This document shows, piece after piece, positions 1 to 64,000 of a stretch of DNA of 64,000 nucleotides. Where the stretch lies: NCBI GenBank assembly GCA_016208305.1, contig JACQYI010000009.1, positions 186,001-250,000 on the forward strand, written 5' to 3'. The position numbers and the translations under genes are program-made. The notes beneath the pieces were generated by a model that was not told the DNA's origin, ran no database searches, and was given only the letters and a program-made list of their open reading frames with translations. The DNA is from Oscillatoriophycideae cyanobacterium NC_groundwater_1537_Pr4_S-0.65um_50_18 (GTDB lineage Bacteria > Cyanobacteriota > Cyanobacteriia > Elainellales > Elainellaceae). Each line of letters opens with the position of its first letter. Within the stretch, counting starts at the first letter, position 1.

Positions 1-319
1 GCTCTGGTTCTTCTGCCAATTTTTGCAGAGAAGCCTGCAAGACCTCGTTGGCTTTACTGAGTTCTGCAACTCGCCTTTGCGCGGATTGCTCCTGGTCACG
101 GATAAAGCCTTCCCGCCGCCTAAATTCTGAAACCTCTAGCTGTAAGGCAGCATGAGCCGCTTCTAAACTGGCACCCTGAACGGGAACGGGCGATCGCGAA
201 TCATGGAGTTGCGATCGCAGCTTAGCGTTCTCTAGTTCCAGAGCCGCAATGTGTGCCTGAAGTTGAGCGATGGATTCATCAGGTTGCAGCGGAAAGTTTG
301 ACACAGCGATCTTGATCAT
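1..319 (-). CDS. N-terminal part of a coiled-coil protein (runs off the window edge)
   Basis: Reading the minus strand from the ATG at 319-317 gives an open frame to base 1. It begins MIKIAVSNFPLQPDESIAQL and continues into a heptad-like, Glu/Gln/Leu-rich stretch of about 100 residues that should form a coiled coil. An in-frame TGA lies just upstream and no other start codon lies between, so this ATG is the likely start. Coiled-coil leaders like this are common before GAF/PAS sensor domains of cyanobacterial signalling proteins, but the diagnostic part lies outside the window and I do not assign a function. Confidence 0.6.
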   Translation of the reverse strand, partial: MIKIAVSNFPLQPDESIAQLQAHIAALELENAKLRSQLHDSRSPVPVQGASLEAAHAALQLEVSEFRRREGFIRDQEQSAQRRVAELSKANEVLQASLQKLAEEPE

Positions 320-598
320 CCATGAAAGCCTACAAAACGGAAATCAGACTACAGATGCATCCGCCTTTACTTTGCCGCAGTTGCCAGCTGGATTACAACC
401 CCTGAGCATATCAATTACCCCACAGCAGGTTCAGACTGATCGAAAGTTGGGGTTTTTGCCCCTCCTTAAGGCTAGATTTGACCTAACGATTTAAGGGGGC
501 AAAGACAATTCCTTCAGGGGGGGACATTTTGCCGTTAGCTTTGTAAGCTTTCCTATAACGAGCTGCGTCACCGAAATTTTTCAGATTGAACAAAACAC

Positions 599-1354
599 AT
601 GCCAGCCCCTCTCCCCGAAGATTTGCCCAACCGCTCAGGCTTGACTCGTATTTTAATCATCAGACAAGAGGCGAGGCAAAGTGCGGCAGAGTTGCAGGCG
701 ATCGAAACGGGGCTGCGTCGGCAAGGTTATCACGTTGACAAGGTCAATTCCGACAAGCTAGGGCTTTTGGCTGCGCATAAAGCTTTCTCAGATCTAAGGG
801 TTACAGATTTAAGGGTTCCAGATTTGATTGTTTTAGATGGTCTGTATCCCCAATTATCGAGCCTGGAGGTTTGCCGTCGCCTACGGGCAATCATGCGTCA
901 AGTACCCATTATTTTATTGACGCCAACCTATGAGCTAAGCGATTCCATCACAGAGTATGAGGCGGGTGCCGATGATTGCATTGTTCGACCGTTCAAGATC
1001 GAAGATCTGTTGGTGAGAATTCGAGTTCGTCTGCGCCATACCCGGACTGAAAAGCCTCCTATTCTGCGGTTGGGTGGCTTAACGTTAGATTGTCAAAAAC
1101 GCGAAGCCTACTGGCAGGTTCAAGCCATCCAATTAACTTCTAAAGAGTTTGATTTACTCAAATATTTGATCCTTCACTATCAGCAGGTTGTGCCTCGTCA
1201 TGAGTTAATTGATCATCTTTGGGGCGCTGAATATGACGTGGGGTTTAGCACGATCGATACCTATGTCTGTCGATTGCGCTCTAAGCTAGAACAGTTTAGC
1301 CAGAAACGTCTGATTCAAACGGTGTATGGTGTGGGGTATAGATTGTGCTGCTAA
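599..1354 (+). CDS. Atypical OmpR/PhoB-family response regulator
   Basis: This is a two-domain regulator of 251 residues. The N-terminal receiver covers roughly residues 15-135 and the C-terminal winged-helix DNA-binding domain residues 150-250, ending in the usual VYGVGYRL hairpin. The putative phosphoacceptor Asp80 (VLDG) and the switch Thr (LLTPT) are present. The metal-binding acidic pair expected after beta-1 is replaced by Arg22-Gln23 (ILIIRQEA), and the invariant Lys is Arg130 (CIVRPF). Such receivers in the OmpR family often work without phosphorylation; cyanobacterial NblR is a known phosphorylation-independent example, though I do not claim this is NblR. A 15-bp direct repeat encodes DLRVTDLRVPDL in the receiver. 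The gene is flanked downstream by a short inverted-repeat element and is convergent with a sensor kinase. Confidence 0.85.
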   Translation: MPAPLPEDLPNRSGLTRILIIRQEARQSAAELQAIETGLRRQGYHVDKVNSDKLGLLAAHKAFSDLRVTDLRVPDLIVLDGLYPQLSSLEVCRRLRAIMRQVPIILLTPTYELSDSITEYEAGADDCIVRPFKIEDLLVRIRVRLRHTRTEKPPILRLGGLTLDCQKREAYWQVQAIQLTSKEFDLLKYLILHYQQVVPRHELIDHLWGAEYDVGFSTIDTYVCRLRSKLEQFSQKRLIQTVYGVGYRLCC

Positions 1355-1355
1355 A

Positions 1356-1466
1356 TAGACCTGTTGCGGAATAAGAGATCCACGCTATCGATAGCGCCTG
1401 AAAAGTCAGAAAATTGGATTTTTGGGTCTACATAAAGCGTAGCTTTGCTATTCCGCAACACGTCTA
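1356..1466. repeat. 111-bp inverted-repeat (MITE-like) element
   Basis: The 18-bp ends at 1356-1373 and 1449-1466 (TAGACCTGTTGCGGAATA and the complement of TAGACGTGTTGCGGAATA) differ at one position. If the outer TA on each side is read as a target duplication, the element is GAC...GTC inserted at TA, the usual target of IS630/Tc1-type elements. The inside contains the perfect palindrome CGCTATCGATAGCG (1383-1396). It begins 2 bp after the response-regulator stop codon and could double as a bidirectional terminator. No transposase is encoded. Confidence 0.6.
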
Positions 1467-1537
1467 ATATTTTGGCGCTGCGGAATTGAAAGGACGGGCT
1501 TTGCAAATAGCTTTGTGCTGCTCTACCCGATAATTTG

Positions 1538-4345
1538 CTAAACCCGCCCCTGCTGCTGACTCATTGCCTGCGCTCTCATGACCGGAATTTCTATAATAAA
1601 CTCCGTTCCTTGTCCGGGCGTCGAGACACAGTGCATCGTACCCTGATGTCTCTCCACCACAATTTGATGGCTAATAGACAGTCCTAATCCGGTACCCGAT
1701 CCTACAGGCTTCGTTGTAAAAAATGGATCAAACAGATGCTTGAGCACTTCTTCATTCATGCCAGCCCCATTGTCTGAAATGTGAATAGCAATCCGATCGC
1801 CCAGAGACACAGTTTTGATCTGAATGCGAGCAGTTGGCATATTCGGATCGTTCAGTGCCCAATCTCCTCTGCTCTCTTCTAAAGCATCGATCGCATTACT
1901 CAACACATTCATAAATACTTGATTTAGCTGTCCGGCGTAGCACTCTACCAGCGGTAAATTACCGTACTCTTTAATGATTTCGATACCTTGACTGCTGCGG
2001 CTCAGGCGATGCTGCAAAATCAGCAGCGTGCTATCAATGCCTTCATGGATATCGACAGGTTTGACGCTGGCCTGATCATGCCGTGAGAAAGTCTTGAGAG
2101 AAGACACAATCTGTAAAATGCGATCGGTGCCTAGCTCCATTGAAGCCAAAATATGCGGCAGATCGGTCTCCAAAAACTTTAAATCAATTGACTCTGTGCG
2201 ATCGCTGATGTCACTTCCGGCATTGGGAAACTTCTCTTGATACAGACTCAACAATCCCAGCAAATCTTCGACATATTGTCTGACATAGGTCAGATTGCCA
2301 TAGATAAAGTTAATTGGGTTATTGATCTCATGGGCAACCCCCGCCACAAGCTGCCCCAGACTCGACATCTTCTCATTGTGAATCAGCTGAGACTGCATCT
2401 CCTGAAGATTTTGTAAGGCTTGAGAGAGTTGCTCTGTTTGCTGGCGCGTTTGCAACAGCAGCTCTGCCTGAGCCATAGCGACTCCTAGCTGAGCCGCCAC
2501 CTGTGCCGTAAACTGGATTTCGGAAGCTTCCCAATGGCGCGCCTTAGCGTGCTGATAGGTCGCAAGCAAACCGCTAAGAGTCTCACCGACGAAAATCGGG
2601 GCAACGAGGAGCGATCGAATTTGGTAGCGCTCAAGTGCTTCTAGATAGCAGTCTGTGAGAGAAGCTTGATAGATGTCATCGATGACATAGGTTTCGCCAT
2701 TGCGAAAGAAGCCACCCTGAGTAGATTGCAGCCAGCTATCGTTCCAGACATTGTATTGATCAAATTTCACGACCTCTGCCCAATCGGGATGGGCAAACTC
2801 GCATTGTTCGACAAACTCGCCTCCCCAGTCGGCACTGAATCGATAGACGGTGACGCGATCGGCATTAAGCAATTCACAGGCAGCCTGGGTCGTCGTCCGA
2901 AAGATCTGCTCTAAATCGAGCGACTGCCGCATTTTTGTAACAACTTCAAACAACGTTTGCTGCTGCTCTGCCGCTTGCTTCAGCTCTGCCGTCCGTTCTT
3001 GCACCTGTTCTTCTAGATTGGCATTGAGCATCTGGAGCCGCTGGTGCATTTCATATTGCTGTACCGCAGCGGCAAAATGACTGCCTAGGGTCTGCCCCAG
3101 CTCAAGTTCCTCGGCCTGCCATTGATGAATTTGCCCTGACCGGGTTTCACGCCACAGATCAAACGAGAGTCGGGGCTGGGTTTGGCGCTGGTCAGAGTCG
3201 ATTCGCCCCGCCCAAAGCACTTCTGTATCGATGGCATTGCGGAAAATGCTGAGATAGCCCCAGAACTGCTGCTGATGCCAAAGCGGGATGACCAAAATGC
3301 TGCGAATCTTGCTGGAACGAAAGGCCGGTTGCAGAGCCTGCAACCTTTCTTCTTGGTAGAGATCAGGAATCATCCAAGGGTGCACCTGATCCTTGGGGGG
3401 GAGATCTGCCTGAGCCAGAGCCAAAGACGAGTCGCTATGAAAGTGCTCTTGCCAAGCGCTGTAGTGTTCCATCACCGCATAAGGGGCGGTGGGGGCAGGC
3501 TGTGAGCCGCAGGTGTAAAGCCGGATCGGGCAGCTTGGAACAATAGGGCAAAAGCTACTCTGCCAATAGCTGCTGTGGAAGTCGAGCGCATCACCATTAA
3601 TAAAAAGCCTGCCCCCTGAACCCCCTAAGGCGTTTACCGTTTCCTCTAGGGCTTTTTGTAGCTCAATCGTTTGTTGAGAATGCAGCAGGGTGATGACGCG
3701 GTTAATGGCGACCTCTCGCTGGGCGCGTTCCTGTGCCTGGGTCAGCAGCGTTGATTGAGCGATCGCCACCGAGAGCTGATCCACAACCATCTGCATCACC
3801 CAAAGCTCTTGTGCTGGAATGTCTTGTGGCTCTGAATGGTGGACGACGAGCAGCCCCCAGAGTTCTTCTTGATGAAAGACAGGCAGCACCAACGATGACT
3901 TGATGCCCATTGCCGTTAAGTAGTCAGCATGGCAAGGGTCAAGGGGCACAAACTGAATTTCTGTGAATCCAATCTCTCCAGTTTCTGGGTCGCGTAGCGG
4001 GCTTTGGCCAATTTGACGCTTCTCGACATCAACGATCGATCGGACGCGAGCTTCGACAAACAGCTTGCGCGTTTTTGGAGGAATATCATCTGAGGGAAAA
4101 GACAACCCCAGCAAGGAGGGAACTCGGTTTTTGTAGATCGCCTCTGCCACCACTTCGCCGCTGCCATCGGGGTTGAAGCGGTAAATCTTGACGCGATCGC
4201 TGCCCAAAAATTCGCGCACTTCTGCGGCAGTGACAGAGAGGATGTCTTGTAGATCGAGCGATCGCCTTATACGGTGGGTCATGCGACGCAACAGACTTTC
4301 CTGATCCAGAGTCAGGGCACGATCAGATAGGAGAGGCTGTTGCAT
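1538..4345 (-). CDS. Cyanobacteriochrome-like GAF-domain sensor histidine kinase
   Basis: This 935-residue soluble kinase has three GAF-like regions followed by a HisKA/HATPase_c core. GAF1 (about residues 20-200) has bilin-GAF hallmarks: FPSDDIPP near residue 86, Cys138-His139 in DPCHADYL at the position of the bilin-binding Cys-His of phytochromes and cyanobacteriochromes, and LLVVHHSEP. GAF2 (about 205-435) is divergent and carries an insertion. GAF3 (about 465-630) has Cys but no following His (TDCYLEAL), so it probably does not bind bilin that way. The phosphoacceptor is His672 (AHEINNP), followed by the N box (LSNAIDAL), G1 (DNGAGM) and G2 (GTGLGLSI). No receiver or output domain is attached. 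The atypical regulator at 599-1354 is convergent and could be a partner, but that is only proximity. Spectral type cannot be read from the sequence. Confidence 0.85.
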   Translation of the reverse strand: MQQPLLSDRALTLDQESLLRRMTHRIRRSLDLQDILSVTAAEVREFLGSDRVKIYRFNPDGSGEVVAEAIYKNRVPSLLGLSFPSDDIPPKTRKLFVEARVRSIVDVEKRQIGQSPLRDPETGEIGFTEIQFVPLDPCHADYLTAMGIKSSLVLPVFHQEELWGLLVVHHSEPQDIPAQELWVMQMVVDQLSVAIAQSTLLTQAQERAQREVAINRVITLLHSQQTIELQKALEETVNALGGSGGRLFINGDALDFHSSYWQSSFCPIVPSCPIRLYTCGSQPAPTAPYAVMEHYSAWQEHFHSDSSLALAQADLPPKDQVHPWMIPDLYQEERLQALQPAFRSSKIRSILVIPLWHQQQFWGYLSIFRNAIDTEVLWAGRIDSDQRQTQPRLSFDLWRETRSGQIHQWQAEELELGQTLGSHFAAAVQQYEMHQRLQMLNANLEEQVQERTAELKQAAEQQQTLFEVVTKMRQSLDLEQIFRTTTQAACELLNADRVTVYRFSADWGGEFVEQCEFAHPDWAEVVKFDQYNVWNDSWLQSTQGGFFRNGETYVIDDIYQASLTDCYLEALERYQIRSLLVAPIFVGETLSGLLATYQHAKARHWEASEIQFTAQVAAQLGVAMAQAELLLQTRQQTEQLSQALQNLQEMQSQLIHNEKMSSLGQLVAGVAHEINNPINFIYGNLTYVRQYVEDLLGLLSLYQEKFPNAGSDISDRTESIDLKFLETDLPHILASMELGTDRILQIVSSLKTFSRHDQASVKPVDIHEGIDSTLLILQHRLSRSSQGIEIIKEYGNLPLVECYAGQLNQVFMNVLSNAIDALEESRGDWALNDPNMPTARIQIKTVSLGDRIAIHISDNGAGMNEEVLKHLFDPFFTTKPVGSGTGLGLSISHQIVVERHQGTMHCVSTPGQGTEFIIEIPVMRAQAMSQQQGRV

Positions 4346-4569
4346 TGGCGGTTCTGCTAAGTTCCTAAAGAAAGTCGCTATAAAACTAAGCTTGACTCAT
4401 TTCGCTGTTAATCTTCACCAAAGTAATAGACTTTGAAAAAGAATTTCACAAACATTAATGATTTGATGCGATTGAGTTTGAAAAACAGCCGATATTTCGT
4501 CCGGATATGCATCTTACGTTGAGAAGGGCGCAGCGGAACGCTTCTCAGGTAAAGTTTACGGAGAAAACA

Positions 4570-5175
4570 TCAGGGTAAAATTGCAACATAGTTGGGCTGT
4601 GCCTGGATGCGATCGATCCAGGCGCGGATGCCGGGATAAGCCTCTAGGCTAAAGCCACCTTCATCGGCCACATGGGTGTAGGCATAGAGGGCAATGTCGG
4701 CAATGGTGTAGCGATCGCCCACCAAAAAAGGATGCTCTGCCAGCCGTTTTTCCATGACACCAAGCGCCGCATAGCCCAATTCGCGCTTTTTCTCTAGCAC
4801 GTCTCGATACTCATCTCCCTTTTGCAGATAGGTCAAAATGAAGCGCGGAGTGGCGATATTGGGTTCGTGGCTGTATTGCTCAAAAAATAACCACTGCATG
4901 ACCAAGGCGCGCTCTAGGCGATCGGCGGGCAAAAAGGCAGTGCCTTCGCTGAGGTAGATCAAAATTGCATTGGATTCAGGCAGACAAACCCCTGGCTCTA
5001 GCTCTAGCACCGGAACGCGACCATTGGGATTGATAGCCAAAAATTCTGGCGTGCGTGTTTCTCCCCGAATGATGTTTTTTTCAACATAGTCGTAGGGAAT
5101 GCCCAAGTGAGACATCAACAGCCTCACCTTATAGCCATTGCCTGAGGGACGATAATCGTAGAGTTTGTACATCAT
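4570..5175 (-). CDS. Glutathione S-transferase family protein
   Basis: The protein has 201 residues with a thioredoxin-fold N-terminal domain (residues 1-80; PSGNGYKVRLL near the start, the cis-Pro in GRVPVLEL, and PESNAILIYL, the glutathione gamma-glutamyl contact region). An all-helical C-terminal domain follows (VGDRYTIADIALYAY N-capping box). It would conjugate or reduce substrates with glutathione in the cytoplasm; the substrate cannot be told. It starts 7 nt after the stop codon of the Coq4-like gene, so ureB, the Coq4-like gene and this gene form one transcription unit. Two adjacent ATG codons (5175 and 5172) are possible starts. Confidence 0.9.
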   Translation of the reverse strand: MMYKLYDYRPSGNGYKVRLLMSHLGIPYDYVEKNIIRGETRTPEFLAINPNGRVPVLELEPGVCLPESNAILIYLSEGTAFLPADRLERALVMQWLFFEQYSHEPNIATPRFILTYLQKGDEYRDVLEKKRELGYAALGVMEKRLAEHPFLVGDRYTIADIALYAYTHVADEGGFSLEAYPGIRAWIDRIQAQPNYVAILP

Positions 5176-5182
5176 ATAGAGT

Positions 5183-5854
5183 TTATGGAACGTACTCCTT
5201 CATTGCTTCTACCCCTAGCTCCGATCGCCAGACGGCCAGAGGCTTTTCCCAGCCTTCTTCCCACTTTTGCGCCAAAAAGGGCTTGGCCTGTTTGCCGATT
5301 TTGTAGCCCACAGCAATCCGATCGAGGAGGCGATCGAGTTCGGCTGGGTGTTTCAGGGTCTTGAGCAGGCCGCCTGCAATCAGGACGATCGCCAGCGGCA
5401 TATGGGTTTGTGCCAGACTAAACGCCTGTAGGCCAATCTCGCCTGTCGCGTCAGTGCTCATGCCCGTAACGGTGTGCCAAACATCATGGCTCTGCCGCAG
5501 TCGCAGCAAAATATAGCTGAGATCGTCTTCTACGGCAATCTTGCGATAAAACTCTGGGTCAAAATTTTGGGCTTTCATCGCTGAGGCATAGGCATAGCCT
5601 AAAGATTCTGGGGGGTATTGCAACAGCTTGTCTAAGTCGGGTCGGGGAGCCAGATAGCGCTCTGCGACGACTTGAGCCACCTCAGGCTTAGATTTGATGT
5701 ACTCGACTGCCATTTTACTGGCTTCGGTGTGGCGCATCCCCTCGACAATATCAAACACAGACTCGGTCTGGCTGGGGTCACGAATGATGGACACCATGCC
5801 TTTGACGGCTTTCAGGAACTCCAGGTTGATGGAAGGCAGAGAAACCAGCAGCAT
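5183..5854 (-). CDS. Coq4-like protein
   Basis: The 223-residue protein carries the exact Coq4 signature HDxxH-x11-E: His123-Asp124-x-x-His127 and Glu139 (HDVWHTVTG ... TGE). In eukaryotes Coq4 binds metal and organises or acts in ubiquinone synthesis. Cyanobacteria make plastoquinone, and their Coq4 homologues are known structurally but their physiological reaction is not settled. An AAGGAA ribosome-binding site precedes the ATG at 5854. The gene is sandwiched between ureB (46 bp upstream) and a GST gene (7 bp downstream) in an apparent operon, a combination that says little about urea metabolism and may reflect loose co-transcription. The family assignment is firm; the role is inferred. Confidence 0.85.
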   Translation of the reverse strand: MLLVSLPSINLEFLKAVKGMVSIIRDPSQTESVFDIVEGMRHTEASKMAVEYIKSKPEVAQVVAERYLAPRPDLDKLLQYPPESLGYAYASAMKAQNFDPEFYRKIAVEDDLSYILLRLRQSHDVWHTVTGMSTDATGEIGLQAFSLAQTHMPLAIVLIAGGLLKTLKHPAELDRLLDRIAVGYKIGKQAKPFLAQKWEEGWEKPLAVWRSELGVEAMKEYVP

Positions 5855-5900
5855 AATCAGGTTCCTTAGGTGATGGGTAAAGGCGGCAAGTCAGGAAGCG

Positions 5901-6308
5901 CTATTTCTTTTTCTTCTTGCTGTCGCTTTTCTTTTTGGCGCTTGGCTTTTCGGCAGGGTTTGCAGCGGCAGGATTTTCAGCAGCAGGGTTCTCAGCGGCA
6001 GCATCCAATGCGCCATTGACCAAGCCGTTGAAGCCATATACCTGCCGACTGCCGACAAAGGGCACCAGCGTTACCTGACGCTCATCGCCTGGCTCGAACC
6101 GGACGGCTGTGCCTGCGGGAATGTCGAGCCGCTTGCCTCGCGCCTGTTCGCGATCGAAGGTGAGGGCGGTATTGACTTCAAAGAAGTGAAAGTGGGAGCC
6201 GATTTGGATGGGGCGATCACCTGTGTTGGCTACTGCTAGCTGGGTCGTGGGTCGTCCGGCGTTGAGTTCAATTTCGCCAGGTTCTACAAAAAGCTCTCCA
6301 GGAATCAT
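5901..6308 (-). CDS. ureB: Urease subunit beta with a lysine-rich C-terminal tail
   Basis: Residues 1 to about 100 match urease beta ([59 protein letters not shown]), a structural subunit of the nickel enzyme that hydrolyses urea to ammonia and carbamate. Urease beta is usually about 100-106 residues. Here a low-complexity tail of about 30 residues follows: repeated AENPAA units and a run ending in [12 protein letters not shown] chose the ATG at 6308 (MIPGEL, preceded by GAGAGG) over the GTG six bases upstream. No ureA, ureC or accessory ure gene is in the window, so the locus is split from the rest of the urease genes, as is common in cyanobacteria. Confidence 0.92.
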
Positions 6309-6468
6309 GGCCACCTCTCACAGCGTTGGATTTAGGGCGTTGCATTATATATAGATTATCTACGCCCTTGCAGGAATATAGTTCATTTTTCTGCATTGCT
6401 TAATGGGGCGATCGGCGCTTGAGGCTTTGTACCCGCTAAGATGAGGCTATTCCTTTGGTGGCGTTGCA

Positions 6469-6693
6469 ATGCACTACACAGACTTGATCACGATCGAGCC
6501 AGGTAAACGCGGCGGTAAGCCTTGCATTCGAGGAATGCGGATTACGGTCTACGATGTTTTGGAATATCTTGCCGCAGGAATGACGCATTCAGAGGTTCTT
6601 GAGGACTTTCCCTATCTCACTGAAGCTGATATTCGTGCCTGCTTGAGCTACGCAGCCGATCGAGAAAAAGCTTTGATGGTTGTAGAAGCGTGA
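6469..6693 (+). CDS. DUF433 antitoxin
   Basis: The 74-residue protein has the DUF433 layout: DLITIEPGKRGGKPCIRGMR followed by a winged-helix segment (TVYDVLEYLAAGMTHSEVLE, FPYLTEADIRACLSYA). DUF433 proteins are VapB-like antitoxins and transcriptional autoregulators that pair with DUF5615 (PIN-like) toxins. Its stop overlaps the GTG start of the next gene by four bases (GTGA), so translation is coupled, as expected for a toxin-antitoxin pair. Confidence 0.88.
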   Translation: MHYTDLITIEPGKRGGKPCIRGMRITVYDVLEYLAAGMTHSEVLEDFPYLTEADIRACLSYAADREKALMVVEA

Positions 6694-6956
6694 AGTTGCT
6701 CTTTGATCACCATTTATCTCCCGCTCTCGTTAATCGCCTGCAAGATCTCTATCCCAACTCCAACCATGTTTATCGTTTGGGACTTGATCAAGTAGCAGAT
6801 ACCGAGATTTGGGCATATGCAAAACGGGAAGATTTTTTGATCGTCACAAAAGATGCAGATTTTAGCGATTTGGGGCTGGTGCGTGGGTTTCCTCCCAAAA
6901 TTATCTGGATTCGGCGGGGCAATTGTAAAACTGCCGATATGGAGGCAATTCTATGA
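6690..6956 (+). CDS. DUF5615 PIN-like toxin
   Basis: The 88-residue protein begins at a GTG overlapping the antitoxin stop. It shows the DUF5615 (Mut7-C/PIN-like) pattern: LLFDHHLSPALVNRL with the first acidic residue, the central NHVYRLGLDQVADTEIWAYA, IVTKDADF with two Asp, and PPKIIWIRRGN. The Asp residues fit a PIN-type metal site, predicting an RNase held inactive by the DUF433 partner. It ends with TGA at 6956. Nuclease activity is inferred from the family. Confidence 0.85.
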   Translation: MKLLFDHHLSPALVNRLQDLYPNSNHVYRLGLDQVADTEIWAYAKREDFLIVTKDADFSDLGLVRGFPPKIIWIRRGNCKTADMEAIL

Positions 6957-7073
6957 AAACACTACAGCGACATTAGGGAACTGAAAGAGAGTGAAAGCGT
7001 AGGTGTGCTGACTTTATTCTAGAGAGCGGTTTTGGAGGATGTTATGTAACATCAGGAGTTCTCCATTTGCTGC

Positions 7074-7271
7074 TCACCCTTTGCCTTCCTCAACAGGAGC
7101 GATCGGCGGATCAAACATAATTTCATAAGTTAGCGCTGGGTTCATCCGCCGCAGTACTTTTACATAGTCTTCGGCATCGTTGCGTTTGCGAAAGCGGGCA
7201 ATGAGGGCGTATTGCAGCTTGGGCAAGTGCTGAATCACGCACCAGGGAGACAGGCTATCCCGATAGATCAT
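7074..7271 (-). CDS. Small conserved cyanobacterial protein of unknown function
   Basis: From the ATG at 7271 this encodes MIYRDSLSPWCVIQHLPKLQ and about 45 more residues (ARFRKRNDAEDYVKVLRRMNP). The frame extends 11 codons further upstream, but the internal Met fits the N-terminus I remember for similar small cyanobacterial proteins. The ARFRKRNDAEDYVKVL part resembles a small alpha/beta fold with a basic surface. No function is known to me. It is divergent from the HTH gene at 7466. Confidence 0.55.
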   Translation of the reverse strand: MIYRDSLSPWCVIQHLPKLQYALIARFRKRNDAEDYVKVLRRMNPALTYEIMFDPPIAPVEEGKG

Positions 7272-7435
7272 CGGCGTGCCTCCGGGGGGATGGGCGCAAG
7301 ACAAAGCTCCGCCCTTGCAGGCGACTGCATTCCTGATATCATAAAGCTACCTCCCGCTATGGGAACGCACGCGATCGCTCTCCAGTTTTCCAGGCTAAGA
7401 GGAGCGATCGCTTTTGATGTTGTTCATTTATTAAA

Positions 7436-7451
7436 CGATGCAATTGCATCG
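7436..7451. promoter_or_regulatory. Perfect 16-bp palindrome, candidate operator
   Basis: The palindrome CGATGCAATTGCATCG lies 14 bp before the ATG of the XRE-family gene. Its place and symmetry suit a dimeric HTH repressor binding site for autoregulation. Binding itself is inferred. Confidence 0.5.
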
Positions 7452-7465
7452 GTGTCAATATTAAA

Positions 7466-7678
7466 ATGGGGCTAGTCAGGTTACGGATCAAAGAACTTGC
7501 TGAGACGAAAGGCTGGACGCTCAAAGAAGTTTCAGATCGCTCTGGAGTTGCCTATAGCACTGTCAGAAGCTATGTTCGACGTGACAAAATGGCGATGATT
7601 GACTACGCCGCAGTACAAAAGATAGCTCGTGCGTTTGAGGTGGCGATCGAGGATTTGGTTGAGGTGTTGGAGGAGTAG
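7466..7678 (+). CDS. Small XRE/Cro-C1-type HTH regulator
   Basis: The 70-residue protein is a single HTH_3 domain: LRIKELAETKGWTLKEVSDR (helices 1-2), SGVAYSTVRSYVRR (recognition helix), YAAVQKIARAFEVAIEDLVE (helices 4-5). Stand-alone domains like this act as repressors, antitoxins or regulators of small operons. A perfect 16-bp palindrome sits just upstream and an 18-bp inverted repeat directly follows the stop codon. It is followed on the other strand by the repeat region and small membrane protein upstream of the NACHT gene; a link to those genes is only positional. Confidence 0.85.
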   Translation: MGLVRLRIKELAETKGWTLKEVSDRSGVAYSTVRSYVRRDKMAMIDYAAVQKIARAFEVAIEDLVEVLEE

Positions 7679-7742
7679 GGGCGAGGCATTCGGCAGTGAG
7701 CGCTTACACAGCACCGAAAGGTATCTGCCGAATGCCTCGCCC
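7679..7742. repeat. 64-bp inverted repeat (18-bp perfect arms), possible terminator
   Basis: The arms GGGCGAGGCATTCGGCAG (7679-7696) and its exact complement (7725-7742) enclose 28 nt and start on the base after the HTH stop codon. Similar GGGGCGAGGCATTCGG-type hairpins are dispersed in cyanobacterial genomes. A transcript would form a very stable stem; no U-run follows. Confidence 0.55.
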
Positions 7743-7814
7743 TTACACTGAGATTGGCCCGTCCCCATGTGTTGGGTAGAGGGGCGATCGCCCCAAAAAA
7801 TTCAGCGGTAGTGC

Positions 7815-8067
7815 TAAAACCATCAAGGTTAATGCTCTGAGCTTCAGCGTTGATGTTCTGTGCTAGGTTGTCCATACTCTGCGCTGAGTCGATCCAGCCA
7901 AAAGCTTCAGCGTTGATGTTCTGCGTTAGGTCGATCCAACCAAAAGCTTCAGCGTTGATGTTCTGCGCTGCGTCGAGCTAGCTAAAAGCTTCAACGCTGA
8001 TGTTTTGTACTGGGTTGTCCATCCTCTGCGCTGGGACGATCCAGCCAAAAGCATCACCGCTGATGTT
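7815..8067 (-). repeat. Degenerate 21-bp (heptapeptide-coding) tandem repeats
   Basis: Read on the minus strand in the frame of the 81-codon gene at 8068-8313, this stretch is built of 21-bp units. They encode three alternating heptads of the types NINAEAF, GWIDSAQ and SMDNLAQ, about twelve units in all. Two in-frame stops interrupt it: the TAA that ends the upstream gene and a TAG near 7980. At each, a repeat-consensus codon is one substitution away (CAA for TAA, TGG for TAG). The region is therefore either the decayed tail of a once longer protein or a repeat array growing behind the gene. Confidence 0.6.
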
Positions 8068-8313
8068 TTAAGGTGCATCGTTGCTGTCTTCATCTTCATC
8101 CAAGAGATCGGCTGCTTTGCCGCCCAAGAGTCCGAAGATCACGCCGATTCCCGTTTGCCAGGTGTTTGTGGTGTTTTCAAACACGCGAATCTGTTGGGGA
8201 GAAAGCGTCTTTTGCCCTGCCAGCCAGACGGAGGTTGCGCCAGAGACACAGGTGAGAGCGAGTACAGTTGAGAAGACAAGACGGAAGACGGGAGAGAGTT
8301 TGACGGGTTTCAT
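8068..8313 (-). CDS. Small membrane protein of unknown function
   Basis: The protein has 81 residues: a basic N-terminus (MKPVKLSPVFR), a hydrophobic segment (residues about 12-31, LVFSTVLALTCVSGATSVWL), a polar stretch (FENTTNTWQTG) and a second hydrophobic part (IGVIFGLLGGKAADLL), then an acidic tail (DEDEDSNDAP). This suggests two membrane passes. The stop codon is a single change away from the Gln codon that would continue into the heptapeptide repeats downstream. It is divergent from the NACHT gene, whose start lies 139 bp away. I recognise it only as a type of short membrane protein seen in cyanobacteria. Confidence 0.6.
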   Translation of the reverse strand: MKPVKLSPVFRLVFSTVLALTCVSGATSVWLAGQKTLSPQQIRVFENTTNTWQTGIGVIFGLLGGKAADLLDEDEDSNDAP

Positions 8314-8400
8314 AGTGCTGGTGAATTGATTGGCTAACGTTGATGTGTCTAGCTTCTCAAGAACGCCTCAAACCGTGGTCAATGCGATCGTTCAGCTTGT

Positions 8401-8434
8401 TGTCAGAGTGTCAGATCTGACAGAATTGACAGAA
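8401..8434. promoter_or_regulatory. TGTCAG operator-like cluster upstream of the NACHT gene
   Basis: A perfect 14-bp palindrome TGTCAGATCTGACA (8409-8422) is flanked by further half-sites TGTCAG at 8401 and TGACAG near 8427. It ends 30 bp before the NACHT start. The array is what a dimeric HTH protein would recognise; the NACHT protein itself has an N-terminal HTH, so autoregulation is possible. Confidence 0.45.
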
Positions 8435-8451
8435 CGGAATTGTAACTACCT

Positions 8452-10794
8452 ATGGCAACTCGATCGCTCCAAGCCTCGACCGCAGGGATTCAGGCCATCA
8501 AAAAGGCGCTGAAGCGAAAGTCAGGTGGACAAACTTACCTTGCGGGTGCGATCGGTTGCTCTCGCCAAACAATTTGGAGCCTGCTCCAGGGAAACGCGAT
8601 CGACTTTGATTTTTTTACAAAAGCCTGCGCTGAACTGGGGCTGAACTGGGAGGAGATTGCTAAGCCAGAAGCAGCAGAACCAGAGCAACCCGAAGCCGAT
8701 CGCCTCACTGCTTTAGTCCAAGCTACTCGTGAGCAAGTGCGATCGTACATTCAGCAGCAATGTGGCACGATGCGGGTGTTGGACATGACGCAGCCGATCG
8801 CTCTCACAGGCGAGCAGGGCATCTACACCAGCGTCAATATTTTGGAGAAGCTGACAGGGCGGCGGCGGTTAGAGTTGCCCGACCTGCTGAAGGACTGTAA
8901 TTTAGACGAATTCGAGCGCTTTGGACTGAGCCGCATCACAGAGCCGCGTGTACCGGGGCTGGAAGCAGCGCAGCGCTACTCAAAACTGATGGTGTTGGGC
9001 AAGCCCGGAGCTGGAAAGACGACGTTTTTGAAGTATCTGACGATGCAGTGCATTGCGGGAAATTTTGCGCCCGATCGCGTTCCTTTGTTCGTGACGCTAA
9101 AGAACTTTGCAGAAGCAGAGAAGCAGCCGAGCTTACTGGACTATTTGATAGGGTTGATCCCCCCAACCCCCCTTAAAAAGGGGGACTTTGAGAGCGATCG
9201 AGCTGAATCTTCGGCTCACTCTCTTGGCTTGTTTCCCCCTTTTTTAAGGGGGGCTAGGGGGGATCTAAGCTGGATTATTTCCACAGGCAAAGCGCTGATT
9301 TTACTGGATGGGTTGGACGAAGTGCGTGAAGAAGATACCAAACGCGTGCTGCGGCAGATTGAACAATTGTCTGAGCAGTTCTCTGGTAATCAGTTTGTCA
9401 TCACCTGCCGGATTGCAGCCAAAGAATATAGCCTGGAGCAATTTACCGAAGTTGAGGTTGCAGACTTCAATGCCAAACAGATCAGAAGTTTTGCAACTAA
9501 ATGGTTCTGTGCCAAAGGCGACCCCGATCGCGCCACGCTATTTCAGCAAAAGCTAAACGACAACCAGCCGATCGCTGAACTGGCGACCAATCCGCTGCTG
9601 CTGACGCTGCTCTGTTTAATGTTTGAAGATGTCACCGATTTTCCGGCGAATCGATCGGAACTCTATAAAGAAGGGTTAGATATTCTGCTGAAGAAGTGGG
9701 ATGGCAAACGCAAAATCGAACGCGATTCAGTCTACAAAAATCTGTCGCTGAAGCGCAAAGAAGATTTGCTCAGCCAAATTGCCCTGACAACCTTTGAGAA
9801 AAAGGAATATTTCTTTAAGCAGCGCGCCCTAGAAAACCATATCGCCGATTTCATCCGCAACTTGCCCGATGCCAAGACCGACCTAGAGGCGCTGCATCTA
9901 GACAGTGAAGCGGTGTTGAAGTCGATCGAAGCCCATCACGGGCTATTGATAGAACGCGCCAAGGGTATCTATTCTTTCTCGCATTTGACCTTTCAAGAAT
10001 ATTTTGCAGCCCGTGAGATTGTGATGCTCTCAGATCCTGCCATCTTGCAGCGGCTAAGCCAAAATATCGCCGACAAGCGCTGGCGCGAGGTATTTTTGCT
10101 GTCTGCGGGCATGATGCGAAATGCCGATGAACTGGTGCAGTTGATGAAGCAACAGATTGATGCAATGGTGGCAAGCGATGAAAAACTTCAGAAATTTCTA
10201 AGTTGGGTACAGCAAAAATCTGATTCTGTGGGTAAGCCTTACAAACCTGCCGCCATTCGCGCCTTCTATTTCGCCCTCGCCCTCGCCCTCGCCCTCGACC
10301 TCGCCCTCGACCTCGCCCGCGCCCTCGACCTCGACCTCGCCCGCGCCCTCGCCCTCGCCCTCGACCTCGACCTCGACCTCGCCCGCGCCCTCGCCCTCGA
10401 CCTCGCCCTCGCCCGCGCCCTCGCCCGCGCCCTCGCCCGCGCCCTCGACCTCGACCTCGACCTCGACCTCGCCCCAGAATTGCAGAGCAAGCTGCAAGAA
10501 TTGAAAAAACAACTGCTTGCTGCTCAAGAAAGTCGCGATACTTTCAGGCAATGGTGGCAGTCGAACGGCAAAGCTTGGACAGAAAAACTCCAATCAATCA
10601 TGATTGAACATCGCAACATTGGTCATGACTGGCAATTCACCGATGAACAGAAGCAGCTATTGCGGCAATACTATGATGCCAATAAACTGCTAGTCGATTG
10701 TTTGAACAGCGATTGTTACGTCAGCCGATCGGTCAGAGAAGCGATCGAGGATACGTTGCTGTTACCGATCGAGCCGGGGACAACAGAGGGGTGA
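8452..10794 (+). CDS. NACHT (STAND) NTPase with N-terminal HTH, NLR-like
   Basis: The 780-residue protein is built as follows. An HTH-like domain covers about residues 10-70 (AIGCSRQTIWSLLQG, FFTKACAELGLNWEEIA), the type seen at the N-terminus of many cyanobacterial STAND proteins. A linker follows, then the NACHT NTPase with Walker A GKPGAGKTT (183-191), Walker B LILLDGLDEV (282-291), sensor TCRIA and the winged-helix region FSHLTFQEYFAA. The C-terminal part begins near residue 590. Between Walker A and B (about residues 237-271) lies a translated palindromic repeat (PPTPLKKGD...PPFLRGARGD). Residues about 608-673 are 33 dipeptides AL/DL/AR encoded by a hexanucleotide array. Bacterial NACHT proteins of this class can act in antiphage defence by sensing and abortive infection; whether this one does is inference. 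No separate effector gene is adjacent. Confidence 0.85.
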   Translation: MATRSLQASTAGIQAIKKALKRKSGGQTYLAGAIGCSRQTIWSLLQGNAIDFDFFTKACAELGLNWEEIAKPEAAEPEQPEADRLTALVQATREQVRSYIQQQCGTMRVLDMTQPIALTGEQGIYTSVNILEKLTGRRRLELPDLLKDCNLDEFERFGLSRITEPRVPGLEAAQRYSKLMVLGKPGAGKTTFLKYLTMQCIAGNFAPDRVPLFVTLKNFAEAEKQPSLLDYLIGLIPPTPLKKGDFESDRAESSAHSLGLFPPFLRGARGDLSWIISTGKALILLDGLDEVREEDTKRVLRQIEQLSEQFSGNQFVITCRIAAKEYSLEQFTEVEVADFNAKQIRSFATKWFCAKGDPDRATLFQQKLNDNQPIAELATNPLLLTLLCLMFEDVTDFPANRSELYKEGLDILLKKWDGKRKIERDSVYKNLSLKRKEDLLSQIALTTFEKKEYFFKQRALENHIADFIRNLPDAKTDLEALHLDSEAVLKSIEAHHGLLIERAKGIYSFSHLTFQEYFAAREIVMLSDPAILQRLSQNIADKRWREVFLLSAGMMRNADELVQLMKQQIDAMVASDEKLQKFLSWVQQKSDSVGKPYKPAAIRAFYFALALALALDLALDLARALDLDLARALALALDLDLDLARALALDLALARALARALARALDLDLDLDLAPELQSKLQELKKQLLAAQESRDTFRQWWQSNGKAWTEKLQSIMIEHRNIGHDWQFTDEQKQLLRQYYDANKLLVDCLNSDCYVSRSVREAIEDTLLLPIEPGTTEG
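9156..9265. repeat. Palindromic CCCCCT/AGGGGG repeat inserted in frame in the NACHT gene
   Basis: The 110-bp element has ends GATCCCCCC and GGGGGGATC, and inside them CCCCTTAAAAAGGGGGACTT near the left and CCCCCTTTTTTAAGGGGGG near the right. It shares its core with the elements at 32073-32233 and 50543-50752. The reading frame of the NACHT protein stays open across it and resumes at the Walker B segment. Confidence 0.75.
10273..10470. repeat. Hexanucleotide tandem array, 33 units, inside the NACHT gene
   Basis: The array consists only of GCCCTC, GACCTC and GCCCGC units in irregular order (198 bp), encoding Ala-Leu, Asp-Leu and Ala-Arg dipeptides. Any gain or loss of whole units keeps the frame, so replication slippage can change protein length without truncation. 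Both strands are free of stops here, which produces long spurious antisense frames. Confidence 0.9.
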
Positions 10795-10900
10795 AACAGA
10801 AACGGCGGCAACGCATCAACCTATGCTTGAGCCAAAATATCGCAGGGTGATTTCGCCCCATAGCGATCGCCCTGGGCAGCAGATCAGAAGCAGATTTTGC

Positions 10901-13633
10901 TTAATCCACGCCTTCATTAACCGGGAATCGATCGATCGCCCGAATGGCTAACTGCGCGTTGTCTTTGAGCGCTCCTGGCAGATAAGGCGCATGGGGAACC
11001 TGCGAGAGAAAGTCCACCGTTCGGCGCAAAATCCTGACAATATCTCCCTCGTCCAGGCTGGTGTTATTGCAAAGTTCAACCCAGTCAGTGCCCATAGCCC
11101 ATTGCTCCACCAGAGCAACCCAGTCGGCCTCCAGCCAAACAGGTAGCGCCACCTGATAGCGACGTTGCAGCTTAAACAACTCCCGCCGCAGCCCTCGTAG
11201 CCCGCCCAAGGCTTCATCGATCGCGCCAGAAGGCTCGTAGCGTGTCCAGCTATCGGGGCGCGAAACCTCAGTCACCAGTGCGGCACAGGCAGCAGCCAAA
11301 TGCTGCGGCTCCAAGTGATCTAGCTCTCCCGATGCCAGCGCCAGCCCTAGCCACAGTTCATTGTCGCCTCGGATGGCGGCTGCTACTTCGCCCAAAGAGG
11401 TGGGCTGCCACTGTTCGCCCGATCGCGACCCAATCGCTTTAGAGGGGTTGCTGTCTCCCGGCTGATCCTCAATTTCAACGGGTCTGAGGCAGCCAAAATA
11501 GCGCAAGATTTCCATTAAGTTCAAGAATTCTTGCCAGTAGCGCTGCGAGTACTGGTTTAGCTTTTCCTGGCGATCGTTCAGATCCTTTTGCAGCTTTGTA
11601 ATGCGGCTATAGCGCTTGAGCAGATAGCCCGGATCGCCAAACTGTCGCAGCGGGTGAGACTGAAGCTGAGCTTCGATGCCCGCCACTCGCCCTTGCTGGG
11701 TCTGCACCTCTGGCGGCAAATCGATCTCTAGATGGTCGAGCGGCGGAATTTGCCGGACGAGTGCCCCTGTCACCTCATCGCCTTTGCGAATCGATCCAGC
11801 TCTAGGCGCGAGTTCTGCGGGTGGCACCAACTGATCAGCCTGTGCCAGTCTGGGAAACTCAGCATGCAGCCCGACTACATCGGCAACCGTCACCACATAC
11901 CAGCGATTGTCTTGCCCCAGACAAACCAGGTAAGGAAACTGTCCCGAACCCGACATTTTCATCACCAGAATAGCCGGCAGAGGCGCAGCGACGGGCACAT
12001 GCTTACCCTTGAGGCTAATAATAGTTCCGCCTACGGCATAGGCAATCGCGATCGCCATATTGTCCGCGCTAATTTCCATCGCCTGCTGCTGCAAAACCTT
12101 GAGCAGTCTGCGTTCTTCCTTCAGCCGTTCGTTCAGCTTTTCGTAGCTAGAGAGCAGTGCCGGATCGATCGCATCAATTTGCTGCTGCTGCTGGTTTAGC
12201 TCGGCGTGCAGTCTGGCGATCTCTTGCTGCTGCGGTCGCAGATGAATGGTAGACAAGTAATGCCCAAAGCTGCGCTCCACCAGATTTTTGGCTTCTTCTA
12301 GCGTATGGGTTTGCAGCAGGTTCAGCACCATGCCATAGCTGGGCGTAAATTGGCTGACCAGCGGATCGGCCTTGGATGTCGCCAAATAAGCCGCCTCTGA
12401 TGCGCCTTCAAAAGGCGTTTGTGCCGTGACCACATAGCCAATCTTATCCATGCCGCGTCGTCCGGCTCGACCTGCCATTTGCAGAAACTCAGAGGCGGTC
12501 AGCAGCCGATGGCCGCGATCGGTGCGTTTAGACAAGCTGGAAATCATCGTGGTACGGGCGGGCATATTGATACCTGCCGCCAATGTTTCCGTGGCAAAAA
12601 CGACCTTGATTAGACCCTGCTGAAACAGTTCTTCAATCAGGGTTTTCCAAGCGGGTAGCACCCCGGCATGGTGAGAGGCAACGCCACGATAGAGTGCCGC
12701 CACATGGCCGCTGCGCGCTGCTTCGGGGTTGCGCTCCAAAAAGGCATCAATTTGCTCTTTGAGAATAGCCGCTTCGCGATCGCTCACCAAAGAGAAATTG
12801 TTCATTTCCTCAACCGCCTTATCGCAGCCCCGGCGGCTAAAGATGAAATAAATGGCGGGCAGCATGTCTCGCTGCTGTAGCTGGCTCACGGCAAACCCAA
12901 TATGGGGCGGCTCCTGCCTGCCCCGCTGCTTGCCCCCCTTGGGCTTGAGTCGCGGATCAATGGCTTTGCCGCTGGCGTTCAAGAGGGGAAATAGCCCCTT
13001 GGGATTGCAGAAGTGAAATTCTAAAGGCACCGGGCGAAAGTCAGAATAAATTAGCTCGGCAGAGCCATGCACTTGATTAATCCAGTCGGTGAGCTGATCG
13101 CTGTTGGCGATCGTAGCCGACAAAGCCACAAGCTGAATGCCGGGAGGCGCGTAGATAATCGACTCTTCCCAGACGGTTCCCCGTTGGCGATCGTTCATGT
13201 AGTGGCATTCGTCTAGCACCACCGCCTCTACGTCAATCATCGAGGTGCCTACCTGTCCGATGGGCGTGCCGTAGAGCATATTGCGAAAGATTTCGGTGGT
13301 CATCACCAAAATCGGCGCATCCCGATGGACTGAGATATCTCCTGTCAGTAGCCCAACCCGATCAGCCCCAAAGCGCTCACGAAAGTCCCGCAGCTTTTGG
13401 TTTGAGAGCGCCTTGAGCGGTGTGGTATACAAAACCCGCTTGCCGCGCGCCAAGGCTCGATGAATGGCATATTCACCAATTAGAGTCTTTCCAGAGCCAG
13501 TCGGGGCGCACACCACAACAGACTTATCTGCGTCTAGAGCCGCGATCGCCTCTCTCTGAAAGTCATCTAACGGAAAGGGAAATAGCGCATTGAGGTCAAG
13601 TCCAGTCAAACCAGTAGGGGGAGAAACAGTCAC
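10901..13633 (-). CDS. Ski2/Mtr4-like DExH-box RNA helicase
   Basis: The 910-residue superfamily 2 helicase has motif I APTGSGKT (about residues 43-50), motif Ia TTPLKALSNQK, motif II DECH (LDECHYMND), motif III LSATI and motif VI QMAGRAGRRGMD. A coiled-coil/beta insert and a C-terminal DSHCT domain (GLRGLRRELFKLQRRY ... TVDFLSQVPHAPYL) follow. This layout matches Ski2-type helicases; the plant chloroplast relative ISE2 acts in organellar RNA processing. It probably unwinds RNA during processing or decay in the cytoplasm. It is a single gene, convergent with the NACHT gene and 204 bp from cpcF, whose 3' end faces its promoter. Confidence 0.92.
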   Translation of the reverse strand: MTVSPPTGLTGLDLNALFPFPLDDFQREAIAALDADKSVVVCAPTGSGKTLIGEYAIHRALARGKRVLYTTPLKALSNQKLRDFRERFGADRVGLLTGDISVHRDAPILVMTTEIFRNMLYGTPIGQVGTSMIDVEAVVLDECHYMNDRQRGTVWEESIIYAPPGIQLVALSATIANSDQLTDWINQVHGSAELIYSDFRPVPLEFHFCNPKGLFPLLNASGKAIDPRLKPKGGKQRGRQEPPHIGFAVSQLQQRDMLPAIYFIFSRRGCDKAVEEMNNFSLVSDREAAILKEQIDAFLERNPEAARSGHVAALYRGVASHHAGVLPAWKTLIEELFQQGLIKVVFATETLAAGINMPARTTMISSLSKRTDRGHRLLTASEFLQMAGRAGRRGMDKIGYVVTAQTPFEGASEAAYLATSKADPLVSQFTPSYGMVLNLLQTHTLEEAKNLVERSFGHYLSTIHLRPQQQEIARLHAELNQQQQQIDAIDPALLSSYEKLNERLKEERRLLKVLQQQAMEISADNMAIAIAYAVGGTIISLKGKHVPVAAPLPAILVMKMSGSGQFPYLVCLGQDNRWYVVTVADVVGLHAEFPRLAQADQLVPPAELAPRAGSIRKGDEVTGALVRQIPPLDHLEIDLPPEVQTQQGRVAGIEAQLQSHPLRQFGDPGYLLKRYSRITKLQKDLNDRQEKLNQYSQRYWQEFLNLMEILRYFGCLRPVEIEDQPGDSNPSKAIGSRSGEQWQPTSLGEVAAAIRGDNELWLGLALASGELDHLEPQHLAAACAALVTEVSRPDSWTRYEPSGAIDEALGGLRGLRRELFKLQRRYQVALPVWLEADWVALVEQWAMGTDWVELCNNTSLDEGDIVRILRRTVDFLSQVPHAPYLPGALKDNAQLAIRAIDRFPVNEGVD

Positions 13634-13837
13634 AAATTTAAGGATGCGATCGCGATCGTTATCACAGAGACATCGCTATTGTAACCCCGGATTTAAATTC
13701 TCCTCACGGGGTACGAGATACATGGGTTTAGAGCTTAAAGGATGTTTAAGGTTCGTTACTGACTTTCTGCTTTGTTGAGGTGGGCTTGCGGGGGGAGAGT
13801 GGGAGGGTGGGGGAGTGGGTGAGCTGACTCTGGAACG

Positions 13838-14653
13838 TTAGGGCTGATCGGTGTTTTGGGCGATCGCAACTGCTAGTTCGTGATATCGGCGAGGATCACC
13901 TTCGGCTAGCACTAGGCGCTCCTGCCCCTTGCGTCGGTATAGCCCTTCCAGGATGACCTGCCAATCGGTAGGAGTTAGAGGCGAAGAGGTATCTGTAACC
14001 TTTGGGGTGGCCGCACCAACCCGAAGCTGCTGTTGCGCTAGCCACACGCGGGCACGCACTGCCGCACTTGGGTCTTGAGTCGCCATTTGATCAAGCTGAG
14101 CCTGAATTTGCGATCGCCAAGCGGGATAGGTGGTTGTTACGGCAGACGCCAGTGCCTGCAAACCCACCACGGCAGCATAGCGCACTATCCATTCATCATC
14201 CTGCTGTGCCACAAATAGCAGAGCTTCTAAAACTTCTTCCTGCGCTATTTCCAGCAGTTCGGCAGGGAACCAGTGCCATTTCATCATGCCTAGCCCACGC
14301 GCTGCTGCCCGCCGGACGCTGAGGGAAAAGTCGGCAGTTGCCACTCCCAGTAAGGTTACAAGTCCTCTAGGGTCACCGATGCCTGCCAAAGCGCGAATGG
14401 CCCAGGCGCGGGCGGTGTAGTTGTGCAAATCAAGCTGTTCAATCAGAGCCGGAACGGCTGGCTCTCCTAAGTGAATTAGCCCTTCGACCGCCGCCACTGC
14501 CGCCCCCGGATTGTTATAGCTCAAGGCGGCAATTAATACGGGGATTGCCTCCGCCTCACGCGCTGCTGCCAAATTTTGTACAGCTTCTGTCAAAAGCGGA
14601 GCAGAATCTGCGGCTTCTACCGCCCGAATGAGAGAGGAAAGAGATTCAGCCAT
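13838..14653 (-). CDS. cpcF: Phycocyanobilin lyase subunit CpcF
   Basis: The 271-residue HEAT-repeat protein (VAAVEGLIHLGEPAVPALIEQL, TARAWAIRALAGIGDPRGL, SVRRAAARGLGMMKW, IVRYAAVVGLQAL) is the CpcF half of the heterodimeric lyase that attaches bilin to Cys84 of phycocyanin alpha. It lies directly after cpcE (48 bp) and downstream of cpcBA, the standard order. A C-terminal extension of about 60 residues (from about residue 210, PKVTDTSSPLTP onward) makes it longer than many CpcF proteins. PecF-like or RpcF-like activity cannot be excluded because pebAB lies in the same block. Confidence 0.88.
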   Translation of the reverse strand: MAESLSSLIRAVEAADSAPLLTEAVQNLAAAREAEAIPVLIAALSYNNPGAAVAAVEGLIHLGEPAVPALIEQLDLHNYTARAWAIRALAGIGDPRGLVTLLGVATADFSLSVRRAAARGLGMMKWHWFPAELLEIAQEEVLEALLFVAQQDDEWIVRYAAVVGLQALASAVTTTYPAWRSQIQAQLDQMATQDPSAAVRARVWLAQQQLRVGAATPKVTDTSSPLTPTDWQVILEGLYRRKGQERLVLAEGDPRRYHELAVAIAQNTDQP

Positions 14654-14701
14654 GGGAAGGAAAACGAACGATAAATCCTATTTCCATTCTGACGCTTTCT
14701 G

Positions 14702-15526
14702 CTACAACAATTCATCCATAATTTCCATGACTTTGAGCGCGCCGGGAGACAGATCGGGTGGCGAAGCCAGCAATAGCTGTTTCTCCAGTAAGCCTTTGAG
14801 AGAAATTAACTTCAGGCTATTTTCGGCTAGGGTTTGCGAAATGGCCTCGGCAGCAGACAGATAGCCGATCGCCCCTAAGTCTGCCAAAACGGCTCGACGT
14901 AGCTGCAAGTCATCGTGAGACAGGGCTTGAATCAAGCGATCGCCATAGGGACGCGCCATTTCAGGGTCGGATAGCTGATACATAGCTCGTGCGGCAGCGA
15001 ACTGGACGCGTGGCACAAAATGATCGAGAAACGGCTGAATGTCAGGAATCGCTTCGACGGCTCCTAGCGTACCCAGTGCCTCCAGAATGGCGTCAAACGG
15101 CTGCACCAGCCGAGGCGGCTCTGAAGCAGGTTGTGTTCCCGCCACGCGATCGTGGAGTAGCTCGATTAATTGCGGAATTCCAGCCGGATCGCCCAACATC
15201 TCCAAAGACTGGGCAGCCGCTTCTCGCACATAAAAATCAGAGCAGCTCAAAGCATGAAGCAACGAGGGCACAGCACGACGATCGCCCAGTTTGCCCAACG
15301 CCCTCGCCGCATTGCGCCGCAGGGGATAGCCACCCGCATCTGTGCGATCGTCTTCATCTTCTAAAGCAGCCATCAGCACATCGATCGCTTCGGGCACATC
15401 GACCCGAAACCGTCCCAGCCACCAAGCCGCATAGACCCGCAATCCCAAATCTTCTCCTTGAAGGTTGGCGATCGCCTGTTCTACAGTCAGTTGAGTCTCG
15501 TCCTGAATTCCAGAGTCGCTATGCAT
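14702..15526 (-). CDS. cpcE: Phycocyanobilin lyase subunit CpcE
   Basis: The 274-residue protein has five or more HEAT-like repeats and the CpcE hallmark YAAWWLGRFRV near residue 32, followed by NAARALGKLGDRRAVPSLLHAL, YVREAAAQSLEMLGDPAGIPQL, VQFAAARAMYQL and LQLRRAVLADLGAIG. CpcE and CpcF together ligate phycocyanobilin to alpha-Cys84 of phycocyanin. It is separated from cpcA by 210 bp containing a strong hairpin, which would lower lyase expression relative to the abundant apoproteins. Confidence 0.92.
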   Translation of the reverse strand: MHSDSGIQDETQLTVEQAIANLQGEDLGLRVYAAWWLGRFRVDVPEAIDVLMAALEDEDDRTDAGGYPLRRNAARALGKLGDRRAVPSLLHALSCSDFYVREAAAQSLEMLGDPAGIPQLIELLHDRVAGTQPASEPPRLVQPFDAILEALGTLGAVEAIPDIQPFLDHFVPRVQFAAARAMYQLSDPEMARPYGDRLIQALSHDDLQLRRAVLADLGAIGYLSAAEAISQTLAENSLKLISLKGLLEKQLLLASPPDLSPGALKVMEIMDELL

Positions 15527-15633
15527 AGAGCTGTGGGGTGAGAGGGACTTTCAATCAAATTCTCTAAAATCTTGTTTGCGAGGCACAGGCTCAACAAAAA
15601 AGATTCTCTATAAAAAATCATATCCATAAGCAA

Positions 15634-15691
15634 TGCCCAGAAGGGTAAACAAATGCCAACTTCAGCTGGCGGTTGCCTACCCTTCTGGGCA
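15634..15691 (-). terminator. Hairpin between cpcA and cpcE (terminator/attenuator)
   Basis: The arms TGCCCAGAAGGGTA (15634-15647) and its exact complement (15678-15691) form a 14-bp stem with a smaller GCCA/TGGC stem inside the loop. On the minus-strand transcript a U-run (plus strand 15611-15617) follows about 20 nt later. It probably ends most cpcBA transcripts and lets some read through into cpcEF. Confidence 0.6.
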
Positions 15692-15736
15692 AGATTAGCG
15701 ATTCATGCAAACCATGAACCTGTCTGAAGCGATCGA

Positions 15737-16225
15737 CTAGCTCAGCGCGTTGATGGCGTAGTCGATGTAGGAGTTCGCTTCAACAGCAGGGTCGCCGCTC
15801 AAACCGTGGTTAGATTTGATGTACTTCAGAGCTTCAACATACCAGCTAGGAGATAGGTCGAAGGTGCGGTTGATTTCAGCGATACCACCGATCAGGTAGT
15901 CATCCATGGGGCCTGTGCCGCCCACAACTAGGCAGTAGGTCACCATGCGCAGGTAGTAGCCGATGTCACGAGCACACTTGTCTTTGCCCACTTGGGTGGA
16001 AGCGAAGTTAGGACCCGTCATGCTGGTGGTGTACGGGAATTTTTGGTAAACAGCGTTAGCTGCACCAGAAGCCAAGGTCGAAGCCTTGGAACTCAGAGCT
16101 TTAGCAGCTTCCAAGCCAGCAGAAGCCTGACGGAAACGACCAAAAGCGGTTTGAATTTCAGTGGAGCTAAGGAAGCGACCTTGGGAATCAGCAGCCGATA
16201 CTGCTTCGGTTAAAGGGGTTTTCAT
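15737..16225 (-). CDS. cpcA: C-phycocyanin alpha subunit
   Basis: The 162-residue globin-fold phycobiliprotein opens with [20 protein letters not shown] and has the bilin-binding Cys84 in [25 protein letters not shown]-type ([15 protein letters not shown]) and [20 protein letters not shown] close it. These are phycocyanin, not phycoerythrin, residues. It pairs with CpcB to form the (alpha-beta)6 discs of phycobilisome rods on the thylakoid surface. GGAGAG precedes the ATG. A small hairpin (ACAGTC/GACTGT, 16283-16298) lies in the cpcB-cpcA spacer. Confidence 0.97.
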
Positions 16226-16351
16226 GTTCAGACTCTCTCCAATTGATCTTGTGTTGTGAAGTGATCTCTGGCAGGGGTTTCAACAGTCGGCAGACTGTGA
16301 AAACAGCCAACAAAAAATTAGGGGTGCGTCGCGAAACAGCTAAGGCTGTGC

Positions 16352-16870
16352 TTAAGCAACAGCAGAAGCAGCTTTGTCGAAGTAGCTAGCAACTTCGCCC
16401 ATCAAGCTGGAGCAATCGCCACGGGTCACGCCTTCGGGGTTGCCTGCGATCGCCAGAGCTGCATCCTTCATTTTTTGAACGCCAACTGCCACAGAAGCAC
16501 CGGGGGTACCCAAAGCTAGGTAGGTTTCTTTCAAACCGTTGAGGCAGCGATCGTCGAGGATGCTTGCATCTCCAGCGAAGATTGCATAGGTGATGTAGCG
16601 CAAGATGATTTCCATGTCGCGCAAGCAAGCTGCCATACGACGGCTGGTGTAAGCGTTGCCGCCGGGAGAGATGAGCTGAGGCTGTTCTGCAAACAGAGCA
16701 CGAGCAGCATTTGCCACAATCGTCGATGAATTGCTGGTGATGCGGTTGACGGTATCCATGCGCTTGTTGCCTTCAGCAACCATGGCGCTCAGAGCGTCAA
16801 GTTGAGATGCGCTGAGGTACTCACCCCGTGCATCAGCCTGAGAAACCACCTTTGCAAATGCGTCCAACAT
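16352..16870 (-). CDS. cpcB: C-phycocyanin beta subunit
   Basis: The 172-residue protein has the two phycocyanin-beta bilin cysteines, Cys82 ([16 protein letters not shown]) and Cys153 (TRGDCSSLM), and Asn72 (PGGNAY), which is methylated in this family. The N-terminus [20 protein letters not shown] is typical. AGGAG lies 8 nt before the ATG. It is the first gene of the minus-strand cpcBA-EF block and is preceded by a 441-bp leader/promoter region. The usual rod-linker genes cpcC and cpcD do not follow. Confidence 0.97.
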
Positions 16871-17311
16871 AAACTAAATCTCCTAGTATGTCTAAATTGA
16901 GATGATTTCCTTTCTTCCAATGAGGAAGCTTGGAATATTTTACAATTCTTAAGCGATTTGAAGAGCCTGCCTCATCAGATGAACGGTCAACCCGCATCTG
17001 CTTTGTACAATGCTTCAACTCTTTTGTTTATACTATGTCGTTGGATCGTTATTTATTACAAATTGTCAAGGATGGTATCGTAAACCCCTAAACCGCTCAG
17101 ATTTGAAGGCTATTTAATTCCGGTGTCGTTTTGGCCTATCCCGCGCTATTCAGTAGATACAGCCCACATCAGAGAGTGAAAATAGCCTCGATCGAATCTC
17201 TTGGAATCTGAAGAAAAAATGATTGCGGAAGGTAACGGAATGTTAACAATCTGAGGATATCCGCCTGAGAATTTTCCCTAAAGCCATCGTTAAGTGAGCG
17301 TTAAGTGAGCC
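16871..17311 (-). promoter_or_regulatory. Upstream region of the cpc operon
   Basis: The 441 bp between the pebB stop and cpcB hold no gene. The part at 16880-17060 is AT-rich and includes a TTGACA-like hexamer and TATAAA-like boxes on the minus strand near 17030-17085, but their spacing is not canonical and I cannot place the start site. A long leader is usual for cpc operons. Confidence 0.4.
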
Positions 17312-18064
17312 TTAATAGCTAGCCGCAGAGGCCAGCCTTCTCTCCAAATCAAACAGAAAGCCGTGGATATACTCTTCTGTCCATTCAGTGCCGTAAAACC
17401 GGGTGAACATGCCCCTAGCTGGGTCTTTCTCGGCTCGGTAGCGAAGATAGCGAAGCTGCGCCTGCTCTATAGCGGCCAGCGCCTGAGTTTGGGTCACGGG
17501 TTCTGCCTGGTCAACAAAATTGAGGTAAGCCTGTAGATAATCTTTAAAGGCTGCAAAGACGTGAGTCTCTACTACCTCATCCTGCTGCGATCGCGTCCAG
17601 AGAAAGGCAGGTGAAAAGAAGGGGCGCGCCTCCTCTGGAAAATCGCCCCCCCAGGGCAGATGCTGCTGATGCGCCTCAAATAGGGGCAGGATGGGCTGCG
17701 TGTATTTCGCCTGATAGGCGGCATCATCCCGAAACAGCGGCTGCATATCCAGCGCAATTAAGTGTCCTCCTGGCAATGTCACCAAATCTGCGCCAAAAAA
17801 GGGCAAATCGTAGTTGAGGTGAGGAAAAATCACAAAGTTGAGCACCTGAAGCGAGCCGCCCCCCTGGACGTGAGCCGCGCGGATTTGTCGCAGCTTGGGG
17901 GTTTGGTAAGCGTAGCTAGTGGTCACAACTTCATCTTGATGCTTGCCCTTACCCACGATCGCCGATTTTGACTCAAATCCAGCCGGAATGGGGTAGGGCT
18001 GTAAGTCTGGACGCTCCTGCAAAAGGGCGATCGCGTAGTCGAGAAAGGGCTGATAGAGCGTCAT
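17312..18064 (-). CDS. pebB: Phycoerythrobilin:ferredoxin oxidoreductase PebB
   Basis: The 250-residue ferredoxin-dependent bilin reductase shows [30 protein letters not shown] (first 20 residues from HLNYDLPF onward carry the conserved Asp) and the C-terminal [19 protein letters not shown]. PebB reduces 15,16-dihydrobiliverdin, made by PebA, to phycoerythrobilin. The [11 protein letters not shown] motif separates it from PebA (LPLLGIDFLSF) and from PcyA. It follows pebA by 136 bp on the same strand and precedes cpcB. Its presence predicts that the organism makes a PEB-bearing biliprotein, though no phycoerythrin gene is in the window. Confidence 0.92.
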
Positions 18065-18200
18065 GGCAATTAAATGGCAATTAAGATGAGAGGTCTAGTT
18101 AAGCTGGCTGAGTTCAAGGCGTTAAGGTTCAGATTTTTCGGGCATTGCTCAAAAACCTAAACATTTAACGCCTGGGTTAGATAACGCCTAGATTAGATGT

Positions 18201-18929
18201 CTAGAGGGAGGCAGTCGCTAAGGGCAAAGCATCTTCAAACAAAAATCCATGCAGGAAACGCTCCGACCATTCATGCCCAAAATAGCTGCTAAACAAGCCT
18301 GATGCTGGGTCGCGTTCGGCGCTGTATTGGTCATAATCCTTTTGGGCTTTGACGATGCGCTGAATATCTGCGGCACGGGTCAAAGGTTCGGCATCTGCCA
18401 ACATTTGCCAGTAGAGATTTAAATAGTCTTTGAAGGCATCAAATACTCTCGTTTTTACCGTTTCAGCATCGGTTTTGGCGAACAGCAGGTATTTAGAGAA
18501 GTACTGATTGGCATCGTAAAACTTCATCTCTAGGTCTTGCACCAAGTCTGGATACTGCTCATGCAGGGCTTTTAACGGGTGAATGTATTTCTCAAGATAG
18601 GCTTCGTCTTGAAACAAAGGCTGAAAATCCATCACGATTAGGTTTTTGACCTGCCCAAACGATAGGAAATCAATTCCTAGCAAAGGCAAATCGTAGTGGC
18701 AGCCCGGATAAATCACACTATTAAAGATCTGGGCACTGGCTCCCGCATCAATATAGGTATACCGAATCTTCCGAAACTCCGGGCATTGATAGCACCAGCT
18801 CTGGATGGTAGCGGGATTTCTGCCGCGATCGCTCACTTGATACTCTAGCCCTGCTGGAATAGGGCGGCTCTGCAAATCAAACCGTTGAAACAGCGATTGT
18901 TCCAGATGCTCAAGGAAAGGTTTATACAT
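18201..18929 (-). CDS. pebA: 15,16-dihydrobiliverdin:ferredoxin oxidoreductase PebA
   Basis: The 242-residue member of the ferredoxin-dependent bilin reductase family contains YPGCHYDLPLLGIDFLSFG with its conserved Asp, MDFQPLFQD, and a C-terminal YFGHEWSERFLHGFLFED. PebA carries out the first two-electron reduction of biliverdin IXalpha at the 15,16 bond. It is upstream of pebB in a two-gene unit. The start ATG at 18929 gives the usual N-terminus MYKPFLEHLE. The divergent kinase gene at 19170 shares the 240-bp intergenic region. Confidence 0.93.
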   Translation of the reverse strand: MYKPFLEHLEQSLFQRFDLQSRPIPAGLEYQVSDRGRNPATIQSWCYQCPEFRKIRYTYIDAGASAQIFNSVIYPGCHYDLPLLGIDFLSFGQVKNLIVMDFQPLFQDEAYLEKYIHPLKALHEQYPDLVQDLEMKFYDANQYFSKYLLFAKTDAETVKTRVFDAFKDYLNLYWQMLADAEPLTRAADIQRIVKAQKDYDQYSAERDPASGLFSSYFGHEWSERFLHGFLFEDALPLATASL

Positions 18930-19169
18930 GGATGAGTAAACTTGTATGCCTTAGAACCTATGAGAATAGGAGATTGCCCAACTCCCTGTCCTGAATCAAT
19001 CAGACTAAGTAACGATTTTTAACGTATGTATTTGGATGCACAGGAGCGAAGGGGCAAAAGGGTAGATGGGTAGGGGAATGCGTATATCTACCCTTCACCT
19101 GACAACCCAACCCCCTAATCTATTCCAGTGTTTATCATGGATCGTATGTTTCTTTGTTGAGGCCGATGC

Positions 19170-22007
19170 ATGAGTCAAATCCATAAGCTTGATACGGTCT
19201 ACTCAGAGACACAGATCTGCTTAGAAGTTTGCCCCCCAGGAGAAACAGATCCGCCCGATCAAGCCGCTATGGAAGCCTATAAACTTCATTCCTCCGGTGA
19301 TTTTCTCAGCCTGAACGAACAAAAGTTTTTCAAGATTTTTCAAGAGTCCTCTCATCTCACAGCCCTGCTGGATGCGTTTGGCACCGTTTTGGCGGGCAAC
19401 CAGGCGCTGTCAAAATTTGCCAATGTGGCGATCGCGGAGCTGATCGGACAGCCGTTTTGGCAGATCTGTGACAGATCTACTCAGCCTGAAACTCAAGCCC
19501 ATCTCCAGCAGGCGATCGCCCAAGCGGCAAGCGGTCAAGCCCTGTCGTGTGAAATTGAGCTAGACTCCGGCCTCATTACCCTTGACCTGTCCCTCAAACC
19601 CATCTGCAACGATGAGGGCATTGTGCTGTGGTTGCTGGCAGAGGGTCGAGATATTACCCCCCGCAAGCAGGCCGAAGCGGAAATTTGGCGGCTCAATCAA
19701 GAGCTAGAGCAACGGGTCAATCGGCGGACGGCTCAGCTGGAAGCCTCCAGAGCCGAAATTCAGCTTTACGCAGACATTGTTCAAAGCATGCAAGTGGGGG
19801 TAAATGTTTGGCGTCTGACCGATCGCAGTGATGATTATTCGCTAGAGCTAGTCACCTCTAATCCTCTAGCTGAGCAGATGTCAAACCACTCGACGGCGTC
19901 GCTAGTCGGCAAGCGGATTGCAGACTGTTTTCCTGCGGTTCCTCCAGAAGATGTCAGGCTGATTGCAAGAGTGGCGCGATCGGGCATTGCAGAAGCCAAG
20001 CCAGAAACTGAATATAGCGATGATTACAGCAGCGGCCTCTATAGCTGCAAAGTCTTCCCGCTGCCCGATCAATGTGCCGGAGTGGCATTTGAAAATATTA
20101 TGGAACGCAAAAAAACCGAGCAAGCGCTATTAGAAAGTGAGCGACTCTTCGCTACTTTAGCCCAGCGCTCTCCGGTAGGCATCTTCCGCACGGACGCTAC
20201 TGGAAAATGCCTCTATGTCAATCAGCGCTGGCGTGAAATTGCGGGATATTTGACAGGCGATATTGAGGGCGATACTTGGGCCAATGCGCTGCACCCTGAC
20301 GATCGCGAACGGGTCATGTGGGAGTCGCAGGAGGCCATGCAGGCAAAACAGGCACTCTACACCGAATGCCGCTTTCGGCATCCCGATGGCCGAATTGCCT
20401 GGGTCATTGGTCAAGCTTTTCCGGAAACCCTGGAAGACGGCAGCGTCATCGGCTATGTGGGCACCATTACCGACATTACCGATCGCAAATGTGCTGAGCA
20501 AGCGCTCCGCGAAAGCGAAAATCGCTATGCCAATCTAGCGCGCATGTCTCCGGTGGGCATTTTCAAGACCGATCGCCAAGGGAGCTACCTCTATGCCAAT
20601 GAGCGCTGGACAGAAATTGCTGGATTAACGGCTGAAGAAGCACGCGGCAGCGGCTGGCGACGATCGATTCACCCAGACGATCGGCAGTGGCTGGTCAAGG
20701 GCTGGTATGACTGCGTTATCGCTCGGTTGCCGTTTCAGGCCGAGGTGCGATTTCAGCGACCCGACGGCTGCGTGACCTGGGTGGTCTGTCAGGCTGTACC
20801 CGAAATGCTCGATAACGACGAAGTGATTGGTTACATCGGCACCATTACCGACATTACCGATCGTAAACAAGCCGAAGAAGCGCTCCGAGAGAGCGAACGC
20901 CGCTATGCTACTCTGGCGCAAACTTTGCCCGTGGGCATTTTTCGGGCTGATCTAGACGGCAAAGCCACCTACCTGAACGATCGCTGGGCAGAAATTGCAG
21001 GGCTGAGTGCAGAAGAAGGGCTGGGAGATGGCTGGCGGCAATCGATTCATCCAGACGATCGGCAGCAAATGATCGAAACTTGGCTGGCAGCCGTACAGAC
21101 GCGATCGCCCTACCAAGCAGACTATCGCTACCAGCGACCCGACGGTGTGGTCACTTGGGTGGTTTGCCAAGCCTTGCCCGAAACCCTAGATAACGGCCAG
21201 ATGATTGGCTACTTGGGCAGCATTACGGATATTACCGATCGCAAGCTGGCTGCAATGCATCTGCAAGAGCGGGCTGACGAACTTTCCCAGGTTAATCGGC
21301 TGTTAACCAAAACTACGACGCTGCTCGAAGAACGCAACCGCGAACTCGACCAGTTTGCCTATGTTACCTCTCATGACCTTAAGGCTCCCTTGCGGGCGAT
21401 CGCCAATCTCTCAGAATGGATCGAGGAAGACCTGGGCGACAAGCTCCCCGATGACAGCCAGCGTCAGATGCAATTGCTGCGGGGTCGGGTTCACCGCATG
21501 GAGTCTTTAATTAACGGACTGCTGCAATACTCACGGGTTGGGCGTACTCAGGTTGTTGCCGAAACCTTATCGGTAAAAACTCTGCTGCATGAAGTGGTTG
21601 ATTCTCTGGCACCGCCCTCAGGGTTTACCATTCATGTGGGGGATGATATGCCAACTTTAAAAACCAAGCCCCTCCTTTTGAGGCAGGTTTTTTCTAACTT
21701 AATTAGCAATGCTATTAAGCACCACCCTCGCAATGATGGGATGGTCAGGGTTTCCGTAGAAGACATCGGCTCAATGTATGAATTTACGGTGACTGATGAT
21801 GGTCGCGGCATTGCTCCTGAACATCATGAGAAGATTTTTGCGATCTTCCAGACCCTAGAGTCTCGTGACACAAAGGAGAGTACAGGGATTGGATTATCGA
21901 TCGTCAAGAAGATTGTGGAAACCGAAGGGGGAGTCATTCGAGTAGAGTCTAAGTTGGGTGAGGGAACCACGTTCCGATTCACTTGGCCTAAGTCTCCTAA
22001 AGTGTGA
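19170..22007 (+). CDS. Multi-PAS sensor histidine kinase with triplicated PAS units
   Basis: The 945-residue soluble kinase has a first PAS (about 50-170), a short coiled coil (about 170-195), a second PAS-like domain (about 200-315), and three consecutive, strikingly similar PAS/PAC units of about 128 residues (about 320-715). Each runs from SERLFATLAQ-type starts through SIHPDDR and ends in GTITDITDRK. A coiled coil then leads to a phytochrome-type HisKA with His735 (SHDLKAPLRAI) and an HATPase_c (LISNAIKHH, DDGRGIAP, GIGLSIVKK). No GAF or heme-binding motif is evident. It is divergent from pebA and followed by a second kinase with an almost identical catalytic core, so the two may respond to different inputs and share targets. 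Confidence 0.88.
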   Translation: MSQIHKLDTVYSETQICLEVCPPGETDPPDQAAMEAYKLHSSGDFLSLNEQKFFKIFQESSHLTALLDAFGTVLAGNQALSKFANVAIAELIGQPFWQICDRSTQPETQAHLQQAIAQAASGQALSCEIELDSGLITLDLSLKPICNDEGIVLWLLAEGRDITPRKQAEAEIWRLNQELEQRVNRRTAQLEASRAEIQLYADIVQSMQVGVNVWRLTDRSDDYSLELVTSNPLAEQMSNHSTASLVGKRIADCFPAVPPEDVRLIARVARSGIAEAKPETEYSDDYSSGLYSCKVFPLPDQCAGVAFENIMERKKTEQALLESERLFATLAQRSPVGIFRTDATGKCLYVNQRWREIAGYLTGDIEGDTWANALHPDDRERVMWESQEAMQAKQALYTECRFRHPDGRIAWVIGQAFPETLEDGSVIGYVGTITDITDRKCAEQALRESENRYANLARMSPVGIFKTDRQGSYLYANERWTEIAGLTAEEARGSGWRRSIHPDDRQWLVKGWYDCVIARLPFQAEVRFQRPDGCVTWVVCQAVPEMLDNDEVIGYIGTITDITDRKQAEEALRESERRYATLAQTLPVGIFRADLDGKATYLNDRWAEIAGLSAEEGLGDGWRQSIHPDDRQQMIETWLAAVQTRSPYQADYRYQRPDGVVTWVVCQALPETLDNGQMIGYLGSITDITDRKLAAMHLQERADELSQVNRLLTKTTTLLEERNRELDQFAYVTSHDLKAPLRAIANLSEWIEEDLGDKLPDDSQRQMQLLRGRVHRMESLINGLLQYSRVGRTQVVAETLSVKTLLHEVVDSLAPPSGFTIHVGDDMPTLKTKPLLLRQVFSNLISNAIKHHPRNDGMVRVSVEDIGSMYEFTVTDDGRGIAPEHHEKIFAIFQTLESRDTKESTGIGLSIVKKIVETEGGVIRVESKLGEGTTFRFTWPKSPKV

Positions 22008-22251
22008 CAGAGACGCTCTTGAAGCTGAACCTTTCAGTCAAAGAATTCAACAATCTAATACATATACATAATGTCTCAATAACAGAGAAGTGCAGAAAAT
22101 AGGGAAGCTTAAAGGCAGCATTGCAAATTTGCTGATTCGAGAGATTTTCTCCGCCTCTCCTAGAGGTGACTTACAAGGGTTGAAGTATAAACATTAGAGG
22201 TAGGCAAGAGCGAGCTAGTTTTTCTGGCTAGCGATTGTACTAAGGATAGGC

Positions 22252-24096
22252 ATGAAAGTATTACCTGGGAGGAAGTTAAACAATTTATGGGTTAGGCTGC
22301 CTGCCCGTCGGCGCGGCGCGGTGGTCATTGCCATTCCAGCCATTTGCATTGTGGTGACTCTGGCCAGTTGGATCTGGTCACGAGATAGCACGCTCAATGT
22401 TCAAGCGGAGGCTGACTCTACCGAAGATGTGATTCTTGAAAGCAATGCCCTGTTACTAGAGATGCTGAACGCTGAAACAGGGGCAAGGGGCTACGCTGTT
22501 GCCAAAAACGAGGTCTTCTTAGAACCCTTTGGTCGTGCTGTGAAGCAGGTGCCGATAGAACTGCAAAGACTAGACCGATTGCTAGAGGATGACTCTTCTG
22601 AGCAGAGCCAGCGATTGCAAAAGATTAGTCAGCTAGCGCAACAGCGGCTGGCTTTGCTCACAGAAATGGTAAATATGATCCGATCGCAATCTCCGGCTCA
22701 GGCAACGTCAGACTCTGCTCGCGTAAAAGAGCTGCTGTTTGAGGGCAAGGTGGCAATGGATGAGCTACGGCTTGCCATTAGCGAGTTTCAGACCCAAGAG
22801 TGGCAACTCCTCAACGCCTACACGCTGCGAAGAAATAGCGTTCAAGAAGCGACCAATACCTTGCTATGGTCTGCGGTATTGGTGAGCGTGCTGGGCACCT
22901 GGTCTGCGATGTATTTATTTGGCAACCTTGACCATGAGCTAAGTACCAGAGAGCGTCTGCTGCGGGAAAGCCGATCGATGCTTCAGGCGATCGCCAACCA
23001 TGTGGTAGATGGCGTCATTATATTGGACGAGGATCGCCAAATTGAGCTGTTTAACCCAACGGCCTCCAAGATGTTTGGCTATGAGATCTTGGAAGTGAAA
23101 TACAAGTCGTTGGACATGCTGTTTTCCGATCCGGTTCTTAAGACCTATGAGGAAGATCGCAAAGGCAGATTTGTGGGTAGCCAGCAGTGGAAAACAATGG
23201 GCTTGCGTAAAGTCGGGTCGCCCTTTCCAGTCGAAATTTCCATCAGTGATCTTCAGGTGGAAGATCGTCTAATTGTTATTATTCGGGATATTTCTATGGC
23301 AGAAGATGCCCAGGCAAAACTGAAGGCTCGCGCGGATGAGCTGGTGCGCCTGGCGGCCATTTTGGCTCAAACAAACTCTTCGCTAGAGGATCGCAACAAA
23401 GAACTAGAGCAGTTTGCCTATGTTGCCTCTCACGATCTTAAGGCTCCTTTGCGGGCGATCGCCAACCTTTCAGAATGGATTGAAGAAGACTTAGGGACGC
23501 AGATCCCCGAAGAAAATCGCTACCAGATGCAGCTCTTGCGGGGGCGCGTCATGCGGATGGAATCTCTGATCAACGGTCTGCTGGACTACTCTAGAGTCGG
23601 GCGCACCCAGACCCCCGTCGAGATGGTCAACGTCAACGACATGCTGGCAGATGTCTTAGATTCTCTCGATCCGCCCCAGTCTTTTACCGTCAAGATTCAG
23701 CCAGATATGCCTGTGTTCACCACAAAGCGAATCTTGCTGCGTCAGGTCTTTGCTAATTTGATCAGCAATGCTATTAAGCATCACGATCGCCCCGATGGCA
23801 CGATCGCCGTCTCCTACCAAGATCAAGGCGACTTTTACGAATTTGCCGTCTGCGACGATGGCGAAGGCATTGCCCCAGAATTTCATGAGCGGATTTTTGC
23901 CATCTTTCAAACTTTGGAAGCCCGCGACAGCCGAGAAAGTACCGGAATTGGTTTATCGATCGTTAAAAAAATTGTGGAGACGGAAGGCGGCAAAATTCGA
24001 GTGGAATCTCAGGAAGGAAAAGGCTCAACTTTTTACTTCACCTGGCTCAAGGAATCTCTGCGCGTCGCTAAAAGTTTTGAAGGGCAGTGGAGCTAG
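22252..24096 (+). CDS. CHASE3-PAS sensor histidine kinase
   Basis: This 614-residue membrane kinase has a first transmembrane helix (about 22-44, VVIAIPAICIVVTLASWIW) and an extracytoplasmic CHASE3 domain (about 50-195; LEMLNAETGARGYA is the CHASE3 signature). A second transmembrane helix (about 200-222), one PAS domain (about 240-355) and a HisKA/HATPase_c core with His394 (SHDLKAPLRAIANLSEWIEE) follow. The core matches that of the preceding kinase over long stretches (LRGRV.RMESLINGLL, RVGRTQ, LISNAIKHH), pointing to duplication with different sensor modules attached. Its last 29 bp overlap the end of the convergent cobL gene. Confidence 0.9.
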   Translation: MKVLPGRKLNNLWVRLPARRRGAVVIAIPAICIVVTLASWIWSRDSTLNVQAEADSTEDVILESNALLLEMLNAETGARGYAVAKNEVFLEPFGRAVKQVPIELQRLDRLLEDDSSEQSQRLQKISQLAQQRLALLTEMVNMIRSQSPAQATSDSARVKELLFEGKVAMDELRLAISEFQTQEWQLLNAYTLRRNSVQEATNTLLWSAVLVSVLGTWSAMYLFGNLDHELSTRERLLRESRSMLQAIANHVVDGVIILDEDRQIELFNPTASKMFGYEILEVKYKSLDMLFSDPVLKTYEEDRKGRFVGSQQWKTMGLRKVGSPFPVEISISDLQVEDRLIVIIRDISMAEDAQAKLKARADELVRLAAILAQTNSSLEDRNKELEQFAYVASHDLKAPLRAIANLSEWIEEDLGTQIPEENRYQMQLLRGRVMRMESLINGLLDYSRVGRTQTPVEMVNVNDMLADVLDSLDPPQSFTVKIQPDMPVFTTKRILLRQVFANLISNAIKHHDRPDGTIAVSYQDQGDFYEFAVCDDGEGIAPEFHERIFAIFQTLEARDSRESTGIGLSIVKKIVETEGGKIRVESQEGKGSTFYFTWLKESLRVAKSFEGQWS

Positions 24097-25339
24097 GCTC
24101 TGGTTTGATTGCCGTCCATTGGGTCACGGTGGCTAGCGATCGCCAGCCCAAAAACTTGCCGACGGGTTCGGCGCGCTGGATGCCGATGCGAATAAAGCTG
24201 CCCCCCACCTTCTCATACGCGGCAAATAATTTCTGCTCTCCTTCTAGTGTCACCACATTGGCAACCAAACGCCCGCCTGGTTTGAGCGCGCTCCAGCAAA
24301 CTTCTAGCAGTCCCTCTGACGTGATGCCTCCTCCGATAAAGATGGCATCGGGTGCGGGCAGATTTTGGAGAGCGGTCGGGGCGGTGCCCTGAATAATTTG
24401 CAGGGTAGGGGTGCCCAAGGCAGCGGCGTTGTCGGCAATGTACTGCGTCCTAGATTTTTCAATGGCGATCGCCCGACAGCGAGGATGGCTACGCATCCAC
24501 TCAATGCCGATAGAGCCGCAGCCTGCACCCACATCCCACAGCAGTTCTCCCGGCAAAGGAGCCAGAGCAGATAGCGTCACCGCCCGAATTTCTCGTTTGG
24601 TGAGCTGCCCATCGTGATGGTAGGCGGCATCGGGTAAACCTGGCGATCGGGATAGGGACTGGGGATTGGGAATACCGCTGGAGGCAATACTAGAGGCAAC
24701 ACTAGAGGCAATACATTCGATCGCGAGGGTGTTGAGATCAGCAATATCTTGATCTAACTTGCCCCAGGTGGCTGCTATCCCAGAAATCTGCCTTTCATGA
24801 ACGCCGCCCATGCGCTCTAATACTGTGATGCGGCTATCTCCCAAACCTTGCTGCGTCAGGATTTCGGCCACGATCGCCGGAGTCTGCCTCCCCTCACTTA
24901 AAACCAGCAGCTTGGCATTGGCGTAGAGAGAGGCGCGTAACAGATCGGGCGGACGGCTGCACAAGCTGAGGGTTTCTACCTCAGGCAGCGACCAGCCCAA
25001 GCGGGCACAGGCGAGGCTAAAGGCCGAAACAGAGGGAATGATGGTGATTTCAGCGATCGCCACCCGACGCGTGAGCAAAGCTCCAATGCCATAACACATC
25101 GGATCGCCACTGGCTAAAACGCAGATGCGCTGACCGCGCCGTCGCAGAATTTCATCCACAGAACTGCTAATAGGCGAAACCCAGCTCAGGCGAGGGCGAT
25201 CGTCGGGTGGCAGCATCGCCAGATGGCGACCGCCCCCCACCAAAACCTCTGCGCCATCGACCAACGATCGAGCGATCGGGCTAAGTCCCGGCAATCCATC
25301 TTCGCCAATGCCGACGATCGACAACCATTTTTGCGTCAT
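24068..25339 (-). CDS. cobL: Precorrin-6B C5,15-methyltransferase (decarboxylating)
   Basis: This is a fusion of a CbiE-like tetrapyrrole methylase (about residues 1-210; MTQKWLSIVGIGEDGLPGLS, CVLASGDPMCYGIG) and a CbiT-like methyltransferase/decarboxylase (about 240-420; LLWDVGAGCGSIGIEWMRSH as SAM site). In vitamin B12 synthesis it methylates C5 and C15 of precorrin-6B and removes the C12 acetate carboxyl. A Ser/Ala-rich linker (ECIASSVASSIASSGIPNP) joins the halves. I chose the ATG at 25339 since it gives the family N-terminus; the frame continues 35 codons upstream to 25444. The 3' end overlaps the convergent kinase gene. Confidence 0.88.
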   Translation of the reverse strand: MTQKWLSIVGIGEDGLPGLSPIARSLVDGAEVLVGGGRHLAMLPPDDRPRLSWVSPISSSVDEILRRRGQRICVLASGDPMCYGIGALLTRRVAIAEITIIPSVSAFSLACARLGWSLPEVETLSLCSRPPDLLRASLYANAKLLVLSEGRQTPAIVAEILTQQGLGDSRITVLERMGGVHERQISGIAATWGKLDQDIADLNTLAIECIASSVASSIASSGIPNPQSLSRSPGLPDAAYHHDGQLTKREIRAVTLSALAPLPGELLWDVGAGCGSIGIEWMRSHPRCRAIAIEKSRTQYIADNAAALGTPTLQIIQGTAPTALQNLPAPDAIFIGGGITSEGLLEVCWSALKPGGRLVANVVTLEGEQKLFAAYEKVGGSFIRIGIQRAEPVGKFLGWRSLATVTQWTAIKPEPSSTALQNF

Positions 25340-25479
25340 CTCCAAGACATCTCCAAAAACCAATAGTGTATTTTGAGGTCGGGCACAGGCCAAGCTCGTG
25401 TTATCCCAAACATCCTCAGTCAAGTGGCTATGGCTAAAAACCAATCCATAGATCCACAGGGCTTATTTTTGCCCGATCG

Positions 25480-26103
25480 CTAGCGAATCAGTTCCACAAA
25501 GCTAACGCTTGCAAATAAGAGGAAGAGTGCCCCGCCGATGCTGGTGAGCGTCCGTTCGGAGAGTTTGCCGCAAACATAACGACCGCACTGTACGGCGATC
25601 GCAGCACAAATAGCATGACCCAAAATAGCGCCTAGCGTCACCCCGACCGGGTTGTTCGCTGCTGCCAATGCAATAGTCGTAAACTGGGTGCGATCGCCCC
25701 ACTCGGCTAAAAATGTCATGCCAAACGCCTGTGCCAGAACTGTCCACTGGGTGCGCCGTTTCGATTTGGCCTCTAGCTGATTGATTTCCGCTTCGGTCTG
25801 TTTACATTCATCCATCGGGGTGTCTTTGGGTGACATTTGGCTGGCATCGTAGAGCAGCTTTAGCCCAAACCCTAAAAACAAAAGAATTTCTGCCCAAGCA
25901 ACATAATGTTCCGGCAGCAGGGAAGCCACTTGCCCCATGCCAACCGAGAGCACCGTCATGACAGCCAGGGCAGCGCTGGCTCCAGCAAAGACGACCCGAC
26001 GCGAGTGACGCATGGCAAGAATGGCGGCAATAAAAAAAGTTTTGTCGCCAATCTCAGAAACTGTGGTCAGCAAAAGCGCTGCGGTAAATGCCGTTAACAT
26101 CAT
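25480..26103 (-). CDS. mnx: GDT1/TMEM165-family manganese transporter
   Basis: The 207-residue membrane protein has two copies of the family motif ExGD(K/R)T: EIGDKT in the first helix and EWGDRT in the second half, each starting a three-helix bundle joined by a polar loop (KDTPMDECKQTEAEINQLEAKSKRR). Cyanobacterial UPF0016/GDT1 proteins such as Synechocystis Mnx move Mn2+ out of the cytoplasm to the thylakoid lumen or periplasm. The start is taken at the ATG-ATG pair (26103/26100) after GAGAGG rather than the TTG at 26115. A yybP-ykoY manganese riboswitch lies directly upstream, which agrees with the predicted substrate and makes the assignment strong. Confidence 0.92.
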   Translation of the reverse strand: MMLTAFTAALLLTTVSEIGDKTFFIAAILAMRHSRRVVFAGASAALAVMTVLSVGMGQVASLLPEHYVAWAEILLFLGFGLKLLYDASQMSPKDTPMDECKQTEAEINQLEAKSKRRTQWTVLAQAFGMTFLAEWGDRTQFTTIALAAANNPVGVTLGAILGHAICAAIAVQCGRYVCGKLSERTLTSIGGALFLLFASVSFVELIR

Positions 26104-26133
26104 CAAGCCTCTCAAAGAATGTAGGGATCTTGA

Positions 26134-26174
26134 GTGGGCTTGATGAGGAGGAAATCACACTTCACCAAGCCCAC
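26134..26174 (-). promoter_or_regulatory. Hairpin in the riboswitch expression platform
   Basis: GTGGGCTTG (26134-26142) pairs with CAAGCCCAC (26166-26174), nine perfect base pairs, between the aptamer and the transporter start. On the minus-strand RNA the segment GUGAAG (plus 26160-26165) can also pair with the CUUCAC at the 3' side of aptamer helix P1, so the two folds could exclude each other. No U-run follows, which favours translational or antitermination control over a simple terminator. Confidence 0.5.
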
Positions 26175-26190
26175 AAACCATGTGGACTCA

Positions 26191-26329
26191 GTGAAGGTCT
26201 CGCTTACAAAAGCTTTACTATTTAAAACTTGTCGCCCCAGCCAGGCTCATCGCCAGCATGTTGACTTAAGGCGAACTAGCAGAACTTGACTGTAAACAGA
26301 CGGTTCAGCTAGCAGCTACTCCCCTTCAT
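26191..26329 (-). promoter_or_regulatory. yybP-ykoY (Mn2+) riboswitch aptamer
   Basis: On the minus strand the RF00080 hallmarks occur in order: GAAGGGGAGTAGC at the 5' side (26314-26328), GTCAACATGCTGG in the middle, and GCGAGACCTTCA at the 3' side (26192-26203). UGAAGG at the start and CCUUCA at the end close helix P1. These are the conserved metal-binding loops of the manganese riboswitch. It lies 88 nt before the GDT1-type transporter ATG, and this family is regularly found before such exporters, which it switches on when Mn2+ is high. Confidence 0.9.
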
Positions 26330-26441
26330 AGCTTGAATCTACTGGTTTTTTGCCTGACCTGTCAATGGGGAAAGAACGGATTTGTGGTGGGGAAAACTCG
26401 CCTGCCCCTGCCCACATCCCCTCACAACGGCTCAAATATCC

Positions 26442-27059
26442 CTAATCCTGCGGCAGCTCCAAGTGAAAGAGTTCGCCAATTTTCGTATATTCAACGGCAC
26501 CGCCCAACCGCGTGATCGGCTTCATCCGCATGGTGTCTACCAACCCCATCTCGGCTCGGTAGAGATCCTCACGCACATGAAATCTCACAACTCGTCCCAG
26601 CACCATGACATTGGTTGCCCCTTCAATGGGCGTAATTTGAGTCACCTTACATTCCATCGCGATCGCAGCTTCTGCAATTCGAGGCGGACGCACATCTACC
26701 GAAGCGATCGTTTTCAGATGGGCGGTTTCAAATTCATTTACGCCATAGGGCACCTCAACGGCTGTGCGGATCATGGCATCCGCTAGGGCTTCATCGACCA
26801 CATGGCAAACGAACTCATCCACCTGTTTGACGTTGCGTAGCGTATCTTTCTCTCTCGGCTCTTTGCGGCGATAGGCCACCGAAAACATCAGCGTCGGCGG
26901 AAATCCGGCTACAGCATTGAAAAACGAGTAAGGCGCAAGATTGGGCACACCCTCAGCGCTAATGGTGGAAACCCAGGCGATCGGGCGGGGAGCAACGATG
27001 CTAGTCAGCAGGCGATAAGGAGCAGGATCGGCCATCTCGGAGGGCACAAAAGAAATCAC
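26442..27059 (-). CDS. Flavin reductase family (FMN-binding split-barrel) protein
   Basis: The 205-residue protein has the flavin-reductase pattern RLLTSIVAPRPIAWVSTISA near the N-terminus, NLAPYSFFNAVAGFPPTLMFSV and VTQITPIEGATNVMVLGRVV. Such proteins bind FMN and transfer electrons from NAD(P)H to free flavin or to a partner oxygenase. GAGGAG precedes the GTG start at 27059. It follows the Moco oxidoreductase by 55 bp and is the last gene of the minus-strand redox cluster, so it may be part of that unit or simply co-transcribed. The substrate is unknown. Confidence 0.85.
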   Translation of the reverse strand: MISFVPSEMADPAPYRLLTSIVAPRPIAWVSTISAEGVPNLAPYSFFNAVAGFPPTLMFSVAYRRKEPREKDTLRNVKQVDEFVCHVVDEALADAMIRTAVEVPYGVNEFETAHLKTIASVDVRPPRIAEAAIAMECKVTQITPIEGATNVMVLGRVVRFHVREDLYRAEMGLVDTMRMKPITRLGGAVEYTKIGELFHLELPQD

Positions 27060-27114
27060 TCAAAACTCCTCGTCACTTTTTGGGTAAGTCTAGATGGGGT
27101 AAGTCTAGTTTAAG

Positions 27115-27837
27115 CTAGAGTCCGGCAAACCACTCATAGCCTTTATCCTCCCAGTATCCGGTCATCGGATAAAGCTGTTTCGTGAGGGTGATCTCAGTGA
27201 CCCATTTGCTCTGCTTGTAGCCCAGCTTAATGGGAGATGCGAGCCGCAGCGGTGCGCCATTTTCGGGAGACAGGGGTTGACCATTCTTTTGATACACCAT
27301 CAATGTTTGCGGATGCATTGAAGAAACGAGATCCCAGCTTTCGTAATAGCCATCTGCTGACTTGAAATAGACATATTTTGCCCCTGGTTTAGGCTTTGCC
27401 AGCGCGATCAGATCGCGCAATGGCACCCCTCCCCACTGGACAACGGCCGCCCATCCTTCGACACAAACATGCCGAATCACCATCGAGGTCGAGGGCATGC
27501 TTTGCAGTTCGGCTAGATTGAGCGTAAAGGAGCGCTCGACATCCCCATTGACGGACAAAAGATAAGATTGGGGATCAATCTTGGGGGTGCCCTGAAAAGA
27601 GTTGATCAACAGGGCTTCAGGTTCGATCGCGCTTAAGGGCAGATTGGGAATGAGTTTTTGAGGGTTGAGCAGCAGTTCCTCAACGCTCTGGTTTAGTGGC
27701 TCAAAGACGCTATTGACCTGATCGCTGTAAAGGCTGGTGCCACAGCCACCCAACACTAAACCCAGCCCCGAAAGTCCAGATAGCTGAAGCAGACGACGAC
27801 GAGACAGCAAGCGATCGGAGATTGAAGGGGATTCCAC
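27115..27837 (-). CDS. SUOX-like molybdopterin-dependent oxidoreductase, Tat-exported
   Basis: An N-terminal Tat signal (SRRRLLQLSGLSGLGLVLGG) runs into a Cys (GGCGTS) that could be a lipobox. The domain of about 160 residues is an oxidoreductase molybdopterin-binding fold of the sulfite-oxidase family: the Mo-ligand Cys in VIRHVCVEGWAAV, then WGGVPLRDLI, SADGYYESWDL and GYKQSKWVTEI. Family members include MsrP (YedY), which reduces methionine sulfoxide in periplasmic proteins. This one is shorter than MsrP, so I do not name it so. The best start is the GTG at 27837 behind TTGAGG; the frame reaches a TTG at 27849. A membrane cytochrome b gene lies 78 bp upstream, the MsrPQ-like arrangement. 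Confidence 0.88.
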   Translation of the reverse strand: MESPSISDRLLSRRRLLQLSGLSGLGLVLGGCGTSLYSDQVNSVFEPLNQSVEELLLNPQKLIPNLPLSAIEPEALLINSFQGTPKIDPQSYLLSVNGDVERSFTLNLAELQSMPSTSMVIRHVCVEGWAAVVQWGGVPLRDLIALAKPKPGAKYVYFKSADGYYESWDLVSSMHPQTLMVYQKNGQPLSPENGAPLRLASPIKLGYKQSKWVTEITLTKQLYPMTGYWEDKGYEWFAGL

Positions 27838-27915
27838 GAAAGACCTCAACTAAAATACTGCAACAAGGGCAAAATGGGTGATGAACCATCTAAGGAATCG
27901 ATCGACTAAGGGAAC

Positions 27916-28527
27916 TTACCAAAAGATTGAATTAATCAAACGTAAACCGCCCACCCTTAGCGCCATCAACGAATGCACAAGAGAAAATAGAAGTACCGTC
28001 GGAACGCTGATAAAGTGAACCACTCGTAGCGCTTGCCAGCTACCAAATAGATCCACAATCCAGTGAAACTGAGCAGGCTTGTACATACCCAGCCCCGTGA
28101 GAACCGCCAGCAGCAAGATGGGAATTACTGCCGTGTAGAGCAGGCGATGCCAAGCATAGGCTTTACGCTTAGGGTTGCGTCCTGTTTGCAGCGCCTTCAA
28201 GTCTGATGCACTCGCAAACCGCCGCTGCCAGCGCCGAGAGATCAGAATATATAGACCGTACCACAGCAAGTTCAGCGCAAAAAACCACATAGCGGCAAAG
28301 TGCCAATGCCTGCCGCCCGCGAGCCAGCCGCCCAGCAGAAACGGTGTGGGGAACTGCCAGCCGCCTCGTCCGCCGAACACAGGATTAGCATTGTAAATTT
28401 GCAGTCCGCTTGTGATCATCAACAATAAGCTAATGATATTGACCCAGTGAAATACCTTGGCAAGGATAGTCTGATGCGGTATCGGCGGGGCTTTCGATCG
28501 CTTTGCGGGTGCAGGGGATGAAGTCAT
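27916..28527 (-). CDS. Membrane cytochrome b (b561/b6-type)
   Basis: The 203-residue membrane protein has four or five helices and heme-ligand-like histidines: HQTILAKVFHWVNIISLLLM (helix 1), GGRHWHFAAMWFFALNLLWY (helix 2), AYAWHRLLYTAVIPILLLAVL (helix 3) and LRVVHFISVPTVLLFSLVHSL (helix 4). It matches the cytochrome b/b6-domain family that feeds or drains electrons for periplasmic Moco enzymes. Placed just upstream of the exported Moco oxidoreductase, it is the likely membrane electron partner of that enzyme, in the manner of MsrQ for MsrP. Direction of electron flow is not shown by the sequence. Confidence 0.88.
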   Translation of the reverse strand: MTSSPAPAKRSKAPPIPHQTILAKVFHWVNIISLLLMITSGLQIYNANPVFGGRGGWQFPTPFLLGGWLAGGRHWHFAAMWFFALNLLWYGLYILISRRWQRRFASASDLKALQTGRNPKRKAYAWHRLLYTAVIPILLLAVLTGLGMYKPAQFHWIVDLFGSWQALRVVHFISVPTVLLFSLVHSLMALRVGGLRLINSIFW

Positions 28528-28570
28528 AAGATGAAAATTAGGATGAGTGAGTTATGAGGTAGAGATATTT

Positions 28571-29320
28571 TTAGAGGGGCAGCGGGGGAAAGAGCGGAGC
28601 CAGCCAAAGCTGAACCTTGAGATCCCAGCCGAGGAGAATCGCGATCGCTGTTCCCGCCAGCAAAAACCCACCGATCCGTTGCAACAGAGCGCTGTGAGGA
28701 CGCAGACTCAACAGCCGCTGACTCACATAGCGACCCCCATAGGCGATCGCCAGCAGCGGTAGCCCTGTGCCAATGCCAAAGAAGAGCAGCAGCACAAAGG
28801 CAGATCCAGCCTGTCGCTGAACCGCCGCTAAGATAAGGATACTGCCTAGAACAGGGCCTGCGCAGGGTGTCCAGAGCAAACCTAGCTGTGTGCCCAGCCA
28901 AAACTCGCCCATTAGCCCTATAGGCTTCTTTGTTTCTTTGGCTATGGGCAGGGTAGGCACTAAGCTGAATAGGCGATAGCTCCACTGGGGAAAAATAGCC
29001 AGTAAGCCTAGCGTCAGCAGCAGGACGATCGCCCCATTTCTCAGCAGGGTTGCCAGTCCGGTTAGCCAGGTGGCGGTAATGCCTAACAAGCTCCCTATAA
29101 AAGCAAAGCCGCTGATCAGTCCTGCTACCAGCACCAGAGGAGCCAGCCTGTGAGATTGGAGCGATCGCCCCACCAACAGAGGCAGGATCGGCAGAACGCA
29201 AGGGGAACATACGGTCAACAATCCGCCTAAGAAAGCCAGTCCGGCTGATACGGGAGAGGCCGATAGCGAAGCGGCTCCCACGGGTGAGATGGCCAACGGC
29301 CAAAGTGAAAAAGTCATCAT
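28571..29320 (-). CDS. CcdA/DsbD-type transmembrane thiol-electron transporter
   Basis: The 249-residue, six- to seven-helix protein has the CcdA fold with Cys38-Ser-Pro-Cys41 in LTVCSPCVLPILPLLVG (helix 1) and Cys153 in LLWTPCAGPVLGS (helix 4); together these give the membrane-embedded cysteines that shuttle electrons from cytoplasmic thioredoxin outward. Its ATG overlaps the stop of the thioredoxin-like gene (ATGA), so the two are translationally coupled partners. In cyanobacteria CcdA homologues serve cytochrome c maturation; the extra Cys and the neighbours suggest a separate, dedicated copy for this cluster. Confidence 0.9.
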   Translation of the reverse strand: MMTFSLWPLAISPVGAASLSASPVSAGLAFLGGLLTVCSPCVLPILPLLVGRSLQSHRLAPLVLVAGLISGFAFIGSLLGITATWLTGLATLLRNGAIVLLLTLGLLAIFPQWSYRLFSLVPTLPIAKETKKPIGLMGEFWLGTQLGLLWTPCAGPVLGSILILAAVQRQAGSAFVLLLFFGIGTGLPLLAIAYGGRYVSQRLLSLRPHSALLQRIGGFLLAGTAIAILLGWDLKVQLWLAPLFPPLPL

Positions 29321-29970
29321 CCTGCGGCTAAGAGCTGCTGAATCAGAGTTTCGGTCTCCCCATAGGCACCTTCTCCGATATGGTCATAGCGGATCCGCCC
29401 TTGGCGATCGCTCAAAAACAGATGCGGCCAATACCGATTTTGGTAAGCGTTCCAGGTTTTGAACTCGTTATCCACAGCGTTGGGATAAGTAATCTTGGCT
29501 TGGTCTAAAGCGTTCTGAATGTTGCCAATGTCGCGTTCAAAAGGAAACTCTGGTGTATGAACCCCAACGATCGTCAATCCCTGGGAGGCATACTTTTGAT
29601 GCCACTCCACTACGTAAGGCAAGGTGCGCTGACAGTTAATGCAGGAAAATGTCCAGAATTGCACCATCACCACTTTGCCTGCAAGCCCGGCGATCGTCAG
29701 AGGTTCAGAATTGAGCCATTGCTGGATGCCTTGAAACTCTGGCATCGCTTCTCTGGCGGGAGGCAAGCTGGCATCAGACAGTTGAGCCATCTCAGTCGAG
29801 AGACTGCCTGAACTGGAGGTGGATTGCTCAGCCCTGGCTACGGCTAGATGCGGCTGACGATTGAGGTAATGAATCCCGGCTGCTGCCGCTGCGCCTGCTG
29901 CCCCAAAGCTCAGATAGCTCAAAACCTTGCGTCGGTTGGGGCGATCGGAATTTGTCCAGTCGTCTCTCAT
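29317..29970 (-). CDS. Exported TlpA/redoxin-type thioredoxin-like protein
   Basis: The 217-residue protein has a Tat-like leader (PNRRKVLSYLSFGAAGAAAA) and a spacer (about 40-85). A thioredoxin fold follows with active site Cys110-Ile-Asn-Cys113 (FWTFSCINCQRTLPYV), the TIVGVHTPEFPFE insertion, and a WPHLFLSDRQGRIRYDH segment. The SCINC site and insertion are those of the DipZ/TlpA-like redoxin group that takes electrons from CcdA/DsbD partners. It should act outside the plasma membrane, passing thiol electrons from the coupled CcdA-like protein to a substrate that may be one of the neighbours. Confidence 0.88.
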   Translation of the reverse strand: MRDDWTNSDRPNRRKVLSYLSFGAAGAAAAAGIHYLNRQPHLAVARAEQSTSSSGSLSTEMAQLSDASLPPAREAMPEFQGIQQWLNSEPLTIAGLAGKVVMVQFWTFSCINCQRTLPYVVEWHQKYASQGLTIVGVHTPEFPFERDIGNIQNALDQAKITYPNAVDNEFKTWNAYQNRYWPHLFLSDRQGRIRYDHIGEGAYGETETLIQQLLAAG

Positions 29971-30142
29971 AAATGTTGACCTGAATGTTGGCCTGAATGT
30001 TGGCCTTAGTGATAGTGAGGAATGGGCAATCGGCTTCTAGTCTCTTAAGGAGTAACCTCTTTGGGAGTTCAGGTTTCACCTCATGACCCATCCCATGTTT
30101 TGAGCAATGTGCAATTTAATTCTGATAACTTTGCTGAAATAA

Positions 30143-30457
30143 TTACTTTGCTGGGGGCTGCTGCATGGCATCACCAGGACTCTGCATAGCATCGCCTTTG
30201 TTCATCGCATCGCCGCCCATTGCATCCCCTTTATTCATCGCATCACCGGGACTTTGCATGGCATCGCCTTTGTTCATTGCATCACCGGGACTCTGCATGG
30301 CATCGCCTTTGTTCATTGCATCAGCCGGACTTTGCATTGCATCAGCCGGACTTTGCATCGCATCAGGAGAGACAGATGTAGGCTGAGTCGTGCAGGCAGA
30401 CAAACTGGCAATCAGGGCAAAACCAGCGACCAAACTAAACATTCTCTGAGTCATCAT
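30143..30457 (-). CDS. Methionine-rich repeat lipoprotein
   Basis: The 104-residue precursor has a lipoprotein signal (MFSLVAGFALIASLSAC, lipobox Cys22). The mature part of 83 residues is eleven DAM units spaced by NKG, QSPG, QSPA or GG, such as DAMNKGDAMQSPG. Every Met of the mature protein falls in a DAM unit, about 13% Met. It resembles the low-complexity methionine/aspartate repeat proteins (MXKDX type) of proteobacteria. Methionine-rich periplasmic peptides such as MrpX of Azospira act as sacrificial oxidant scavengers recycled by a YedY-type reductase. GGAGAG precedes the ATG. It is the first gene of the minus-strand redox cluster, 172 bp before the thioredoxin gene. Metal (copper) binding is an alternative role. 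Confidence 0.8.
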   Translation of the reverse strand: MMTQRMFSLVAGFALIASLSACTTQPTSVSPDAMQSPADAMQSPADAMNKGDAMQSPGDAMNKGDAMQSPGDAMNKGDAMGGDAMNKGDAMQSPGDAMQQPPAK

Positions 30458-30752
30458 TTCTCTCCGAAATAGTTAGGTTAAGCAGCACAACAAATTGAGC
30501 CGCTTTTAATTAAGCAACTCGTCAGCTGTATGCGGTCTAAAAGACTATTGCTAAAACTTCAGGTATGCCTAAATGCGTTAGCAGTCAGCGACTGCACCGA
30601 CAATTCACAGTATTGGCGGGCAACCTGAGAAACAGCTTAATGACGCATAAGAAAACTCAAATCATGCTGTTAATCTCAGCTTATTCAATCCTTAACTCAT
30701 CCGATTCCAGAGTTCTTCTAAGATACTGGCATCTTCATCTGAGCGAGGTTTT
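30458..30752. other. Divergent intergenic region (295 bp)
   Basis: It separates the methionine-rich lipoprotein gene (leftward) from the ABC-transporter binding protein (rightward). GAGCGAGG just before 30753 is the ribosome-binding site of the binding protein. No repeat or other gene is evident; both promoters should lie here. Confidence 0.4.
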
Positions 30753-31970
30753 ATGAGACAGTATCCTGACGAAGCTGAGCAGTACGTTGCCCGATTCACA
30801 GCTTCTTTACTGAGGCGGCGCAGTTTCCTTAAGTGGTGCGCAGCCTTTAGTACAGGCGCTCTCATTACTCAAGTCGCTTCCTGCACACAATCTACCCCTT
30901 CTTCGGGCAGCACCTCTCCTAGCTCCAGCGCGAGCAGCCCCACCACCGGAGAACTGCCTGTGACGATTCCAATGGAGGAGCTGATTGCCAAAGCCAAAGC
31001 CGAAGGACAACTCCGCGCCTATGGTATGCCGCCCGATTGGGCCAACTGGAAAGGCTGCTTTGATGCGCTTAAGGCAAAGTATGGGACTGAAAGCATCTAT
31101 GAACCCGAAGGCGGCTTGTCTTCGGCTGAGGAAGTGCAAAAGTTTTTGGCGGAAGTCAACAAGCCTGTCGGTGATATTGCCGATGTGGGCATTCTGTTTG
31201 GCCCTGAAGCAAAGGCCAAGGGCGCAACGGCAGCATATAAGGTATCGCGCTGGGCTGATATTCCAGATAACCTTAAAGATCCAGATGGGCACTGGGCCTC
31301 TAACTACGGTGGTGTCCTAGCCTTTGCTGTGAATCCTGACAAAGTTGGATCGGTACCCAAAACCTGGGCAGAACTGCTGTCGGGAAATTTCTCCAATATG
31401 GTGGCGGTTAACGGCGATCCGCGTCAGTCAAACAGCGCCTTGCTGGCGGTAATTGCGGCGGCCTACGCCAATGGCGGCAGCATTGACGATATTGAGAAAG
31501 GCGTCGATGCCTTCGCCCAACTCAAACAAAAAGGTAACTTTACCCCTGCAAAAGCAGATACAGCAGGCTTGCAATCCGGCGAGGTCGGCATTGCTATTAA
31601 ACCTGATTTCTTGGGGCTGACCGATCGCGACAAGTTTGCAGGCAATCCCAAAATCGAGGTGGTGATTCCCGAAGATGGTGCGGTTGCGACCAGCTACGCC
31701 CAAATCATCAATCGCGTTGCGCCTCATCCTTATACCGCTCGTCTCTTCCAGGAATACATCTTCTCGGATGAAGGTCAGCTTGAGATGCTGAAGGGCTATG
31801 TGCGTCCGACCTTGATTGACAAACTGACCATTCCTGCTGACCTCAAGGCCAAGCTTCCCGATGCAGCGCAGTACAAAAAAGTGGTTCCGGCGATCGTCGA
31901 TACCCAAAAGCTAGAAGCAGCCAAAAAAATTGTCACAGAGCAGTGGGGACCCAAGGTTCTAGGTCAGTAG
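30753..31970 (+). CDS. ABC transporter extracellular solute-binding protein
   Basis: The 405-residue protein has a twin-arginine-like leader (RRRSFLKWCAAFSTGALITQ) ending in VASC, a lipobox, then a Ser/Thr-rich linker and a class-II periplasmic binding fold (LRAYGMPPDWANWKGCFDAL, YEPEGGLSSAEEVQKFLAEV, GGVLAFAVNPDKVGSVPKTW, GEVGIAIKPDF, FSDEGQLEMLKGYVRPTL). The fold is of the Fe(III)/polyamine/phosphonate group (AfuA/PotD-like). It precedes two permease genes and an ATPase, giving one importer. Mobile repeats now occupy the 488 bp before the first permease. The substrate cannot be told from sequence alone. Confidence 0.88.
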   Translation: MRQYPDEAEQYVARFTASLLRRRSFLKWCAAFSTGALITQVASCTQSTPSSGSTSPSSSASSPTTGELPVTIPMEELIAKAKAEGQLRAYGMPPDWANWKGCFDALKAKYGTESIYEPEGGLSSAEEVQKFLAEVNKPVGDIADVGILFGPEAKAKGATAAYKVSRWADIPDNLKDPDGHWASNYGGVLAFAVNPDKVGSVPKTWAELLSGNFSNMVAVNGDPRQSNSALLAVIAAAYANGGSIDDIEKGVDAFAQLKQKGNFTPAKADTAGLQSGEVGIAIKPDFLGLTDRDKFAGNPKIEVVIPEDGAVATSYAQIINRVAPHPYTARLFQEYIFSDEGQLEMLKGYVRPTLIDKLTIPADLKAKLPDAAQYKKVVPAIVDTQKLEAAKKIVTEQWGPKVLGQ

Positions 31971-32072
31971 GGACTGCACACAAAATAAAACCGAATAGTT
32001 TTTTGGAAGTGCCTGCGCTCCATGCAGCATGACCCAAAAACTATTCCAGGTTAAAGGAGGATTCTAAGTTTC

Positions 32073-32233
32073 AGAGGCTGTTTGAAAAGTCCAATTATGG
32101 GTAGCGAAACGTTTCAGATCCCCCTAAATCCCCCTTCAAAAGGGGGACTTTGAATTCATTTTCCCTTTTTAAGGGAGCAGAGGGGAGCAGCAGGTGCCTA
32201 AAGATCACAGCCGACCCCTTTCAAACATCCTCT
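32073..32233. repeat. 161-bp palindromic mobile element, copy 1
   Basis: The ends AGAGGCTGTTTGAAAAG and the complement of AGAGGATGTTTGAAAGG form inverted repeats (15 of 17 match). The inside has CAGATCCCCCTAAATCCCCC, AGGGGGACTTTGAATTCATT and an AGGG-rich right half. It shares its ends with the element at 50543-50752 and its core with the insertion in the NACHT gene. It lies between the binding-protein and permease genes of the ABC importer. No transposase is encoded. Confidence 0.75.
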
Positions 32234-32243
32234 TAGCTTTATC

Positions 32244-32358
32244 TAAGTAGCTGGGACTCATTGAAGAGAAACTCTATGTAGGTTGGGTGAGGCACGTAGC
32301 TTGTTTCCCGCAGGGTAACCCAGCACCTGCTATTAATTCCACCCACCTGCTTATCAAT
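32244..32358. other. Second repeat-like stretch before the permease gene
   Basis: It begins AAGTAGCTGGG, like the end of the inverted-repeat element at 49118-49243, and includes GTAGGTTGGGTGAGGCACGT and CCCGCAGGGTAACCCAGCA. The TTCCCGCAGGGTA motif recurs in the element near 50690. It looks like a partial or degenerate repeat copy; no gene is seen. Confidence 0.4.
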
Positions 32359-32458
32359 ACCTTAAGTGATCTGGAGCTGGCAAAAAGATGGCAAAAAATT
32401 GTCGCAGGCTTTGGGACAACAATCCACGAAAACGAGTAGATTCGCTGTGGGTATTCTC

Positions 32459-33334
32459 ATGACTTTAGCTATCAAACCAGCCCGATCGTTTTGGGTGCGC
32501 TATCCCTGGGTTTCTACGGCGCTGGGGCTAGCTCCTATGGCGATCGGACTCATTGCTTTTTTGGTGCTGCCGATTCTGCTGATGGTGGTTAGCTCTTTTC
32601 AGACCGAGCAGGGCTGGTCGCTGAGCAACTATTTTGATACGGTACGAGGCGAGTATCTGCGGGCGTTTGCCACGACCCTAGAGATTTCTCTGGTGACGGC
32701 GATTGTGGGTGGGGTGCTGGGCACCTTGACAGCGATCGCCCTAGCTTGGGGCACCTCTAACCTCAACAATGGCTTACTCACGCTGGCTAGTGTAGCGGCT
32801 AACTGGGGTGGCGTGCCTCTGGCGTTTGCCATGATTGCGACGGTGGGCAACTCAGGCTGGATAACGGAACTGTTGCGATCGATCGGCTTTGACCTCTACA
32901 AACAGGGGTTCACCATCTACGGCAATTTGGGGCTGATTCTCACCTATACCTACTTTCAATGGCCGCTGATGCTGTTGCTCATGCTGCCCGCTGTGCAGCG
33001 GTTTCGGCAGCAGTGGCGCGAAGCCTCTGAGAGTCTAGGGGCAACCCGCAGTCAGTTTTGGCGTTGGGTGGCGATTCCCATTTTGGCACCCTCCATGATT
33101 GGCGGTATGGCGCTGCTGTTTGCCAATGCCTTTGGTGCCCAGGCAACGGCCTTTGCCTTGGCAGGCGGCGCGCTGAATTTGATCACGATTAAGATTACAT
33201 TTTTGGTCAAAGGGCAAACGGACTTTAATCCCGGTTTGGCTAATGCTCTGGCTGTTGAGATGACGGTTGTGCTGGCGATCGCTGTCATCATCTACCAGAG
33301 CACCAATCAACGTGCCCGTCGCTGGATGAAATAG
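32459..33334 (+). CDS. ABC transporter permease (first subunit)
   Basis: This inner-membrane permease has six or more helices (GLAPMAIGLIAFLVLPILLM first) and the binding-protein-dependent transport loop EASESLGATRSQFWRWVAIPIL, which docks to the ATPase. The ATG at 32459 gives a typical cytoplasmic N-terminus; the frame opens 31 codons earlier at a GTG (32366), but that extra piece resembles no permease. It forms the heterodimeric channel with the next permease, 12 bp downstream. Confidence 0.85.
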   Translation: MTLAIKPARSFWVRYPWVSTALGLAPMAIGLIAFLVLPILLMVVSSFQTEQGWSLSNYFDTVRGEYLRAFATTLEISLVTAIVGGVLGTLTAIALAWGTSNLNNGLLTLASVAANWGGVPLAFAMIATVGNSGWITELLRSIGFDLYKQGFTIYGNLGLILTYTYFQWPLMLLLMLPAVQRFRQQWREASESLGATRSQFWRWVAIPILAPSMIGGMALLFANAFGAQATAFALAGGALNLITIKITFLVKGQTDFNPGLANALAVEMTVVLAIAVIIYQSTNQRARRWMK

Positions 33335-33346
33335 CGAGGTAAAACC

Positions 33347-34159
33347 ATGACGCTTGCGCCGCTTGCTCCCCCACAGCCTACGCAGTCTTCTGCCTCAACC
33401 GATCGCGCAGGCGTTTGGCGATGGGTGCTGATTGCGGCACTGTTGATCTATATTTTTATTCCGATTGTCGGCCTGTTGCGGTTTAGCACGCGTGCTGCTA
33501 ACGGCATCAGCTTTCAGTTTTATCGCGATGCTTTTGCTGATCCTTCGTTCTATAGCTTTTTGGGCAACTCGCTGTTGGCCGCTCTGTGGACGATCGCCAT
33601 TACCCTAACCTTGACCACCTTCACGCTGTATTGGGCTTACCTGAAGGCGCGTTGGCTGCTGCCCTTGCTAGAAATGCTGTCGCTGCTGCCCTTTGTGGTG
33701 CCTGCTGTGACATTAGGCATTGGTTTGATTCAAGTGTTCACGACGCCGCCTTTGGCCTTGACCGGAACGCCGCAGCTCTTGATTGGAGCCTATGTCATTG
33801 TGACGCTGCCTTTTGCCTACCGTGCAGTCGAGAATAGCCTTCAGGGCGCGAATGTATTGACTTTAACAGAAGCCGCTGAGAGTTTGGGCGCAAGCTGGTG
33901 GAGAATCTTCCTGGAGGTGATCTTGCCTTGTGTCTGGTCAGGAGTGATTAGCGGTGGACTGCTGGTATTTTCCTTTGTGTTTGGTGAGTTTACGCTGGCG
34001 CTTTTTTTGGTCGGCTCTTCTTATCAAACCTTTCCTCTCTACATTCAGCAGCTTTATTCCTATCAGCCACAATATTCAGTCGTGATGTCGTTACTTTCCT
34101 TTTTGGCTACCTGGCTGGCGGCATGGCTATTGGTCTTGCTGACTCGGAGAAAAAATTAA
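33347..34159 (+). CDS. ABC transporter permease (second subunit)
   Basis: The 270-residue permease has six predicted helices and the coupling loop EAAESLGASWWRIFLEVILP. GAGG lies before the ATG. It pairs with the upstream permease; the PotB/PotC-like arrangement of two separate permeases and one ATPase fits the polyamine, iron or phosphonate importer group. The neighbouring genes give no further hint about the substrate. Confidence 0.9.
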   Translation: MTLAPLAPPQPTQSSASTDRAGVWRWVLIAALLIYIFIPIVGLLRFSTRAANGISFQFYRDAFADPSFYSFLGNSLLAALWTIAITLTLTTFTLYWAYLKARWLLPLLEMLSLLPFVVPAVTLGIGLIQVFTTPPLALTGTPQLLIGAYVIVTLPFAYRAVENSLQGANVLTLTEAAESLGASWWRIFLEVILPCVWSGVISGGLLVFSFVFGEFTLALFLVGSSYQTFPLYIQQLYSYQPQYSVVMSLLSFLATWLAAWLLVLLTRRKN

Positions 34160-34217
34160 TTCCTGTCTATTCTCTTTGATGTTTGATCTACGTTTTTAAT
34201 CTTTATCTTCTATACCC

Positions 34218-35351
34218 ATGTCATATCTAGAGTTAATTCATCTTTTTAAATCCTACGGATCGGTTACGGCGGTACAGGATGTTAACCTTCAAATTCCTGC
34301 TGGAGAATTTATTTCGTTGTTGGGGCCTTCTGGCTGTGGTAAGACGACCATTCTTCGGATGATTGCCGGATTTGAGAAAGCAACGGGTGGTTCCATTCTT
34401 CTAGAAGGCCAAGACATCACCCATATTCCGGCAAACCGTCGAGATATGGGCATGGTGTTTCAGTCCTACAGCCTCTTTCCCCATATGACGGCAGGACAAA
34501 ATATCGCGTTTGGTCTGCGGGTAAAGCGTCTGTCTCACGGACAGCAGCGAATTCGGATTCATGAAATGCTGGATTTGGTGGGGCTGGCGGGCATGGGCGA
34601 TCGCTATCCTCATCAAATGTCAGGCGGACAGCAGCAGCGGATTGCCCTAGCGCGCGCCTTGGCCATTTCACCTCGGCTGCTGCTGCTAGATGAGCCGCTT
34701 TCGGCGCTAGATGCCAAGGTGCGATTGCAGCTCAGAAATGAGATTCGCCGGATTCAGCAGCAGCTAGGCATTACGACGCTGTTCGTGACGCATGATCAAG
34801 AAGAGGCGCTATCCATCTCCGATCGCGTCATCGTCATGTCTCAGGGACGTATTGATCAGGCCGGTACGCCCGAAGAAATCTATCTCACGCCCAATACTGC
34901 TTTTACGGCTTCGTTTATCGGCGCAATGAATCAGATTCCAGGCATTTGGGAAGGTCATCAGGTGCGCGTTTCCACCCATCCTGATACGCATATCCCCGAT
35001 GAGTTTTTGCGAACTCAGGCGATGGATCTGCCGAAGGGTGCGCATGTTTTGGTGTTGGTGCGTCCTGAAAGTATTACTGTCCTAACGCCAGGAAGTTCAA
35101 TATCAGAGAATGACAATCTGCTGAGCGGATTAGTAACCAGCCGGATTTTCTTAGGTTCGGTGGTGCGGCTGTCGGTGCTGGTGGGAGAGTTTTATCTCAA
35201 TGTCGATGTCCCTACAGGTCAGGCAGAGCAGTTCAGCTCAGGTCATTTGGTGCAGTTGGAATTCCCCGCCGATCAATGTCGTGTTTTAGCGATCGCTCCT
35301 CCTTCTGTACAGCCTACATCACCTCAAAAACAGGCGCGATCGGCCGTCTAG
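34218..35351 (+). CDS. ABC transporter ATP-binding protein (PotA-like, with TOBE domain)
   Basis: The 377-residue ATPase has Walker A GPSGCGKTT (about 35-43), Q-loop VFQSYSLFPH, signature MSGGQQQR, Walker B LLLLDEPLSALD and the switch His in VTHDQEEAL. A C-terminal TOBE-type region (about 280-365; VLVLVRPESITVL) is common in the polyamine/iron/molybdate branch and can serve regulation. It is the last gene of the four-gene importer and is followed by tandem repeats and two hairpins that may end the transcript. Confidence 0.92.
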   Translation: MSYLELIHLFKSYGSVTAVQDVNLQIPAGEFISLLGPSGCGKTTILRMIAGFEKATGGSILLEGQDITHIPANRRDMGMVFQSYSLFPHMTAGQNIAFGLRVKRLSHGQQRIRIHEMLDLVGLAGMGDRYPHQMSGGQQQRIALARALAISPRLLLLDEPLSALDAKVRLQLRNEIRRIQQQLGITTLFVTHDQEEALSISDRVIVMSQGRIDQAGTPEEIYLTPNTAFTASFIGAMNQIPGIWEGHQVRVSTHPDTHIPDEFLRTQAMDLPKGAHVLVLVRPESITVLTPGSSISENDNLLSGLVTSRIFLGSVVRLSVLVGEFYLNVDVPTGQAEQFSSGHLVQLEFPADQCRVLAIAPPSVQPTSPQKQARSAV

Positions 35352-35412
35352 ATGATGAGCTTTTTTGAACGCACCTGCCTTAAAAAACCCGCCTTAAACA
35401 TTGGGAGTTTCA

Positions 35413-35442
35413 GCGACGCTGTAATAGGACGCTGTAATAGGA
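35413..35442. repeat. 13-bp tandem duplication
   Basis: GACGCTGTAATAG occurs twice in a row followed by GACG, in the intergenic region after the ABC ATPase gene. It is a simple local duplication with no known role. Confidence 0.6.
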
Positions 35443-35543
35443 CGAAGCAGAAGAGGATCGATAGCATCTTCTATCAACCCAAGAATGGGTTCTACCGCTG
35501 TAGATAGCGAGGTTGAGTAGATCGTAAAGTCCTCCTATTTTTT

Positions 35544-35622
35544 CTAAAAGCTGGATTGCAGGGGCGCAGAACGCCTTTGAAATCCAGCTTTTAGGGTTTT
35601 GTGGCGCGCGCCACAAAACCCT
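35544..35622. terminator. Two adjacent hairpins, one a perfect 30-bp palindrome
   Basis: CTAAAAGCTGGATT (35544-35557) pairs with AATCCAGCTTTTAG (35581-35594), a 14-bp stem. Overlapping its end by two bases is the uninterrupted palindrome AGGGTTTTGTGGCGCGCG... (35593-35622; centre GCGCGC). Neither is followed by a U-run, so a bidirectional transcription barrier or a remnant repeat are both possible. They lie between the ABC operon and the multi-PAS kinase. Confidence 0.5.
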
Positions 35623-35739
35623 AATTCGCGATCGACTGAGATTGTCTTGAGACATAAATTCTAATCATTCACCGATGGCTTCTGTTAAGTTGGTGATACA
35701 AAAAGAGCTTATCTCTTCTCTCTTTTTGGAAGTAGCATC

Positions 35740-38700
35740 ATGACAAGTATCGAGACTCCCTTACGCTCAGAACAGATCAACCTATTAGATCAAGTTCTGG
35801 CAGGTTCTACTGATCATATCTGCATCCTTGATCGGGCAGGACGATGTTGGTATGCCAGTCCGGCAAGTTTAGTCGCACTAGGGCTACAGGCGAGAGATGT
35901 CGTGGGAAAAACCTGGCGCGAACTTAACCGTCCGGCTGAGGCGATGGCAGGCCAGGATGCCGAACGGGAAGTGGTGTTTCAGACTGGAGTTGCCGTCAAA
36001 GGAGAAACAAGCTTTTCAACAATTCAGGGCACTAGATATTACGAATATGTCATCGCTCCAATTCTGGGAAAGGATGGAGCTACTGGTGCCGTTACCCTTA
36101 CCTGCAAAGACATCACTGAACGAAAGCCGGTCGAAGAGATGTTGCAGCAGCTAAAAGGGGAATTAGAGCTGCGAGTGGCCGAAAGAACGCTGGAGTTAGT
36201 TGTTGCAAATGCATCTTTGCGATCGGAAATGGCTGAACGACTAAGAGTGGAGCAGGCATTTCAAGCCAGTACAGAGGCTTTAATCCGAAGTGAAAACCGC
36301 TATCGCTCTCTTGTAACAGCCACGACGCAAGCCGTTTGGACGGCTGATCCAGAGGGAAAAACCCGCGAAGACATTCCAGGATGGCGATCGCTCACGGGGC
36401 AGACAGAAGCAGAAGCCAGGGGTTGGGGTTGGATGGACGCGCTTCATCCAGACGATCGACAAAAGACAGCGGCAGCATGGCGCTTAGCCGTCGCCACAAA
36501 ACAGCCCTACGAAATTGAGCACCGAGTTCGTATGCAGGATGGTTGTTATAGAAGCTTCATAGGGCGGGCTGCTCCCGTAATGGATAAAGCGGGTAACATC
36601 TGCGAGTGGATTGGAGCACATACCGACATTACCGAGCGCAAACATACCGAACAAAGGCTAGAGGAAGGGAAAGCCATTCTGCACTTGTTTGCCCAATATG
36701 CCCCCGCAGGCATTGCCATGTTCGACCGCGAGATGCGTTACGTGATGGTCAGCCAACGGTGGGCCGATCGCTATCACCTCGGTTCACTCGAAGCCTTAGT
36801 GGGGCGATCGCACTACGAAGTCTTCCCTGAAATTCCAGAGCGGTGGCGGCAAATTCATCAACGCTGTTTAGCAGGGGCGATCGAGACATGCGATGAAGAT
36901 TTGTTTGTCAGAGGTGATGGAACACAGCAATGGTTACGGTGGGAGATTCATCCTTGGTACGCGGGAGTCAATAAAATTGGCGGAATTATTATTTTTTCGG
37001 AAGATATCACGCTGCGTAAACAGGCAGAGGCTTCCATCCTTCAGCTTAATCATGAGCTTCAGCAAAAAGTAACCGAATTGCAAACCTTGCTGGATGTGAT
37101 TCCCATTGGGATTGGCATTGCCGAAGATCCAAAATGCCAAAACATTCGGGTTAATCCTGCCTTTGCTGAGGCATTGGGTATTCCACCGACGGTCAATGCC
37201 TCTCTCAGCGCCCCCGAAGCAGAACGCCCGAAGACTTTTAAGGTCTACCAGAATGGGCGAGAAATGGCACCTGAAGAATTACCTTTGCAATATGCCGCCA
37301 CCCACGGCGTGGAAATTCGAGATTTAGAAGTCGAAGTCGTTTGGCAAGATGGCACCGAAGTGTCCCTGTTGGAGTATGCCGCCCCCTTATTGGATGAACA
37401 GGGGCAAATCAGGGGCAGCGTAGGTGCATTTCTGAATATTAGTGAGCGCAAACGGGCTGAAGCTGCCCTGCGCGAGAGTGAAGAGCGTTATCGCATCCTG
37501 GTTCAAAATTTCCCAAACGGGGCAATATTTCTCTTTGATCACGACCTGCGCTACGTTCTGGCAGAGGGACAGGGGTTAGCTGAAGTGGATCTGGATCGCT
37601 CTATGCTAGAGGGCAAGGCCATTGAGGATGCGTTTGATCGCGAAACCTGCCGAGTCCTTGAGCCGTATTACCGAGAAACGTTAGCAGGTAAGGCTCAGAT
37701 CGTCGAAATTTCCTATGCCGATCGCTCCTATCGCAATCATTTTCTGCCGCTCTATGATGACCAGGGTTCGGTGAAATTAGGCATGCTCATGAACCAGGAT
37801 GTCACGCTGCAAAAGCAAGCAGAAGAGGTCTTAAAGACCTCACGCGATGAGTTAGAACGGCAGGTGCAAGCCCGCACGACAGAGCTACAAGAAGCCTATG
37901 CCTTATTGAAAGAGCGGGAGCGAGAATTTAGAACGCTAGTCGAAAATACGCCCGATGTCATCACCCGGCACGATCGCCAATATCGCTGTGTTTACATCAA
38001 TCCAGCCTGCATTCAATCTATCGGAATGCCTCCTGAGTTTTTCCTAGGTAAGCAGCCATCTGAATTGGGATACCCTGAAGACCTCGCTCGTTTTTGGGAA
38101 AATTCCCTTGAAACCGTGTTTACGAGCGGCAAAATGCAGATTGATGAATTTACGACCCTGAAGGGAGATCAACTCCGGAATCACCAGGTTTATGTTGTGC
38201 CAGAGCGAGAAGCCGACTCTACCATTACGTCTGTCATGACCATCGGGCGGGATATCACCTCCTTGAGGCAAGCTGAGGCATCCATCCGAACATTAGCCGA
38301 AGAGTTACAGCGATCGAACCACGAGCTAGAACAGTTTGCCTATATTGCTTCCCATGACTTACAAGAACCCCTGAGAGCCATTACAAGCTTTACTCAAATG
38401 CTGGCAAAACGCTATCAAGGGCAACTCGATGCTAAAGCTGATACCTATATCGAGTTCATTGTGGATGGGGCAATCCGGATGCAGCACCTGATCAGAGATT
38501 TGCTGGCCTACTCCAGAGTGGGTCGCCATGAACTCAAACGGCAACCCGTTGACTTCAATGCCGTGTTAGAAAGGGTTAAGAGAGATTTGCAGGTGGCGAT
38601 CGCTGAGAGCCAAGGCGTGATCACAGCCGATGCTTTACCGACTGTTACAGCCGACTCGAACCAAATGGCCAATCTTCTGTTAAACCTGATCAGCAACTCC

Positions 38701-39090
38701 TTAAAATACCGTAGTGAAGCAGCTCCGCAGATTCATATCTCAGCCAAAGTCGTCACAACAGAAGTCAGCCCTGCTGCAAGTCAGAACAATTCTCAACAAT
38801 TGACCACTCCCATCAGAGAATGGTTATTCTCTTTGAGGGATAATGGTATCGGTATTGAGCCTCAGTATGCCGATCGCATTTTCGGAATCTTTCAACGGCT
38901 GCACACTAGCGATGAATACTCTGGAACCGGATTAGGATTGGCAATCTGTAGGAAGATTGTTGAACGGCACGATGGACGAATTTGGATTGAGTCTGAATTT
39001 GGGCAGGGAGCAACCTTTTTCTTTACCATTCCCATTATGAGGACTCACGATGGTAACCCACGCCAAACTACTCACGATTCTCTTGGTTGA
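35740..39090 (+). CDS. Six-PAS sensor histidine kinase (phytochrome-type core)
   Basis: The 1116-residue soluble kinase has six PAS/PAC modules (about 15-135, 184-305, 310-430, 450-573, 575-695 and 722-845), with coiled coils between several of them (ELRVAERTLELVVAN, ERQVQARTTELQEAY). The catalytic core carries His872 (FAYIASHDLQEPLRAI), the N box LLNLISNSLKY, G1 DNGIGIEP and G2 GTGLGLAI. This core is the type that pairs with Rcp1-like single-domain regulators, and such a gene overlaps its last 41 bp. No GAF or metal-binding motif shows the signal. PAS-bound flavin, heme or small ligands are possible; I see no diagnostic residues. Confidence 0.9.
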   Translation: MTSIETPLRSEQINLLDQVLAGSTDHICILDRAGRCWYASPASLVALGLQARDVVGKTWRELNRPAEAMAGQDAEREVVFQTGVAVKGETSFSTIQGTRYYEYVIAPILGKDGATGAVTLTCKDITERKPVEEMLQQLKGELELRVAERTLELVVANASLRSEMAERLRVEQAFQASTEALIRSENRYRSLVTATTQAVWTADPEGKTREDIPGWRSLTGQTEAEARGWGWMDALHPDDRQKTAAAWRLAVATKQPYEIEHRVRMQDGCYRSFIGRAAPVMDKAGNICEWIGAHTDITERKHTEQRLEEGKAILHLFAQYAPAGIAMFDREMRYVMVSQRWADRYHLGSLEALVGRSHYEVFPEIPERWRQIHQRCLAGAIETCDEDLFVRGDGTQQWLRWEIHPWYAGVNKIGGIIIFSEDITLRKQAEASILQLNHELQQKVTELQTLLDVIPIGIGIAEDPKCQNIRVNPAFAEALGIPPTVNASLSAPEAERPKTFKVYQNGREMAPEELPLQYAATHGVEIRDLEVEVVWQDGTEVSLLEYAAPLLDEQGQIRGSVGAFLNISERKRAEAALRESEERYRILVQNFPNGAIFLFDHDLRYVLAEGQGLAEVDLDRSMLEGKAIEDAFDRETCRVLEPYYRETLAGKAQIVEISYADRSYRNHFLPLYDDQGSVKLGMLMNQDVTLQKQAEEVLKTSRDELERQVQARTTELQEAYALLKEREREFRTLVENTPDVITRHDRQYRCVYINPACIQSIGMPPEFFLGKQPSELGYPEDLARFWENSLETVFTSGKMQIDEFTTLKGDQLRNHQVYVVPEREADSTITSVMTIGRDITSLRQAEASIRTLAEELQRSNHELEQFAYIASHDLQEPLRAITSFTQMLAKRYQGQLDAKADTYIEFIVDGAIRMQHLIRDLLAYSRVGRHELKRQPVDFNAVLERVKRDLQVAIAESQGVITADALPTVTADSNQMANLLLNLISNSLKYRSEAAPQIHISAKVVTTEVSPAASQNNSQQLTTPIREWLFSLRDNGIGIEPQYADRIFGIFQRLHTSDEYSGTGLGLAICRKIVERHDGRIWIESEFGQGATFFFTIPIMRTHDGNPRQTTHDSLG

Positions 39091-39496
39091 AGATTCAAGA
39101 AGCGATGCTGTCTTAATTCAAGAGACATTAAGTAGCAGTAAGCTAGTGAACGAGCTGCATCTAGTTCGGGATGGGGTAGAAGCCACTCATTTTCTCTACA
39201 AAAAAGAGCCATACACAAAGGCTCCCCGCCCTGACATCATTTTGCTTGATCTCAATCTGCCTAAGAAAAATGGTCGAGAGCTACTGGCTGAGATCAAGAC
39301 ACATGAAAACTTAATGACCATTCCCGTTGTTATACTGACCACATCCTCGGATGAGGCGGATGTTTTAAGAAGCTATCAACTTCACGCCAATTGCTACATC
39401 GTCAAGCCTGTCAATCTAAACCAGTTTATCGAGGTAGTCAGATCGATTGAACATTTCTGGTTTGCCCTAGTTGAGCTACCTCCAGAACAAAATTAA
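39050..39496 (+). CDS. Rcp1-like single-domain response regulator
   Basis: The 148-residue receiver has the acidic residues in LLVEDSRSDA, phosphoacceptor Asp67 (ILLDLNLPKKNG), switch Thr (LTTSSDEAD) and Lys119 (YIVKPVNLNQF). The ILLDLNLPKKNGRELL and KPVNLNQF segments are typical of Rcp1, the phytochrome Cph1 partner. It has no output domain and so relays phosphate or signals by protein contact. Translation starts inside the kinase gene (41-bp overlap, GAGGA before the ATG), so the two are coupled. Confidence 0.93.
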   Translation: MVTHAKLLTILLVEDSRSDAVLIQETLSSSKLVNELHLVRDGVEATHFLYKKEPYTKAPRPDIILLDLNLPKKNGRELLAEIKTHENLMTIPVVILTTSSDEADVLRSYQLHANCYIVKPVNLNQFIEVVRSIEHFWFALVELPPEQN

Positions 39497-39776
39497 TAAT
39501 TGTAGAAAAAAAATTAATATTTTCTCAGGTTCCTATGAGAGGCATCTTTATCAGCAGGGAAATATAATACAGTTCTTGTGTGCATCATAGCGGTTCCCAG
39601 GCTGGTGAAGTACAGAAAGCTCTTGTCGAACAAGACTTTGAGCCTAAAAGTACACCTCACCTGGCCGAGAATCGCTATATATTTTTAGATAAAAATAGGC
39701 TATAGGAATATACGGAGACTAGATCTAAACTCTCAATTCAATCCTTTCTACCCTTGCAAAAAAGGGCACCCAGAGT

Positions 39777-41351
39777 ATGAGTAACGATATCTCAGTCCTG
39801 TTAGTAGAAGACAATTTGGCGGATGTTGCGCTGTTAATGGAACTTTTGCAGGATGGTGACTCGGAACATTGGCAAGTCACCCACGCCAAGCGCCTCAGCC
39901 TTGCACTTGAGCATCTTTGCAAAACTAAATACGATGTAGTTCTCCTCGACCTTTCCTTGCCAGATTCGCAAGGGTTGGATACCGTTATTCAGGTTCAAGC
40001 GACTGTTCCTTACCTGCCGATTGTAGTCCTAACTGGGCTACTAGATAAGACGATCGCCCGGCAGGCTGTTGCCCAAGGTGCCCAAGATTACCTGGTTAAA
40101 GGACAGCTTTCCTCAGAACTGCTGCTGAAAACAGTACACTATGCGATCGATCGCACCCAGATCTTGAAACGGCTGCAAGAAAGTGAAGATCGTTTCCGAG
40201 GGGTGTTTAATCAAACTTATCAATTCATGGGTCTATTAAGCCCTGATGGTATCGTTTTAGACCTTAATCAAGCCACCCGCGAAATGAGTGGTTTTCAAGA
40301 CCAAGCGATTATCAATACTCCCATTTGGGAAATACCCTGCTGGCAAACCGTTGAGATATCAAAAGCCTGGTTAAAAACAGCCGTTTTGAGAGCTTCCCAA
40401 GGAGAAACAATGCGCGCAGAACTGCAAGCTCATACATCTCAAGGAACCTTGCGATGGTTTGATGCCTCAATTAAACCTCTGAAAGACGAGCATAGTAACA
40501 TCACTGTATTAATTGTAGAAGGTCGAGATATTAGCAAACTCAAACGAGCAGAGGCCGAAATTCGTCAGTCACTTGCCAAAGAACAAGAGCTAAACCAGAT
40601 GAAGAATAGCTTTATCTCCATGATCTCTCATGAATTTCGCAATCCTATTTCTACCATTAGCTTTGCAACTAATCTCTTAGAGGATTGCGATTTACCTTCA
40701 GAAGAGCGAAAAAGTTTTTTTGAGCTAATTTACACGGCAATTAATGAAGTCCTGCATTTACTAGATGAAATTTTGCTGCTAGGACGGACTGAAGCAGGAA
40801 AGATTGAAATTGACTGCAAAACGATCGAATTAGAATCCTTTTGTCGTGAAATTGTAGAAATGTTTCAACTCACAACAGGAAACTCACACCCTATTTTGTT
40901 CTCTGTAAAAGGTCGCTCTACTTGGGCTAAGGTGGATACCTCGCTACTGAAGCATATTTTAGATAATCTATTGTCAAATGCCATTAAATATTCTCCGAAA
41001 GGCGGAACTATTTGCTTTACCCTTATCTGCAAGGGCAATCAAGCCAAGTTCATCGTTAAAGACCAAGGCATAGGAATTCCCAAAGCAGATCAAGCCAAAC
41101 TGTTCGAGCCTTTTCATCGAGCTGCCAATGTGAATAGCATTCAAGGAACAGGTTTAGGATTAGCGATTGTTAAACGCTATGTCGATTTGCAGCAAGGGCA
41201 GATTCAAGTCGAAAGTCAGGAAGGGGTTGGCTCAACGTTTACCGTCACCCTCCTACAGGATCTATCGCAAGATCTGCTCAAGCCCCATAATCCTAGCGTT
41301 GCTAAAGAGCAGGAGGCATTCAGCCGAAATCAAACCCTCTTAGAATCTTGA
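39777..41351 (+). CDS. Receiver-PAS-histidine kinase hybrid
   Basis: The 524-residue protein has an N-terminal receiver (about 5-125; Asp58 in VLLDLSLPDSQG, Lys in DYLVKGQL), one PAS domain (about 135-265) and a HisKA/HATPase_c core. The core has His285 (SMISHEFRNPIS), the N box LDNLLSNAIKYS, G1 DQGIGIPK and G2 GTGLGLAI. Input is by phosphotransfer to Asp58, so with the two upstream genes it can form a relay kinase - Rcp1-like regulator - hybrid kinase. The 280 bp between the regulator and this gene contain no further gene. The final output regulator must be elsewhere. Confidence 0.9.
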   Translation: MSNDISVLLVEDNLADVALLMELLQDGDSEHWQVTHAKRLSLALEHLCKTKYDVVLLDLSLPDSQGLDTVIQVQATVPYLPIVVLTGLLDKTIARQAVAQGAQDYLVKGQLSSELLLKTVHYAIDRTQILKRLQESEDRFRGVFNQTYQFMGLLSPDGIVLDLNQATREMSGFQDQAIINTPIWEIPCWQTVEISKAWLKTAVLRASQGETMRAELQAHTSQGTLRWFDASIKPLKDEHSNITVLIVEGRDISKLKRAEAEIRQSLAKEQELNQMKNSFISMISHEFRNPISTISFATNLLEDCDLPSEERKSFFELIYTAINEVLHLLDEILLLGRTEAGKIEIDCKTIELESFCREIVEMFQLTTGNSHPILFSVKGRSTWAKVDTSLLKHILDNLLSNAIKYSPKGGTICFTLICKGNQAKFIVKDQGIGIPKADQAKLFEPFHRAANVNSIQGTGLGLAIVKRYVDLQQGQIQVESQEGVGSTFTVTLLQDLSQDLLKPHNPSVAKEQEAFSRNQTLLES

Positions 41352-41377
41352 GTCGTATACGGCTTGATTTACAGCAG

Positions 41378-43471
41378 TCAGGGTTTCTCCACAGGAGGAA
41401 TGCTAGCAGCTCCCCGTTTCCCCACTAGCCGATCGCGCAGATGCTTGATGCGATCGCGCATTTTTGCCGCTTCCTCAAACTCCATCTTTTTAGCGGCTTC
41501 CTTCATTTCAGCTTCTAGTTTAACGATCAGGTCTGGAATATTTTCTAACGGCAAATCATAGGAATGCTCGTAAGCTTCGTCTAGCTCTTGTGCCGTTAGC
41601 TTGCGAGAGACTTCTAGAAACTTGAGGATGGAATTGCTCGATCGCTTGATGATGGGCTGCGGGGTAATGCCGTGTTTCTCGTTGTACTCTAGCTGAATTT
41701 TGCGGCGACGATCGGTTTCGCTAATGGCTTTCTCCATACTCTTCGTAAGGTTGTCGCCGTAGAGAATTGCTTTCCCTTCAACGTGACGAGCAGCGCGTCC
41801 TATGGTTTGAATCAGCGATCGCTCTGCCCGCAAAAATCCTTCCTTGTCCGCATCCAAAATCGCCACCAGAGACACCTCCGGCAAGTCTAGACCTTCTCTC
41901 AATAAGTTCACGCCGATCAGCACATCAAAATCGCCGTTTCGCAAATCCTGAAGGATCTCAATCCGTTCGATCGAGTTAATTTCTGAATGCAAATAGCGAA
42001 CTCGCACCGCTCTTTCCTGCAAATACTCTGTCAGGTCTTCTGCCATGCGCTTCGTCAGCGTTGTGACCAAAACCCGTTCATTCTTAACGGCACGTTCCTG
42101 AATTTCTCCAAACAGGTTGTCAATTTGTCCTTCGGTGGGTCGCACAAAGATCTCTGGGTCAACCACGCCTGTTGGACGAATCACCTGCTCGACAACTTTT
42201 CCTGTCCCTGGAATATATTTTTTAACTTCATCTTTGCCTTCTCCTTCGACATCAAACTTGCCGCCAGAGATTTCTAGCTCCCAGTTCCCTGGCGTAGCAG
42301 AGACAAAAATACACTGGTTCACTTTCTCCCAAAATTCTTCGGCTTTGAGGGGGCGGTTATCGGCAGCGCTAGGCAGTCGGAAACCATGATCAATCAGCGT
42401 CATTTTACGGGAACGATCGCCGTTGTACATGCCTCGAATCTGCGGAATGGTCACATGAGACTCGTCAATCACCAGCAGCCAGTCCTTGGGAAAATAGTCC
42501 AGCAGGCACTCTGGCGGCGTTCCAGCCACCCGTCCGGCCAGATGTCGCGCATAGTTCTCTACGCCGTTGCAGTAGCCCACTTCCCGCAGCATTTCTAAGT
42601 CATAGCGGGTGCGCTGCTCTAGTCGCTGTGCTTCCAACAGCTTGTTCTCTTTCTCTAGAAAAACGAGCTGGTCTTTTAGCTCTTGCTCAATCTCATTGCA
42701 GGCTTCTTCCAGCCGATCTTCAGGGGTAACAAAGTGACGCGCCGGATAGACGTTAAGGGCATCCATACTTTGCAGGGTTTCGCCCGTGATCGGATCGATA
42801 TAGCGAATTGCCTCAATCTCATCGCCAAAGAACTCAATCCGGATCAGCCGATCCTCATAGGCAGGCCCAATCTCTAGCACATCGCCTTTAACCCGGAACC
42901 GACCGCGCCCGACATCCAGATCATTCCGCTCATACTGCACCGAAGATAGATCGCGCAACACCTGCCGCTGATCTAGCTCCATCCCAACTCGAAACGGAAT
43001 CGCGGCCTTGAGATACTCCGACGGAATTCCCAAACCATAAATACAGCTAATGGACGCAACCACGATCACATCTTTGCGCTCAAACAGCGATCGCGTGGCT
43101 GAGTGCCGCAGCATGTCAATTTCTTCGTTGATCGAAGCTGTTTTGGCAATGTAGGTATCCGTGACCGGAATGTAGGCTTCTGGCTGATAGTAATCGTAAT
43201 AGCTGATGAAATACTCGACGGCATTATCTGGGAAAAACTCCCGCAACTCATTGCAGAGCTGCGCAGCCAAAGTCTTGTTGTGCGCCAAAACCAGCGTGGG
43301 CTTGCCCACATTTTGAATGACGCGGGCAACGGTGTGGGTTTTGCCCGTACCCGTTGCCCCCAGCAAGGTTTGATACTCCTCGCCTGCATTTAGACCTTTC
43401 GACAAATAGGCGATCGCTTTGGGTTGATCGCCCATGGGTTCAAACGGAGCCTGGATATCGAACTCTGTCAT
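41378..43471 (-). CDS. uvrB: Excinuclease ABC subunit B
   Basis: The 697-residue DNA-repair helicase-like protein has Walker A GATGTGKT (about 38-45), the beta-hairpin region [21 protein letters not shown] (motif II), motif [11 protein letters not shown] and the C-terminal UVR coiled-coil motif ([20 protein letters not shown]). UvrB verifies lesions delivered by UvrA and recruits UvrC in nucleotide excision repair. The family N-terminus [17 protein letters not shown] supports the start. It is convergent with the hybrid kinase, 26 bp away. Confidence 0.98.
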
Positions 43472-43552
43472 TGTTGCGCTGCCTTAAGAGTCATCAAGCT
43501 ACATCCTTACTATGATGACGGATTTATCTAAACTTGTCGGGGGCGAGCAGCA

Positions 43553-44203
43553 CTATCCTGGCAAAACCATGAAGTAGAGCGGCTTGTAGGCTCGGATGAA
43601 TTTTGTCATCACATCCCGTTCGGCCTTGGTTGGGGTGGCAAAGCAGCCAGCCGTCCCCGTATTGGCATCTTGCTTGAGTGCCGAAGGATCGTAATGAATG
43701 CCCAAGCCCGATCGCTCTGTTCTAAAGGTTGGAGTCACTGCTGACCAGGCATTGCCAAACTCGCCAGCGGCACTCTCATCGACACTTCCAGGCAAGTCAA
43801 AAGTGTAGATGCCGAAGGGGAGGGGCGTTGCCGAACCTGCCACATGCGAGGGCGTTTGCTTCCCCACCCGTCCTGAAATACCGCGCACAGTCTGAATCAC
43901 CTGATTATTGGGGTCTAATAGCTCTGTTTTATAGACTCTTAGCCCACCGCCAAGGGTGTCTGGGGTGCGTGTAGCCACGACTTTTGCTTTTCCCACCGAG
44001 GCTGAATGGGGCGCGAGAAATTGGGTCGCCACCCAGCGATTAACGCCAATTTGTGACCAGCTGAGTCCGCCAGCGCTGACAGGATTGCCCGTCACATACA
44101 CCAGAGTGCCATTAGGCAAAAGATCGATGGGCTGACCGTTAGCGGTAGCGCGAACCCGTAGAGGGTCGCCTTGAGTTTTGACGATCGCGATATAGTTCGG
44201 CAT
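43553..44203 (-). CDS. SH3b plus L,D-transpeptidase-like protein
   Basis: The 216-residue protein has an N-terminal bacterial SH3-like domain (about 5-65; LRVRATANGQPIDLLPNGT, WVATQFL). A beta-rich C-terminal domain (about 75-215) ends in a catalytic-looking pair His170 (LGIHYDPS) and Cys187 (GTAGCFATP), spaced as His and Cys in the YkuD/L,D-transpeptidase group, but with Ala where the SHGC motif has His. No signal peptide is visible. With two peptidoglycan-binding proteins upstream on the same strand, a role in cell-wall cross-linking or hydrolysis is likely, or it may come from a contractile-injection or phage-like cargo set. The enzymatic call is inferred. Confidence 0.6.
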   Translation of the reverse strand: MPNYIAIVKTQGDPLRVRATANGQPIDLLPNGTLVYVTGNPVSAGGLSWSQIGVNRWVATQFLAPHSASVGKAKVVATRTPDTLGGGLRVYKTELLDPNNQVIQTVRGISGRVGKQTPSHVAGSATPLPFGIYTFDLPGSVDESAAGEFGNAWSAVTPTFRTERSGLGIHYDPSALKQDANTGTAGCFATPTKAERDVMTKFIRAYKPLYFMVLPG

Positions 44204-44235
44204 GGTTTTACTCCTAAAAAATGAAGGGGGATAGA

Positions 44236-44757
44236 TTATGGAAGAGTTGGGGACTGAGCCATCTGGCGCAGCTTCAGACGGGTTGGCAAATTGGCAACGC
44301 CATTCGCAGGCGATAAGCCGTAGCTGCGTTGGAAAGTCCGCACAGCCTCGATCGTTCGGAGATCAAAAAACGGCTGATCGGCTGAAAGGGGTGGATTTAA
44401 CTTCATCACAAGGTTGAGATCAGCCTGGAGAATCCGCATGGCCTTAGCCGCCATTGCTTTTGTTTGAGATCCGGCAATGCCATCCACTTCCAGCTGGAAA
44501 TATGTTTGAAATGCTTTAACGGCATCGATCGTCACCCAATCGATCATTGCGCCGTCGTATTGCGTCAGGGGAAAGCTTGCCTCATCTTCGGGCGGCGAAC
44601 TGAAATCGAGGCCGTTTAGAATACTTCGCAGTTGAGCGTGAGTGTAGTTGGGAGTCAGAACTGATGCTTCTGCAACCGGGTGAGCTTGGGAGATGTAGAT
44701 GTGCGGTGAGGGTTGGGAGAGTTGCGGAAGGGCGAAGAGGATCAAGGGAGTTAGCAT
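44236..44757 (-). CDS. Peptidoglycan-binding domain protein
   Basis: The 173-residue protein opens with a short hydrophobic leader (MLTPLILFALPQ) that could be a signal peptide. Two peptidoglycan-binding-like units follow: residues about 70-110 (DWVTIDAVKAFQTYFQLEVDGIAGSQT) and about 130-165 (FFDLRTIEAVRTFQRSYGLSPANG), matching the PG_binding_1 repeat AV..FQ...GL..DG..G..T. It lies 32 bp before the SH3b/transpeptidase-like gene and 114 bp after another PG-binding gene, forming a three-gene cell-wall cluster. Confidence 0.8.
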   Translation of the reverse strand: MLTPLILFALPQLSQPSPHIYISQAHPVAEASVLTPNYTHAQLRSILNGLDFSSPPEDEASFPLTQYDGAMIDWVTIDAVKAFQTYFQLEVDGIAGSQTKAMAAKAMRILQADLNLVMKLNPPLSADQPFFDLRTIEAVRTFQRSYGLSPANGVANLPTRLKLRQMAQSPTLP

Positions 44758-44832
44758 GCGATTTCAGCATCGATATGATTTTGGGTCACTGCTTTTTGCC
44801 AAAGTTTTTTTAGTTTTTTTGCCAAAGTTTTC

Positions 44833-44859
44833 TGCCAAAGGCATTCAGCGCCTTTGGCA
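44833..44859. repeat. 10-bp perfect inverted repeat after the PG-binding gene
   Basis: TGCCAAAGGC (44833-44842) and its complement (44850-44859) enclose 7 nt, 13 bp after the stop codon of the next gene at 44872. Two further TTTGCCAAAG copies lie just to the left. It forms a stable hairpin but lacks a U-run on the minus-strand transcript, so termination is only possible. Confidence 0.5.
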
Positions 44860-44871
44860 AAAAAGGGCAGC

Positions 44872-45399
44872 TTATCTCGGCATCCGAGCCACAAGAGCCG
44901 CCAGGTAGCTCAACTGACTCCAGGTATAGATGCCAATGACACCATCTGCTGCAATCTGTTGATCTTGCTGAAAGGTTTCGATCGCAGCTTCCGTTTTGCG
45001 GCCAAAGTCACCGTCGATCGCGCCATGATAGTAGCCTTGAGGACGGAAGTTATTGATCCGCAGCAGCTCTTTACTACCAGCACTATGGCGATCGAAGTTG
45101 AGAATATACTGCACCTGTTCGACTTCTTTGCCCAGGCTGCCGTAGCGCAAGATCGGTAAACCTACAGGGCCTTTGGCTGCCAAAGCTGCCCAGGTTTTTG
45201 CTCCCACAATGCCATCTGTTTTTAAGAAAACGCGAAACTGAAATTGTTGAACTCTGGCCTGAGTTTCTGCTCCAAAAACACCGTTGACTTCGACATGCAG
45301 AGAAGGAATTTGATTTTGCAGCAAGGTTTGCAGTTCTTGGACGGCGGCACCTTGAGAACCGAGGCTCAGCGTTGGGGTATTGATTGATGTTGTTGGCAT
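44872..45399 (-). CDS. Protein with two or three peptidoglycan-binding domains
   Basis: The 175-residue protein repeats the PG_binding_1 pattern: residues about 10-70 (LGSQGAAVQELQTLLQ, VNGVFGAETQARVQQFQ, TDGIVGAKTWAALAAKG) and about 85-160 (GSLGKEVEQVQYILNF, IDGDFGRKTEAAIETFQQ, ADGVIGIYTWSQL). It lacks a clear signal peptide and catalytic domain. CAGGAG precedes the ATG. Its job is likely to hold a partner to the cell wall, and the downstream transpeptidase-like protein is the natural candidate. Confidence 0.82.
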   Translation of the reverse strand: MPTTSINTPTLSLGSQGAAVQELQTLLQNQIPSLHVEVNGVFGAETQARVQQFQFRVFLKTDGIVGAKTWAALAAKGPVGLPILRYGSLGKEVEQVQYILNFDRHSAGSKELLRINNFRPQGYYHGAIDGDFGRKTEAAIETFQQDQQIAADGVIGIYTWSQLSYLAALVARMPR

Positions 45400-45678
45400 G
45401 ATGCTCCTGGATAGGGAATGAATGTTGTGTGAGTAACGAATCTCGTGAGTGGATTCGCTGATATCAGGAACATCAAGCTAAATTTTTAGTTTTCCGAACG
45501 CATTGGGGTACCCCCAAGGGTACTTTCTCTGATCGGATAAATTACGATACTTGCCTCTATCGCTAGGGTCACAAGTGTTAAGGCAGGGGCAGGTTGGTAG
45601 ATGCCCTCCGCGTATTTGCAAACCTGCCCTCAGAAGTCATAAGCTGTCTGCCACACGACCCGTAAAAACCAGCCGTAA

Positions 45679-46425
45679 ATGCCTGGGATGTGCGATAGTG
45701 ATGGCGATCGCTCTCTGCTTTTTGACTCAGCTGTGCAAATTCTCTTGGTGGATGATGAAGTGGCGCTAACCGAACCCCTCAGCCGTATTCTGCGGCGGCA
45801 GGGCTACGGCGTCGATGTGGCGCATGACGGGCTAGAGGGCAGTCGGCTAGCGGCACAAAAACAGTATGATCTGCTGATTCTAGACTGGATGTTGCCCGTT
45901 AAATCTGGGCTAGAGATTTGTCAAGAATTGCGATCGCAGGGAGACACCACTCCGGTTCTGTTTCTCACGGCAAAAGATACGCTAGACGATCGCGTTTCGG
46001 GATTAGATGCCGGAGCCGATGACTATCTGATCAAGCCGTTTGAGCTGCGGGAATTACTGGCGCGGGTACGGGCACTGCTGCGTCGTCCGCCCACGCTTGA
46101 AACGCCACCGCAACAGCTCCGGGTCGAAGACTTAGAGCTGAACTTAGAAAATCAGCTTGCCACTCGCCAGGGACGGGCGATCGAGCTATCAGAAAAAGAG
46201 GGGATGCTGCTGGCTTATTTCATGCAAAACCCCAATCAGCTCCTCACCCATGAGCAGATCTATGCTCAGGTGTGGGGCGAGAGTGAAAAACCGGGCAGCA
46301 ATGTGCTGGCCGCCCAAGTGCGGCTCCTGCGCCGCAAGATTGAAATTGACGGCGAAACGCCTCTGATTCATACGGTTTATGGCAAAGGCTACCGATTTGG
46401 GGGATTAAGCGAATGGGATACGTAA
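45679..46425 (+). CDS. OmpR-family response regulator
   Basis: The receiver begins at QILLVDDEVALTEPL, with the acidic pair Asp-Asp, phosphoacceptor in LLILDWMLPVKSG (residue 69 from the first ATG, 51 from the GTG), switch Thr (FLTAKDT) and Lys in DDYLIKPF. The winged-helix domain (about residues 145-245) ends VYGKGYRFGGL. It is canonical, unlike the regulator at 599. The ATG at 45679 adds 18 residues that do not look like a receiver; a GTG at 45733 may be the real start. Sequence style resembles the cyanobacterial RppA group. No kinase gene is adjacent. Confidence 0.9.
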   Translation: MPGMCDSDGDRSLLFDSAVQILLVDDEVALTEPLSRILRRQGYGVDVAHDGLEGSRLAAQKQYDLLILDWMLPVKSGLEICQELRSQGDTTPVLFLTAKDTLDDRVSGLDAGADDYLIKPFELRELLARVRALLRRPPTLETPPQQLRVEDLELNLENQLATRQGRAIELSEKEGMLLAYFMQNPNQLLTHEQIYAQVWGESEKPGSNVLAAQVRLLRRKIEIDGETPLIHTVYGKGYRFGGLSEWDT

Positions 46426-46710
46426 GGTAAAGACGTCATAGGTGAATTTCTGTAGCTTCGTGAACGAGTAGACCGTAGAATCACGCGATCGCCCAATGGC
46501 TACCCCTACAGACTCCGTGCGAATACTCGTGTGTTAGGAAATAATTTTTAAGACATTATAAAGAGCCAAGGCGGTTCACCCAAATCACAGGTCTTAGCTT
46601 CACAAAGCTTCGACCTGCAATCCCTACAAAGCTCACCCAAACCGTGATCTTAGGTAGGTGAAGCGCCTTTGTAGGCATTCAAACCTTAGGTATCAACCAG
46701 GCATCAACCC

Positions 46711-47049
46711 ATGAACTCAGATTTTGCCGACTTAGAAACGCTGGCGTGGCAAACAATCCACTTTACCCACCTCATTTCTACACCCGAAGCTGCCCAAGCA
46801 GCCTTAGCAGAAGTGGCACTCCAGTATAAAAATGCACCCTTGGCTGAAGTTTTTGATCTGTTGGAAAGTGCTTTGGAAACCTATGCTGCTACGCCGACCC
46901 TGACAGACCGCCTACGGGAGAGCGCTTGCCGAGAAATTGAGTTCTTCTTTTTGCTGCTTCAGGAGAAATTGGATGCTTTGTTGCCATCGACCAACTCAGA
47001 GTGGGTTCACCCAGAGATGCAGTTTCAGGAGATCGCAAACGGCGTTTAA
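46711..47049 (+). CDS. Hypothetical protein
   Basis: The 112-residue acidic helical protein (LETLAWQTIHFTHLISTPEA, LAEVFDLLESALETYAATP, LRESACREIEFFFLLLQEKLD) has no motif I recognise and no signal or membrane segment. The regular Leu/Glu pattern implies a small helical bundle. It stands between the OmpR-type regulator (285 bp upstream, no other gene seen) and the convergent mnmE, 19 bp from its end. Codon use looks native. Confidence 0.6.
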   Translation: MNSDFADLETLAWQTIHFTHLISTPEAAQAALAEVALQYKNAPLAEVFDLLESALETYAATPTLTDRLRESACREIEFFFLLLQEKLDALLPSTNSEWVHPEMQFQEIANGV

Positions 47050-47068
47050 GGCTACGCCTATAGAAAAA

Positions 47069-48448
47069 TTATTTACCGATGCAAAATCGACTAAAGATTT
47101 GATTCAGCACAGACTCAGTAATTTCCTCGCCCGTGATTTCTCCTAAAGCCTGGATGGCAGCACGGAGGTCGATCGTCCAAAAATCGAGGGGGAGCTGCTG
47201 AGCGATCGTCTGCTGCACCTGAGCCAGAGCCATCTGGGTGCGGGTCAAGGCCGCCGACTGCCGCTGGTTAATCGCCAGATCTAAATTGGCAGCCTGCAAA
47301 AGGCCAGCGGTTGCTAAAATCGCCTGCTCCAGATCTTCAATGCCGCGATCTTGTGCCGCCGCAGTTTTAACCATTTGCTTAATTTCTAGAGATGCGATCG
47401 CCTCAAGCTTTGACGGCAGCGCCTGGGCGGCAACCAAATCAATCTTGTTGATCACCAAAATCAGCGGCCGATGCCTAACCTGCTGATAAATTTCCTGATC
47501 GGCAGCCGTCCAGCCTGCCTGAGCATCGATCGTGAGCAGCACCAGATCGGCGGATTCTACGGCACTGCGCGATCGCGCTACACCCATTTTTTCCACCTGA
47601 TCGGTTGTCTCTCGAATGCCTGCCGTATCCAGCACTTTTACAGGAATGCCACCCACCACAAGCTGCGATTCCACAACATCGCGCGTCGTGCCCGGTAAAT
47701 CGGTGACAATGGCGCGATCGCTGCGGCTCCAGGCATTCAGCAAACTCGACTTACCCACATTAGGACGACCGACGATCGCCACTTTGAGTCCCGATCGCAA
47801 TAGCTCGCCGCGGTCGGCAGTCGCCAAGACTTGCTCTACGGCGACCAAAACCTGCTCAAGCTGAACTTTCACCCAGGACTCGTCCAAAGGCGGCAAATCG
47901 TCCTCAAAGTCAATCCGAGCTTCTACCTCGGCCAAAATTTCCAAACAGGTCGATCGCAATTGCCGAATCGGCTGGGATAGCTTGCCCTGGATGCCTGCTA
48001 GCGCTGTTTGCGCCGCCTGAGGCGACTGTGCCCCCACCAGATCGGCGATGCTCTCGGCTTGGGTCAAGTCCAACCTGCCATTGAGGAAAGCACGCAGGGT
48101 AAATTCTCCGGGTTCAGCTAGCCTTGCCCCCTGCTCTAGGCAAAGCTGCAACACCTGCTGCACTGCAATGATGCCGCCGTGACAGTGAAACTCCACCACA
48201 TCTTCTCGGGTATACGATCGCGGCGCTAGCATCAGCAGCAACAGGGCTTCATCGACCATTTGCCCCGTATCGGGGCGGCGAATCTGGCCATAGAGAATGC
48301 GATGGCTCTCCCAAACCTGCCGTCCAGCAGACTGGAAGAGCATTTGGGCGATCGCCATTGCCTCGGCTCCTGAAACCCGGACAATGCCGACGCTCCCCTG
48401 CTGAGGAACAATGGCGGTGGCAATAGCGGCGATCGTGTCAGTTTTCAT
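47069..48448 (-). CDS. mnmE: tRNA uridine-5-carboxymethylaminomethyl modification GTPase MnmE
   Basis: The protein starts with [20 protein letters not shown], a tetrahydrofolate-binding N-terminal domain (about 1-118). A helical domain follows, interrupted by a Ras-like G domain (P-loop [13 protein letters not shown]3 DTAGI, G4 NKID). The C-terminus is the invariant Cys-Ile-Gly-Lys. With MnmG it modifies the wobble uridine of tRNAs. The ATG at 48448 is preferred to an upstream TTG at 48496 that adds 16 unrelated residues. Confidence 0.97.
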
Positions 48449-48608
48449 AGCCTTATTCTTCAGCGATTTCACCCATTTCGGCAAATATAGACACAATAGA
48501 TTGTGTAAAGCAGAGGATGTGAGACTTACAGACGTTAACTTTAGTCCTTATCCACAATAATTTGTAAGAGGATGGGTCAACAGTGAGTCATGATTCAGAT
48601 CCCTGTGA

Positions 48609-48614
48609 TACAAT
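48609..48614 (+). promoter_or_regulatory. Likely -10 box of the HU gene
   Basis: TACAAT lies 30 nt before the HU ATG, with a GAGG ribosome-binding site between. No clear -35 hexamer is seen at the right distance, so the assignment is tentative. Confidence 0.35.
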
Positions 48615-48643
48615 TCCGGCAAACAATTTGAGGAATTCGGTTC

Positions 48644-48922
48644 ATGAATAAAGGTGAACTGGTAGACAAAATTGCAGAAAACGCAGATGTTACCAAAAAG
48701 CAGGCAGATGCCATTTTGACTGCCATTCTAGATTCTGTTATGGAAGCAGTCGCTACTGAAGACAAAGTGACGCTTGTTGGGTTTGGTTCTTTTGAGTCTC
48801 GCAAGCGTCAGGCAAAAGAAGGGCGCAATCCTCGAACGGGAGAAACTATGACCATTCCCGAAACCACTGTGCCCGTATTTTCGGCAGGTAAACTCTTTAA
48901 GGAGAAGGTGTCTGAGTCGTAA
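48644..48922 (+). CDS. HU-family DNA-binding protein
   Basis: The 92-residue nucleoid protein starts MNKGELVDKIAENADVTKKQ and has the helical dimerisation part (ADAILTAILDSVMEAVA), GFGSFESRKRQAKEGRNPRT with the DNA-binding arm, and the Pro of TIPETTVPVFSAG that intercalates in the minor groove. It bends and compacts DNA and is often needed for heterocyst or general chromosome function in cyanobacteria. It is a single gene, divergent from mnmE. Confidence 0.97.
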   Translation: MNKGELVDKIAENADVTKKQADAILTAILDSVMEAVATEDKVTLVGFGSFESRKRQAKEGRNPRTGETMTIPETTVPVFSAGKLFKEKVSES

Positions 48923-49117
48923 AGCTCAAGCTTAGGATCAGAGATTTGAATCTCACAATTGGCTAATTTCTCTCTCGCGAGAGGCTGCTTTAGGTAGGCA
49001 TGTTTAATGGGGATTTCTAAATTCCGCATTCACTAGATCCGTTGCGTGAATGCCTCTTTGAAGGTACGAATGGTGTACGGCTGCTATGCAACCCTTCACG
49101 CAAGAACATTACTTTTC

Positions 49118-49243
49118 GTTAAGTAGCTGGGTGGAATGAACTGTAGGATAGGTTGGCGATCGCGTGACCTATGCGGGTGTTGGGTTTTGTGCCTTAACCT
49201 AACCTAAATAGATGTTCTATTGAATGATGCCCAGCTACTTAAC
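49118..49243. repeat. 126-bp MITE-like element with 14-bp perfect ends
   Basis: GTTAAGTAGCTGGG (49118-49131) and its exact complement (49230-49243) bound a stretch containing TAGGTTGG-type and TTGGGTTTTGTGCC-type repeats typical of dispersed cyanobacterial sequences. No coding capacity. A partial relative starts near 32244. The rest of the 572-bp gap after HU holds a TTGCGTGAA/TTCACGCAA inverted pair near 49043-49102. Confidence 0.65.
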
Positions 49244-49257
49244 TTTTAAACAGATAA

Positions 49258-49298
49258 AAATTTTAGTGGTCTGGGTAAAGCTCACACCACTAAAATTT
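49258..49298. repeat. Hairpin with 13-bp perfect stem
   Basis: AAATTTTAGTGGT (49258-49270) pairs with ACCACTAAAATTT (49286-49298) across 15 nt. It sits between HU and the carotenoid-protein gene and may end transcripts from either side; the strand cannot be decided. Confidence 0.45.
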
Positions 49299-49345
49299 CT
49301 AAAGATCACAATTTAAAGATCACAAACTTAACAAAGCCAACTAAT

Positions 49346-49382
49346 TTTTTGACCCAAGAAGCTGTGCCTCCTGGGTCAAAAA
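49346..49382. terminator. Hairpin downstream of the carotenoid-protein gene
   Basis: TTTTTGACCCA (49346-49356) and its complement (49372-49382) form an 11-bp stem, extended by G-U pairs on the minus-strand RNA. It lies 113 bp beyond the stop codon of the convergent carotenoid-protein gene; A/T runs flank both sides, so it could work for either strand. Confidence 0.45.
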
Positions 49383-49494
49383 GTGTTTTAAGCTAACCTA
49401 CTCTTGATCTTGAGCAAATAGATAGAGTTGCTTTACAAGCACGACGGCTTTTCTACTTTGTAAAAGCTGCTCTCTTTTCCTCTCTCAAAGATCA

Positions 49495-50016
49495 TTACAG
49501 GCTAGAAGTTTTGCCTGTCTCTGCCTGAGTGGGAATGGGTTTGATATTGGTATGTCCCATTGTATTTGCAATTTCTCGCAGTAGAGAGATTTGCTCCTGA
49601 AACTCCAATTTCTCGATCTGAGAAAGGGCAGTGGCGATCGTCTTTTCAGGCTGATAATTTCCTGGCATATCAATCACGGTTTTACCCATACCCTGCGCCC
49701 AGGCATACCAAACGACTAGCTGATTATTCGGCGCTAAAGCCCCATAGGCTTGAGAATATTCAGTATCCTTGCTGTCTACAACTTCGCGCATAATGGCGAG
49801 CTGATTTTCACCCGACAGCTCAAAAAAGTTTCCCAACAATAGCGGTGCAAGTTCAGGATCGGCAGCGGCAGGTGCAGCGGGAGTCACTGACTGACCCATT
49901 TTCTCATATACGTAGTAAAGAAAAGCCAATTTCGCATCAGTGTCTAAAGCTGAATAGGACTCAAAAACACTCTGAGTCTCTTCCGAAAAAATTTGGGAGT
50001 CATTATCTAGCGGCAT
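49495..50016 (-). CDS. Helical carotenoid protein (OCP N-terminal domain homologue)
   Basis: From the ATG at 50016 (GGAAG 7 nt upstream) the protein has 173 residues and matches only the all-helical carotenoid-binding domain of orange carotenoid protein: ALDTDAKLAFLYYVYEKMGQ, SVTPAAPAAADPELAPLLLG, LSGENQLAIMREVVDSKDTE, YSQAYGALAPNNQLVVWYAWAQGMG and LEFQEQISLLREIANTMG. No C-terminal NTF2 domain follows and no CTDH or FRP gene is in the window, so this is a stand-alone HCP. Family members bind canthaxanthin-like carotenoids and quench singlet oxygen or phycobilisome energy. An upstream GTG at 50082 would add 22 residues. It is the neighbour of a divergent disordered protein. Confidence 0.93.
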   Translation of the reverse strand: MPLDNDSQIFSEETQSVFESYSALDTDAKLAFLYYVYEKMGQSVTPAAPAAADPELAPLLLGNFFELSGENQLAIMREVVDSKDTEYSQAYGALAPNNQLVVWYAWAQGMGKTVIDMPGNYQPEKTIATALSQIEKLEFQEQISLLREIANTMGHTNIKPIPTQAETGKTSSL

Positions 50017-50183
50017 ATTTTCTTCCAGCAACTTTAGATGTTTCGCCTCTATTGTTTGGCTTGTTTGAGGTAACGCAATCACCCCAGCGAAGGAGAGGCT
50101 GAATCTGCCTCAAGGGGGGCAAAGCTCGAAGGCTATCTCTGTAGGATTGAAACGTGCGAGAAAACAAAAGCAATAGGAAAACC

Positions 50184-50477
50184 ATGACAAATTTAGACTC
50201 AGCAGCTAGTTTTGATGCCGAACAACTAAAGGAAGATATTGGTAAGGGCGAAACGAAGAAGCCAAAAGTGAATTTGGAAGCAGATTATGAGCTTGCACAA
50301 GAGTTTTCAGTTTCTGAAGTAGATAAAACTGGGGCAGGTGTAGAGGCCGCGAAAGCCGCTACTGAAAGCAAATTTGAGCTAAACCAGCCTCAATCGGCAA
50401 AGCCTCAGTCTGCCGAATCGACAGGTAACCCAGAAGATTTTCTAGAGATGGCAAAAGACGTTAAGCCTGCCCAATAA
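50184..50477 (+). CDS. Small disordered hypothetical protein
   Basis: From the ATG at 50184 the 97-residue protein (MTNLDSAASFDAEQLKEDIG, KVNLEADYELAQEFSVSEVD, AAKAATESKFELNQPQSAKP) is rich in Ala, Glu, Lys, Gln and Ser, with no cysteine and no hydrophobic core, so it is probably largely disordered. The frame begins 10 codons earlier at an ATG (50154). It is divergent from the helical carotenoid protein gene (168 bp apart), which may indicate shared stress control. I do not recognise a family. Confidence 0.6.
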   Translation: MTNLDSAASFDAEQLKEDIGKGETKKPKVNLEADYELAQEFSVSEVDKTGAGVEAAKAATESKFELNQPQSAKPQSAESTGNPEDFLEMAKDVKPAQ

Positions 50478-50542
50478 GCAAGCCTGGTAGGTGATTCTGG
50501 TAGACAATTCTGGTAAGTGATCCTGGTAAACAATCCTGCTTA

Positions 50543-50752
50543 AGAGGATGTTTGAAAAGTCCAACTATGGGTAGCAAAACGTTTCAGATCCCCCTAAATC
50601 CCCGCGCTATCGCGCCGCTGCGCTAGAAAAAAGGGAGACTTTGAATTCATTTCCCCCTTTTTCTAGACGCGAAGCGGCTTCCCGCAGGGTAGGGGGCAGG
50701 GGGGATTAACAGGAGCCTGAAATCACAGCCGACCACTTTTCAAACATCCTCT
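50543..50752. repeat. 210-bp palindromic mobile element, copy 2
   Basis: The ends AGAGGATGTTTGAAAAGT and its exact 18-base complement bound a core with CAGATCCCCCTAAATCCCC and GACTTTGAATTCATTTCCCC, as in the copy at 32073-32233. Two further short repeats are nested in it: CGCGCTATCGCGCCGCTGCG on the left and GAAGCGGCTTCCCGCAGGGT on the right. It lies between the small hypothetical gene and a strong terminator. Confidence 0.8.
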
Positions 50753-50783
50753 AAGATCGTGGATAAACTTACTCAAGGTAATT

Positions 50784-50823
50784 TTTGCCCAAGCAGGCTT
50801 AATCTGCTTGGGCAAAGTTTTTT
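50784..50823 (+). terminator. Rho-independent terminator
   Basis: TTTGCCCAAGCAG (50784-50796) pairs perfectly with CTGCTTGGGCAAA (50804-50816) around a 7-nt loop, followed by G and six T. It is a textbook terminator for plus-strand transcription. The mobile element separates it from the gene at 50184-50477, which it probably served. Confidence 0.8.
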
Positions 50824-50971
50824 GGAGTCTTATTAAATTTGTGATTCTCATCAAACGGGCTGAGAGGACGGTTGGCAAGTATCCAAGAGCTGAGGTCTGC
50901 TGCACGCTCTCAAAAAAGTTCTGGGGTTCAATCATGTAAGGGGTCTGGGTGAGAGAAGGGACAGATCAAAT

Positions 50972-51046
50972 AGATTCATCAAGACATTAGCTCTGCTCGA
51001 AAGGTAGCGCTAATGTTTTAATGAATCTGTCGTATGCGTCGCTACC
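50972..51046 (+). promoter_or_regulatory. Leader with two mutually exclusive hairpins before the sugar transporter
   Basis: A 20-bp stem is formed by AGATTCATCAAGACATTAGC (50972-50991) and GCTAATGTTTTAATGAATCT (51009-51028), complete if two G-U pairs are allowed. GGTAGCG (51003-51009), mostly in its loop, can pair instead with CGCTACC (51040-51046), the seven bases directly before the ATG. The second fold would cover the start codon region. Switching between them is a hypothesis. Confidence 0.45.
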
Positions 51047-52492
51047 ATGAATCCTCCTTCAGCGCCTTCTTCGCCTGCTCCACCGATGAATCTCAGCACC
51101 AAGCTTGCCTATGGCTCTGGAGATTTGGGACCTGCAATCACGGCCAATGTTTTAGCCTTTTTTCTCCTTTTCTTCTTTACGAGCGTAGCAGGGCTAAATG
51201 CGGGGCTGGCGGGCAGTATTTTGCTTATTGGCAAAGTTTGGGATGCTGTGAACGATCCGATCGTAGGGATGTGGAGCGATCGCACTCACTCAGCCAAATG
51301 GGGCAGGCGCTATCCCTGGATGCTGTGGGGAGCCATACCCTTTGGCCTCACCTACTTTCTTCAGTGGATTGTGCCCAACTTTGGCGGCAACCCAGCTGGC
51401 CATCAATGGGGGCTGTTTTGGTACTACGTCATCGTTGGCGTTTTGTTCAACACCTTCTACACAATGGTTAACCTGCCCTACACGGCCTTAACCCCAGAAT
51501 TAACCCAAGACTACAACGAGCGCACCAGCCTCAACAGCTTCCGGTTTGCTTTCTCGATCGGTGGCAGCATTTTTTCGCTGATTCTGGCGCAAATCATCTT
51601 TAAGACCGTATCTGACCCCAAACAGCAATATCTCTGGCTAGGGGCGATTTGTGCCATACTTTCGACCCTACCGCTCTACTGGTGCGTCTTTGGGACGCAC
51701 GCCCGTAGCCGCTTCATGGCCGATCGCATCTCTACGCCTGTAGACAACTCTGAGTCGCTACCTTATCGAGAGCAGATGCGGATTGCCTTTAGCAATCGTC
51801 CTTTCCTGTTTGTGATCGGCATTTACCTTTGCTCTTGGCTGGGGGTTCAAATTACGGCAGCTATCTTGCCCTACTTTGTAGTGAATTGGTTAGGGCTGTC
51901 TTCTAGCACCTTTACGCTAGTGGCGCTGGCGGTTCAGGGTACTGCCTTGCTGATGCTATTTGTTTGGAGCGCCATCAGCGCCAAACTGGGCAAAAAAGCC
52001 GTGTACTTTATGGGCATGGGACTGTGGATTGTGGCTCAGGCAGGCTTATTTTTTCTGAAGCCGGATCAGTCAGCGCTGATGTATCCGCTAGCGGTGATGG
52101 CAGGTGTGGGAGTGTCTACGGCCTATCTGATTCCCTGGTCTATGATTCCTGACGTGATCGAGCTAGATGAGTTGAATACAGGACAGCGCCGCGAAGGGGT
52201 TTTCTATGGCTTTATGGTGCTGCTGCAAAAGATTGGGTTGGCGATCGGTCTTTTTGTCATTGGTCAGGCGTTAAACGTTGCTGGATTTGTGGAAAGTAGC
52301 GCCAGCCAGCCTAACCCGGTTCAGCCCGAAAGCGCAATGCTGGCAATTCGTCTGGCGATCGGGCCTTTGCCTACGCTCGCACTCGTTTGTGGTCTGATTT
52401 TGGCCTACTTTTATCCGATCACGCGCGAAGTTCATGCCGAGATTTTGCTAAAGCTGAGTGAGCGCAAGCGGCAGATGGCAGATGAAGCCTAA
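51047..52492 (+). CDS. GPH-family (MelB-like) MFS sugar:cation symporter
   Basis: The 481-residue protein with 12 predicted helices has the glycoside-pentoside-hexuronide signature: KLAYGSGDLGPAITANVLAF (helix 1), KVWDAVNDPIVGMWSDRTHS with the cation-site Asp residues, and WGRRYPWMLWGAIPFGLTY; YTALTPELTQDYNERTSLNS follows. Members import sugars with Na+ or H+. No sugar-metabolism gene is adjacent; substrate unknown. No ribosome-binding site is visible, and the ATG is preceded by a potential switching hairpin. Confidence 0.9.
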   Translation: MNPPSAPSSPAPPMNLSTKLAYGSGDLGPAITANVLAFFLLFFFTSVAGLNAGLAGSILLIGKVWDAVNDPIVGMWSDRTHSAKWGRRYPWMLWGAIPFGLTYFLQWIVPNFGGNPAGHQWGLFWYYVIVGVLFNTFYTMVNLPYTALTPELTQDYNERTSLNSFRFAFSIGGSIFSLILAQIIFKTVSDPKQQYLWLGAICAILSTLPLYWCVFGTHARSRFMADRISTPVDNSESLPYREQMRIAFSNRPFLFVIGIYLCSWLGVQITAAILPYFVVNWLGLSSSTFTLVALAVQGTALLMLFVWSAISAKLGKKAVYFMGMGLWIVAQAGLFFLKPDQSALMYPLAVMAGVGVSTAYLIPWSMIPDVIELDELNTGQRREGVFYGFMVLLQKIGLAIGLFVIGQALNVAGFVESSASQPNPVQPESAMLAIRLAIGPLPTLALVCGLILAYFYPITREVHAEILLKLSERKRQMADEA

Positions 52493-52616
52493 GGAGTGAT
52501 GCCCTGCTGTGCCCCAATCGAGATAAAATGGCTGAGAACGTTTGCTCCCTACCATGTTGCTCACCAGTTACTCAGGATGGGAGGAGACGGAGGTTGCGCG
52601 TTCTCAATGAGGTTTT

Positions 52617-53018
52617 ATGAAAAGGTTTTTGTCGCGTTTTTTGGCTCTGGCTCTGGTCTTGGTTGTAGGTTTGATGGGCTGTTCTAACGTATCGCCAACT
52701 GGATTGACAGGCGACTACCGCCAAGACACTTTAGGGTTAATTCAAACCCTGAAAACCTCTCTGGCGCTGCCCAATGATGCACCCGAAAGAAGCGCAGCTC
52801 AAGAACAAGCCAAGAGTCAGATCAATGATTTCTTTTCTCGCTATCGCAAGGATGGCGGTCTAAGCAAGCTCAATTCTTTTACGACCATGCGTACTGCCCT
52901 GAACTCTCTAGCAGGTCACTATAGCTCTTACCCCAATCGTCCTGTGCCCGAAAAGCTGAAGAAGCGTCTGGATCAGGAATTCACACAGGTTGAGACGGCT
53001 CTGCGTCGCGAGTCCTAA
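52617..53018 (+). CDS. psb27: Photosystem II assembly lipoprotein Psb27
   Basis: The 133-residue precursor has a lipoprotein signal (LALALVLVVGLMGC, Cys22) and the Psb27 four-helix domain: LTGDYRQDTLGLIQTLKTSL, AKSQINDFFSRYRKDGG, FTTMRTALNSLAGHYSSYPN and RPVPEKLKKRLDQEF. Psb27 binds CP43 on the lumen side of PSII during assembly and repair and lets the Mn cluster form. Its length fits the family. GAGG lies just before the ATG. The glycosyltransferase gene begins 28 bp downstream and is probably co-transcribed. Confidence 0.96.
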   Translation: MKRFLSRFLALALVLVVGLMGCSNVSPTGLTGDYRQDTLGLIQTLKTSLALPNDAPERSAAQEQAKSQINDFFSRYRKDGGLSKLNSFTTMRTALNSLAGHYSSYPNRPVPEKLKKRLDQEFTQVETALRRES

Positions 53019-53046
53019 TTACCGCGCGTTTTCATTTCGAGGTTTC

Positions 53047-54648
53047 ATGCATTTTCAATGGAGCGATCGCCAAATTGACCGAGCTTGGGTTTTGGGCTTG
53101 GGCGGGGTGGCACTCGCTCTTTTTATGCTCAACCTGGGCGGATTGGCGCTGCGAGACTGGGATGAGGGGCTGGTGGCCCAAGTTGCCCGCGAGATGGCGC
53201 AATCTGCCGATGGGCAAGGCTGGCTCTTCCCCATGCTTTGGGGTGAACCATATCTAAACAAGCCGCCCTTGGTGCATGGGCTGATGGCGATCGTTTACAG
53301 GCTGCTGGGCATCAGCGAATGGACTACCCGCTTGCCGGGGGCGCTGCTGACGGCAGCATCGGTGCCGCTGCTGTACGGCATAGGGCGAGAAATTTTTCAT
53401 CGCCGCTCTACAGCCGTCTTTGCCGCCTTAATTTACCTGACCTCGCTACCTGTTGTGCGTAATGGGCGGCTGGCTATGCTGGATGGAGCCACCCTCTGCT
53501 TTCTGCTGCTGCTGCTGCTAGGAACGCTGCGATCGCGGCGAGACAGACGCTATACGCTGCTCATGGGGGTAAGCCTGGGGCTAATTTGCCTGACCAAAGG
53601 CGTGATGATGGGGGTGTTGCTGGGGGCGATCGCGCTGCTGTTTCTCGCCTGGGACACGCCTCGCCTACTTAAGTCTCCTTTTCTTTGGCTAGCGCTACTG
53701 CTGGGCAATCTTCCGGTGGCGCTGTGGTATGGGGCGCAGTGGCTGCACTATGGACAGGCTTTTTGGGGCAACAATCTCGTCAACCAGTCGTTGCAGCGTA
53801 TCTGGACAGATGTAGAGCAGAATGGCGGTGCGCCTTGGTATTACCTGCTAGAAATTTTGAAGTATGATGCCCCCTGGATTTTGTTTTTGCCGCTGGGATG
53901 TAAATTGGCCTGGGAGAACCGCAGCTTAAGCTGGGCTAAGCTGGCGATCGTCTGGGGGAGCCTCTATTTGCTTCCGGTTTCGCTGATGGCAACCAAGCTG
54001 CCTTGGTATGTGCTGCCGAGCTATCCGGCGTTGGCACTGCTTCAAGGAGCCGCTGTTTCGGAGCTATGGCAGCAGGGCAAACACATGGGCGTTAAGCAAT
54101 TTCCGGCACCGTTTTACAGCCGCATTTGGGTAGGGCTGTTTTCGCTCCTGGCGATCGTGGGCTGGGTAGGAATGGTGTATTTTGGTGCTGTGGCGCAAAC
54201 GGACGTGCAGATTGTGTTTGGAGCGATCGCGCTAACGATGACGGGTGTAGCCTTCTTACTAGCTCAGCAAGACGCGCAGTTTTTGCCTGTGCTGATCTGG
54301 GGTTGCTATGTGTCGCTGCTGCTGTTTGTGGCGTCGGGGCATTGGGTATGGGAGCTGGCAGAAGCCTATCCGGTGAAGCCTGTGGCCGCTTTGGTGCGGC
54401 AGGTGCCTGCGGGTGAGAAAGTGTATACGTCCTATCCTGACAATCGACCTTCTTTGAACTTTTATAGCGATCGGCCTATTTTTCCGGCTGATGAAAAGCG
54501 GCTCAAGCGGGTGTGGCGACGCGAACCTGCGCCTTATCTCCTGTTGGATGAATCGGCATTGACGCAGCTGAAATTAAAATCCGTTAAGCCTTTGGGTAAA
54601 GCAGCAGGTTGGACTCTCATCACGAAGCGATCGTCAAAGATAAAATAA
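53047..54648 (+). CDS. GT39/ArnT-like integral membrane glycosyltransferase
   Basis: The protein of about 533 residues has about 11 transmembrane helices and the GT-C features: the first luminal loop with RDWDEGLVAQVAREMAQS (Asp-Trp-Asp-Glu) and GEPYLNKPPLVHGLMA, typical of ArnT/PMT-like enzymes. They transfer sugars from polyprenyl-phosphate donors to lipids or proteins outside the membrane. The ATG at 53047 is preferred to an ATG at 52990 that would overlap psb27. The acceptor is unknown. Confidence 0.88.
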   Translation: MHFQWSDRQIDRAWVLGLGGVALALFMLNLGGLALRDWDEGLVAQVAREMAQSADGQGWLFPMLWGEPYLNKPPLVHGLMAIVYRLLGISEWTTRLPGALLTAASVPLLYGIGREIFHRRSTAVFAALIYLTSLPVVRNGRLAMLDGATLCFLLLLLLGTLRSRRDRRYTLLMGVSLGLICLTKGVMMGVLLGAIALLFLAWDTPRLLKSPFLWLALLLGNLPVALWYGAQWLHYGQAFWGNNLVNQSLQRIWTDVEQNGGAPWYYLLEILKYDAPWILFLPLGCKLAWENRSLSWAKLAIVWGSLYLLPVSLMATKLPWYVLPSYPALALLQGAAVSELWQQGKHMGVKQFPAPFYSRIWVGLFSLLAIVGWVGMVYFGAVAQTDVQIVFGAIALTMTGVAFLLAQQDAQFLPVLIWGCYVSLLLFVASGHWVWELAEAYPVKPVAALVRQVPAGEKVYTSYPDNRPSLNFYSDRPIFPADEKRLKRVWRREPAPYLLLDESALTQLKLKSVKPLGKAAGWTLITKRSSKIK

Positions 54649-54696
54649 GGGCATCTCTTTTTAAGACTAGATCGGCTGCACTTCGGAGGTTGGGTT

Positions 54697-55047
54697 GTGA
54701 CGGAACCACAGTTTCTCCGCCTAGATGGATTTACCAAAGCAGACCGTATTCAGATGACTGATCGGGTGAGTGAAGCGATTAACCAAGCAGGGGCATGGAT
54801 AACTGATTTTCACCTGTACTCGAATCTGCTGATCTGCATCAATTTTCAGGTGGCGATCGCTGATGTGGGCAGGCTGGCCATAACGCTGCCAGAGACAGGT
54901 TTGCATTTGAGCCAAGAGAGCCTGAAGCAGCTCACATCGGTGAGGGACTCGACGCTAAACGAGAAAGAGCTAGGGGGAACCTTGCAAATTACTTTTGTAC
55001 ACCACGAACCTGACCTGCTCCGAGATGTTCCGGCTGTTCCAGGCTAA
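54697..55047 (+). CDS. Conserved hypothetical protein
   Basis: The GTG-started 116-residue protein (TEPQFLRLDGFTKADRIQMT, VSEAINQAGAWITDFHLYSN, INFQVAIADVGRLAITLPET) has an alpha/beta pattern and no signal peptide. GGAGG lies before the GTG. I do not recognise a domain. It follows the glycosyltransferase gene by 48 bp and may belong to that transcription unit. Confidence 0.6.
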   Translation: MTEPQFLRLDGFTKADRIQMTDRVSEAINQAGAWITDFHLYSNLLICINFQVAIADVGRLAITLPETGLHLSQESLKQLTSVRDSTLNEKELGGTLQITFVHHEPDLLRDVPAVPG

Positions 55048-55059
55048 GAAATAGAGCAA

Positions 55060-55090
55060 ACGCAGCATCTACCTGAAGGGTTAGCTGCGT
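55060..55090 (-). terminator. Hairpin at the end of the P-loop kinase-like gene
   Basis: ACGCAGC (55060-55066) and GCTGCGT (55084-55090) form a 7-bp stem whose loop holds the stop codon of the minus-strand gene. A U-rich stretch (TTTGCTCTATTT on the minus strand) follows, suggesting a weak intrinsic terminator. Confidence 0.4.
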
Positions 55091-55590
55091 GGATGATGAA
55101 TGACGTTGAAGTTCTCGTCATCTGAGGGGGGCTGAAAATACTGCGTAATGGCATCAAATTCGGCATCGCTGGTGAAGGCTGCGTCTTTAGCCAGTGCCTT
55201 ACTCCGCTCGCGCAATTGTTGTTTGCATAACTCGTCGGTGACATCGACATAGTGCAGCTCATGATCAACGTTTGCGCGTTCAAAGAGTTCTCGAAACCAG
55301 GCACGCTGATTTCTGGTATTGCCAGGAAAGTCGAGTACAACAACGATGCCTTTTGAGAGCAGTAAACCTATGTGTGCTGTAAGGGCATCTTTTAATCTGG
55401 ATGAGTAGGTGACAAAGCTGGGAATGTCTACGATTTCATTTGGAAATAATGCGCTCAAGAACTCGTCTTGCACGATCAAAATCGCGTTCTCTCGCTGCGC
55501 TATTTCTCTTGCCAAGGTTGACTTTCCGGCTGCCATTTTTCCGCAAAAGAAAAAAAGCTTTCCTCGCTGTTTCATATCTTGCTGTTGCAT
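55081..55590 (-). CDS. AAA-type P-loop kinase-like protein (zeta-toxin-like fold)
   Basis: The 169-residue protein has Walker A CGKMAAGKST (about residues 16-25), an Asp at the end of strand 2 (VQDEFLSALFP), and GIVVVLDFPGNTRNQRAWFR, which resembles AAA_33/zeta-type small-molecule kinases. A LID-like Arg region is DELCKQQLRERSKAL. It would phosphorylate a metabolite or act as a toxin-like nucleotide-sugar kinase. No antitoxin gene is next to it. Starts at Met1 or Met6 are both possible. A candidate attC-like site lies just upstream. Confidence 0.75.
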   Translation of the reverse strand: MQQQDMKQRGKLFFFCGKMAAGKSTLAREIAQRENAILIVQDEFLSALFPNEIVDIPSFVTYSSRLKDALTAHIGLLLSKGIVVVLDFPGNTRNQRAWFRELFERANVDHELHYVDVTDELCKQQLRERSKALAKDAAFTSDAEFDAITQYFQPPSDDENFNVIHHPRS

Positions 55591-55605
55591 ATTCTCTAGC
55601 CCTTA

Positions 55606-55666
55606 GCTTAACGTTCACCCGCTGGCGATCGCTTCCTTCGGTCGGTATGTAGCGGTTTTGTTAGCG
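55606..55666 (-). mobile_element. Weak attC-like site (candidate)
   Basis: On the plus strand GCTTAAC (55606-55612, fits the RYYYAAC box) is followed after 6 nt by CCGCT (55619-55623). Then come a loop with HIP1, AGCGG (55651-55655), 4 nt, and GTTAGCG (55660-55666). The inner arms pair, but the outer boxes pair only partly, so the call is tentative. Confidence 0.25.
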
Positions 55667-55724
55667 GTTTCTCACACGGATGGCTTCCACTTGCTCAACC
55701 TTTGCTCATCAACATGGCAGCGGC

Positions 55725-56705
55725 TTAGTCTGTAGTATTAATAGATTGTCCCTGTATGGATCCCTTAAGGATTCTCTTTAAACGACGAATTAAATGGCTT
55801 AATCTTTCCAATGCTCTAGAAAATCTTGTGTTCACTCCCCAGCGAGGGTAACTCAATAAGGAATATGTAAAATTCATATTTTGACCATAGGCAGAAAACA
55901 TTTCTACCTGAATCCGAGCTTTCGAGGCGATACATTTTTCAATTTCATAAAGCAGATAATTATCTGTGAGATAAAGCGCTTCAAGCGCTTGAAAATCACG
56001 AAAAGTATACACTTTATACCAAGTTTTTAACGGATCAAAAAAACCAGGTTTACCTTCATCGGTCATCACATAAAGCGTGCGACCCTGCCCAACCCATTGA
56101 GCAATTCGTTTGCGAATTCCTTTTGGTGATGTGTACTGCTCATATCCTGGGAACCGCCACCATTCTCGTTTGGCTTGCTCCAACAAATCACCTCGCCTCA
56201 CATGTACGGTATCAAAGTCTTCTCCCAAAGCTTTGACGATTTCCTCGGCTTGATGCCGTATGCTTTGACTGGGTGCGATTAAACTTCGTATCTTACAAGC
56301 AATCTTTTCTACCTCTGGCTCTGACTTCATGGGTGCTGAAAAGATGGCATCAGGGTTGGTAAATTCACGAATGATCAGAGGCGTAGATTTTCTCTGGAGT
56401 TGTTGAGGCGGAGTTTTTTCATCGACTAACTCATGTTCTGGAAGCTGAAGTTGTTCAAACTCTTCCTTCGTGATAAAACAAGCTTCTGACTGAAACACTG
56501 AAAGGTCGAAGTAGGTAGACAAAGGAACTCTCATTGCCCTACCCCCATTGTGATGACTAGCTAACGTTAAATCAGGCAGTACAGCAACTCGCTGGAGAAA
56601 GGCGGCCTCGGCTAAAAGCACAGATAAGTTGTAAAGTTGGTGACTAATTCCCGTCCAAGCTTCTCGTTTGTACTGCAAATAATGTGCTTGCTGGGGAACT
56701 TCCAT
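55725..56705 (-). CDS. O-fucosyltransferase-like glycosyltransferase
   Basis: The 326-residue protein starts with a segment typical of the POFUT/FUT8-like fold (SHQLYNLSVLLAEAAFLQRV, an amphipathic helix binding the nucleotide sugar). It carries His168-Val-Arg170-Arg171-Gly172-Asp173 (FDTVHVRRGDLL), the HxRRGD motif that binds GDP-fucose in this family, and YVMTDEGKPGFFD near residue 215. The fold is known mainly from eukaryotes and from few bacteria. It lacks a signal peptide and would act in the cytoplasm on glycans or peptides. The gene lies between two attC-like candidates. Confidence 0.6.
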   Translation of the reverse strand: MEVPQQAHYLQYKREAWTGISHQLYNLSVLLAEAAFLQRVAVLPDLTLASHHNGGRAMRVPLSTYFDLSVFQSEACFITKEEFEQLQLPEHELVDEKTPPQQLQRKSTPLIIREFTNPDAIFSAPMKSEPEVEKIACKIRSLIAPSQSIRHQAEEIVKALGEDFDTVHVRRGDLLEQAKREWWRFPGYEQYTSPKGIRKRIAQWVGQGRTLYVMTDEGKPGFFDPLKTWYKVYTFRDFQALEALYLTDNYLLYEIEKCIASKARIQVEMFSAYGQNMNFTYSLLSYPRWGVNTRFSRALERLSHLIRRLKRILKGSIQGQSINTTD

Positions 56706-56945
56706 AGTGTCTTGACTGCCTGATTGATTGACTAAACAGCGTTAGAGGGAGATTCAGCGCCTAGTAGAAGGGCGTTTTGCGTTTACCGTAAAAGTTAACA
56801 CACTCGACAAGTAACCCATGAGAACCTCCCGCTTATATCATCGACTGCAAAAGCTATGGGGTCAATTTATCCTTCTGGGCAGGCCAACATCAGTTTTAAA
56901 TCCTATTCTCCCAGGGTTCTGTTGTTAACTATTTGATGATAAGGG
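56706..56945. other. Intergenic part of the region between two cassette-like genes
   Basis: These 240 bp upstream of the fucosyltransferase-like gene show no gene, repeat or clear promoter. Together with the attC-like site (56946-57033) they fill the gap to the next gene. Confidence 0.35.
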
Positions 56946-57033
56946 CAGCTAACGCTCCCGGTCAGCAGCAGTAAAAACTTGGAACACTCTATTAGCGCTG
57001 CGTGAAAGTCCGCTGCACTAAGCTCGTTAGCTG
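56946..57033 (-). mobile_element. attC-like recombination site (integron cassette type)
   Basis: The outer arms CAGCTAACG (56946-56954) and CGTTAGCTG (57025-57033) are perfectly complementary. Inner arms GCAGC (56965-56969) and GCTGC (57012-57016) pair, separated from the outer arms by unpaired spacers of 10 and 8 nt, the R-L-L-R architecture of attC sites with an unpaired central spacer. On the minus strand GCAGCGGAC and GTTAGCTG stand where attC sites have the L box and the crossover GTT. It starts 7 bp after the stop codon of the AT-rich gene at 57041-57934, exactly where a cassette attC should be. Confidence 0.5.
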
Positions 57034-57040
57034 GCTGAGA

Positions 57041-57934
57041 TTAACCTTGCTCAGACTCCACTATTTTCTCTTGTCGTATCGAGTTTATAGATTGCAGATC
57101 ATCTCGACTTAGTACGACTTCAATCTGGCAGCACATTTGCGGAAGTTTAGGCAAGTTTCTATACTTTCCCCAAAATTCTGCAAGATGTACGAAATTACAG
57201 TAAGTAGTTGGGCTATCAAACTTATACTGTACATATTGAATATACTTCTTAAGAAGCTCGTAGTAATTAATTACTATGAGAAATAGGTATTCTCTAAGAT
57301 ATTCTTCATCAACAACATCAGATTTAACATCTTGACTCATATGCTCAAAAAAAGCGAGGACTTTATTGACACTTTTTCTTTCGTTAGTATTCCGCTGTAA
57401 TCGTAACAAAATTTTGGTCTGAACTTCGTCTAGAAAAATCTTATTGCCATCTTTCTTTAAATCTAGAATTGTATATTCATAACTGCGTTCAGAATCTTTA
57501 CATATTTTATCCCTCAATTTCCTATCGTATTCTTCTTCTTTAATATTCCTGAGAATATCAACCTCTTTTGATAGTTCATTTTTATACCATACTTCTATAT
57601 AATGAGAAGCTTTATCTCTCTTGGAATGATCGTAATTTACATGGATATTATAGGCGGTAAATATTAAACTCAAGATTGTCCCAACTGATGTAGTGGCATC
57701 AAATACATCTTTAGGTTTGGAATCTTTAATTACTTTGGGATATATGAACATCGTCAGAAAGACGAAAAATCCAATAAATAATAGTTGGGGCGCAAAATCT
57801 ACATGACCCAAACGATGAAGTCTTTGTCCAAGTTCACTCAATGAAAATTTGTTGCTCCCTAACGAGCACATGGGAAGCTTTACGAGGTTAGATGAATATC
57901 CATACTCTTTATGATTGGAAATTTTCTGAGTCAT
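57041..57934 (-). CDS. AT-rich membrane protein (DUF4760-like), cassette-type gene
   Basis: The 297-residue protein has two hydrophobic segments near residues 48-67 (PQLLFIGFFVFLTMFIYPK) and about 82-98 (TTSVGTILSLIFTAYNI), then a soluble helical domain with many Lys/Glu/Asn (KRDKASHYIEVWYKNELSKE, NERKSVNKVLAFFEHMSQDV, LFLIVINYYELLKKYIQYVQ). The helical part is reminiscent of DUF4760 proteins. Base composition and codon use are much more AT-rich than all neighbours, indicating horizontal gain. An attC-like site follows immediately. A second, degenerate candidate lies upstream (near 58025-58100). Function unknown; membrane-tethered defence or stress roles are possible. Confidence 0.6.
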   Translation of the reverse strand: MTQKISNHKEYGYSSNLVKLPMCSLGSNKFSLSELGQRLHRLGHVDFAPQLLFIGFFVFLTMFIYPKVIKDSKPKDVFDATTSVGTILSLIFTAYNIHVNYDHSKRDKASHYIEVWYKNELSKEVDILRNIKEEEYDRKLRDKICKDSERSYEYTILDLKKDGNKIFLDEVQTKILLRLQRNTNERKSVNKVLAFFEHMSQDVKSDVVDEEYLREYLFLIVINYYELLKKYIQYVQYKFDSPTTYCNFVHLAEFWGKYRNLPKLPQMCCQIEVVLSRDDLQSINSIRQEKIVESEQG

Positions 57935-58857
57935 GATTTTTTATTCCTTCCAACAATTCTATCGAACTTGATGTTAAACCCTGACAGATAATTTAGAAGC
58001 TTCGCCTTAGACCAGATGCGAAACAGCTAATGCTTTAGTTCGGCGGCAGTATATAATCTTGCGTATCTTCACCAAAAATCTCTGTAGCCGCCGCTGCAAC
58101 GATTTTTAAGATGACAACTGTTCAACATTCCCCCAACGCCTTGTACATAATACGCGGTACTACCAGCGCTTCTCTTAACTAATTAGGAGATTAGAAGAGA
58201 AATTTGAGGAATTTATGAGGACAGGAAAATTTAATAATTGATAAGCCTATTTCTCATCTTAGAGTAGCGATGGAGCAATTTTTTTAAGGCTTAAACTTAG
58301 ATGTCTAGTAGGCTGAACATAAGTTTGAATACCATCACAGTGGTAGGAGTAGAATAGGGGGATGGAGTTTTGAATGATACCTCTATTTCTGCTCTGAAGT
58401 AATGGCTCAATGAGCTTGCCCTTATCGATAACTTAGTTGTCCAACTAAACATTCAACGCCATATTTCTGCGACCTCAATCGCCTCGCCTACCCGATCGCC
58501 CCACATCCCAAAATACAGATGAACTTGTGTAAGAAATGGCTTGACGATCGCCCCCTTCTCCATCTATTGTTATCCGCTAAGGTTGCTTTTTCGTGTTCTG
58601 CGCCAGCAGCCTTAAGCCACCCAAAAACCTCTGGCGAGGTATGAAGTAGGGTAGGATCTACGACATACCTCTAACCTTACAGACCGAACGACCCAGTCCG
58701 TAGGGCTTAAGTTAGTTTAGCTTTCTAGCTACACTCCTTGGCGCTACTTGTTCAATCGATCGTGAGTAGCCATGTTTTTGGGGTTCCTTCTCAGCTTGCA
58801 TTTACCGCAAGCGAGAACTCAACGAGTGAACCCAACCCAAACAACAAGGAGAATAGA
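57935..58857. other. Long intergenic region (923 bp)
   Basis: No convincing gene is seen. Near 58024-58100, CAGCTAATGCT followed by CGGCGG (58041-58046) and its complement CCGCCG (58088-58093) looks like a damaged attC-like site. A 36-codon frame on the minus strand (58563-58453) is too short to call. The last part contains the AAGGAG ribosome-binding site for the next gene. The promoter of the AT-rich gene should lie near 57940-58020. Confidence 0.4.
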
Positions 58858-59100
58858 ATGATGACCGGAGAATTCAATTTCTTCAACCATCCCGCATTGC
58901 AGTCGGGGGATGAATCCAACCCAGAGCGAGAGGTGATTCGCGTGATTGTTTTTGCCTCTCGTGATGCGGTAAGAGCCACGATTCACGAATCGCATGTGCG
59001 AGGATTTCGGACGATTGACACCTGGAGTCCGCTGTTGCCCACCCCTGATCCGCAAAAGGTGATGGCCATCAGCACCCACTATCGCCCCACCAACGGCTAG
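58858..59100 (+). CDS. Small hypothetical protein
   Basis: From the ATG pair at 58858 (preceded by AAGGAG) this encodes 80 residues: MMTGEFNFFNHPALQSGDES, REVIRVIVFASRDAVRATIH, ESHVRGFRTIDTWSPLLPTP. The central segment has an alternating hydrophobic strand then a helix, as in a small alpha/beta fold. The strong ribosome-binding site supports translation. The frame upstream to 58738 lacks such a signal. I do not recognise a family. Confidence 0.6.
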   Translation: MMTGEFNFFNHPALQSGDESNPEREVIRVIVFASRDAVRATIHESHVRGFRTIDTWSPLLPTPDPQKVMAISTHYRPTNG

Positions 59101-59401
59101 GTCATGGGTAAGGATGAAGTGCGGAACCTAGATAGGCAACAGGTTTCACCTTATCCCTTCTCTGGCAAGATCCTGAATCGCGCCAGAACTGCGAGATGCG
59201 AGCCAGATGTTTGTCTTGCCTGAACCTTGCAAGGCGGATCAGCATTTGGCTCATGTCCAAAACAGGGGTGCCCCTCTTTGGGTTGAACTGCCCCCAGAGC
59301 AGAAATCTCACCCTAAGCTAGAGGCAACACCCTTGGAAGCTTTAGGGTATATGTTCTATGTTCTGCGCTCATCACGCTGCCCTCTATGGGTCTAAACTTC
59401 T
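59101..59401. other. Intergenic region (301 bp)
   Basis: I see no gene, hairpin or repeat. The short frames here have no ribosome-binding site and no recognisable motif. It likely holds the promoter of the downstream lipoprotein gene. Confidence 0.35.
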
Positions 59402-60112
59402 ATGAAAACGACCTGGACAACAGCCATCGCGATCGCTCTACTCAGCTCGGTTGCCCTGATGAGCTGCGGCGACCTTCAGAGCGCTATTCCCACGCCCGCT
59501 GCAACGCCAGAGACTATTGCCCCTAGCCTTTCCTCCACTCCGGCAAGTCCTATGCCAACAACTCGCGCTGCCGCTGAAGTGGAACGATCGGAACTGGAGC
59601 GATCGCCAGAGGAGCTATGGGCGTTACTTCAGCAAGCAGACGAGCGAAGGTTTGCCCTGCTGATTCGTCATGCAACCGCTCCCGGCACTGGAGATCCGCC
59701 TAACTTTAAGCTAGAGGACTGCTCAACGCAGCGCAATCTCTCAGAAGAAGGCAGGCAACAGGCCATTCGCATCGGAGAAGCCTTTCGCAGCCGCAATATT
59801 TCCGTCCGCCGAGTGCTGTCGAGCCAGTGGTGCCGCTGCTTAGAAACTGCTGAACGGATGAACCTGGGCAAGGTAGAACCCTTTCCGCCATTGAATTCTT
59901 TCTTTGGCGATCGCAGCAAAACGGATGAACAGACGGCTCAAGTTCAGCAATTCCTGCTAGAACAGACGGTGCCAGGTGTGGTGGTGATGGTTTCTCATCA
60001 AGTCAACATCACGGCCTTAAGCGATATTTTTCCCCGCTCTGGAGAAGCCGTAGTGATAGAAATCGGAGCAGATAACCTGTTGACGATTCTGGGGCAAATT
60101 CCCATCTTTTGA
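59402..60112 (+). CDS. Histidine-phosphatase superfamily lipoprotein
   Basis: The 236-residue precursor has a lipoprotein signal (AIAIALLSSVALMSC, Cys22) and a Pro/Thr/Ser linker (about 23-60). A phosphoglycerate-mutase-like domain follows: catalytic Arg89-His90 (LIRHATAPG), the SSQWCRCLETAERM segment with its Arg, and His199 (VVMVSHQVNI). It should be anchored outside the plasma membrane and remove phosphate from a small molecule or glycan; the substrate is unknown. It is similar in design to SixA/Ais-like exported phosphatases. Confidence 0.88.
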   Translation: MKTTWTTAIAIALLSSVALMSCGDLQSAIPTPAATPETIAPSLSSTPASPMPTTRAAAEVERSELERSPEELWALLQQADERRFALLIRHATAPGTGDPPNFKLEDCSTQRNLSEEGRQQAIRIGEAFRSRNISVRRVLSSQWCRCLETAERMNLGKVEPFPPLNSFFGDRSKTDEQTAQVQQFLLEQTVPGVVVMVSHQVNITALSDIFPRSGEAVVIEIGADNLLTILGQIPIF

Positions 60113-60137
60113 GCGCATCGATAAAATCAGCAACGCT

Positions 60138-60184
60138 AAAAAATCACGGCCAAGAACTGAGCTAAGCTCAACTCCTGACCGTGA
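60138..60184 (-). terminator. Rho-independent terminator of the RTX gene
   Basis: On the minus-strand RNA, 19-base arms (plus 60166-60184 and 60144-60162) pair throughout, with four G-U pairs and a 3-nt loop, followed by six U (plus AAAAAA, 60138-60143). On the plus strand the G-U pairs would be mismatches, so it is oriented for the leftward gene, whose stop lies 53 bp away. Confidence 0.85.
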
Positions 60185-60236
60185 AACCCTATCCGTGAAA
60201 TTTGGCGGAAGCGATGGATTTTATGCCAACGCTGGC

Positions 60237-62657
60237 CTAGCTGATCACAAAGTTCTGCGCGCTAATAGTCGTCGTTGTCACCTTTTCTAGCGTCATCACC
60301 GACACAAAGGTCTTGCTACTGCCGATGCCATCTGCATCAATTCGGACTTGTGTATCTGAGCCGACTTTGACCAGCTTCACATACTCCGTAAACTGAGCAA
60401 ACGATGTCAAAGCACTGAACTCCTTCAGCACAAAGATTTCCCGCAGATCGAGCAAATCGGTCTTGACCTTGAAGTCAGTCACGCGATCGTTGCCCCCTTT
60501 CACCGACTGACAAACAAACACATCTTTGCCCTTGCCGCCCGCCAGCACATCATCGCCGTCGCCGCCCGCCAGCACATCATTTCCCTCTTGCCCAATCAGT
60601 TGGTCATCATCATCATCTCCATGAAGCTGGTCGCTGCGTTTGCCGCCATTCAATTTGTCTTTGCCGTTGCCGCCTTCTAGCAAATCACGGCCTCTACCGC
60701 CCTCCAGGTAGTCATTGCCGTTGCCACCCGACAGACGATCGTTGCCAAAGCCTTTGAGCTTAAAGCCACCAAACAAGCGATCGTCACCATCTCCTCCCAG
60801 CAGAATGTCATTGTTGCAACTGCTGATAATCAAGTCTCCTTCCTTGCCACCAGAGCGCTGAACGCCCTTTTTGCCGCCCTTAAACACGATCGACCGAGGT
60901 GCAAACCCTACAATGCCCGTGAGCCAAGTGCCGCTGATGTCTAACGTAGAGCCACTGACAACGTTTGTAAAACTGCCAGAGGCGATCGAGATCTGGTATT
61001 CGCCCAACTCCTGCGTCAGGCTCTCCAGATTGTCTAGCGTCCAGGTGATGTTATCGGTCGTGGTCAGGGTGGCTCCGGTGAGCGCAATCAATTTGCCTTT
61101 AACCGACAGGCGTAAATCTGACAGATCGAATCCGGCGACAACCTTACTAAATTTGAACTTGATGCCGCCAACTTTCTTGGCTAGGCCAAAGGGAAGTTCT
61201 TTGACTTGAATGATTTGCACCGTCAGAGCCGATCGATCGATCGTGTAAGCTTGGGCAGAAAAATTAGCGTTGCCGCTGCCGACGCCACCCAAAACCTGAC
61301 CGCTCTTGCTAGCGATCGAGTCATCATCCACCAACTTGAGGTTAAGGTCGCCTGCGCCAACGCCCGTACTGACGGCAACGGTGTACACCGTGTCGCTCAC
61401 CGACTGCACCGAGGAAATTGCGGCTCCTGTCAGTGTCCCGGTGGTCGTCAAAGAAAAGTCGCTCAGGTTAACACCCGTCACCGCTTCGCTAAAGGTGGCC
61501 GTGTAGCCAATACTCGTGCCGTTGAGCAGGCTGGTAGGCGTGAGGGAGACAAGGTAAGGCAGAGAGGCGATCGTCCCAAACACATCGTCATTGTCGGTTG
61601 GGCTACCCGCATCATTGGCTGCAACGCTTCCCGTAAAAGTGGTGTTGAGGCTGCTAGCAGTGGCTCCAGTGCCCAGAAAGACCGCTCCAGCTTTGCTTTG
61701 TCCGGCGAGTCCGCTGCCGTTGGTGACGCCACTCACGCCGCCAATACCCGCTTGAGTAGCGTTATTGATAAAGGTCGTGCGATCGAGCTTTAGCGTGCCA
61801 CTGCGAATAAAAATGCCGCCGCCTAAGCCTGCGCCACCGCCACCTGCGCCCGATTCTGTGGCACCACCAACGCCCCCATTGCCGCCCAGGCTGCTGCCCG
61901 TGCCGCTGAGTCCGTTGACGGCACCGCCGCCGCCACTACCCCCCCCAAAGCCGCCTGCGCCACCTGCACCCCCGCCAGAAGTGTTACCTGCACCGCCGCC
62001 GCCGCCGCCGCCAAACCCGCCGAGGCTGCCTGCGGCGCTGCCTGTGCCCCCGGTGCCGCCCGTTGTACCGCCACCCGTTGCCCCAATTCCTGTACTCAAC
62101 CCATTGCTCAAGGCTGCATTGCCGCCGTTGCCACCAATGGCTCGACCCCCTGAAATGGTGGAATTGCTGACTGTTACTGTGCCGCCCTCGCTGTAAAGAG
62201 AGCCACCTAGCCCTGCTGCGCCACCGCCACCGCCGCCGCCGCCATCGCCACCGTTACTGCCAGACGCACCCGTCACTTTATTGTTGAGTAAAGTGCTGTT
62301 CTTGATGGTGAGTGCTCCGGTGCCCAGATAGAGGATGCCGCCGCCTGACCCAACGGCGTTGCCATTGGCGATCGTCAGTCCATCTAAGGTTGCATCAGCT
62401 GCCGTGATGTTGAAAATGCGGGAGGTGTTGTTGCCGCTGAGGGTGAGCAATGTTGCCCCGGTGCCTTGCAGCATCAGGCTATCTGTAACATCAAGCTGTC
62501 CAGAGGTCAGGGCGATCGTGTCTAAGGTCGTATCTGTGAAGACTGCTCCTGTAAAGGCGATCGAGTCCAGACCAGTTGTAGTATTGGCCTGAGCGATCGC
62601 ATCACGCAGTGATCCTGCGCCGCTGTCATTGGTGTTCGTGACGTTAAAGATTGCCAT
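60237..62657 (-). CDS. RTX calcium-binding protein with beta-helix and Gly-rich domains
   Basis: From the ATG at 62657 (MAIFNVTNTNDSGAGSLRDA) the protein has about 806 residues. A parallel beta-helix (about 1-150 and 280-340; NTNDSGAGSLRDAIAQANTT is the opening of many cyanobacterial adhesin-like proteins) is interrupted by a very Gly-rich stretch (about 125-285). Bacterial-Ig-like/CalX-like folds (about 365-590) follow. Near residues 620-720 lie RTX nonapeptides such as GGDGDDRLFGG, GGNGNDYLEGG and GGDGDDVLAGG that bind Ca2+. A non-repetitive C-terminus (from about 720) should hold the type I secretion signal; there is no N-terminal signal peptide. It is likely secreted or surface-exposed. 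A strong terminator follows. Confidence 0.9.
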   Translation of the reverse strand: MAIFNVTNTNDSGAGSLRDAIAQANTTTGLDSIAFTGAVFTDTTLDTIALTSGQLDVTDSLMLQGTGATLLTLSGNNTSRIFNITAADATLDGLTIANGNAVGSGGGILYLGTGALTIKNSTLLNNKVTGASGSNGGDGGGGGGGGAAGLGGSLYSEGGTVTVSNSTISGGRAIGGNGGNAALSNGLSTGIGATGGGTTGGTGGTGSAAGSLGGFGGGGGGGAGNTSGGGAGGAGGFGGGSGGGGAVNGLSGTGSSLGGNGGVGGATESGAGGGGAGLGGGIFIRSGTLKLDRTTFINNATQAGIGGVSGVTNGSGLAGQSKAGAVFLGTGATASSLNTTFTGSVAANDAGSPTDNDDVFGTIASLPYLVSLTPTSLLNGTSIGYTATFSEAVTGVNLSDFSLTTTGTLTGAAISSVQSVSDTVYTVAVSTGVGAGDLNLKLVDDDSIASKSGQVLGGVGSGNANFSAQAYTIDRSALTVQIIQVKELPFGLAKKVGGIKFKFSKVVAGFDLSDLRLSVKGKLIALTGATLTTTDNITWTLDNLESLTQELGEYQISIASGSFTNVVSGSTLDISGTWLTGIVGFAPRSIVFKGGKKGVQRSGGKEGDLIISSCNNDILLGGDGDDRLFGGFKLKGFGNDRLSGGNGNDYLEGGRGRDLLEGGNGKDKLNGGKRSDQLHGDDDDDQLIGQEGNDVLAGGDGDDVLAGGKGKDVFVCQSVKGGNDRVTDFKVKTDLLDLREIFVLKEFSALTSFAQFTEYVKLVKVGSDTQVRIDADGIGSSKTFVSVMTLEKVTTTTISAQNFVIS

Positions 62658-62868
62658 AGGTTTAATTCTGAGTGTTCCAAAAAAATTGCAGGACAAAACT
62701 GGCTGTGCGTCCCTCAAGAGCGACGCCAACCGCAGTCAAATAACTCAAATCTTTAGCAGCTTGTATTGCTCAATCTAGATCTGAATTTTTTGACGCATAT
62801 CGTTCAAAAATTTACCCTTAATATCAGCAGCGCAACGCGATCGAATCGGCATTGATGTAGAGGCTGAA

Positions 62869-62955
62869 GGTGTTAGGGTTCGAGGTGTTAGGGTTCGAGG
62901 TGTTAGGGTTCGAGATATCAGCGTTCGAGATATCAGGGTTTGAGATATCAGAGTT
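62869..62955. repeat. 15-bp tandem repeat (nearly six copies)
   Basis: Units of GTGTTAGGGTTCGAG and, farther right, variants with ATATCAG in place of TGTTAGG follow one another. The intergenic region of 617 bp between the RTX gene and the P450 gene contains this array and no convincing gene. A 78-codon frame across it encodes repeated NPNTS and is probably a by-product of the repeat. Confidence 0.7.
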
Positions 62956-63274
62956 TAACTGCTGAGGACAAAGACTACCGTTGTAGAAACCAAAAGCATG
63001 GATAGGAAACTGGATCAGAAAAAACTCCCTCACCTGAATGGTTTTAGCGTCATGCGTCACTCTTGCAAAAAGTGAGCCAATGTAAAAAAGTGAGCTATGT
63101 AAAAGAACCCCTGAGGCGATCGGTCTGAAGCTTTAGCGGTTCGTGTCTATAGGCTACCCACAGAGAATTGTTAGGATAACACCCCATGATTTTTTGTAAC
63201 GTGAACCGCCGATCTGCAAAACCTGCTTGAGAGATTTATCTCATACGGCTGTTCAACAACTTCTCTCTACGGCT

Positions 63275-64000
63275 TTAGCGCTTCCCCGTCATGATCATCG
63301 GAACGCCGCCCTGAGGAGCAAGCGTAAAGCCACGACGTTGCAGCTTCACAGGCTTATCTTCTACTAAGGCAAGTCGGTACTGCGACAGAACCGTGGCAAG
63401 AACCAGTTTCATCTCTAACAAAGCCAAGGCATATCCCAAACACCGCCGACTGCCACCCCCAAACGGGAAATATTCAGCAGCAGAATACTGGCGTTTCAAA
63501 AAACGTTCTGGTTCAAAGTGGTGAGCATTGGGATATAAGTCTTCCCGATAATGCACAAGATAAATTGTGAGCATGAAGGTAGTTCCTGCATCAAACATTT
63601 GTCCTGCAACCTTGACGGGCGACTTGGCAATGCGGGGAAAGATGACAGGCAGAACGGGATACATCCGTAGCGTTTCCTGACAAATAGCAGATAAGTAGGA
63701 CAGTTGAGAAATCTCCATAGGAGCCGGATTTTCCCCAAGGCTGTCTAGCTCTGCCAGTAATTTTTCACGCACCTCTGGCCGTTGATGGATCTGATAGAAA
63801 GCCCAGGCAAGGGTAGTTGCTGTGGTTTCATGTCCGGCAAACAAAATCGTTAGCAGCTCATCTTTGAGTTCTTCATCGGTCATGGCTTGACCCTGTTCAT
63901 CTCGCGCTGCCATCATCAGACTGAGAACATCGGTACGCGCCTCGCTTCCCTGTGTTCTTCTCTCTTCAATCTCTGACTGGAGCAGTTGATGAACCTGACG
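63275..64000 (-). CDS. Cytochrome P450, C-terminal part (runs off the window edge)
   Basis: The frame is open to base 64000, so the N-terminal half lies beyond the window. Seen are the I-helix oxygen-binding motif AGHETTATT, the K-helix ExxR in [10 protein letters not shown], the PERF segment [10 protein letters not shown] and the heme-ligand loop [16 protein letters not shown] with the axial Cys. The pattern resembles the cyanobacterial CYP110 group, which oxidises fatty acids or terpenes, but the subfamily is not certain. It is a monooxygenase; its redox partner is probably ferredoxin. Confidence 0.92.

Follow-up and report, generated by a model that had tools for sequence, protein, structure and literature searches.

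Azospira suillum and perchlorate islands are described as encoding MrpX, YedY1/YedZ1, and SigF/NrsF together, and some of the islands with mrpX/yedYZ add exported msrA/msrB, as outlined in PMC4623255 (citing Melnyk et al. 2015). In Brucella melitensis, the bcrXQP genes are controlled by an ECF sigma factor, induced by HOCl, and needed for HOCl resistance (PMC8315932). The MsrPQ (YedYZ) system of Escherichia coli consists of an exported SUOX-fold Moco enzyme and a membrane cytochrome b, and mycobacterial DipZ is a fusion of CcdA with a TlpA-like domain. The periplasmic MsrA/MsrB of Neisseria and Haemophilus are exported thiol-type Msr enzymes fed by a membrane thiol carrier.

The cyanobacterial set analyzed here resembles the MrpX/YedYZ system, is built largely from different parts, and is not a member of it. 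As in MrpX–YedY1/YedZ1, to the extent that PMC4623255 outlines that system, the genes for an exported Met-rich protein, a Moco enzyme, and a membrane cytochrome b lie together. Unlike that system as outlined there, the Met-rich protein is a lipoprotein of DAM units, a b561 cytochrome (PF01292) takes the place of YedZ, the SUOX enzyme is short and not a YedY orthologue, and a TlpA/CcdA donor is added. The ECF sigma/anti-sigma pair that is described there as controlling MrpX–YedY1/YedZ1 has a counterpart, with an RskA-type anti-sigma, in relatives of the present locus, and none is adjacent in the window. The BcrXQP system with BcrS/AbcS is similar in that an MXKDX Met-rich protein is joined to MsrQP-like genes, with ECF promoters ahead of the sigma and Met-rich genes; its promoter is of the GTAAC/CGAA type rather than ATCCR-N15-CGTA, its cytochrome differs from b561, and no thiol line is reported for it (PMC8315932). 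No description of the cyanobacterial set was found in the open-access literature searched.

The window is the whole 64,000-nucleotide stretch of DNA that was analyzed. The six minus-strand genes of interest and the adjoining intergenic block are listed in Table 1. Successive genes are separated by a gap of 172 bp, an overlap, and gaps of 43, 66, and 55 bp. Coordinates and gene order were re-checked and agree with the sequence-only reading, which had given gaps of 172 bp or less and an ATGA coupling of the TlpA-like and CcdA-like genes; the overlap is seen at 29320/29317. The domain names proposed earlier also hold, with Pfam matches above cut-off for AhpC-TSA/Redoxin, DsbD_TM, Ni_hydr_CYTB, Oxidored_molyb, and Flavin_Reduct. 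Sigma-70 promoters and terminators inside the operon are no more numerous than in shuffled sequences.

Table 1. Features of the Met-rich lipoprotein locus in the window
Feature	Position	Strand	Characteristics
Met-rich lipoprotein	30143..30457	-	104 aa; lipobox LSAC; 11 DAM units; putative sacrificial Met sponge
TlpA/DipZ-type thioredoxin-like protein	29317..29970	-	exported; twin-arginine start; CINC
CcdA/DsbD_TM membrane protein	28571..29320	-	two conserved Cys; ATGA overlap with TlpA gene
Cytochrome b561-type membrane protein	27916..28527	-	PF01292 (Ni_hydr_CYTB)
SUOX-fold Moco oxidoreductase	27115..27849	-	exported; 244 aa; TTG start; PF00174 only
Flavin reductase-like protein	26442..27059	-	PF01613; neighbor, judged outside module
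Intergenic block, lipoprotein gene/divergent solute-binding gene	30590..30752	.	probable promoter region

The mature lipoprotein contains 83 residues, of which 11 are Met (13.3%), arranged in 11 DAM units; this recount reproduces the earlier figures of eleven units and about 13% Met. The earlier assignment as a lipoprotein is borne out by a signal peptide with a lipobox Cys. This residue, Cys22, is invariant in 10/10 aligned relatives, and 29 of the 36 Met-rich proteins carry a lipobox. The window lipoprotein matched no family in Pfam or NCBIfam, the MXKDX family (TIGR02953) included. TIGR02953 was matched by 2 of 10 relatives (best 9.7e-29), and the second Met-rich protein of the same genome scored 32.6 bits against a cut-off of 41. 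The repeat number of the lipoprotein differs even inside the genus.

The closest solved structure to the TlpA-like protein is the C-terminal part of DipZ (E 9e-54). The active-site Cys110 and Cys113 form a CxxC that is kept in 40/40 relatives, and Cys41 and Cys153 of CcdA are conserved in 37/37. A membrane Cys pair and an exported CxxC thioredoxin fold are thus both found, and CcdA is proposed to carry cytosolic thiol electrons. The likeness to DipZ extends to CcdA and the TlpA-like domain; unlike DipZ, the two are encoded by separate genes here, without the C-terminal DipZ extension. Exported MsrA and/or MsrB are encoded inside the cluster at L038, L044/L043, L048, L047, L175, L061, and L090. 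In the window's own genome, a second locus (L144) brings together a Met-rich protein, an exported MsrB, and an exported MsrA, and genome G003 carries the same set (L055). The two-component system beside this second locus resembles heavy-metal sensors. With only one Cys, the exported MsrA encoded in the window's genome would need an outside thiol donor, a point taken partly from knowledge of the family. Because exported MsrA/MsrB are clustered in relatives and the genome's own pair lies behind its second Met-rich protein, TlpA/CcdA, the thiol-electron route of the earlier reading, most likely feeds MsrA/MsrB and not the Moco enzyme. Unlike the Neisseria and Haemophilus proteins, MsrA and MsrB are separate exported proteins here and have a dedicated Met-rich partner.

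Five His residues of the cytochrome b561 are conserved in 79/79 sequences, and the Mo-ligand Cys129 of the Moco protein (HVCVEGW) is invariant. The best sequence matches of the Moco protein are MsrP. Against the NCBIfam MsrP equivalog NF003767, however, it scored 95.4 bits, below the cut-off of 207, whereas another protein of the same genome, encoded at a separate locus (L186), scored 396.2 bits and is the canonical MsrP. The Moco enzyme was thus ruled out as an MsrP orthologue. No MsrQ above cut-off was found in the genome, whose sole PF01794 (Ferric_reduct) protein scored 51 bits versus 130. The earlier parallel with a YedY-type enzyme and a YedZ-type cytochrome holds for an exported SUOX-fold Moco enzyme beside a membrane cytochrome b, as in MsrPQ, and does not extend to orthology, since the cytochrome is a b561 and not MsrQ. 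Scores against the SorA, SorT, and SoxC equivalogs were 24–65 bits (cut-offs 420–600), and the C-terminal dimerization domain of sulfite oxidases/dehydrogenases was not matched. A structure model built from 16 sequences was poor (pLDDT 64); that built from 90 sequences (pLDDT 76) confirmed the SUOX fold. MsrP ranks first in Foldseek and SorA first by Z, so the structural comparison with MsrP suggested earlier upholds the fold, does not discriminate MsrP from sulfite dehydrogenases, and leaves the substrate undecided.

A search for the gene order in other cyanobacteria had been set beforehand as the test that could refute the grouping. The lipoprotein is kept beside the redox genes: the order lipoprotein–TlpA–CcdA–b561–Moco was found again in several other genera, and lipoprotein relatives from a genome-by-genome search sit within about 4 kb of a Moco gene. 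When only genomes left out of the building of the lipoprotein profile were counted, 4/4 strong matches (E < 1e-18; G180, G245, G086, and G176) lie near a Moco gene; two weaker matches (G218 and G176 C1:757986) have no adjoining redox genes. Of the Moco loci with TlpA and CcdA, 16/25 have a Met-rich gene, versus 1/45 of those without (Fisher p 1e-8, kinship uncorrected); in a wider locus set the figures are 25/35 versus 3/55. At the other 10 of the 35 TlpA/CcdA loci, no nearby Met-rich gene was detected. On the tree, the association of TlpA with Met-rich genes gives four supported independent contrasts, of which about 2 agree and 0.1 disagree, too few for a phylogenetically independent test. 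The genes form a conserved set, more than a chance grouping. The single repair cycle proposed earlier is retained, as a probable reading, for the lipoprotein, TlpA, CcdA, cytochrome b561, and the Moco enzyme, whose linkage is kept in relatives. It does not extend to the flavin reductase, which had been counted in the set. This protein is a private neighbor, not found at this position in either same-genus locus (L035 and L036) or at any of the 25 named loci bearing TlpA/CcdA, and was ruled out as a component of the module.

Relatives in which an ECF sigma/anti-sigma pair adjoins the set carry the motif ATCCR-N15-CGTA ahead of the sigma, lipoprotein, TlpA, and cytochrome genes, which probably places them in one regulon. 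When the spacer is 15, the motif matches 27 times ahead of ECF, Met-rich, TlpA, and cytochrome genes; every other length between 8 and 25 gives 0–1 matches, and 76 permuted versions averaged 0.57 (maximum 6). The motif stands ahead of all four units at L061 and L175. If it is read, as we infer, as an ECF promoter, every transcription unit in these relatives is probably turned on by a single ECF sigma, paired with an RskA-type anti-sigma. In the window, the motif was not found upstream of the lipoprotein and TlpA genes, and no ECF sigma is adjacent to the set. Upstream of the Moco gene, at a distance of 38 bp, lies a weak match; it scores 11, where every true site except one reaches at least 17, and is not claimed as a site. 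Three genomes of the genus share the probable promoter block almost unchanged, and it lacks the relatives' motif. Of the earlier question of shared versus separate regulation, the shared answer holds for the relatives, where an ECF-type promoter is common to separate units; the window's own operon lacks the motif.

The set is probably an envelope methionine-oxidation buffer with repair, in which the Met-rich lipoprotein would be re-reduced by a thiol line and a b561–Moco line. The basis is observed gene content, conserved linkage, catalytic residues, MsrA/MsrB co-clustering, and the shared promoter motif. Anchored at a membrane face, the lipoprotein would offer many exposed, flexible Met residues, which may be converted to methionine sulfoxide by hypochlorous acid, singlet oxygen, peroxide, or another strong oxidant. 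Electrons would pass from cytosolic thioredoxin through CcdA and the exported TlpA/DipZ-like protein to exported MsrA and MsrB, and from a photosynthetic or respiratory quinol through cytochrome b561 to the exported Moco enzyme, which may share the MsrP activity or use a related S-oxide as substrate. We infer the oxidant, the MetO activity, the direction of electron flow, and the lipoprotein as substrate of either enzyme. The fuller proposal, one Met-rich lipoprotein repaired by parallel thiol and quinol/b561–Moco lines under an ancestral dedicated ECF sigma acting through ATCCR-N15-CGTA, possibly already in Gloeobacter, is put forward tentatively, at a little under even chances.

An unlikely but substantial alternative is that the thiol half (lipoprotein, TlpA, CcdA, and exported MsrA/MsrB) repairs Met, and that the b561–Moco pair does something else, for instance oxidizing sulfite or reducing a different S- or N-oxide, and shares regulation with the thiol half only because both respond to oxidative stress. 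Many cyanobacteria, heterocystous ones among them, have the pair on its own, with neither Met-rich nor TlpA/CcdA genes, and it lacks a Met-rich gene at 52/55 loci without TlpA/CcdA, so its own substrate may differ; with a canonical MsrP elsewhere in the genome, the Moco enzyme of the operon need not be a MetO reductase, and its fold does not tell MsrP from sulfite dehydrogenases. Against this, a Met-rich gene accompanies b561 and Moco without TlpA/CcdA at L040, L047, L054, L073, and L176, and the best sequence matches, to MsrP, and the PF00174-only architecture also weigh against it. Handling of copper or another soft metal, with the lipoprotein binding Cu(I) and TlpA/CcdA keeping metal-site thiols reduced, is improbable. 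Met-rich exported segments of several known proteins do bind Cu(I), the sensor-like two-component system adjoins the second Met-rich/MsrBA locus, and chromium and cadmium elicit a response from Caulobacter sigma-F, the regulator of a YedY gene (PMC3511200). However, His occurs in the Met-rich part of only 2/36 proteins, the Met residues of the DAM units are single and mostly 5–7 apart rather than MxM/MxxM, and the linked genes are MsrA/MsrB and Moco, not copper pumps or oxidases. Repeat lipoproteins are common and quick to diverge, here in repeat number within one genus, but an accidental run of a hypervariable lipoprotein beside cytochrome-maturation-type TlpA/CcdA genes is scarcely credible given the linkage in new genomes across families, the one motif across units, and the ECF-bearing loci L174, L175, and L061, where the units are rearranged yet still adjacent.

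Oxygenic phototrophs produce oxidants all day long, yet very little has been reported on how they restore oxidized methionine outside the cell membrane. In the sole cyanobacterial report found, an MsrP-like gene was named in Limnospira and its MsrQ partner was not readily found (PMC8400943); a b561 as Moco partner could explain the elusive MsrQ. The proposed buffer would bring together, in one regulon open to experiment, a sacrificial protein, two supplies of electrons, and a regulator, and would show the Met-sponge strategy realized in a different phylum with components that are mostly not orthologous.

Re-reading of the window, which belongs to a genome of 6.9 Mb in 85 contigs (G000), recovered the six genes of the sequence-only reading, together with their order, the maximum gap of 172 bp, the ATGA overlap, and the 11 Met-containing DAM units of the lipoprotein. 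The domains named for the TlpA-like, CcdA-like, cytochrome b561, and Moco oxidoreductase proteins were confirmed with Pfam; no family was found for the lipoprotein in Pfam or NCBIfam. The sixth gene, for a flavin reductase, was removed from the set since no such gene lies beside the Moco gene in either of two same-genus loci.

The expectation that the lipoprotein is kept beside redox genes in other cyanobacteria was examined in 60 relative genomes and in a phylum-wide sample of 244 genomes searched with a lipoprotein profile, and such loci were found in both. Among the relatives, a lipoprotein match is present in 15 of 60 genomes and a Moco match in 17; both appear on one contig, about 5 kb or less apart, in 8. 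Strong matches outside the profile-building genomes were obtained in G180, G245, G086, and G176. All four adjoin b561-Moco, and three also adjoin TlpA-CcdA. The units of G245 (L174) and G180 (L175) are inverted relative to one another and still adjacent. This favors selection acting on the set over simple inheritance of an operon frozen in place.

Loci and features of the Met-rich redox set and its surroundings
Locus	Genome position	Feature
Window	G000:C41:186001-250000	Stretch analyzed
Window 30753-35351		Genes for a solute-binding protein and an ABC transporter, divergent from the lipoprotein gene and adjoining it in the genus; 2-aminoethylphosphonate/iron-type profile matches, below cut-offs
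L035, L036, L037, L038, L039, L041, L042		Order lipoprotein-TlpA-CcdA-b561-Moco kept (loci read); in L041 and L042 one additional gene separates lipoprotein from TlpA
L048		Five-gene order with one inserted gene
L043/L044		Five-gene order divided between two contigs
L038, L047		Exported MsrA and MsrB in cluster
L048, L044, L090		Exported MsrA in cluster
L043, L061, L175		Exported MsrB in cluster
L144:4425-8678	G000:C49 (other contig than window)	Another exported Met-rich protein, with 16 Met among 128 residues, then exported MsrB, exported MsrA, heavy-metal-type two-component system
L186:1171-2151	G000:C4:1002446	Canonical MsrP, 396 bits versus cut-off of 207
L187:1276-2592	G000:C41:739491	438-aa membrane protein, DsbD_2 (CcdA-like) and Ferric_reduct (MsrQ-like) halves; possible fused thiol/haem electron carrier
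L169:6473-7607		Met-rich segment fused with peptidoglycan-binding domain (PF01471), immediately ahead of MsrB gene
L170:6831-7373, L171:7249-7707		Exported Met-containing lipoprotein relatives in two genomes, away from the set's redox genes
L041, L042, L066, L111, L122, L138, L176, L183		Genes for DM13 (putative electron transfer) and for DUF4079 membrane proteins, recurring next to the set

The Met-rich protein accompanies mainly the combined set. Of the 70 named Moco loci with sufficient upstream sequence, 25 have TlpA and CcdA, and 16 of these also have a DAM-type Met-rich gene; such a gene occurs at 1 of the 45 loci that lack the pair (Fisher p 1e-8; loci related by kinship). The values for a wider locus set, likewise related by kinship, are 25/35 and 3/55, and the tree provides just four supported independent contrasts for the association. 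Given this rarity at loci lacking TlpA and CcdA, the b561-Moco pair also stands alone, and as its own unit it is common in heterocystous genomes. Locus L040 (G048:C1), from a genome that we take to be Gloeobacter violaceus PCC 7421, contains a Met-rich gene, b561, Moco, ECF/RskA genes, and the ATCCR-N15-CGTA motif without TlpA or CcdA; this content suggests that the core of the set is old.

The Moco protein is short with a SUOX fold, and its Mo-ligand Cys is invariant. The nearest named relative is from Drouetiella hepatica (88%). MsrP ranks first among sequence profiles, at a score far under the equivalog cut-off, and fold comparison did not separate MsrP from sulfite dehydrogenase. Filing the protein as MsrP was rejected on this score and on the canonical MsrP elsewhere in the genome; no MsrQ over the cut-off was found anywhere in that genome. 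The enzyme may work like MsrP.

ECF sigma and RskA-type anti-sigma genes adjoin the set in several families. Comparison of the regions upstream of the ECF and Met-rich genes provided a common promoter-like pair of boxes (ATCCR-N15-CGTA) in relatives. A fixed spacer of 15 gave 27 matches, which precede ECF (9), Met-rich (11, with L037 and L096 from one genome), TlpA (3), and b561 (4) genes; the ECF and Met-rich matches are partly circular because the motif was derived from those regions. Motif discovery made no use of the sites at TlpA and b561 genes, nor of the Met-rich sites in L037/L096, L101, and L138. Every other spacer from 8 to 25 gave 0 or 1 match, and 76 permuted motifs gave a mean of 0.57 and a maximum of 6. 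The motif precedes all four units in both L061 and L175. The ECF factor would recognize this motif in relatives. The motif was not found upstream of the lipoprotein and TlpA genes of the window, and the closest ECF genes of that genome lie away from the set. A block of 160 bp upstream of the lipoprotein gene is almost identical across the genus.

Unnamed neighbors of the set were identified as exported MsrA (PF01625) and MsrB (PF01641) using a Pfam scan for the L038 proteins and similarity to these for the remaining loci; export was judged from hydrophobic N-terminal segments, without a signal-peptide program. A set similar to L144 is present in same-genus genome G003 (L055). The exported MsrA has one Cys, and the exported MsrB has zinc and catalytic Cys alone. 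One-Cys Msr enzymes depend on an outside thiol donor. The exported enzymes therefore need such a donor, which provides a clear role for TlpA/CcdA. The sequence-only reading had connected the thiol-electron route with the Moco cycle as a whole; TlpA/CcdA would most likely supply the exported Msr enzymes instead.

A search of open-access papers, with few subscription journals covered, yielded no account of the cyanobacterial set. Azospira mrpX-yedYZ is reported to be under sigF/nrsF, and exported msrA/msrB occur in some islands (PMC4623255). Brucella bcrXQP, under bcrS/abcS, is HOCl-induced and contributes to HOCl resistance (PMC8315932). Both follow the logic proposed for the cyanobacterial set: a Met-rich exported protein is sacrificed, Mo and haem reductase partners act together, and an ECF factor serves as the switch, which among the cyanobacteria is probable for relatives with ECF genes beside the set. 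The cyanobacterial set departs from both in the Met-rich protein, the cytochrome, the Moco subfamily, the anti-sigma, and the promoter, and it further contains a dedicated thiol donor. The comparisons directly establish the gene content, its linkage, the conservation of catalytic residues, the clustering with exported Msr enzymes, and, in relatives, the common promoter-like motif. In the proposed mechanism, which includes a presumptive identity for the relevant oxidant and a predicted electron flow, the lipoprotein would be the substrate and both reductase lines would serve one common pool. With differing parts, an added thiol donor, and the same logic, we regard the cyanobacterial set as probably working like the Azospira and Brucella systems without being a member.
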